Shown: in pieces, positions 1-23,353 of the stretch
Numbering within the stretch: position 1 is the stretch's first letter
How the letters are laid out: every line of letters starts with the position of its first letter
IMG/VR virus record: IMGVR_UViG_3300049491_000354
Span: 1 to 23,353 of that record
DNA length: 23,353 nucleotides
Direction: 5' to 3' (one strand)
Origin: a virus
The notes under the pieces: model-generated
What the model was told of the DNA's origin: nothing
Seen by the model: the letters and a program-made list of their open reading frames with translations, nothing else
Database searches by the model: none
Translations under genes and position numbers: made by a program

Positions 1-17
1 TCCATACAGTATCACTT

Positions 18-58
18 TTGTGCAGTGCAGCATAGACCGCGATTGTGCAGTGCAGCAT
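18..58. repeat. Direct repeat, two copies of TTGTGCAGTGCAGCAT
   Basis: Two exact 16-base copies at 18-33 and 43-58 are spaced 25 bases start to start. Each copy contains GTGCAGTGCAG, itself a short internal repeat. They lie at the extreme left of the window, outside genes. Confidence 0.8.
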
Positions 59-230
59 GAACCATCGAGGCGCGTGCGCGCACATGCGCGTGGTAGATAA
101 CGCGCACGCGCGCTAAACGGCTCGCGCGACCGACGATGCGCGCGCCCGCGCACGATCACGCGCGAACCAATCCCGGCCCCGCTCGCGATGCGTGCGCGTA
201 TTGCAATTTTCGTGCCAACATTCGTATCTA

Positions 231-442
231 CTTACATCTTGCTTACAAAACTGTCATATTCGGTGCACCAAAACGGTGCAGATCGCACCAAAATGGGGCT
301 AGTCCGGACTAGGCGTGGTTGCTGGGCCGCCGTGGTAGTGAACACTCACATCGCCGATAGCCCGCATCGTTATGTGCTCGCTTTTGGTGCACGATAATGG
401 AGACAAAATGGAGGTTTGGCACGCTTACATCGCGCTTACAAA
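231..442. repeat. Dispersed 19-base repeat CTTACATCnnGCTTACAAA
   Basis: Copies at 231-249 and 424-442 differ only at the two central bases (TT versus GC). Each contains two CTTACA half-units. The pair flanks the GCACCAAAA repeats and the 299-312 palindrome, so the segment resembles a protein-binding region (origin iterons or operators). Confidence 0.6.
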
Positions 443-603
443 TGCTAAAACTCGTTTGAAATCAACGACTTGCGATCTTGTCACTGTCAACATGGCGCGA
501 CTTGGCACGCCGTTCGCAACGTCCGGTTTGCCGGCGGCGTTTCGTCGCTCGGTTCCGACGGGTGCCTCCTGTCGGCTCTCACATGGCAACCGGAGTTTAC
601 ACC

Positions 604-789
604 ATGCGTATTCATGTGCAATCGAATACGGCACGGGCAGACTACCTGCACCAATGGTACAAGGGCGCGTATCGGACCGAAAGGTCAGAGGCTCGCACCT
701 TGAATCGAGAGGAGCTGATTGCGTTTGCTGCGCAACGGAACCTCGCGGTTGCAGAGTCAGTCTCAACGCGCCGCTCGAAGTGGTACTAG
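604..789 (+). CDS. Small hypothetical protein, 61 aa
   Basis: First plausible gene on the left. The chosen ATG has GGAG about 11 bases upstream; longer in-frame starts near 478 lack a clear SD and run into the preceding low-information region. The product is basic and polar (many Arg, no membrane segment) with the stretch HQWYKGAYRTERSEAR. I recognise no family. It is followed directly by a hairpin-rich gap that starts at its stop codon. Confidence is moderate because only the SD and the gene-like position support it. Confidence 0.5.
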   Translation: MRIHVQSNTARADYLHQWYKGAYRTERSEARTLNREELIAFAAQRNLAVAESVSTRRSKWY

Positions 790-930
790 TCTAGCCTAGC
801 AATAGGCGGATAGTCCTCTAGTCCGGGCACACTCTGCGGAGTGTGTCCTAACTAGGTGACTCTAATGAGAGCCTAGCCTCGCCCGTTTATTCGGGACAGG
901 ATAAGAACGTCAGCTAACTTGCTGGAGAGT
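790..930 (+). ncRNA. Hairpin-rich intergenic RNA 1
   Basis: Four stem-loops follow one another: GCCTA-GCAA-TAGGC (794-807); a perfect 10-bp stem (one G-U) GGGCACACTC/GAGTGTGTCC with loop TGCG (825-848); CTAGG...CCTAG (852-876) enclosing CTC-TAAT-GAG; and CCCG/CGGG (882-895) with outer CCT/AGG pairing. There is no poly-T tract, so this is not an ordinary terminator. It sits just upstream of the SD of the gene at 937 and may be a processing or regulatory leader. Confidence 0.5.
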
Positions 931-936
931 AGCATC

Positions 937-1335
937 ATGGCTAAACTCTACAGGAAGAAGCGCGTCACTACCGGATACAGTAACCGGCTTGAAGGTTGCG
1001 AACAGTGGTTCAGCAACTATGAAGTCGGACACATTCTGTATCAGGCGAGACTCGCCCTTCCCGCAGACGCGCCGCTACATATGCAGCAGGGCTACGCTAA
1101 GGCTGCTAAAGAGCAGGACGAAGTGTGGGTTACAGACTTCCGTCGCCTGTATAGGCTCGGGAGAGTGGAACCTTTGCCGCAGTACGCATACATGGTGCGC
1201 GGTATCACTCCGTTTATCTTTGCAGGTAAAGCGGAAGTCTCGCGCAAGGTAGGGCAGAGGCAGAGATTGCCGCACGTGCAGAGATTGCACGCGGCTGAGG
1301 TACGCAAACGATTAGTGAAGGCTAGCTTCGGCTAG
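937..1335 (+). CDS. Hypothetical protein, 132 aa
   Basis: The start is the ATG at 937, with GGAG at 923-926; an in-frame ATG at 919 would put the SD inside the gene. The product begins MAKLYRKKR, is basic at both ends and has no membrane segment. The central part (EQWFSNYEVGHILYQARL) is mixed alpha-helical in appearance. I recognise no family. The stop codon (1333-1335) lies inside a perfect hairpin, GGCTAGC-TTCG-GCTAGCC (1320-1337), which may protect the mRNA 3' end or act in RNA processing. Confidence 0.7.
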   Translation: MAKLYRKKRVTTGYSNRLEGCEQWFSNYEVGHILYQARLALPADAPLHMQQGYAKAAKEQDEVWVTDFRRLYRLGRVEPLPQYAYMVRGITPFIFAGKAEVSRKVGQRQRLPHVQRLHAAEVRKRLVKASFG

Positions 1336-1530
1336 CCCTTACTACACATACAAGGGCAGTGCAGACTGCCCATACTAGAGGTTCGCCCGAGCATCCTCGC
1401 GATGTATAGGGGAACTACGCCTAGGTCAGCTTCGGCTGACCGTCGCTCGGCAAGAGCCGAGCTAAGCACCTAGTGTGGGTAGTCTGGACTAGCCTTTGCT
1501 AGTTCACACACGCAATCCCGCGTGTGTAAG
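1318..1530 (+). ncRNA. Multi-hairpin intergenic RNA 2
   Basis: Five perfect stem-loops lie in about 210 bases: GGCTAGC-TTCG-GCTAGCC (1320-1337), GGGCAGT-GCAG-ACTGCCC (1354-1371), GGTCAGC-TTCG-GCTGACC (1424-1441), GCTCGGC-AAGA-GCCGAGC (1445-1462) and ACACACGC/GCGTGTGT (about 1505-1527). CTAGGT (1421-1426) can also pair with ACCTAG (1468-1473) to enclose the third and fourth hairpins. Two loops are UUCG, the stable RNA tetraloop. A near-palindrome TAGTCTGGACTA lies at 1480-1491. No poly-T follows. The final hairpin abuts the SD of the gene at 1543. Confidence 0.6.
1480..1491. promoter_or_regulatory. Palindromic repeat, variant copy (TAGTCTGGACTA)
   Basis: This copy has one base changed from the perfect 12-base palindrome TAGTCCGGACTA found six times elsewhere in the left arm. 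It lies 51 bases upstream of the start at 1543. The role is unknown; candidates are a dimeric repressor/activator site or an RNA dimerisation or processing site. Confidence 0.55.
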
Positions 1531-1542
1531 GAGAGTGGTATC

Positions 1543-1746
1543 ATGGCCCAAGTAAAAGTGTTGGGCCGCAATGTCGCTGTCAAAGTAGAGGGTAACAAGA
1601 TCCTCGTCGAGATGGACCTGAGTGCGAAGGGAGAAGTCTCTGCCTCGGGCAAATCGACGGTGATTGCGTCCTCGAAGGGCAATCAGACCATTGCGGTGGT
1701 TGATGGGAAGGTATTCAAACTCGGCGTCAACCTCTTCGCTCAGTAA
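1543..1746 (+). CDS. Small hypothetical beta-rich protein, 67 aa
   Basis: ATG at 1543 has AAGGAG at 1528-1533, a good SD at about 9 bases. The product alternates hydrophobic and charged residues (KVLGRNVAVKVEGNKILVEM; then SASGKSTVIASSKGNQTIAV), typical of a small beta-sheet protein, with no membrane segment or cysteine. I recognise no family. The strong SD directly after an 8-bp hairpin suggests efficient and possibly structure-modulated translation. Confidence 0.75.
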   Translation: MAQVKVLGRNVAVKVEGNKILVEMDLSAKGEVSASGKSTVIASSKGNQTIAVVDGKVFKLGVNLFAQ

Positions 1747-1754
1747 CACCGAGC

Positions 1755-2036
1755 ATGAAGAGAGGCGAAGGTTTGATCTTCGAAGATGGCATGAGTAACA
1801 GACTGGTAGCGGTGTGGTATGACCCAACTACCAGGTTGTTTCTCAAGCAAGGGCTGAGAGTAGGCAAGGACTGCCCTCTCTCGCCTGAACTGCGCAGGAT
1901 CTACGTCAAGGAAGGGAAGGTAGCCTGTATCAAGGCGATCCGTATGATTACGGGTTGTGGACTCTGGGATGCATACGATATGGTCAGGAGTGCAGAACTT
2001 GGCACGAAAGAAAGGGAAGAACCGCAAGCACACTGA
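1755..2036 (+). CDS. Ribosomal L7/L12 C-terminal-domain-like protein, 93 aa
   Basis: Residues 55-80 read KVACIKAIRMITGCGLWDAY followed by DMVRSA. This closely follows the bL12 C-terminal-domain core [26 protein letters not shown] as I recall it from Escherichia coli: the K-V-A-x-I-K-A, R, T-G-x-G-L, A, D and V-x-S-A positions are shared. In bL12 this domain recruits translation GTPases to the ribosome. The N-terminal half (residues 1-50) is unrelated to the bL12 dimerisation domain, so this is not a normal stalk protein. The SD before 1755 is weak; an in-frame ATG at 1791 is the alternative start. Viral proteins with bL12-type domains are known, so a role in tuning host translation is a reasonable inference. 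Confidence 0.65.
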   Translation: MKRGEGLIFEDGMSNRLVAVWYDPTTRLFLKQGLRVGKDCPLSPELRRIYVKEGKVACIKAIRMITGCGLWDAYDMVRSAELGTKEREEPQAH

Positions 2037-2157
2037 TGCTGCGTCTGCCCCTATCACCACGCATGTGCGTAGCAGTGGTAGAGTAACCATAGGGGATGCG
2101 TTCCCTTGGTTGGAGGCACTGAGCAGCAGGGCAGGAGTGAAGCCAGTAAGAGGGTAG
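1999..2157 (+). CDS. Possible small basic protein, 52 aa (TTG start)
   Basis: An open frame overlaps the 3' end of the L12-like gene. TTG at 1999 has AGGAG at 1986-1990, eight bases upstream, giving a product starting (M)ARKKGKNRKHTDAASAP with a strongly basic N-terminus. It fills a gap that would otherwise be empty before the gene at 2185. No family is recognised. The non-ATG start and the overlap make it uncertain. Confidence 0.4.
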   Translation: MARKKGKNRKHTDAASAPITTHVRSSGRVTIGDAFPWLEALSSRAGVKPVRG

Positions 2158-2184
2158 TTATACCCGACACACGAGGTTGAGTCA

Positions 2185-2406
2185 ATGGACAGAGCGAAGC
2201 TCGGTCGCAGACTCGCCTATCTGGTACACACGAAACATCTCAGCATCATAGGGCTAGAGTTGATGGCTGATGCCTTCACTCAGTTCGAACTGCAAGAGAT
2301 GGGCAGACACATTCAGTATGCACGTGAGGTACTGGAGCAGGCAGAGAAGGCGAGGCAGGTACGACGGAACCTGTGGAAGTTCACAGGAGAGGGAGATACA
2401 CCGTGA
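2185..2406 (+). CDS. Small helical hypothetical protein, 73 aa
   Basis: ATG at 2185 is preceded by a GAGG SD. The product is charged and predicted helical (LEQAEKARQVRRNLWKF near the C-terminus), with no membrane segment. I recognise no family. Its stop overlaps the GTG start of the next gene (GTGA at 2403-2406), indicating translational coupling. Confidence 0.65.
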   Translation: MDRAKLGRRLAYLVHTKHLSIIGLELMADAFTQFELQEMGRHIQYAREVLEQAEKARQVRRNLWKFTGEGDTP

Positions 2407-2519
2407 AAGAGAGACACTGGATGTTCCTGATAATTGTACTGGCGGTGGCAACAGTACATTATCTCAGCAATTACTACCACCCCACACCCAACCCACCTGA
2501 GGAGGTGAAGGTAGAGTGA
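2403..2519 (+). CDS. Small one-pass membrane protein, 38 aa
   Basis: The GTG start overlaps the previous stop (GTGA). The product, read (M)KERHWMFLIIVLAVATVHYL then a short polar tail, has a charged N-terminus, one clear transmembrane segment (about residues 6-20) and a Pro-rich, acidic tail. It is one of at least nine tiny membrane proteins in the window. Function is unknown; phage microproteins of this type often act on the host membrane, but nothing specific can be read here. Confidence 0.6.
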   Translation: MKERHWMFLIIVLAVATVHYLSNYYHPTPNPPEEVKVE

Positions 2520-2524
2520 GTCAA

Positions 2525-2625
2525 TGACGGGCAGAGGGGGCGAGTGTCCCTGATACAGCACACTGACGCGGTGTAACTATCACCGCTTGTCACTGGCTGT
2601 GCATACACACCCTCTCTGCCCGTCA
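2525..2625 (+). ncRNA. Long stem-loop RNA 3
   Basis: TGACGGGCAGAG (2525-2536) pairs perfectly with CTCTGCCCGTCA (2614-2625). Inside, GCGGTG (2568-2573) pairs with CACCGC (2581-2586) around a 7-base loop, and flanking TGAC/GTCA and CAGC/GCTG can extend that arm. The result is a rod of about 100 nt with internal loops. Only TTTTG follows the 3' arm, so it may or may not terminate transcription. Confidence 0.6.
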
Positions 2626-2630
2626 CCTTT

Positions 2631-2791
2631 TGTATATACGCCAGTCATAAGCACACACTGGGGCACCCAAGTGGTTAAACTATATAAGGTGTGGCTGATA
2701 GGGCAGTGACTGGTAGGCTGAGTCTAATCGGAGGGCGCGCTTCACTGCCCGCTCGACACTCTGACTCATGCTTATGGCTGGCGTATGTACA
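2631..2791 (+). ncRNA. Long stem-loop RNA 4, abutting a Shine-Dalgarno site
   Basis: Positions 2631-2653 (TGTATATACGCCAGTCATAA plus GCA) pair with 2769-2791 over 23 positions; the two departures from Watson-Crick pairing are both G-U, which favours an RNA role over a DNA palindrome. A further stem GGGCAGTGA (2701-2709)/TCACTGCCC (2742-2750) lies inside. The outer stem ends exactly where the AGGAGG SD of the 33-aa gene at 2804 begins (2791-2796). It may be a structured leader that controls that gene, or a free small RNA. Confidence 0.6.
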
Positions 2792-2803
2792 GGAGGTATG
2801 TGT

Positions 2804-2905
2804 ATGTGTGTTGAGCCGTATGGTTTCGGGTTAGCTATGTGTTTCTTCGCAGGTTTCGGGTTCAGTGTACTGGTAAGGTACGCGATAGAAAGATTCATAA
2901 ACTAG
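2804..2905 (+). CDS. Small membrane protein, 33 aa
   Basis: ATG at 2804 has a perfect AGGAGG (2791-2796) seven bases upstream. The product, MCVEPYGFGLAMCFFAGFGF then SVLVRYAIERFIN, is one glycine/phenylalanine-rich transmembrane helix with a basic C-terminal end. Function is unknown. The strong SD immediately after the long stem-loop at 2631-2791 argues that this very short ORF is translated. Confidence 0.6.
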   Translation: MCVEPYGFGLAMCFFAGFGFSVLVRYAIERFIN

Positions 2906-2919
2906 GCGGCGCGACCACC

Positions 2920-2931
2920 TAGTCCGGACTA
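2920..2931. promoter_or_regulatory. Palindromic repeat TAGTCCGGACTA
   Basis: Perfect 12-base palindrome in the gap before the gene at 3023. A second perfect copy lies 63 bases downstream (2983-2994). Between them is the hairpin GTCAGTG/CACTGAC (7 bp, 8-base loop). The paired arrangement would suit cooperative binding of a dimeric regulator. Confidence 0.65.
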
Positions 2932-2982
2932 TTCGCTAGTTGGTAACGGCGTAGTCAGTGTACCTATGCACTGACGTGTGAG

Positions 2983-2994
2983 TAGTCCGGACTA
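2983..2994. promoter_or_regulatory. Palindromic repeat TAGTCCGGACTA
   Basis: Perfect copy 28 bases before the GTG start at 3023 and 16 bases before its AGGAGG SD. A short hairpin CTGG-TTGTA-CCAG follows. Its closeness to a start codon would allow control of transcription or of translation. Confidence 0.65.
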
Positions 2995-3022
2995 GCTGGT
3001 TGTACCAGATAGGAGGTAACAT

Positions 3023-3253
3023 GTGAGTCTCAGATCACAGGAGAGGGGATGGGCTGGCCTTTACTATCACTGCACAGGATGCGGGGTAAGGGTTAAGTCT
3101 GTCAACTTGTCCGGTGTGTGTCAACACTGCGTAGGTGAGTATGAATTGCAACAGTTTCAGCGGGGTAGGATTGACCACCCACCTAAGCAGCCCCCAACTA
3201 CGGTTGATCCGTCCATCAGTGATGATGGCCCCGCTTTTTCTAAGGAGGAATGA
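3023..3253 (+). CDS. Small zinc-ribbon-like protein, 76 aa
   Basis: GTG start at 3023 with AGGAGG at 3011-3016; the overlapping ATG at 3021 would stop at once. The sequence YYHCTGCGVRVK and GVCQHC give two CxxC pairs about 18 residues apart, the pattern of a small zinc ribbon, followed by a Pro-rich, acidic tail. No specific family is recognised. The stop overlaps the next start. A nucleic-acid or protein-binding role is an inference from the Cys pattern only. Confidence 0.6.
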   Translation: MSLRSQERGWAGLYYHCTGCGVRVKSVNLSGVCQHCVGEYELQQFQRGRIDHPPKQPPTTVDPSISDDGPAFSKEE

Positions 3254-3462
3254 TGGGTCCAGTTGATGTGATCCTCTTGGTCCTCGTCATGTCCGTCCCG
3301 TTGGAGGATGGCAAGACAGGAGTTGATATCGTACAACAACACAAGGTGTACGACAGCATGGATAGCTGCATCAGTGATGGCAAGGCAGCACAAGCAGACA
3401 GTACCCTCGTCAAAGGATACTTCTGCTTGCATGATGTCATTGCAGAGGGACAGCCCACATGA
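3250..3462 (+). CDS. Small protein with hydrophobic N-terminus, 70 aa
   Basis: Two adjacent ATGs (3250, 3253) follow TAAGGAGGA, overlapping the previous stop. The N-terminus MMGPVDVILLVLVMSVPLED is hydrophobic for about 12 residues and may be a short signal or anchor, though it lacks the basic start typical of signal peptides. The rest is soluble with two Cys. No family is recognised. Confidence 0.6.
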   Translation: MMGPVDVILLVLVMSVPLEDGKTGVDIVQQHKVYDSMDSCISDGKAAQADSTLVKGYFCLHDVIAEGQPT

Positions 3463-4076
3463 GCTACGATATCAACAAGGTGACGTGGCGTGAGACGGCA
3501 ACGACTGCCGTCGTGGTTGGTCGCAAGCAAGGACAAGTTAAGTCAGAGATGTTCTGGCATGCACGTCGGTGTGTGTCAGAGCAGAAGGGTGACTTGGTTG
3601 CTGCATGTAAGCAGTTCCTTGCTCGATGTGCAGAGGAGGAGATGTGGATGAAGTCTCCCGCTGCTGGTCAGATGCAGGTGACAGAGTTGCCTGAGATCTG
3701 GCAGCAAGGCAAGTCCGATTGCAAGCGGGCAATGGAGAAGGGGTTGGATCTCCGCACCTTCAAGAGCTATCACGAGATGCGTGATGCCAAGAAGAAAGCG
3801 ACCCAATCCGCCGGCAAGGTTCAACGGGCAGAGCGACCAGCCCATGAACCGAAGGCTGAGACGACGGTCGAGCAGGCACTGAAGGAAGGTACTGTGGTAG
3901 ATGCCAAGTCCAACCAACTGTGCCCGCCTGATCTGCTTCCGTTGGTGGTATTGCTTGCTCCACTACCGGAACTGGCACGCAAGCGAGCAATCACCCGCCT
4001 CATGCAGGTTGCGAACAGTCTGATGACTGACCATCGCAAGAACATGGAGCGCAGCAACAGGAGCCAGCAAGCGTGA
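3459..4076 (+). CDS. Hypothetical charged protein, 205 aa
   Basis: ATG at 3459 overlaps the previous stop (ATGA). The product is rich in Lys, Glu and Ala, mostly helical in appearance, with four Cys in the first half (ARRCVSEQKG; AACKQFLARC; SDCKRAM) and a hydrophobic patch LCPPDLLPLVVLLAPLPELA near residues 152-171, followed by a basic C-terminus. I recognise no family. It heads a coupled run with the gene at 4073. Confidence 0.65.
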   Translation: MSYDINKVTWRETATTAVVVGRKQGQVKSEMFWHARRCVSEQKGDLVAACKQFLARCAEEEMWMKSPAAGQMQVTELPEIWQQGKSDCKRAMEKGLDLRTFKSYHEMRDAKKKATQSAGKVQRAERPAHEPKAETTVEQALKEGTVVDAKSNQLCPPDLLPLVVLLAPLPELARKRAITRLMQVANSLMTDHRKNMERSNRSQQA

Positions 4077-4429
4077 GCAGAAGCGGAGCGCGAGCAGGGT
4101 ATGCAATGGACAAAGATCTCGACAAGATCTTGGCCGACGTGAAGTCGGTATCGAATCAGCCTGAGGTTAAGGCTGAACTGTTCATCTGGGTTAGTCACCA
4201 GATGAAACAGCTAGGCAAGGCGCTGAAGGTAGCGCGTGCCAAGCTGGCCCGTGTCAGTGCACAGGTTATCATCAGCTCGGGGAACAAGGCACTGGCTATC
4301 CATCGTGACAACCACGAGCGGTACGTCACGAAGATCGAGAGTTACATCGAGAAACTGGAGAAGATTCATGGCGCTGTCAAGCCAAAGTCTCAGCCGGTGG
4401 TACCGACTCAACAGGTTCAAGTGGAGTAG
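4073..4429 (+). CDS. Hypothetical coiled-coil-like protein, 118 aa
   Basis: A GTG start at 4073 overlaps the previous stop (GTGA), favouring coupled translation; ATG at 4106 is an alternative. The product is strongly helical and charged (VKAELFIWVSHQMKQLGKAL; KIESYIEKLEKIHG) with a Pro/Gln-rich C-terminus. It may form a coiled coil. No family is recognised. The next gene begins inside its 3' end. Confidence 0.6.
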   Translation: MSRSGARAGYAMDKDLDKILADVKSVSNQPEVKAELFIWVSHQMKQLGKALKVARAKLARVSAQVIISSGNKALAIHRDNHERYVTKIESYIEKLEKIHGAVKPKSQPVVPTQQVQVE

Positions 4430-4589
4430 CACCAACCCGGTGTTCAGTTGGCTGGGCTCTGTCCTGTCACTGACACTGTCGCTGGTCATCGCTCTCGTGT
4501 TCCTGATGTCAGTGCCTGCGTTGATGGGTGGCACCATCTTCGGGCTTCACTTGCCCGTGCCGTCGGTCCTCATGACCGTCTGCTCGTAA
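4368..4589 (+). CDS. Small two-segment membrane protein, 73 aa
   Basis: ATG at 4368 has GGAG seven bases upstream (4357-4360) and overlaps the previous gene by 62 bases in another frame. After a polar N-terminus (ALSSQSLSRWYRLNRFKW) comes a long hydrophobic region, VFSWLGSVLSLTLSLVIALV followed by FLMSVPALMGGTIFGLHLPV, enough for two membrane passes. Holin-like topology is possible, but the recognisable lysis cassette is elsewhere, so no function is assigned. Confidence 0.6.
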   Translation: MALSSQSLSRWYRLNRFKWSSTNPVFSWLGSVLSLTLSLVIALVFLMSVPALMGGTIFGLHLPVPSVLMTVCS

Positions 4590-4603
4590 GAAGGGGGTAC
4601 AAC

Positions 4604-4852
4604 ATGGAAGGGCTCAAGCATTTCCTGTGGTACGCATTCACATCACTGGCCAAGATGGTGGCAACCATTGCCATCGTGTTGCTGGTCTACCTTGTGGTAC
4701 TACTGTACCTCGGGCGGCTGGCCACGGACCTGACTGGCCTACAACAGGAGCTGAATCGTGGCGAGACGGAAACGTCGGAACCCCGTGATTCAAATGCCGA
4801 AGGCAGAGGTGGCCCGAAAGGATACATCGAATGCTCCGGCACCTACTGCTGA
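4604..4852 (+). CDS. Membrane protein with polar tail, 82 aa
   Basis: ATG at 4604 has AAGGGGG upstream. A transmembrane segment (SLAKMVATIAIVLLVYLVVL, about residues 14-33, continuing LYLG) is followed by a polar, acidic tail with GETETSEPRDSN and a C-terminal CSGTYC. The last 95 bases overlap the next gene in another frame. Function is unknown; an inner-membrane anchor with an acidic tail is all the sequence shows. Confidence 0.6.
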   Translation: MEGLKHFLWYAFTSLAKMVATIAIVLLVYLVVLLYLGRLATDLTGLQQELNRGETETSEPRDSNAEGRGGPKGYIECSGTYC

Positions 4853-4997
4853 ACTGGTAACGGAACGCCGGGAACACGTGGACCACTATGAACCACGTGA
4901 CCAGGTGATTCTGTACAGTCTGGCTGCGATCATCATCACCGTGACCGTTGCGGTTGGTGCGATCAAGCTCGGGCTGATACCGGGTATCACGCCGTAG
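4758..4997 (+). CDS. Membrane protein with basic N-terminus, 79 aa (overlapping gene)
   Basis: GTG at 4758 has AGGAG at 4745-4749, eight bases upstream, inside the 3' part of the previous gene. The product starts (M)ARRKRRNPVIQMPKAEVARK and ends with one transmembrane segment, VILYSLAAIIITVTVAVGAI. Its basic N-terminus contrasts with the acidic tail of its overlapping neighbour, so the two could associate. The overlapping layout recalls nested phage membrane gene pairs such as spanins, but no lipobox is visible. Confidence 0.6.
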   Translation: MARRKRRNPVIQMPKAEVARKDTSNAPAPTAELVTERREHVDHYEPRDQVILYSLAAIIITVTVAVGAIKLGLIPGITP

Positions 4998-5036
4998 GGT
5001 AGTGCACACTAGGCTAGCCAGCAGTATCGGTTAGCC

Positions 5037-5048
5037 TAGTCTGGACTA
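5037..5048. promoter_or_regulatory. Palindromic repeat, variant copy (TAGTCTGGACTA)
   Basis: One-base variant of the left-arm palindrome, 17 bases before the ATG at 5066. The following CCTTGTG is shared with the perfect copy at 5303-5314, so these two sites agree over about 19 bases at all but one position. Confidence 0.6.
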
Positions 5049-5065
5049 CCTTGTGGAGGTGGCAG

Positions 5066-5305
5066 ATGAAGCCGAGTGTGTACATAGAACTCTGGCGATT
5101 CACTAGCACGGCACGTGGTCAGACGTACCTGTTAGGATACGTTGGAGACAGACACCCTGTAGTGGGTAAGCGTAACGGTTGGATCATATCAAGTGAAGTG
5201 ATCCATGCTGACTTCGATACCCTCTCAGTTGAGACACACAACACGGTGTACTACCTCAGTGAACCAGGGTGGTGCGGACTGGAGCCCTACATCGAGGGCC
5301 ACTAG
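5066..5305 (+). CDS. Small hypothetical protein, 79 aa
   Basis: ATG at 5066 has GGAGG (5055-5059) six bases upstream. The product begins MKPSVYIELWRFTSTARGQT, alternates aromatic and beta-branched residues and looks like a small beta protein; there is no membrane segment. No family is recognised. Its stop codon TAG (5303-5305) forms the first three bases of a perfect TAGTCCGGACTA palindrome, and a variant palindrome lies just before its start, so the gene is framed by two copies. Confidence 0.65.
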   Translation: MKPSVYIELWRFTSTARGQTYLLGYVGDRHPVVGKRNGWIISSEVIHADFDTLSVETHNTVYYLSEPGWCGLEPYIEGH

Positions 5306-5314
5306 TCCGGACTA
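5303..5314. promoter_or_regulatory. Palindromic repeat TAGTCCGGACTA
   Basis: Perfect copy that includes the stop codon of the gene ending at 5305. It is followed by CCTTGTG, as after the copy at 5037. A 7-bp hairpin GGTCGGA-TCAT-TCCGACC lies about 18 bases downstream. Confidence 0.65.
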
Positions 5315-5659
5315 CCTTGTGCGTGTGGTCGGATCATTCCGACCTTGGTGTCCCGGTGGTTGAAGTGTGGGCTGGTGATTGACCAGCCTGAGTACCCATC
5401 GTAAGTAGAGAATAAAAGGGAACAACTAGTGGGGTTAAGGCTACCACTAGGTGCAGGTTCGAACCCTGCCTTGTCCCATAGGGCATGACTAGGACGCATA
5501 AGCCTAGGGTGCCATGAGATATAGACGGTGCCACTGTACCCATTAGGTGTTGTACGGTGGGGTGCTGAGTAGCTAGACGAGACTCGGCCATGCCAGTAGC
5601 TGTCCATTGGGTTGGGCTAACCCAGTATCTCGGGCTGTTGTAACTGTTAGGAGAATCAG
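5306..5659 (+). other. Gene-free structured gap with a tRNA-like element
   Basis: No gene is supported here. Visible structures are GGTCGGA-TCAT-TCCGACC (about 5332-5349), GGCTGG...CCAGCC (about 5370-5388), the tRNA-like element at 5418-5478, and CTAGG...CCTAG with a 9-base loop shortly after it. The gap ends at the SD of the gene at 5660. Confidence 0.5.
5418..5478 (+). ncRNA. tRNA-like element lacking one arm
   Basis: A perfect T-arm is present: stem GCAGG (5453-5457)/CCTGC (5465-5469) around the canonical loop TTCGAAC. GGGA-CAA (5418-5425, with one bulged A) can pair with TTGTCCC (5471-5477) as a 7-bp acceptor stem. Between them only one further arm fits, CTAGTGG/CCACTAG (5426-5450) with an 11-base loop GGTTAAGGCTA. 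That loop can be read as a D-loop (GG at the right place) or as an anticodon loop with U33 and TAA. Either the anticodon arm or the D arm is missing. No CCA is encoded. The 3' acceptor strand can alternatively pair downstream (TGTCC-CATA-GGGCA). Confidence 0.4.
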
Positions 5660-5899
5660 ATGAAGGACTTGTTGTTGTGGATGCGAGGCGCCTTGTTGGG
5701 CCTGCTCTCTGCCTTGTTCCATCTGTGCATCTATAGCGCAGCCTTGTTCGGTCTGTATGCCGGGGTCAATCTCGGTGTCGATCTGAATAAGGAGAAGTGT
5801 GCGGCCATCACGGCGAACACTTCGATCTGTTTGATCGGGCATGACCTGCCTGCACCAACAGATCCCCCGCCTGTCGATGCACATGCGACGACCCTGTAG
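5660..5899 (+). CDS. Small membrane protein, 79 aa
   Basis: ATG at 5660 is preceded by TTAGGAGAATCAG, a good SD. The first 40 residues are hydrophobic (WMRGALLGLLSALFHLCIYS then AALFGLYAGVNLG), probably one long or two short membrane segments; the rest is soluble with two Cys (KEKCAAITANTSICLIG) and a Pro-rich end. No family is recognised. The two Cys may lie on the periplasmic side and form a disulfide; this is inference. Confidence 0.65.
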   Translation: MKDLLLWMRGALLGLLSALFHLCIYSAALFGLYAGVNLGVDLNKEKCAAITANTSICLIGHDLPAPTDPPPVDAHATTL

Positions 5900-6203
5900 G
5901 CACGACCGTCTCGGGTAGGAGTACGCCGAGGTCCACCGTAAAGTGGATGCCATATACAGTACGCATACGCTGAACAATGTGCTTGCTGAAACTGTAGACC
6001 TCACCGATACATGGTGGTTGGTAGGGCATGGTTGAATACCGTGGATTAAGTACGCCACATGCTATTCCTATGGCTGAAAGCTATCGAGGTGAGACTCACA
6101 TAGTAAGGGCACGTGAAGAGGCATTGCTATGGTCTCGCGTTGAGAAGGTGCTAGTCCGGACTAACACGGGCTGGTTAATTGTAACCCTGCAAAGGAGGTA
6201 CGT
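5900..6203 (+). other. Gene-free leader upstream of the 437-aa gene
   Basis: I see no supported gene. A small hairpin TCCAC-CGTAAA-GTGGA lies near 5931-5946. A perfect palindrome is at 6152-6163, followed by GGTTA-ATTG-TAACC and then AAAGGAGG, the SD of the gene at 6204. An open frame from 6028 runs through this region but overlaps the next gene by more than 100 bases and has no good SD. Confidence 0.5.
6152..6163. promoter_or_regulatory. Palindromic repeat TAGTCCGGACTA
   Basis: Perfect copy 40 bases before the ATG at 6204, with a hairpin GGTTA-ATTG-TAACC between it and the SD. The distance to the start codon is similar to the copies at 1480 and 2983. Confidence 0.65.
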
Positions 6204-7517
6204 ATGGGTTTGGTCATTCCAAACTCTAAGGTATCTACGATACGCCGTCAGGCGAACCGTAAGCACCCCGAAAGGGACAGTGCTGACCGGTATCGTGCGA
6301 TACCCGGTGCATTCGTGAGCAAGGGGAAGAACGGGGATGTGTTGATCCCGCTCTGGGCCTTGCAATCGGTAGGCACCGCAGCTGGTAATACACAGCTGCA
6401 ATCCGTACTCGACAGGTTGTTAGTTGTCGAAAGACAACTAGCTGTCCTGAAGGGATACGCTGCTCCAACATCGGATCGACCTATGACTCCGGTGCCGAAG
6501 GAGCTGGTGAGTGAGGCACGCACTGCCGTTTCAGTGCCGGGCAATGAAGCCGAGCGGCTGACCCCGCCGGACGTTAGCCCGAAGCGAGAGACGGTATTGT
6601 TATTGCCAGCTCCTTCGAATGTGGTACCACTGAACCAAGTCAGGATGCCCGTCCAACCGGCAGCCAACGACGAGGCACCAGTGGAGGTAGTGAGTCACCC
6701 CCCTCCGCTTCCAACGGATGACGAGGGTATCACCACCGCTTGGTTGGAATCGCAGTTCGGGTTCTCGCCAATGGAACAGTTCCGTGTGTTGGATCGTGAG
6801 TTCCACCGCCGGAATAAGAGCGCTCTTAAGACTCATGGTATGACGTACACCGAGATCCGTATCAAGCGCAAGCTTGCAACACGCAACATGGAGGTGCGTG
6901 ACGGAAGGATGGTCCATCGTTCGGACGTCTACTTCCCCTCGGAAGACTCGAAGTACAAAGAGTGGAGTGCCACCGCTGGAGCGGCTGGCCCGACACGGCT
7001 GTCGTTGTTGGCGTTCCTCGCCAAGCAAGGACGGGACCAGCACCGAGCTTACAAACGGGGGATGGCCTTCACTCCCGAGGCGTACCGTAAGCGGACCATG
7101 CGTGCTGAAGCTCGACGTAAGATGGACATCATCGGTCGCCTCGATGGTGCCAAGTTCATGCATGGCGTCCGCTTTGCAATGGTAGATTCACTTGCCTATG
7201 AAGTGAACAACCGCACGTCAGCATCCCAGCTGAAGGCGGCGGGTCTTTGGTTCCGTGATGTCACCGACCGTGTACGGCGTGTGATTGGAGTCGATGTCCC
7301 TGACCGTGGCAAGGCAGTGCGTGAACGAGCAGAGCGTGAAGGGTCGGTACTGCAAGGCATCAAGGACTGGTTCACCGAGCGTAAGACGCCGAGTGATGGT
7401 GGTCCTCCTATCCCTCACCCTGCTGACTTCCTCATTTCCCAAGTACTCCCCGGACCGGATGAAGTACCGGTACGTGAGCTGATCCGGGGGTATCAGCGAG
7501 CTGGCATCGGTCACTAG
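6204..7517 (+). CDS. Orphan protein, 437 aa, largest in the left arm
   Basis: ATG at 6204 has AAAGGAGG upstream at good spacing. Residues 1-85 are basic and then helical (VSTIRRQANRKHPERDSADR; QLQSVLDRLLVVERQLAVLK), a possible coiled coil. Residues 90-180 are Pro-rich and low complexity, a likely linker. Residues 185-437 are charged, with many Arg/Lys (RKRTMRAEARRKMDIIGRLD; VTDRVRRVIGVDVPDRGKAV). I see no Walker motif, zinc motif or membrane segment and recognise no family. The layout (basic head, flexible linker, basic tail) would suit a nucleic-acid-binding or structural protein, but this is inference. Its leader carries the TAGTCCGGACTA palindrome. Confidence 0.75.
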   Translation: MGLVIPNSKVSTIRRQANRKHPERDSADRYRAIPGAFVSKGKNGDVLIPLWALQSVGTAAGNTQLQSVLDRLLVVERQLAVLKGYAAPTSDRPMTPVPKELVSEARTAVSVPGNEAERLTPPDVSPKRETVLLLPAPSNVVPLNQVRMPVQPAANDEAPVEVVSHPPPLPTDDEGITTAWLESQFGFSPMEQFRVLDREFHRRNKSALKTHGMTYTEIRIKRKLATRNMEVRDGRMVHRSDVYFPSEDSKYKEWSATAGAAGPTRLSLLAFLAKQGRDQHRAYKRGMAFTPEAYRKRTMRAEARRKMDIIGRLDGAKFMHGVRFAMVDSLAYEVNNRTSASQLKAAGLWFRDVTDRVRRVIGVDVPDRGKAVRERAEREGSVLQGIKDWFTERKTPSDGGPPIPHPADFLISQVLPGPDEVPVRELIRGYQRAGIGH

Positions 7518-7615
7518 CGGGTTGGGTGAATGATGCTGAGTTGTCCCGTCGAGTGTTCGATCACGTGATGTGAACGTGCTGAGTGCACTGCATCAGCTGA
7601 TGCTTGAGTAACAGT

Positions 7616-7680
7616 ACATCGCAGGTCAGGTTGGCTCACCGAGTGGTGGATGCCTCCGAGTGCTAGGCCCGCTGCGATGT
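7616..7680 (+). ncRNA. Small three-arm RNA
   Basis: ACATCGCAG (7616-7624) pairs perfectly with CTGCGATGT (7672-7680), enclosing CACC-GAGT-GGTG (7637-7648) and GCCT...AGGC (7652-7668). Both inner loops contain CGAGTG or GAGTG. The compact junction resembles an aptamer or processed small RNA more than a terminator. The perfect 16-base palindrome follows after two bases. Confidence 0.5.
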
Positions 7681-7682
7681 CG

Positions 7683-7698
7683 GATAGTCCGGACTATC
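7683..7698. promoter_or_regulatory. Palindromic repeat, longest copy GATAGTCCGGACTATC
   Basis: The TAGTCCGGACTA core is extended here to a perfect 16-base palindrome. Three bases later TAGTCCG-ATGA-CGGACTA (7701-7718) repeats both halves with a 4-base spacer, so the half-site is present four times in 36 bases. This is the last copy in the window; none occurs in the right-hand operon. Confidence 0.7.
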
Positions 7699-7859
7699 GT
7701 TAGTCCGATGACGGACTAGTGAATGCAGACACTAGCTAGTCCGTCGTTCATACCCTGCCTGGGGTACATACAGGTTCGGATGTGGTCGCAAGCCACGAGA
7801 ATAAATCGTCGTTGACAATGCACTGTGCGTAGACGGTGCAAGAAAGCGTGGCCTGTGTT

Positions 7860-7977
7860 TCGTACTAGGCACAGGTGAACACGGTATAGTACGTAGGATA
7901 CCGAGCCATAAACTACAGGGTTCGAATCCCTGCCGAGGTGATCCCTCGTGTCTGGTGCTAGGGCGCAGCTTGCCTAA
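7860..7977 (+). ncRNA. tRNA-like element A (T-arm with closed acceptor-like hairpin)
   Basis: A canonical T-arm, CAGGG (7916-7920)-TTCGAAT-CCCTG (7928-7932), is followed at once by hairpin CGAGG-TGATC-CCTCG (7934-7948). Then comes TG and a D-arm-like segment with CTG/CAG pairing around a GG-containing loop, and TGCCTA (7971-7976), which pairs with TAGGCA upstream (7866-7871). This order, 3' half before 5' half, is that of a circularly permuted tRNA, but the region between TAGGCA and the T-arm is about 44 bases, far longer than a normal variable arm. In the normal order only a weak 6/7 acceptor match is found far upstream (7773-7779). Confidence 0.35.
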
Positions 7978-8066
7978 GCCATGCCTCAACATGGCCCACA
8001 GCTTCACCCCTCTAGCGGGTAACACCGTGTGCTGGGGGCGGCTATCGTGAATGGCTCTGTCTGTTA

Positions 8067-8152
8067 CTAGGATTCAGAACGCAGTCCGAATGCCTTGCAG
8101 GTGCGAGTCCTGCTTCTGTCAACCAGTGTCATAGGCATGGTGTGAAAACCTA
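8067..8152 (+). ncRNA. tRNA-like element B
   Basis: The T-arm is GCAGG (8097-8101)-TGCGAGT-CCTGC (8109-8113). A short hairpin CTG-TCAAC-CAG follows, then TG and a good D-arm-like arm TCAT-AGGCATGGT-GTGA (A14, purine 15 and GG in place). CCTAG (8148-8152) can pair with CTAGG (8067-8071). No upstream strand pairs well with the 3' acceptor segment TTCTGTC, so an ordinary cloverleaf is not formed. The evidence is weaker than for element C. Confidence 0.3.
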
Positions 8153-8205
8153 GGGGTGCTAGTAAAAGGTAACAGCTGAGACTCGAAAGAGACAGTGGTA
8201 TCCAA

Positions 8206-8280
8206 GCCTCCGCAGCAGCTGCATCCCGGTTCGAATCCGGGTAGTCATTGGACTATGGCGGAACTGGTATACGCAGAGGC
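8206..8280 (+). ncRNA. tRNA-Leu-like element in circularly permuted order (element C)
   Basis: Reading in order: GCCTC (8206-8210); a 14-base class-II-type variable arm with stem GCAG-CAG-CTGC; perfect T-arm CCCGG-TTCGAAT-CCGGG (8225-8241); TAGTC-ATTG-GACTA (8242-8255) as a closed acceptor-like hairpin; TG; D-arm GCGG-AACTGGTATA-CGC (8258-8274); A; GAGGC (8276-8280). GAGGC pairs 5/5 with GCCTC at exactly the anticodon-stem position. TGGCGGAACTGGTATACGC is almost the consensus D-arm of bacterial tRNA-Leu, and a long variable arm is also a tRNA-Leu feature. So all tRNA parts are present with correct spacing but rotated, with ends in the anticodon loop and the acceptor closed by four bases. No anticodon can be read. 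Confidence 0.45.
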
Positions 8281-8323
8281 GAACAGTTGGTAAGCGATGC
8301 AGGTTTGAATCCTGCCGGTTCAC
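8249..8323 (+). tRNA. Alternative reading: degenerate tRNA-Leu-like element in normal order (element D)
   Basis: The same Leu-type D-arm can instead belong to the next T-arm, GCAGG (8299-8303)-TTTGAAT-CCTGC (8311-8315). TGGACTA (8249-8255) pairs with CGGTTCA (8316-8322) at six of seven positions (two G-U, one A-C mismatch). However, the 23 bases between the D-arm and the T-arm form no anticodon stem, and the long variable arm of tRNA-Leu is missing, so a working tRNA is doubtful. It overlaps element C, and both readings cannot be true at once. Confidence 0.3.
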
Positions 8324-8561
8324 TACCGATACGCGCTTGAGTTGGTGGTCAAGCAATCATGCCCCAACCGTGACCGTTCAGTAGGTAGCGTTAGCGAAAC
8401 ACGAGGCAGTCGCGTAAAAGCTGTAGTGATGGAGCCACATGAGACCGGTTGGTGCTGCAATGCACCGCAATGGCAGAAAGAATGCGGCAGCCCTGAAAAG
8501 CTGTGCACTGGTAGTGGTGAGACATCACAAAGAATCCATTCACTCAACAGGAGAACGACCT

Positions 8562-8969
8562 ATGAGTCTCTATCGTTTGGCGATAGTGAATGGTGTCCTC
8601 GTCCGCCAGAAGCGTGCTTTGCTGCGCTGGTGGAACTGGTCATTCAATAGGTCCGAAGAGGATCGGTTGGTGACCATGAAGAATGGCTTGGTCAAGGCCC
8701 AGCAGGCTGTCCAGATGTTGGTGCCACAGATCAAGCACGAGACAGAGCGCATAGATGGGCTCAAGAAGCAGGTCAGATCGTGGCAGGATACCAGCGGCAA
8801 AGCTGGTGGCCCGTCATGGCGTGACCGCTGGTCTCCTCGGAAGGAACCGAAGATTCTTCAGAAGGACATCAACGTAGCACGCAAGAAGAAGGAGCGCGTG
8901 CTTATCTCACAACCAGCGGAAGTGGCCCGGCTGGTAGTGGGCAGTAACAAGTTCGGGCCTAAACCATAG
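8562..8969 (+). CDS. Hypothetical basic protein, 135 aa
   Basis: ATG at 8562 is preceded by AACAGGAGAACGACC, a good SD. An in-frame ATG at 8439 exists but lies in structured non-coding sequence without SD. The product is basic and helical (LVPQIKHETERIDGLKKQVR looks like a coiled coil, around residues 57-76) with a Lys/Arg-rich C-terminal half. No membrane segment and no recognised family. It stands alone between two structured RNA regions, so it may act on RNA; this is inference from context. Confidence 0.7.
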   Translation: MSLYRLAIVNGVLVRQKRALLRWWNWSFNRSEEDRLVTMKNGLVKAQQAVQMLVPQIKHETERIDGLKKQVRSWQDTSGKAGGPSWRDRWSPRKEPKILQKDINVARKKKERVLISQPAEVARLVVGSNKFGPKP

Positions 8970-8980
8970 AAGGAGGATTG

Positions 8981-9013
8981 ATGTTAATAGTCAAGTTAGA
9001 TGAACCACCGTAA
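8981..9013 (+). CDS. Possible 10-aa micropeptide (MLIVKLDEPP)
   Basis: ATG at 8981 follows a perfect AGGAGG (8971-8976) with a 4-base spacer. The frame stops after ten codons, ending Pro-Pro-stop, an end that is known to slow ribosomes. It is directly followed by structured RNA (GGTCC/GGACC and CTCTG/CAGAG stems, then element E). A leader peptide controlling that RNA or the gene at 9321 is a plausible but unproven role. Confidence 0.4.
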   Translation: MLIVKLDEPP

Positions 9014-9320
9014 GTGGGTCCGGTTAATCCATGTATACCTCGGGTTCAACGGGTCGGAAGCAATGGACCTATCGAGCTGCACAAGTAGGGTAATCAATCC
9101 CGCTCTGGTTGAACAGAGAGATGGCGGTGCAGTGAGGTGAGCAGACAATCCCGCATCATCAGTGGTGTAACGGATGCATACCATGCGTGCCAGTAGTTCA
9201 TCTACTATTGGAGTGTCACGTCTGGAGGTAAGGGTTCGAGTCCCTTGTGGTGTAGCCGTGCGGCAGCCGGGTAGCCGGAGAACTTTCCACTGAATCCCTT
9301 GTCTAACATAAGGAGGCAGG
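9014..9320 (+). other. Structured non-coding segment holding element E
   Basis: Apart from the tRNA-like element E (9153-9254) the segment contains GGTCC/GGACC (about 9018-9068) and CTCTG-GTTGAA-CAGAG (about 9100-9117). GTTCAAC and GTTGAAC can also pair with each other as an alternative fold. CGGC-AGCCGGGTA-GCCG (9261-9277) is a perfect D-arm look-alike placed after element E. It ends with the SD AAGGAGG of the gene at 9321. Confidence 0.45.
9153..9254 (+). ncRNA. tRNA-like element E with enlarged D and anticodon arms
   Basis: The T-arm AAGGG-TTCGAGT-CCCTT (9230-9246) is perfect. In normal order GCATCAT (9153-9159) pairs 7/7 with GTGGTGT (9247-9253), three pairs being G-U. GTGGTGT/ATACCAT forms a 7-bp D-type arm with a GG-containing loop, and GCGTG pairs with CACGT as an anticodon stem. 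The anticodon loop would then be 27 bases, containing its own hairpin AGTAG-TTCAT-CTACT, as if an insertion or intron were present. Many wobble pairs and the size make it a candidate only. Confidence 0.35.
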
Positions 9321-9464
9321 ATGCTTGGAGTACAGCCAGCTGAAATGCTGATGGTAACCAAAGCGATCGGTCTCGTGACGTTGATCTTGTTGTGCATAGC
9401 TGACCCGTGGTGGCTGCGCTTCGAAGATCTCTTGTTGCGAATCGTCCCACGTTTCGACCTATGA
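9321..9464 (+). CDS. Small membrane protein, 47 aa
   Basis: ATG at 9321 has AAGGAGG at 9310-9316. The product starts MLGVQPAEMLMVTKAIGLVT and continues LILLCIADPWWLRFEDLLL: one transmembrane segment (about residues 11-28) followed by a Trp-rich interface and a basic/aromatic tail. No family is recognised. The strong SD supports translation. Confidence 0.65.
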   Translation: MLGVQPAEMLMVTKAIGLVTLILLCIADPWWLRFEDLLLRIVPRFDL

Positions 9465-9510
9465 CAACGTGGTGATGTGACAGTCGCCCGTTGGCCCAGA
9501 GTGGTGGCCC

Positions 9511-9614
9511 GTGTGCATCACTCAGGGCCAGCCCTTTGTATCGCTTCATAGGGCTCTTCTCTTGGGCAACCGAGAGTGGATGGGTACAATCGGGTGGCTC
9601 TGAGTGATGCACAT
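9511..9614 (+). ncRNA. Long-stem structured RNA 5
   Basis: GTGTGCATCACTCAGGGCC (9511-9529) pairs with 9596-9614 over 19 positions, two of them G-U. Inside are GCCCT...AGGGC (about 9531-9554) and CTCT...GAGAG (about 9555-9577), giving a multi-branched RNA of about 104 nt. There is no T-tract after the stem, so it is not a simple terminator. It lies between the genes at 9321 and 9649 and may be a leader of the latter or a free small RNA. Confidence 0.6.
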
Positions 9615-9648
9615 GGGTGCTAACTTGAGACCAACCAGAGGGTAAGCT

Positions 9649-9831
9649 ATGACCGTAGCTGAACTCATGCTCCAACTGGGAGCCATGCCGGGTGAGGCAC
9701 ATGTCGATGTCATGTTTCCTACGGGCAGCGACGCCTTCACCATTAGCATGGTAGAGCTTATGGTGCTGCGAGATGGACGTAAGTTCTGTATCATTGAGAT
9801 CAACGATGCTACTCCCCTCCGCGCAGTATAA
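9649..9831 (+). CDS. Small hypothetical protein, 60 aa
   Basis: ATG at 9649 is preceded by AGAGGGTAAGCT. The product begins MTVAELMLQLGAMPGEAHVD and then reads as a short alpha/beta sequence (HVDVMFPTGSDAFTISMVEL), without membrane segment. The opening (helix, then P-G-A/E-x-x-V-x-V) is common in small phage proteins of unknown function. The next gene starts one base after its stop region. Confidence 0.65.
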   Translation: MTVAELMLQLGAMPGEAHVDVMFPTGSDAFTISMVELMVLRDGRKFCIIEINDATPLRAV

Positions 9832-9832
9832 C

Positions 9833-9949
9833 ATGGGCAAGGATGCCCGACGACGTAAGCAATACGCACTTAACTGTGCAATCAATACGGCAGGTGTTGC
9901 CGTAGCAGTGTCGTGGCAGGTAGCAATTACCGCTTCGGCATTCATGTGA
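9833..9949 (+). CDS. Small membrane protein, 38 aa
   Basis: ATG at 9833 lies immediately after the previous stop (9829-9831), suggesting re-initiation rather than an SD of its own. The product has a basic head, GKDARRRKQYA, and one hydrophobic helix, INTAGVAVAVSWQVAITASA. No family is recognised. The strong terminator-like hairpin follows its stop. Confidence 0.5.
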   Translation: MGKDARRRKQYALNCAINTAGVAVAVSWQVAITASAFM

Positions 9950-9955
9950 GCTGGC

Positions 9956-9995
9956 TAGGGGGTGCCTTGAGTGGTACCCCCTACCTTTACATTTT
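9956..9995 (+). terminator. Rho-independent terminator ending the left arm
   Basis: TAGGGGGTGCC (9956-9966) pairs with GGTACCCCCTA (9973-9983) over 11 bp with loop TTGAGT, followed by CCTTTACATTTTCT. The hairpin is very stable and the tail is T-rich but interrupted. It separates the structured left arm from the replication operon. Confidence 0.7.
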
Positions 9996-10019
9996 CTACC
10001 AGAAAATTTTGGAGGGTTA

Positions 10020-10328
10020 ATGCTCGTAGCAAAGCTGGAAATCTGGCCTCGTGGTGACGTAGCGTCAGCCTATGAGGTAAGCCGGGTGTTCATTGCGAAC
10101 CTCGGACGTGATGAGGAACAGGTGAAGGGTGACCCTTGGACAGCAGTGTATAAGTATGCTGCATGGATTGGTAACCCCGGAGCTGAGGAGAACATGGTAC
10201 CCCTGCCCACGTCAGGAACTGCGGTAGCCACGTTCAGTCACGATAGACAGGATGGCCCTGAGATCTGCGTTGAGCGTGCCCTCAAGGCGCTCAGAACGCA
10301 GCATAAGATAGCTTCGTATGACGTGTAA
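10020..10328 (+). CDS. Hypothetical protein, 102 aa
   Basis: ATG at 10020 has GGAGGG seven bases upstream. The product is a soluble mixed protein (LVAKLEIWPRGDVASAYEVS; GPEICVERALKALRTQHKIA) without recognisable motifs. It is the first gene after the terminator at 9956-9983, so a promoter must be near, but I cannot see a good one before it. Confidence 0.7.
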   Translation: MLVAKLEIWPRGDVASAYEVSRVFIANLGRDEEQVKGDPWTAVYKYAAWIGNPGAEENMVPLPTSGTAVATFSHDRQDGPEICVERALKALRTQHKIASYDV

Positions 10329-10333
10329 ATAAG

Positions 10334-10363
10334 TTGAACCTTTCCTGATTTCGGGTGTCTAAT
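10334..10363 (+). promoter_or_regulatory. Possible sigma70-type promoter
   Basis: TTGAAC (10334-10339) and TCTAAT (10358-10363) are spaced by 18 bases, matching the -35 and -10 consensus at four and five of six positions. It lies in the 62-base gap before the gene at 10391, in a locally AT-rich stretch. Weak evidence by eye. Confidence 0.3.
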
Positions 10364-10390
10364 TAACTGCGGTTATAAGGAATAAAGTAG

Positions 10391-10627
10391 ATGTGTAATG
10401 AAGTAAGACCGGTAGAATACCTCGTTGTAAGGCGTAGCCCTAGCATGTCGTATGGTACTTACTACGTGAGTAATCCATATACACTATATCAAGAGGCACT
10501 TGATAAAGCTAAGTCCCTCTGCGAGGAGAATGGTATCTCCTACCACGTGGTAGAGATCCTTGATGATGTAGAGGAAGCAGCTCAACCTGTCAAGGTGACG
10601 CCTCGTGTATGTGGTGGATTCCTGTGA
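10391..10627 (+). CDS. Small hypothetical protein, 78 aa
   Basis: ATG at 10391 has AAGGA upstream. The product has a short alpha/beta core (VEYLVVRRSPSMSYGTYYVS; EALDKAKSLCEENGISYHVV) that looks like a beta strand, helix, beta strand unit with no catalytic motif. No family is recognised. Its stop overlaps the GTG of the next frame (GTGA). Confidence 0.65.
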   Translation: MCNEVRPVEYLVVRRSPSMSYGTYYVSNPYTLYQEALDKAKSLCEENGISYHVVEILDDVEEAAQPVKVTPRVCGGFL

Positions 10628-10740
10628 GCACACTCTCCAGCCAGTACCTCGAAGCTGATGATTCAGTTACGATCTACACACTGAAGCCTTACCAAGTACG
10701 CAGTAAGAAAGCAGATGAGATCCCTGCTCAACCAGTGTAA
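10624..10740 (+). CDS. Small hypothetical protein, 38 aa (GTG start)
   Basis: GTG at 10624 overlaps the previous stop (GTGA), the same coupling used elsewhere here. The frame gives (M)STLSSQYLEADDSVTIYTL plus a basic, Pro-ended tail. No membrane segment and no family. Support comes from the tight overlap and from filling the gap up to the SD of the next gene. Confidence 0.45.
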   Translation: MSTLSSQYLEADDSVTIYTLKPYQVRSKKADEIPAQPV

Positions 10741-10750
10741 GGAGAGGGGT

Positions 10751-10834
10751 ATGATCCCAACTCTCTGGTTCACAGCTGGTGCCGTGTGCTTTATGATAGG
10801 CAACATTATCCAACTCATGGATCAATGGAAATGA
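10751..10834 (+). CDS. Tiny membrane protein, 27 aa
   Basis: ATG at 10751 follows GGAGAGGGGT. The whole product is essentially one membrane helix, MIPTLWFTAGAVCFMIGNII followed by QLMDQWK. Its stop overlaps the next start (ATGA). Function is unknown; coupling to a secreted protein gene suggests both act at the envelope. Confidence 0.5.
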   Translation: MIPTLWFTAGAVCFMIGNIIQLMDQWK

Positions 10835-11280
10835 AAAGACTCTTAGCTATACTAGTACTATGCCTTGCCTCAATGGCAGCTATGGTACCAGGCACAGCTA
10901 CTTGTGGCACCTCCTCTTGTACGGTATACAACCAAGCAACAGTGATAGGATACACAGGTGATCCACTACAGATTGGATGGGGATGCACAGCTTGCGCTAC
11001 CAATCTGTACGAACACGTAGTAGAGATGCGTCGCTTCCCACCTAGGGATACTGACGTGCCAATACAAAGCGGCAAGTTCGCATACAACGTATTCACATGG
11101 AACACTAAGTTCCCTAAAGTGGGTACGTACTACGTCCGCATCAAAGATTGCCTGATCGGCAAGCGTGATGATGCAAGCTGTAGCGTATGGGGTAACTCAT
11201 ATGATTTACAAACTACAGAGCCTATTAAATTCCCTCGTGGATTTACTATTAACTCTGAACTTAAACCTCCTACATTGTAA
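10831..11280 (+). CDS. Exported protein with signal peptide, 149 aa
   Basis: The start at 10831 (ATGA overlap with the previous stop) gives a textbook signal peptide, MKRLLAILVLCLASMAAMVP, with a likely cut near residues 22-25; longer frames from 10786 would hide it. The mature part has eight Cys (TCGTSSCTVY; GWGCTACATN; KDCL; ASCSVWG), consistent with disulfides outside the cytoplasm, and beta-rich sequence (TYYVRIKDCLIG). I recognise no family. An exported protein inside a phage operon may modify the host envelope or be involved in exclusion; this is inference. Confidence 0.7.
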   Translation: MKRLLAILVLCLASMAAMVPGTATCGTSSCTVYNQATVIGYTGDPLQIGWGCTACATNLYEHVVEMRRFPPRDTDVPIQSGKFAYNVFTWNTKFPKVGTYYVRIKDCLIGKRDDASCSVWGNSYDLQTTEPIKFPRGFTINSELKPPTL

Positions 11281-11290
11281 GGATAAACAG

Positions 11291-11647
11291 ATGGCAAAGG
11301 TAGCCAGTCACAAACTGACAGCTAAAGCCCCGGCTGATACGGATGTCGCCGCGATTCGTTTCTACATTGATGGTAACTCTACACCTGATTTCATTGGTCA
11401 GGCTAGCGTAGGCGTATGGCCTTCGGATGCAGCGCATATGCGTCGTGTCCCGGCTGTTGCTGGTGCTACGGTAGAGACCGTATTCAATGCAGGGGATCTC
11501 GTCGATGGTACCTACTCATTCGCAGCTCAGTCTGAGGATGCTAGTGGTAACCTCTCGGATGCAGTAACTAAGGCGGAGTGGACAAACGTCCCTTTGGACC
11601 TGACGGCTCCGGGTGCCCCGACGGATCTCACGATCGAGACGTTGTAA
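11291..11647 (+). CDS. Ig/fibronectin-III-like domain protein, 118 aa
   Basis: ATG at 11291 is preceded by TAAGGATAAACAG; an upstream in-frame extension would overlap the secreted-protein gene. The sequence is beta-strand rich, with an Ig-like pattern, DGTYSFAAQSEDASGNLSDA, followed by LDLTAPGAPTDLTIETL at the end. D-G-x-Y followed by A-x-S-E-D-x-S-G-N-x-S is typical of Ig-like or fibronectin-III folds found on phage virions. It may be a decoration or accessory protein, although it lies in the replication operon. No signal peptide. Confidence 0.6.
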   Translation: MAKVASHKLTAKAPADTDVAAIRFYIDGNSTPDFIGQASVGVWPSDAAHMRRVPAVAGATVETVFNAGDLVDGTYSFAAQSEDASGNLSDAVTKAEWTNVPLDLTAPGAPTDLTIETL

Positions 11648-11708
11648 TCAACGTCATTCATCAGCTCCTTGAGCTGTTGAGATAGTAACGCCAAGGAGGA
11701 GAGGGGTT

Positions 11709-11918
11709 ATGTTAAGACGGAAGGCATACAACATAGATGCCCTCCCGCCCATCTCGGAAGAGACACGGGCGAAGATAGTTGAAGCACAATGGATGTACGG
11801 CATGAAGGGGGAGCACGGGCTAGATGTAGTAGCCCCGTGGTTATTGTATGACAGCAACGATAGTGCGAGACGAACCGTGTCCCCGTTGTCGAGAGAGAGG
11901 AAGAGACAAGACAGGTAA
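11709..11918 (+). CDS. Small hypothetical protein, 69 aa
   Basis: ATG at 11709 is preceded by AAGGAGGAGAGGGGTT, a very strong SD. The product begins MLRRKAYNIDALPPISEETR, is soluble, and ends in a basic tail (SPLSRERKRQDR). Its last 71 bases overlap the start of the primase-helicase gene in another frame. No family is recognised. Upstream at 11661-11675 lies a small hairpin CAGCTC-CTT-GAGCTG. Confidence 0.65.
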   Translation: MLRRKAYNIDALPPISEETRAKIVEAQWMYGMKGEHGLDVVAPWLLYDSNDSARRTVSPLSRERKRQDR

Positions 11919-13515
11919 CCACCTGATTGTATTCGACAATGGTGACAAGTTCTGTAATAGATGCAAGTACAGGGAGAAGGGAGGGATGGCAATTGAACTC
12001 AACACAGAGTCAAGTTACCTCAGCTTTGAAGAAGCCGGAGCCTTACCTGTATTTGGAATCCCTGGAAAGGGCATTGGAAGAGACGCATGCGATGCATACG
12101 GTGTGCGAACAGAGTTTGATGGTACCGGTGAACCGTGTAGGTTTTGGTATCCACACCATAGTAGTGCTGGATGTACCGGGTATAAAGGGAAGTCCACTAG
12201 TAAGCAGTGGACAGTGGTTGGAAATACTAGAGACGGATTGTTATTCGGCCAACATCACATCAAGCCAAACGGCAATCTGCTTATTCTCACTGAGGGTGAG
12301 GATGATTGCCTTGCTGTATGGCAGTGCCTCCGTGAACATAGCACGCTTGAAGGGTGGACTCCTTCAGTTGTATCTATTTCACATGGTGCATCTGGAGCAG
12401 CCGGAGATGTAGCTCGCAATCTAGAGTTCGTTGATTCGTTCAAGAAGATTGTTATCTGCTTCGACAATGACGAGGCAGGTAAGGCAGCTACAGATGCAGT
12501 AGCACAGATGTTTCCGGGTAAGGCACACGTAGCTAAGCTCGCGCTCAAAGATGCTAACGAGATGCTGCTTGCTGGGAAGGGGGAGGAGCTTAAGTGGGAT
12601 ATACTCAAGCACGCACGTAAGTACCAACCAGATGGTATAATCAACGGTGCTGATACTTGGGATCGGTATGTCAATGCCAGCTCACAAGATTGTTATAACT
12701 ATCCAGAGACTTGGATAGAATTAAACAGGATGACATATGGATATCGACTCGGGAGCCTCGTCACTATTACGAGCGGGACCGGAGTTGGAAAGACTCAGCT
12801 CATGCGTGAACTCAAGTATCACGTATGGGAGTCTACTAACTTTGGTATTGCTGATATATCGCTTGAGGAAGATGTCGGAGATTCTGTATCTGGACTTATG
12901 TCACTACACATGGGACAAAGACTACATCTACCTGACATTCCCGCTTCAGAGTTGGACGAACGAGCAGCACATGACGCGCTGTTCTCTGACGGAAGGTTTA
13001 TGTTCTATGACCACTTCGGAGGAATGGATGACAGTAACCTTCTCGGTAAGATTCGATACTTCGCAGCTTGTGGATGCCAAGCGATTTTCCTCGATCATCT
13101 TAGTATCGTTATCTCGGAGTACGCAGCTGAAGGTAACGAGCGAGAGCGTATAGATACAGTCATGACCAAGCTGGCTAAGATAGCCAAGGAGTTAAACGTT
13201 GTTATCTTCATTGTTGTCCACCTCAGAAAAGTTGGAGGAGGCGAGTCTTTTGAGCAGGGAGCTGTCCCTAGCCTTGACGACCTTCGTGGATCAGGCAGCC
13301 TCAAGCAGCTCTCCTGGGATGTACTTGCGCTCTCCCGCAACCAGCAGCATCCTGACCTATATTGCCGCAACGTATCGAGACTTACTGTACTTAAGTGTAG
13401 ATTTAGTGGGCGAACTGGACCAGCAGATTACATCTATTTTGACCAAACAACGGGGCGAATGAAGGGTGTAGCTAAGCCAGCAAACTATGACCTTGAAGTG
13501 AAGAGGAACTTTTAA
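11848..13515 (+). CDS. T7 gp4-like DNA primase-helicase, 555 aa
   Basis: A bifunctional replisome motor that makes RNA primers and unwinds DNA. Zinc-binding cysteines C11, C14, C36 and C39 form the primase zinc ribbon. The TOPRIM core follows, with TEGEDD (E149-D153) and CFDNDEAG (D206, D208). The RecA-like helicase has Walker A SGTGVGKT (K315, T316), Walker B AIFLD (D416) and an HLRK loop (H458). The length is close to T7 gp4 (566 aa). It ends in Phe; in T7 a C-terminal Phe contacts the polymerase. The start overlaps the 69-aa gene; the zinc ribbon fixes the start near residue 1. It heads the replication genes that continue to 20676. Confidence 0.95.
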   Translation: MTATIVRDEPCPRCRERGRDKTGNHLIVFDNGDKFCNRCKYREKGGMAIELNTESSYLSFEEAGALPVFGIPGKGIGRDACDAYGVRTEFDGTGEPCRFWYPHHSSAGCTGYKGKSTSKQWTVVGNTRDGLLFGQHHIKPNGNLLILTEGEDDCLAVWQCLREHSTLEGWTPSVVSISHGASGAAGDVARNLEFVDSFKKIVICFDNDEAGKAATDAVAQMFPGKAHVAKLALKDANEMLLAGKGEELKWDILKHARKYQPDGIINGADTWDRYVNASSQDCYNYPETWIELNRMTYGYRLGSLVTITSGTGVGKTQLMRELKYHVWESTNFGIADISLEEDVGDSVSGLMSLHMGQRLHLPDIPASELDERAAHDALFSDGRFMFYDHFGGMDDSNLLGKIRYFAACGCQAIFLDHLSIVISEYAAEGNERERIDTVMTKLAKIAKELNVVIFIVVHLRKVGGGESFEQGAVPSLDDLRGSGSLKQLSWDVLALSRNQQHPDLYCRNVSRLTVLKCRFSGRTGPADYIYFDQTTGRMKGVAKPANYDLEVKRNF

Positions 13516-13965
13516 ATGCATCCAGTGTCTGATTGGAGACCGGAACAACCGAGGACTCATATGAGTACTATGAACCGTAAGCATAACGCACGTAACCCTT
13601 TCCAAGGGGCGTTTAAGAAGGTGCTAACAGTATGCTCAGCTGGCCTTCTGCGCAGCCCTACAGCGGCTGTGGTGCTCTCACAAGAGCCATACAACTTTAA
13701 CACTAGGGCAGCGGGGGCAGAGGATAGCTTTGCCTTGATCCCGGTAGATGAAGTGTTGCTCGATTGGGCAGATGAAGTAGTCTTCATGACTGAAGATCAC
13801 TTCGATATAGTAGACGCCAAGTTCCCTGCTAAGCTGAAGCAGTGGGTTATCCTTGGTGTACCAGATACGTTTGAGTATCGTAACCCAGAACTGATGCAGA
13901 TGATTCGTGATAAGTACGACGAAGCTGTATCAAGCAGAGACAATGATGCCGACCTATACATATAA
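13516..13965 (+). CDS. Tyrosine-phosphatase-like protein, 134-149 aa
   Basis: The signature VCSAGLLRSPTAA contains the CX5R phosphatase loop (C40, R46 from the first ATG), as in low-molecular-weight protein tyrosine phosphatases; the later LLDWADEVVFMTEDH and PDTFEYRNPEL segments match the predicted phosphatase family COG4551 as I remember it. Two starts are possible: 13516, directly after the primase stop with AAGAGGAAC upstream, and 13561 with GAGG seven bases upstream, which removes a disordered 15-residue head. The substrate is unknown. A phosphatase between primase and polymerase genes could act on a host phosphoprotein or on nucleotide-like substrates. Confidence 0.75.
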   Translation: MHPVSDWRPEQPRTHMSTMNRKHNARNPFQGAFKKVLTVCSAGLLRSPTAAVVLSQEPYNFNTRAAGAEDSFALIPVDEVLLDWADEVVFMTEDHFDIVDAKFPAKLKQWVILGVPDTFEYRNPELMQMIRDKYDEAVSSRDNDADLYI

Positions 13966-14149
13966 GTGTAGCGAATGCGGCTATAAGGTAGAGTTGGAAC
14001 GCGACATAGAAGACAGAGATAACAAAGTCTTTGCTCCTCACGCACCCAACAAGAAAGGATGTAATGGTGAGTATCGTAAGATAATCACTGCAACTTCCAC
14101 ACCCTTCGAGACTCTAAGAGATAGGGGTGTGTTCGAAAGGATCGGCTGA
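13946..14149 (+). CDS. FmdB-type zinc-ribbon protein, 67 aa
   Basis: MPTYTYKCSECGYKVELERD is the hallmark opening of the FmdB/putative regulatory zinc-ribbon family (P-x-Y-x-Y-x-C-x-x-C-G). A second Cys and a basic segment, GCNGEYRKI, follow. ATGs at 13943 and 13946 are both possible; the latter gives the family start. It overlaps the preceding gene by 20 bases and shares one base with the next. Such proteins are thought to bind nucleic acid or metal, but their role in phages is unclear. Confidence 0.7.
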   Translation: MPTYTYKCSECGYKVELERDIEDRDNKVFAPHAPNKKGCNGEYRKIITATSTPFETLRDRGVFERIG

Positions 14150-14340
14150 TGGCAGATGAAAAGCTGCCTTGTAAGTGGAGGTTGAACCCTCGTTTCCAAT
14201 ACGAGTGTAAGGTATGTCACAACATGGATCAGAACACTTGTCCCATGAAGGTGACAACAGACACAGACTATGATGAGGTATATGTATATGGCTTTCGAAG
14301 ATGCACGGATGATGACGGTAGTTTCGGAATGGATGGTTGA
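14149..14340 (+). CDS. Small cysteine-rich protein, 63 aa
   Basis: The start overlaps the previous stop (TGATG). Cysteines occur as LPCKWRL, YECKVCHNM, NTCPMK and RRCTDD, so four or five could bind zinc. The C-terminus is acidic. No family is recognised. Its 3' end overlaps the next gene. Confidence 0.55.
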   Translation: MADEKLPCKWRLNPRFQYECKVCHNMDQNTCPMKVTTDTDYDEVYVYGFRRCTDDDGSFGMDG

Positions 14341-14473
14341 GGTAACTCAGACCGTTATGAAATACGTCAACGCTGGCTCCGAGGAGGAGGCTAAGGCTCT
14401 TGCTCTTGAGGACGATGACTACGTTCGCCTGATGCAGAAACAAGTAACACATGCGGAGTTGATTACGAAATGA
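14288..14473 (+). CDS. Small acidic helical protein, 61 aa
   Basis: ATG at 14288 has GAGG at 14274-14277; in-frame ATGs at 14270, 14273 and 14282 are alternatives. The product reads MAFEDARMMTVVSEWMVEVT and then AGSEEEAKALALEDDDYVRL, a helical acidic protein with the pattern of small phage proteins that contain an xxAxxEExAxxxA helix. No function is assigned. The start lies inside the previous gene and the stop overlaps the next start (ATGA). Confidence 0.6.
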   Translation: MAFEDARMMTVVSEWMVEVTQTVMKYVNAGSEEEAKALALEDDDYVRLMQKQVTHAELITK

Positions 14474-14625
14474 CATTTGTCAAAGCTTTGAACAAAGCTG
14501 TAGTATATGGGATGGCCCTGTTCGGTGCGTATGTCCTGTCCCTGGTAGCCATTGATAAGATGGAACCGGCAGCTCATATCTACACCGCAGGTGATTGTAG
14601 CTTGATTGTGGTACCGTCGAAATGA
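14470..14625 (+). CDS. Small membrane protein, 51 aa
   Basis: The start overlaps the previous stop (ATGA). The product, MTFVKALNKAVVYGMALFGA then YVLSLVAIDKMEPAAHIYTA, has one membrane helix (about residues 10-28) and a short outside tail with one Cys. The next gene starts inside its stop (ATGATG). Function is unknown. Confidence 0.55.
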   Translation: MTFVKALNKAVVYGMALFGAYVLSLVAIDKMEPAAHIYTAGDCSLIVVPSK

Positions 14626-14849
14626 TGAACCAAGTAGACCAACAGGAACTGGCGACGTCTATCGCTGACATCTTCCGTGTGAAGATGGCTCATCGTAACG
14701 TGAACGTCAGTACCGATGACATCATGCAGGTACGTGGTGCTATCAAAGCTATCACTGACCAGTACGTAGATAACAGTATGATCCAGAACACTCAGTATGA
14801 CCCACGGGTAGGGCAGGTAGTGAATGTCGAAGATCAAGTGGATGAATGA
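14622..14849 (+). CDS. Small hypothetical protein, 75 aa
   Basis: ATG at 14622 (or 14625) overlaps the previous stop. The product is soluble and mixed helical (QQELATSIADIFRVKMAHRN; DDIMQVRGAIKAITDQYVDN) with an acidic end (VVNVEDQVDE). No recognised motif. The next gene starts within its last 26 bases, keeping the coupled arrangement. Confidence 0.6.
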   Translation: MMNQVDQQELATSIADIFRVKMAHRNVNVSTDDIMQVRGAIKAITDQYVDNSMIQNTQYDPRVGQVVNVEDQVDE

Positions 14850-15084
14850 TTATGTCATGCGAACTCTCGATGAGTTCGGTATGATGAACTACCCTCACGA
14901 TGAAGTAGATGCATTCGCATCTGGTCTACGTGATGGTGATAACAACACTGTGCTTATGACACTGAAAGCATGGGGCTTCAACACATCCTTGTTCGGATTC
15001 TATAAACAAGGGTACAGACATGGACAAGAGGGGATCAGAGGAAATGGGGACAAGTCGTCATCGAGCTGGTCAACAGCCGAGTGA
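14824..15084 (+). CDS. Small hypothetical protein, 86 aa
   Basis: ATG at 14824 has AGG upstream and overlaps the previous gene by 26 bases. The sequence contains DAFASGLRDGDNNTVLMTLK and FYKQGYRHGQEG, glycine-spaced helices, and a Ser-rich end. The last 65 bases overlap the next gene in another frame. No family is recognised with confidence. Confidence 0.6.
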   Translation: MSKIKWMNDYVMRTLDEFGMMNYPHDEVDAFASGLRDGDNNTVLMTLKAWGFNTSLFGFYKQGYRHGQEGIRGNGDKSSSSWSTAE

Positions 15085-15391
15085 AGCCATACGCTCCGCT
15101 CTACAGAACTTCATCTGGACCGGGCGTAGGTCGGGAGCAGAGTTCTCAGAACACCTGCACAATCTGTATCGCAAATGGTTCATCCAAGGGCAGGCAGACT
15201 ACAGGGCAGGGACACCTATGCCCGATGCATGTTATCTACATGAATCATCTGTCGAAGCTTGGAACATGGGCTGGCAATGTGATGCCGAGGTGGAACGAAG
15301 AGGGCTTAAGCTTTCGGATCTAGGTCTGATTGTACCTAAGCCGATAGCTCTTGAGATGGAACTTATTGATATTAAAACTGTCGAAGAGTAA
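15020..15391 (+). CDS. Ribosome-modulation-factor-like protein, 123 aa
   Basis: Residues around the middle read WFIQGQADYRAG, then DACYLHESSVEAWNMGWQCD. This resembles the RMF pattern G-Y-x-A-G-x-x-G...C-P...W-L-x-G-W-R-x-A, in which the helix pair binds the 30S subunit and silences ribosomes. The resemblance is limited to spaced Gly, Cys and Trp residues. N- and C-terminal parts (LSDLGLIVPKPIALEMELID) are extra. ATG at 15020 overlaps the previous gene; 15044 is another possible start. The stop overlaps the polymerase start by one base (TAATG). A translation-related role is inference. Confidence 0.5.
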   Translation: MDKRGSEEMGTSRHRAGQQPSEAIRSALQNFIWTGRRSGAEFSEHLHNLYRKWFIQGQADYRAGTPMPDACYLHESSVEAWNMGWQCDAEVERRGLKLSDLGLIVPKPIALEMELIDIKTVEE

Positions 15392-17202
15392 TGATGAACT
15401 TAATCTTTGACATAGAAGGTGATGGCCTCCGAGACACTGCAAAGGTGGTATGGTGTATCGTTGCCAAAGATATAGACACAGGTAAAGTTTACCAGTTTGG
15501 GCCTGATGAGATTCAGCAAGGCATAATCCTGCTAGGTAGCGCCACGCTCCTCATCGGGCACAACATACTTAACTATGACCTACCATTACTAGAGAAGCTG
15601 TATGGTTTCCATTATGAAGGCACTGTGTTTGACACTCTTGTCTGCTCTCGTCTTCTTATGTCTGATCGGGTTCATCCGGGTGGGACTAGAAGTGGCACTC
15701 ATTCTCTTGCAGCTTGGGGCTACAGGGTAGGCAGAGGTAAACCAGACCACGATGACTGGACACAGTTCAGCCCAGAGATGATGCACCGGTGTACTGAGGA
15801 CGTTGAGATCAACGCTCTTGTATACGATGCGCTGCTTATGGAGTGGGGCACTACTATCAATTGGTGGCCTGCGTTTCAACTAGAGCAAGACATTGCTGTC
15901 ATCATGACAGAGCAGGAGGACTTCGGTGTACCGTTTAAAGTTGATGAAGCTAAAGCTTTACTTGCTACGTTTACAGCTGAGATATCACAGATTGATGCGG
16001 AACTGGTTCCTCAACTGCCACCAGTACCACTCCCTGCGAGCCGACAAGGTACTTGGCCGCGTACACAGTTTAAGAAGGATGGTAGTCCAACACAGGCTGC
16101 GTTGCGTTATTACGGACCCGGATTTACAAGCTACCGTACTGACTTAATAGTCAAGACCGAGCCTATCAATCTAGCGAGCGAGAAGCAGGTCAAAGAATAC
16201 CTATTGTCCATAGGCTGGGAACCCATTGATTGGAATTACCAGAAGGGTAGCAACGGAAAGCCCCTCCGTGACGAATATGGGGAGAAGATAAAGACATCGC
16301 CTAAGCTCACTATTGAATCATTAGAATCATGTGAGTGGCCCGAAGGGCAGGCTACATTCGGGGAGAAGGTAGTACGTAGGTTGATGCTGGCACACCGGTG
16401 TGGTATGCTTGAGGGATTCCTTAGGGATGTACGTCCTGATGGTAGGCTCTCAGCACAGACAACACCGCAAGGTACGCCCACGGGTAGGATGACCCATCGT
16501 GTAGTGGTCAATGTCCCGGCGCACGGTAAACCTTACGGAGCTGAGATGCGTGCATTGTTCGGCACTGATGAGGGTTACATACGAGCTGGATTGGATCTCT
16601 CATCCTGTCAGCTACGTGGATTGTGTCATGAAATGGGAGATGAGGAATTCCAGCGTCAGGTAATTGAAGGTGATATTCATACCTACGCTAAAGATTTGGC
16701 AGGTCTTGCTGAAAGATGGCAAGGCAAGAAGCTAGTGTATCTCACTCTGTTCGGCGGTGGGCCACAGAAACTAGCTACTGACCTGAAGCTGCCGCTTGAA
16801 CAAGCGCGTGTCGTTCAGTCAACGTTTTTCTCCAACTTACCCAAACTCAAAGAACTATTAGATCGCTTGAGCAGGGAGTGGAAAGAGGGCGGCTGTCTCA
16901 AGGGACTAGACGGACGAGCGCTTTGGGTCAGAGCCGAACACATGCTGCTAGTCTACAGGCTACAAGCCTTGGAAGCAGTGTATATGAAATCGTTCTTGCG
17001 CGAGATGTATCAGCACAAGAGCATAGCCAGACAGGTAACAGTTAATCATGATGAAGGGCAGTTCCTGGTTCCGATCGGATACCAAGATGAGTTCTCATAT
17101 CATGCCTTCAACATCAGAGATAGACTCAATGAGCGATTTGAATTACGATGCCCACAGGACATCGACATCAAGTTCGGACAAAATTGGGCTGAATGTCACT
17201 GA
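15391..17202 (+). CDS. Family A (T7-like) DNA polymerase with 3'-5' exonuclease, 603 aa
   Basis: The replicative polymerase. Exonuclease motifs: FDIEGDG (D7, E9), GHNILNYD and CTEDVE (the usual Tyr four residues before the last Asp is Arg). Polymerase motif A is LDLSSCQLR (D402); the residue normally Glu (Klenow E710, T7 E480) is Gln407. Motif B (O-helix) is R442-x3-K446-x3-Y450-x3-F454 then GGG; Y450 corresponds to T7 Y526, and F454 replaces the usual Tyr (Klenow Y766, T7 Y530). Motif C is NHDE (H553, D554, E555). The length is about 100 aa shorter than T7 gp5. It is translated directly after the RMF-like gene (TAATG). Confidence 0.95.
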   Translation: MMNLIFDIEGDGLRDTAKVVWCIVAKDIDTGKVYQFGPDEIQQGIILLGSATLLIGHNILNYDLPLLEKLYGFHYEGTVFDTLVCSRLLMSDRVHPGGTRSGTHSLAAWGYRVGRGKPDHDDWTQFSPEMMHRCTEDVEINALVYDALLMEWGTTINWWPAFQLEQDIAVIMTEQEDFGVPFKVDEAKALLATFTAEISQIDAELVPQLPPVPLPASRQGTWPRTQFKKDGSPTQAALRYYGPGFTSYRTDLIVKTEPINLASEKQVKEYLLSIGWEPIDWNYQKGSNGKPLRDEYGEKIKTSPKLTIESLESCEWPEGQATFGEKVVRRLMLAHRCGMLEGFLRDVRPDGRLSAQTTPQGTPTGRMTHRVVVNVPAHGKPYGAEMRALFGTDEGYIRAGLDLSSCQLRGLCHEMGDEEFQRQVIEGDIHTYAKDLAGLAERWQGKKLVYLTLFGGGPQKLATDLKLPLEQARVVQSTFFSNLPKLKELLDRLSREWKEGGCLKGLDGRALWVRAEHMLLVYRLQALEAVYMKSFLREMYQHKSIARQVTVNHDEGQFLVPIGYQDEFSYHAFNIRDRLNERFELRCPQDIDIKFGQNWAECH

Positions 17203-17215
17203 TGGTTTAGATGAC

Positions 17216-17794
17216 ATGTACCCTGACATGATGGTAGACATCGAGAGCTTCAGCACTAATGTCAAGGCACAAGTCGTAAGCATCGGGGCTTTTAGATTCA
17301 GGCTGGATACGTCAGATGATCTGAATACTATCAAAGATCCTGAGCGTAGCTTCTACGCAGTGCTAGATACAGAGGAGCAGGAGGCTGATGGAAGGATCAC
17401 GGACCCTGATACAATGGCTTGGTGGGATCGTCAGTCGATGGAAGCACGAGCGGTACTTAGAGAACCGTTCGAAGAAGTTAAACCTGCGCTCGAAAGGTTT
17501 GCTGAGTTTGCACGGGGGGTCAGACGAGTGTGGGGTAATGGCAACACATTCGACAATGTTATTGTTAGAGACCTCTGCAACGACTACAACGTCGAGTACC
17601 CAGTAAAGTACTGGGGTGATTTGGATATGCGTACACTTAAATATTTGTGGAACCGATTGACCAACTGGGCACACAAAGGAAAGACCAAGAAGACTATTGG
17701 TGACGCGCACAATGCGCTTGATGACGCAAGGTCACAAGTCATGCAACTACAAGAAATGTATAGAGATTTGAAAGGAACTAGATATGGCGCTTAA
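17216..17794 (+). CDS. DEDD-type 3'-5' exonuclease (Rv2179c-like), about 192 aa
   Basis: Contains MMVDIESFSTNVKAQVVSIG, the first exonuclease motif (D-I-E), then GNGNTFDNVIVRDLC (motif with Asp) and AHNALDDARSQ, the H-x4-D motif of DEDDh nucleases. This matches the family of small exonucleases typified by mycobacterial Rv2179c. The open frame extends back to 17048 but would overlap the polymerase catalytic end, so I place the start at 17216 (17228 and 17231 are alternatives; no SD is decisive). It overlaps the next gene by 11 bases. It may process RNA or single-stranded DNA during replication. Confidence 0.8.
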   Translation: MYPDMMVDIESFSTNVKAQVVSIGAFRFRLDTSDDLNTIKDPERSFYAVLDTEEQEADGRITDPDTMAWWDRQSMEARAVLREPFEEVKPALERFAEFARGVRRVWGNGNTFDNVIVRDLCNDYNVEYPVKYWGDLDMRTLKYLWNRLTNWAHKGKTKKTIGDAHNALDDARSQVMQLQEMYRDLKGTRYGA

Positions 17795-18368
17795 TCCGCA
17801 AGATAAGACAGGTAAGAAGATTAGCCTACCCGCACCCGGTACAGTACCGGCACGAGTAGCTCGTATTGTCGAGATCGGTAAGCACGCCTCATTCAAGTAT
17901 GGCGTTAAAGATCAGGTACAAATTTGGTACTCACTCCCGACTCGGCTGATCGCTGATGAAGGTGAGTTCCAAGGCAAGCAACATCAGGTACGCACACAGC
18001 GTATGACTAAATCGAGCAATGAGAAGGCAGCGCTGATGAAGCATGTCAAAGCTCTGAAGCCGACAGCTACCTCGCTGAGTGAACTGATTAACTTGCCATG
18101 TTACATCACCATCGTGAACAACGATGTGAAAGCGCAGGATGGCTCAGTCACTGCGTACTGTAACATTATGGGGGTCATGCCGGTACCGGAAGGTATGCAG
18201 GTGGGTGACCTCGACACGGAACCGTTCTACTTTGACTTCGATAATCCCGACGAGACTGTCTGGACGAAGCATCTGTGGGAAGGTATGCGTGAGACGATCA
18301 TGAAAGCAGAGAACTACAAAGGTTCAGAAGTAGAAAAGATGGTACTTAAACTAGGAGCAACAGCATGA
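17784..18368 (+). CDS. Probable single-stranded DNA-binding protein, 194 aa
   Basis: ATG at 17784 has AAGGA upstream. The sequence has a beta-rich core (VQIWYSLPTRLIADEGEFQG; LINLPCYITIVNNDVKAQDG; CNIMGVMPVPEGM) like an OB fold, and a C-terminal FYFDFDNPDETVWTKHLWEG that I associate with phage proteins annotated as ssDNA-binding. There is no acidic C-terminal tail of the T7 gp2.5 or SSB type. Position between polymerase/exonuclease and the other replication genes fits. The family assignment is from memory of pattern and moderately sure. Confidence 0.55.
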   Translation: MALNPQDKTGKKISLPAPGTVPARVARIVEIGKHASFKYGVKDQVQIWYSLPTRLIADEGEFQGKQHQVRTQRMTKSSNEKAALMKHVKALKPTATSLSELINLPCYITIVNNDVKAQDGSVTAYCNIMGVMPVPEGMQVGDLDTEPFYFDFDNPDETVWTKHLWEGMRETIMKAENYKGSEVEKMVLKLGATA

Positions 18369-18655
18369 AGACGTACAACATTGCACGTGGTTACGCAGGC
18401 GACATCAAGATCGAAGTAGCAGATAACGTAGACTACAACTTCCATGTAGCGGAAGAAAGCCGACGTGGCTACGTCTCGTTCTACACGTTCGATGAGAAGG
18501 ACGAGTACGGCGCACGCCGTGGCGTCGCAGCCTTCACCGACGTAGAAGGTGTTTGGATCGACGGAACCAACATCAAGCAGAAAGTCCATACCAACGATAT
18601 GGAACTCGTGGCAGCTCAGAAAGCCGAGCATACCACCGAGTGGAAACAGCTGTAA
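18365..18655 (+). CDS. Small hypothetical protein, 96 aa
   Basis: The start overlaps the previous stop (ATGA). The product is beta-rich and charged (KIEVADNVDYNFHVAEESRR; YVSFYTFDEKDEYGARRGVA) and soluble. No family is recognised. A strong terminator follows the stop after a few bases, so a transcript can end here. Confidence 0.65.
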   Translation: MKTYNIARGYAGDIKIEVADNVDYNFHVAEESRRGYVSFYTFDEKDEYGARRGVAAFTDVEGVWIDGTNIKQKVHTNDMELVAAQKAEHTTEWKQL

Positions 18656-18663
18656 GAGGCAGG

Positions 18664-18690
18664 AGCCCCCTTCGTTGGGGGCTTTCTCTT
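18664..18690 (+). terminator. Rho-independent terminator
   Basis: AGCCCCC (18664-18670), loop TTCGTT, GGGGGCT (18677-18683), followed by TTCTCTT. A classical GC stem with T-rich tail. The operon continues beyond it with the same strand, so it probably attenuates rather than ends expression. Confidence 0.85.
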
Positions 18691-18699
18691 GAGGTAATT

Positions 18700-19011
18700 A
18701 TGGATTGGAAAGTACCAAAGAGTTTCAAAGTATTCACTCGTGAGTTCATCACTAAAGAGATGGATGAGGGTGGTATGAATGAAGGTGAGTCAGGTAGTAT
18801 GCTACTTGATCCAGCTATGATACAGATCAGCCCGCTGCTAGAGCCTGAGAGTACTAGACAGAAAATCACATGGGCACACGAGATGCTGCATGCTGTCCTC
18901 GATAGTATGGGTATCAAGATGAAGCATAGGCACCTGGATGCTATGGCAGCAGGTATAGTGCAAGTACTAGATACAGCAGAAGGTGATTATAATGCCCCAG
19001 AAAGGCTATAG
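18700..19011 (+). CDS. HExxH metallopeptidase-like protein, 103 aa
   Basis: Start at 18700 with GAGG five bases upstream, just after the terminator. TWAHEMLHAVLDSMG contains the zinc-protease motif HExxH (H60, E61, H64) in the context typical of small phage SprT/ImmA-like metalloproteins. The rest is helical with an acidic N-terminal half. A third zinc ligand is not certain (H85 or an Asp/Glu downstream). It may cleave a host or phage protein; family level only. Confidence 0.6.
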   Translation: MDWKVPKSFKVFTREFITKEMDEGGMNEGESGSMLLDPAMIQISPLLEPESTRQKITWAHEMLHAVLDSMGIKMKHRHLDAMAAGIVQVLDTAEGDYNAPERL

Positions 19012-19177
19012 GAAGGGCTGTGACGAGCGCGACTTAGAGATCCTTACCCAGCTATATGGTGAGGGGTTTACGACCCGCCAGCTAGGGGAGAAGTGGGATG
19101 TAGCCCCTACTACGATAGGAGTCTGGCTCAAGAAAGCAGGTGTTAAGATGAAACCACAAGGACGCTACTTCAAATGA
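18992..19177 (+). CDS. Helix-turn-helix protein, 61 aa
   Basis: ATG at 18992 overlaps the previous gene by 20 bases. RDLEILTQLYGEGFTTRQLG then EKWDVAPTTIGVWLKKAGV is a clear helix-turn-helix of the Hin/recombinase-tail or homeodomain-like type, with a basic C-terminus. It could be a transcription regulator or a DNA-binding accessory factor. The stop overlaps the exonuclease start (ATGA). Confidence 0.7.
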   Translation: MPQKGYRKGCDERDLEILTQLYGEGFTTRQLGEKWDVAPTTIGVWLKKAGVKMKPQGRYFK

Positions 19178-20079
19178 AGATGTTACTTGATGCTGATATG
19201 CCAGCAATGGAGCTGGGTGGACTACAAGACTACCCTGAAACACCTACTACTCTGTTAGTAGATAGTGATGGAGTTGAACATGCATTCGATAAGAACGGGG
19301 TTGAGCTGCTCAAAGAACCTCTTCCTTGGGAAACTGTCCGAGATCTTGCGAAGGGTAGGTTTATTTCTATTCTCACTAAGTCAGAAGCTGGTGGCTTCGA
19401 AGCATACCTATCACGAGGCGAGACATTTCGTCATAAGCTCGCAACCATCCTCAAGTACAAGGGTAATAGAGATGGACGTGAGCGACCGTTTCATTCTGCC
19501 CGAATCAAGCAGTATTACGCTGATACATTTGGAGCGCAGTGGTGTGATGGATACGAGGCGGATGACGGTATGGCAATGGAGCAATGGGGAGACTGGTCGT
19601 ACCTCGCTAAACTATACGACTACAACGAAGAACGGATTAAAGAGAACTCTAATACCGTTATCTGTAGTCGAGACAAGGATCTGAATACGGTACCTGGTTG
19701 GCACTTTAACTGGACCCTTAAGAAAGAGGCAGAGAAGCGAGAGATGTTGGGTGAGGTGCACTTCGAGAAGCCACCTTACTACGTTACGCTGATGCAATCT
19801 ATTCGTAACTTCTATACTCAGATGTTGATGGGTGACTCTGTAGATAACATCAAAGGGTTATACAACGTAGGTAAGAAGTCAGCTTGGATCAAGCAACTAG
19901 ATGATATGCACGACGAGCCAGCTATGTATGAGCACGTCAAGGACAAGTACCAACGGTACTACGGGAACTGGTGGCGTGAAGCGCTAGTAGAGACAGGCCG
20001 ACTGTTGCATATGCTCCGCAAGCCGGGGGATGTGTGGCTCCCGCCTGATGAACGCGATAATAACTATTATGAGATTTAG
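19174..20079 (+). CDS. 5'-3' exonuclease, T7 gp6-like FEN family, 301 aa
   Basis: A flap/5'-3' nuclease that removes primers and degrades host DNA. Motifs are LLDADMP at the N-terminus, KYKGNRDGRERP, DGYEADDGMAM (the acidic cluster), CSRDKDLNTVPGWHF and MGDSVDNIKGLYNVGKKSA, which is the helix-hairpin-helix metal-binding region typical of the family. The length matches T7 gp6 (300 aa). The start overlaps the previous stop. It lies next to endonuclease I, and together they would provide host DNA breakdown and recombination. Confidence 0.9.
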   Translation: MKMLLDADMPAMELGGLQDYPETPTTLLVDSDGVEHAFDKNGVELLKEPLPWETVRDLAKGRFISILTKSEAGGFEAYLSRGETFRHKLATILKYKGNRDGRERPFHSARIKQYYADTFGAQWCDGYEADDGMAMEQWGDWSYLAKLYDYNEERIKENSNTVICSRDKDLNTVPGWHFNWTLKKEAEKREMLGEVHFEKPPYYVTLMQSIRNFYTQMLMGDSVDNIKGLYNVGKKSAWIKQLDDMHDEPAMYEHVKDKYQRYYGNWWREALVETGRLLHMLRKPGDVWLPPDERDNNYYEI

Positions 20080-20278
20080 CCTGAATGCGCTTGGACAATC
20101 GTTATGGCCTCATGCCATCTTCAACGAAGAGGACGATCAGTTTAGGGCTTGGTGGTTTCGTTGCCCTACTTGCAACGATTCCTATTGGTTCCTTCCTAGC
20201 GATATTGATAAGCTGTATAAACGCACTCAATACCACGGGGTGTGCAAGCACGGGCATATAATCCATTGCATTAACTAA
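20069..20278 (+). CDS. Small zinc-finger-like protein, 69 aa
   Basis: ATG at 20069 overlaps the exonuclease end by 11 bases. CPTCNDSYWF and CKHGHIIHC give possible zinc ligands (CxxC plus C/H pairs). The rest is rich in aromatic residues (FRAWWFRCP). No family is recognised. Its stop overlaps the endonuclease start (TAATG). Confidence 0.6.
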   Translation: MRFSLNALGQSLWPHAIFNEEDDQFRAWWFRCPTCNDSYWFLPSDIDKLYKRTQYHGVCKHGHIIHCIN

Positions 20279-20676
20279 TGTATAAAAGCAAGTTAGAGAG
20301 ATTAAATGGGAAGCTCCTCGAAGAAAAAGGTATCACGTACTACTACGAGCCGAAAGAAGGGAAGATCCAATGGCTCCTTCCGGCGTCGCTCCACGAGTAC
20401 ACCCCGGACTTCTTCATCCCAAGACAAGACGGCAGCTACCTCATCGTCGAAACCAAAGGCATTTGGGAATACACAGACAGATGTAAGCACGCATGGGTAC
20501 AACGCCAATATCCGGGATTGGATATTAGGTTCGTTTTCACCAACAGCCGTACAAAGACTAGCAAAGGAGCAAAGCAAACTTACGCAGACATTTGCGAGGG
20601 GAGAGGAAGAGGAATCTTCAAAGGTCTAACCTGGCAGTATGCAGATAAGAGGATACCAGAGGAGTGGTTAGTATGA
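20278..20676 (+). CDS. T7-type endonuclease I (Holliday junction resolvase), 132 aa
   Basis: Resolves branched DNA and helps degrade host DNA. Clear similarity to T7 gp3: EYTPDFFIPRQDGSYLIVET followed by KGIWEYTDRCKH, LDIRFVFTNSRTK and ADKRIPEEW. Catalytic residues align as E7, D44, E58 and K60. Its length is shorter than T7 gp3 (149 aa), lacking part of the N-terminal swap segment. Placed after the 5'-3' exonuclease. Confidence 0.9.
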   Translation: MYKSKLERLNGKLLEEKGITYYYEPKEGKIQWLLPASLHEYTPDFFIPRQDGSYLIVETKGIWEYTDRCKHAWVQRQYPGLDIRFVFTNSRTKTSKGAKQTYADICEGRGRGIFKGLTWQYADKRIPEEWLV

Positions 20677-21056
20677 ATCAGTTTGATGTAGATGAGTACC
20701 AAGCTTGGGCAGCTACATTGTGGAAGAAGAAGGATGATATCCATCTTGACATAATGCACGCTCTACTCGGTCTTACTACTGAGGTAGGAGAGGTAGCTGA
20801 TCTATTCAAGAAGCCTTGGTTCACACCTAACAGAGTAGATGGACGCACTGTAGCAGATGTACAAGAGCTTAAGAAAGAGATAGGAGATGTACTATACTAC
20901 GCTGCTATCCTTGCAGAGATACACGGCATCCCATTAAGTGATGTAGTGTATAGTAACGTAACTAAATTAGAGAAAAGATATGGCGCGCAAACCAGTAACC
21001 CGACAAGTTCGGAATTGGAAAACCCTGTGTCTCACAACTTACACGGAGCAGTATGA
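20673..21056 (+). CDS. MazG-like nucleotide pyrophosphohydrolase, 127 aa
   Basis: TEVGEVADL (E37, E40) and KKEIGDVLYYAAILAEIHG (E69, D72) give the ExxE...ExxD pattern of MazG-type all-alpha NTP pyrophosphohydrolases. ATG at 20673 (with GAGGAG upstream in the previous gene) gives MNQFDVDEYQAWA; an ATG at 20664 is less likely. It probably removes unwanted NTPs or lowers the alarmone pool, as proposed for phage MazG proteins. Next to a second nucleotide enzyme-like gene at 21339. Confidence 0.8.
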   Translation: MNQFDVDEYQAWAATLWKKKDDIHLDIMHALLGLTTEVGEVADLFKKPWFTPNRVDGRTVADVQELKKEIGDVLYYAAILAEIHGIPLSDVVYSNVTKLEKRYGAQTSNPTSSELENPVSHNLHGAV

Positions 21057-21361
21057 TGGACGAACAAAGTCCTGGCGACGTGTGTGATATTCCGCAGGAA
21101 GTAGAGGTTCATGAGGACAACGCTTCCCCTTTGGAGGTAGAGTTCTGGGATATCTATGAAGAACATGGGATGGAGCATGCTACTAACTTCTTCGATACGT
21201 TCACTAATGGTGACGTAGAGGAAGCTAAGCAATTGATTCCTCTCATCTTGGATGAAGCCAAGGCTCGTGGTATTGACATGGTACAGTTCCTCGTAGAGTG
21301 GGACAAGCATGCAGCTGCGAAACAACAGGAAGCAACCAATGAGCAAGAAGTCGGAGAGTGA
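21053..21361 (+). CDS. Acidic hypothetical protein, 102 aa
   Basis: The start overlaps the previous stop (ATGA at 21053-21056). The product is very acidic (VEVHEDNASPLEVEFWDIYE; DVEEAKQLIPLILDEAKARG) and helical at its C-terminus, a charge that could allow DNA mim­icry, though that is speculative. No family is recognised. It overlaps the next gene by 23 bases. Confidence 0.6.
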   Translation: MMDEQSPGDVCDIPQEVEVHEDNASPLEVEFWDIYEEHGMEHATNFFDTFTNGDVEEAKQLIPLILDEAKARGIDMVQFLVEWDKHAAAKQQEATNEQEVGE

Positions 21362-21734
21362 TCCGAGCGGGCTAGACCAGCATGTTAAGGGCGCTAAGCT
21401 CGACGCTGGTAAGCTTAATATCTTCAAGATGGTTCTTGGCTACTTCGCCCCAGCTCTGCGAGCTGTCGGGTGGCTAAGCAATACCGGTGCTATCAAGTAC
21501 ACCTACGGCGGCTGGTCAGCAGTTGACAACGCCGAAGAAAGATACCTCGAAGCGGAAGTAAGACACCTATTCGACCTTGCCGAAGGTAAGGAATACGACC
21601 TGGTATACACAGACCCCAAATCTGGACGTGAATACTGGCACCATCACAAAGTATCCAAAGCATGGAATGCTCTAGCTGAACTGACTAAGTTCATAGAAGC
21701 AGGCGGTGTAACGGAGAAAATAGTAGAGAAGTAA
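21339..21734 (+). CDS. Probable dATP/dGTP diphosphohydrolase-like protein, 131 aa
   Basis: GAKLDAGKLNIFKMVLGYFA and TYGGWSAVDNAEERYLEAEV then RHLFDLAEG match the phage family often listed as DUF5664 / dATP-dGTP diphosphohydrolase N-terminal. ATG at 21339 has AGGAAG upstream; an earlier in-frame ATG at 21309 lies deep in the previous gene. If the family name is right, the enzyme trims purine dNTPs, as do enzymes in phages with altered adenine. No PurZ-type gene is in the window to support base replacement. Confidence 0.65.
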   Translation: MSKKSESDPSGLDQHVKGAKLDAGKLNIFKMVLGYFAPALRAVGWLSNTGAIKYTYGGWSAVDNAEERYLEAEVRHLFDLAEGKEYDLVYTDPKSGREYWHHHKVSKAWNALAELTKFIEAGGVTEKIVEK

Positions 21735-21739
21735 GTAGT

Positions 21740-22111
21740 ATGGCTAGAGGACGGCCAAGCAAGCACCAGGAGGGGGATCTGTGCGAGACTTGTTTCGTTA
21801 CACCCAAACGATTCAAGGGCTATAGTCCATCGGGTAGGAAGATATACGGTGCTACGTGTCAAGCGTGTCATCGTAACATGCACAGCAGACACAGGAAGGA
21901 TCACTGTGAGTTGTGTGATTACAAACCGTTGTTCATGCGTACATTGGATGTACACCACAGGGACGGTGACAACAGTAACAACGATGAGAGCAACCTGCTG
22001 ACGGTGTGCGCAAACTGCCATCGGGAATTAGAAGCCACCATTCACGAGCTAGGTGATTGGGAAAAGGCAGAGTCATGGCTCAAGAAGTTTCTGAAACGTC
22101 TAGTACGTTAA
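21740..22111 (+). CDS. HNH endonuclease-like protein, 123 aa
   Basis: Begins MARGRPSKHQ, a small basic AT-hook-like head, followed by two CxxC zinc ribbons (CETC...CQAC; CELC...CANC) and the HNH core LDVHHRDGDNSNNDESNLLT then VCANCHRELE, with the H-N-H residues in order. It is like small HNH proteins of T7-group phages. It may be a free-standing homing endonuclease or a host DNA nuclease. It ends the + strand operon just before the bidirectional terminator. Confidence 0.85.
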   Translation: MARGRPSKHQEGDLCETCFVTPKRFKGYSPSGRKIYGATCQACHRNMHSRHRKDHCELCDYKPLFMRTLDVHHRDGDNSNNDESNLLTVCANCHRELEATIHELGDWEKAESWLKKFLKRLVR

Positions 22112-22126
22112 AGATAGAAGCATAAA

Positions 22127-22160
22127 AAAAGGGCGGAACCTGTGAGGGAACCGCCCTTTT
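22127..22160. terminator. Bidirectional terminator between convergent operons
   Basis: AAAAGGGCGG (22127-22136) pairs with CCGCCCTTTT (22151-22160), with A-tract and T-tract on both sides, so it ends transcripts coming from either direction. It lies between the + strand replication operon and the - strand lysis genes. Confidence 0.9.
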
Positions 22161-22210
22161 CTTTGCCTGTAAGTTTTACCCTACAGGACTTAAGCCTTGG
22201 AGGAGGAGGA

Positions 22211-22462
22211 TTATGGCTTTTTTCTAATCCGCTTAGTCTGTGTCACTAATACCGAATCAGACCCATGAAGGGCTTGAACTAACTCTTTGATATCAGCTTT
22301 GATTTCATTAAGTAAGTCCGCCATTGAATCGTGCCCAGCCTCTAGAACAGCTACTCTTGTTGATAGTTTACCTACCCACATTGCCGCAGCTACAGATGTC
22401 GTAACCATGTACGCCATCATTGCGAATGTGTTGTAATCTACCTGCATCAAAGCTTCCGCCAT
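22211..22462 (-). CDS. Small membrane/coiled-coil lysis-cassette protein, 83 aa
   Basis: The last gene of the - strand cassette. After MAEALMQVDYNT comes one transmembrane segment, FAMMAYMVTTSVAAAMWVGK, then a coiled coil (LSTRVAVLEAGHDSMADLLN; EIKADIKELVQAL) and a basic tail (KRIRKKP). This topology is shared by i-spanin-like and Bdellovibrio-type lysis accessory proteins, but no motif is decisive. It overlaps the holin-like gene by 16 bases. Confidence 0.65.
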   Translation of the reverse strand: MAEALMQVDYNTFAMMAYMVTTSVAAAMWVGKLSTRVAVLEAGHDSMADLLNEIKADIKELVQALHGSDSVLVTQTKRIRKKP

Positions 22463-22872
22463 ACATTCAACCCGATCGCTGCCAGTACTGTAGCTTTCAG
22501 GATAAACCCGAGTTCACTACCACTGTCCAGTATCTGAGCTAGTGCTTGTACGCCAGTGATTATCCCTTCTAAGAAGGCAGGATAACCGAAGCCGTGTAGT
22601 ACACCACCTAGCATGATGCCGTTGATAATCCCTACCAAAGACAGAGTAACATACTCGTCCTTCCAGGTAGTACCCATAGACTCAGCTAGAACTGCTTCTA
22701 GATGTTGATCGTTTACTGTGATCGTTGTCTCATCAGCCTGACGCGCAGCGGATAACTGCCCATTGATTGCGTCCTTCGCTATCTTCCGATCTTGTTTCTT
22801 ATTGAGAACATCGGTGATTGGCTTTATAATCGTGCCCAACCCATTGGTTAGGAAGTCACCTATTACACTCAT
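22447..22872 (-). CDS. Three-TM holin-like protein, 141 aa
   Basis: N-terminal amphipathic part with coiled coil (MSVIGDFLTNGLGTIIKPIT; KDAINGQLSAARQADETTIT), then WKDEYVTLSLVGIINGIMLG with two further hydrophobic stretches (FLEGIITGVQALAQIL; GFILKATVLAAIGLNVW). This resembles the 3-TM holin family named for gene-transfer-agent release (PF11351, from memory). It would make holes for the lysozyme encoded immediately upstream on the same strand; the genes overlap by one base. Confidence 0.7.
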   Translation of the reverse strand: MSVIGDFLTNGLGTIIKPITDVLNKKQDRKIAKDAINGQLSAARQADETTITVNDQHLEAVLAESMGTTWKDEYVTLSLVGIINGIMLGGVLHGFGYPAFLEGIITGVQALAQILDSGSELGFILKATVLAAIGLNVWRKL

Positions 22873-23297
22873 CAGCCTTCCTTAATCATTTGTTGTAGCT
22901 CGTCGGCACGTTTGCCAACCTGCTTATCCCACTTGCTATCTGAAAGATGAGAGGCTGCGCCATCCCAATCTTTTGCTGCTGTACTAGCCAGCGTATTGTG
23001 GAACTTACTGAACGTAGGCCAGCCCATGTTAAACATGATATCTACGAATGCGTAACGTACCTTAGTAGGCATCTCATCAAAGCCGGGGATATGTTCTTCA
23101 CAATCTTTCCACGCTTCTATCAGATCATTCTTAAACATAAGTTCTACTTCGTCTGGTCTAAATCCTTTATCGGTAAGGTTGCGGCCTATACCACCGCTCA
23201 CCTTACCTACTGTATCTACGTACAGTTTATATCTAACTCCTTCGTGCCTTCCTAGCATCTCACGCATGAATGCGTAATCTGCGTCAGTCATCACCAT
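22872..23297 (-). CDS. GH24 lysozyme (endolysin), 141 aa
   Basis: Cleaves cell-wall peptidoglycan. RHEGVRYKLYVDTVGKVSGG followed by IGRNL carries the T4-lysozyme-type catalytic set: Glu19, Asp28 and Ser34 in the place of the usual Thr. No signal peptide or SAR membrane segment is present, so export would need the holin encoded next to it. The start ATG at 23297 overlaps the stop of the upstream gene. Confidence 0.9.
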   Translation of the reverse strand: MVMTDADYAFMREMLGRHEGVRYKLYVDTVGKVSGGIGRNLTDKGFRPDEVELMFKNDLIEAWKDCEEHIPGFDEMPTKVRYAFVDIMFNMGWPTFSKFHNTLASTAAKDWDGAASHLSDSKWDKQVGKRADELQQMIKEG

Positions 23298-23353
23298 GAT
23301 GTTATGATAACGATACCGCTACCACCATCACCACCACGACCGCCGGTGGTGCC
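23291..23353 (-). CDS. Partial C-terminus of a glycine-rich tail fibre-like protein
   Basis: On the - strand the frame entering from the window edge reads GTTGGRGGDGGSGIVIITSW then stop (23293-23291). Endings of the type GGDGGSGIVII are common at the C-termini of Gly-rich phage tail fibre or minor tail proteins. It lies just before the lysozyme gene, whose start overlaps its stop (frame-shifted by one). Only 20 residues are visible, so the assignment is tentative. Confidence 0.5.
   Translation of the reverse strand, partial: GTTGGRGGDGGSGIVIITSW

What the first reader, a model, noticed from the sequence alone, without database searches (positions are those of the whole stretch)
8206..8280. 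Candidate circularly permuted tRNA-Leu
All tRNA-Leu parts are present in rotated order with correct spacing: anticodon-stem 3' strand, class-II variable arm, T-arm, acceptor hairpin closed by ATTG, TG, Leu-type D-arm, anticodon-stem 5' strand. The 5/5 complement GAGGC/GCCTC sits exactly where it should. Permuted tRNA genes are known in some algae and archaea; I know of no phage example. A closed acceptor and an open anticodon loop might resist anticodon nucleases or act as a decoy.
Basis: partly seen in the sequence, partly recalled or inferred. Interest (0 to 1): 0.85.

Follow-up and report, generated by a model that had tools for sequence, protein, structure and literature searches.

The report
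Phage tRNA mimic, Y-RNA type
This phage encodes an RNA module folded like a leucine tRNA with its amino-acid end sealed shut and its anticodon end open; it has the layout of the tRNA-mimicking part of bacterial Y RNAs, so it is best read as a tRNA mimic in a larger RNA and not as a scrambled tRNA gene.

Summary
Window 8206-8280 (+) holds, in rotated order, anticodon-stem 3' strand, long variable arm, T arm, a 5-bp acceptor stem capped by ATTG, a Leu-type D arm and anticodon-stem 5' strand. Chance does not explain it: 0 hits in shuffled controls. Two related phages keep the rotated fold at the same locus; of 22 pairs, 11 change on both sides and none breaks. The normal-order acceptor at 8249-8322 is not kept.

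The interpretation needs changing. The order T arm, capped acceptor, D arm, with the anticodon stem as base, is the consensus of Rfam RF02553 YrlA, the tRNA-mimicking module of bacterial Y RNAs. The same modules lie beside Ro genes in isolated phages (FuzzBuster, Kingsolomon). A model built only from other phages' modules finds the window copy. The acceptor (5, 5, 4 bp; capped) cannot become a normal acceptor stem, and no RNA ligase was found.

It is an unusual member: Leu-type, a long variable arm, no detected Ro gene, no basal Ro-binding stem, and set in a conserved ~1-kb noncoding region with further T arms. So it is a Y-RNA-type tRNA mimic by architecture; Y RNA membership is not proven. 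Transcription was not tested.

The parts
8206..8280 (+). tRNA-Leu-like module in rotated order, anticodon stem as its base and acceptor capped (YrlA-type tRNA mimic)
8206..8210 (+). anticodon-stem 3' strand GCCTC, pairs with 8276-8280
   Evidence: kept in L001 (GTCTC/GAGGC) and L207 (GTCTC/GAGAT)
8211..8224 (+). long (class II) variable arm CGCAGCAGCTGCAT
   Evidence: four pairs, all changed on both sides across relatives
8225..8241 (+). T arm CCCGG-TTCGAAT-CCGGG
   Evidence: sequence; two pairs changed on both sides
8242..8255 (+). capped acceptor hairpin TAGTC-ATTG-GACTA
   Evidence: becomes CACCC-TACAT-GGGTG in L001 and CCTC-GAAA-GAGG in L207; recovered by RNAalifold
8256..8274 (+). positions 8-9 (TG) and Leu-type D arm GCG-GAACTGGTATA-CGC
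   Evidence: nearly identical in L001 and L207
8276..8280 (+). anticodon-stem 5' strand GAGGC
7518..8561 (+). noncoding region of about 1 kb holding the module, same place in L001 and L207
   Evidence: flanking ORFs conserved
7916..7948 (+). second T arm (CAGGG-TTCGAAT-CCCTG) followed by a capped hairpin CGAGG-TGATC-CCTCG
   Evidence: hairpin kept with changed bases in L001 (CAAGGG-AGGCC-CCCTTG); in L207 GGGGA..TTCCC read
7978..7995 (+). anticodon-arm-like hairpin GCCATG-CCTCAA-CATGGC
   Evidence: stem changes with pairing kept, loop CTCAA kept in L001 and L207
8097..8118 (+). T-arm-like hairpin GCAGG-TGCGAGT-CCTGC followed by TTCTG
   Evidence: highly conserved in the alignment
8299..8328 (+). 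T arm GCAGG-TTTGAAT-CCTGC then CGGT-TCACT-ACCG; the 3' part of the rival normal-order reading
6204..7517 (+). upstream flanking ORF, 437 aa, no known family, no Ro MIDAS motif
8562..8969 (+). downstream flanking ORF, 135 aa, conserved in L001, L207 and PQ867844.1, unknown function

Best explanation
8206-8280 is a tRNA-mimicking RNA module of the bacterial Y RNA (YrlA) type, modelled on tRNA-Leu, inside a larger phage noncoding RNA. Shown: T arm, short capped acceptor and D arm stack on a base formed by the anticodon stem, and this fold is kept by compensating changes in two relatives at the same locus. Inferred: the base joins the module to the rest of the transcript, so no circularisation, ligation or aminoacylation is involved. 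Inferred from YrlA: the D-loop/T-loop elbow presents a tRNA-like surface that is pseudouridylated and dihydrouridylated by host enzymes and that recruits or occupies a host tRNA- or RNA-binding protein (PNPase, with host Ro if the host has one). Not shown: transcription, partner protein, phenotype.
For: Rfam RF02553 consensus has the same order of helices, with a capped 6-bp acceptor. RF02553 matches the homologous L001 module over exactly T arm-acceptor-D arm (19.2 bits, E 0.002 for that record) and gives 15.8 bits for L184, 16.6 for L109, and 31.8 bits full length (E 1e-6) in PQ867844.1, a complete Zobellviridae relative. Model R1, built from 11 other phages' modules, finds L207 41.6, L001 35.5 and window 28.9 bits. 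The same module lies next to Ro genes in FuzzBuster, Kingsolomon and SM23, and a Ro gene is on contig L191 with two such modules. Compensatory changes in 11 of 22 pairs, none broken. YrlA is described as basal stem plus a tRNA-like D/T/acceptor domain, substrate of DusA and TruB, tethering Rsr to PNPase, PDB 6CU1 (PMC8394870).
Against: RF02553 does not match the window copy itself, even at E 10, and no phage match reaches its gathering score of 69. No Ro gene in the window fragment, in the L001 or L184 contigs, or in complete PQ867844.1. No basal stem beyond the anticodon stem in window, L001 or L207 (p 0.84, 0.90, 0.35), while FuzzBuster has 14 bp. R1 also scores tandem tRNA loci at about 41 bits (L126, L139), so its score is not exclusive. 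Only three homologous sequences.
Confidence: 0.72

Rival explanations
1. A circularly permuted tRNA-Leu gene: the precursor is cut and ligated at the anticodon loop, then RNase P and RNase Z open the acceptor and CCA is added.
For: Rotated order with conserved pairing; such genes are known in algae and archaea with intervening sequences of 1-74 bp (PMC3978253).
Against: Acceptor of 5, 5 and 4 bp capped by a tetra- or pentaloop, one a GAAA; no room for 7 bp plus CCA; no conserved anticodon loop; no RNA ligase (PF09414, PF09511, RtcB) in window, L001, L184 or complete PQ867844.1.
Confidence: 0.05
2. A structural domain of a phage-specific ~1-kb RNA with several tRNA-like pieces, similar to YrlA only by convergence, with a function unrelated to Ro or PNPase.
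For: No Ro gene and no basal stem found; three more T-arm-like hairpins in the same noncoding region, one followed by a capped hairpin that also covaries.
Against: Full-length YrlA match in the nearest complete relative; many phages carry the same module next to Ro.
Confidence: 0.15
3. Remnant of a decayed tandem tRNA array: 3' half of one tRNA beside the 5' half of its neighbour.
For: Phage tRNA arrays can produce this order; L119 is such a false positive, with local anticodon hairpins on both sides.
Against: Drift would not keep 11 compensated pairs or shorten the acceptor to a capped 4-5 bp hairpin; no flanking cloverleaf halves with anticodon arms.
Confidence: 0.04
4. A degenerate normal-order tRNA at 8249-8322.
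For: RF00005 match of 23.6 bits; acceptor 4 Watson-Crick plus 2 G-U of 7.
Against: No anticodon arm; ARAGORN finds nothing; acceptor falls to 1 and 2 Watson-Crick pairs in L001 and L207.
Confidence: 0.04

Closest known systems
YrlA, bacterial Y RNA tRNA-mimic module (Rfam RF02553; PDB 6CU1)
   Same: Order anticodon-like stem, variable region, T arm, capped acceptor, two nucleotides, D arm, anticodon-like stem; compact tRNA elbow; present in phages
   Different: Leu-type D arm and long variable arm; acceptor 4-5 bp with a tetra- or pentaloop instead of 6 bp with 3 nt; no basal Ro-binding stem and no Ro gene found; set in a ~1-kb RNA region
Circularly permuted tRNA genes of algae, nucleomorphs and archaea
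   Same: Rotated order of tRNA halves with the joint in the anticodon loop
   Different: Those have full acceptor stems, a processable joint (BHB motif) and give mature tRNA; here the acceptor is short and capped
Other phage modules found here with Leu-type D arm and capped acceptor (L109, L286, L146, L160, L155, Burkholderia phage FLC9)
   Same: Same rotated order; CCTC-GNAA-GAGG cap in L109, L286 and L207; TTCG caps in L146 and FLC9
   Different: Different phages and loci; some have a 7-bp acceptor

Membership tests
Bacterial Y RNA (YrlA) | tRNA-like domain in the order T arm, capped acceptor, D arm | tested here: met
Bacterial Y RNA (YrlA) | Match to RF02553 above its gathering score (69 bits) | tested here: not met
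   window none at E 10; L001 19.2, L184 15.8, PQ867844.1 31.8 bits
Bacterial Y RNA (YrlA) | Basal stem from 5' and 3' ends that binds Ro | tested here: not met
   no stem within 70 nt upstream and 90 nt downstream better than shuffles; a more distant stem is not excluded
Bacterial Y RNA (YrlA) | Encoded near a Ro (TROVE) gene | tested here: inconclusive
   none in window (fragment), L001, L184 or complete PQ867844.1; a host Ro could serve
Bacterial Y RNA (YrlA) | Binds Ro and PNPase; modified by tRNA enzymes | not testable with these tools
   needs experiment
Circularly permuted tRNA gene | 3' half precedes 5' half, anticodon stem pairs across | tested here: met
Circularly permuted tRNA gene | 7-bp acceptor stem that can be opened and given CCA | tested here: not met
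   5, 5 and 4 bp, capped
Circularly permuted tRNA gene | Ligase or splicing system for the joint | tested here: inconclusive
   no PF09414, PF09511 or RtcB in the available records; host enzymes not tested
Normal-order tRNA | Cloverleaf at 8249-8322 | tested here: not met

The most novel reading that the evidence does not exclude
A Ro-independent phage RNA that uses one or more capped tRNA-like modules, here a tRNA-Leu copy, to occupy a host tRNA-binding enzyme or to act as a decoy for tRNA-directed defence nucleases.
Probability: 0.25. Interest if true: 0.65.

Novelty: new variant of a known kind. Interest (0 to 1): 0.42.

Why it matters
It turns a puzzling 'scrambled tRNA' into a recognisable class and shows that tRNA gene finders and the present Rfam YrlA model miss it. 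Leu-type capped tRNA mimics recur in unrelated phages, often without a detected Ro gene, which asks what phages use tRNA mimics for when they bring no Ro partner. The compensatory changes make it directly testable.

Tried and rejected
Group I or II permuted intron (natural PIE) around the anticodon joint: no Rfam match in the window. tmRNA: no match. Phage attachment site in a tRNA: considered; it would not explain the complementary 5' half with compensating changes. Ro-like nature of the upstream ORF 6204-7517: no Pfam or PHROG match and no D-x-S-x-S motif, unlike the phage Ro proteins. Phage-encoded RNA ligases: only in phages L155 and L172, and a partial match in L160, not in the window's clade. 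Bacterial genomes: 21 matches to the capped-acceptor pattern, none a tRNA-like module. No close match in 50,697 phage records. Reports of permuted tRNA genes in phages: none found in the open-access library; the primary YrlA papers are not held. Consensus promoters and terminators: none.

Full report
The window is a virus record of 23,353 bases, probably a fragment, with a phage primase-helicase, DNA polymerase and exonucleases. The finding lies in a noncoding stretch, 7518-8561, between an ORF of 437 aa (6204-7517) and one of 135 aa (8562-8969). ARAGORN and Rfam at gathering thresholds find no RNA in the window.

At 8206-8280 one reads GCCTC, variable arm CGCAGCAGCTGCAT, T arm CCCGG-TTCGAAT-CCGGG, TAGTC-ATTG-GACTA, TG, D arm GCG-GAACTGGTATA-CGC, A, GAGGC. 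A finder that demands all these stems in this order gives no hit in 20,000 dinucleotide shuffles of the region or in shuffled or reversed versions of 2.76 Mb of viral DNA.

Two relatives give the decisive test. L001 (IMGVR_UViG_3300032516_000227; helicase 83% identical) and L184/L207 (IMGVR_UViG_3300046747_000082) carry the same noncoding region between homologues of the same two ORFs. L184 was found by a pattern scan. The capped acceptor is TAGTC-ATTG-GACTA, CACCC-TACAT-GGGTG and CCTC-GAAA-GAGG; the variable arm GCAG/CTGC, AGAT/ATCT and GGGG/CCCC; the T stem CCCGG, ACAGG and GCAGG. Of 22 pairs, 11 change on both sides, one on one side, ten are invariant, and none is broken (the register was set by hand). 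RNAalifold without constraint recovers T arm, variable arm and capped acceptor, but prefers another partner for the anticodon strand. The rival normal-order tRNA at 8249-8322 scores 23.6 bits (cut-off 29), and its acceptor has 4, 1 and 2 Watson-Crick pairs of 7 in the three phages.

What it is. The finder also met the same topology in other phages. Blast with one of them (L172) led to isolated actinobacteriophages in which the unannotated module lies beside a 'Ro-like RNA binding protein': FuzzBuster, Kingsolomon, Samty; in SM23 the neighbour is called 'RNA-binding protein'. FuzzBuster's protein has a TROVE domain, and contig L191 has two modules and a Ro protein related to Kingsolomon's (E 1e-64). 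Rfam RF02553 YrlA matches these modules below its gathering score, and its consensus drawing is exactly the 'permuted tRNA': anticodon-like stem, T arm, capped acceptor, two nucleotides, D arm, anticodon-like stem. YrlA is the bacterial Y RNA, whose domain mimics the D, T and acceptor arms of tRNA, is modified by DusA and TruB, and tethers Rsr to PNPase (PMC8394870). [quoted passage not shown] From memory, Chen et al. 2014 (RNA) reported likely Y RNAs near Ro60 in many bacterial and phage species; that paper is not held.

Does the window's element belong? RF02553 does not see the window copy, but it matches the homologous L001 module over exactly T arm, acceptor and D arm (19.2 bits, E 0.002), L184 at 15.8 bits, and a full-length candidate in PQ867844.1, a complete Zobellviridae phage whose helicase is 55% identical to the window's (31.8 bits, E 1e-6). 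A covariance model made from eleven other phage modules finds L207, L001 and the window at 41.6, 35.5 and 28.9 bits, with the caveat that tandem tRNA loci can score as high. Against membership: no Ro gene in the window, in L001 or L184, or in complete PQ867844.1 (Ro was found in 7 of 21 phages tested), and no basal stem next to the anticodon stem in the three homologues, whereas FuzzBuster has one of 14 bp. I therefore call it a YrlA-type tRNA mimic by architecture, Leu-type, and leave Y RNA membership unproven.

How it most likely works. Shown: the fold. Inferred: the anticodon stem is the joint to the rest of the RNA, so no ligation is needed. Inferred from YrlA: the elbow is a docking surface for a host protein, with host Ro or PNPase as first candidates, or a decoy for tRNA enzymes. 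A permuted tRNA gene is unlikely because the acceptor is too short and capped and no ligase gene was found. Transcription was not tested; consensus promoters and terminators are absent.

The region around it holds three more T-arm-like hairpins, at 7916, 8097 and 8299; the first is followed by a capped hairpin that also covaries. The module may thus be one domain of a larger RNA, as the second rival states.

Noticed in passing
L330 (Burkholderia phage FLC9, LC667451.1 about 129275-129329): Unannotated Leu-type module with the acceptor CTGCGCG-TTCG-CGCGCAG, a 7-bp stem capped by a TTCG tetraloop.
   Followed up: partly
L208 3846-3948 (-), PQ867844.1 34445-34547: Unannotated YrlA-like RNA in a complete Zobellviridae genome; the same intergenic gap also holds a tRNA-like structure with a 10-bp acceptor near L208 3490-3580.
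   Followed up: partly
window 9220-9283: Another T-arm-containing tRNA-like stretch, with a counterpart in L001 at 2141-2204.
   Followed up: partly
L191 2391-2478, 5624-5703, 7305-8870: Phage contig with 17 tRNA genes, two rotated tRNA-like modules and a Ro-like protein of 522 aa.
   Followed up: partly
L204 about 2899-3173: tRNA-like genes with long inserts in the anticodon loop, not called by ARAGORN.
   Followed up: no
L155 2958-3395 (-): GOLLD RNA (194.9 bits) in a 283-kb phage that also has several YrlA-like modules and a Ro gene.
   Followed up: no
L155, L172, L160: The phages of L155 and L172, with full 7-bp rotated modules, also encode T4 Rnl1-type RNA ligases; the phage of L160 gives a partial match below the cut-off.
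   Followed up: no
L109 5971-5990, L286 13267-13286, L207 5862-5873: Nearly the same capped acceptor CCTC-GNAA-GAGG next to a Leu-type D arm in three different phage contigs.
   Followed up: partly
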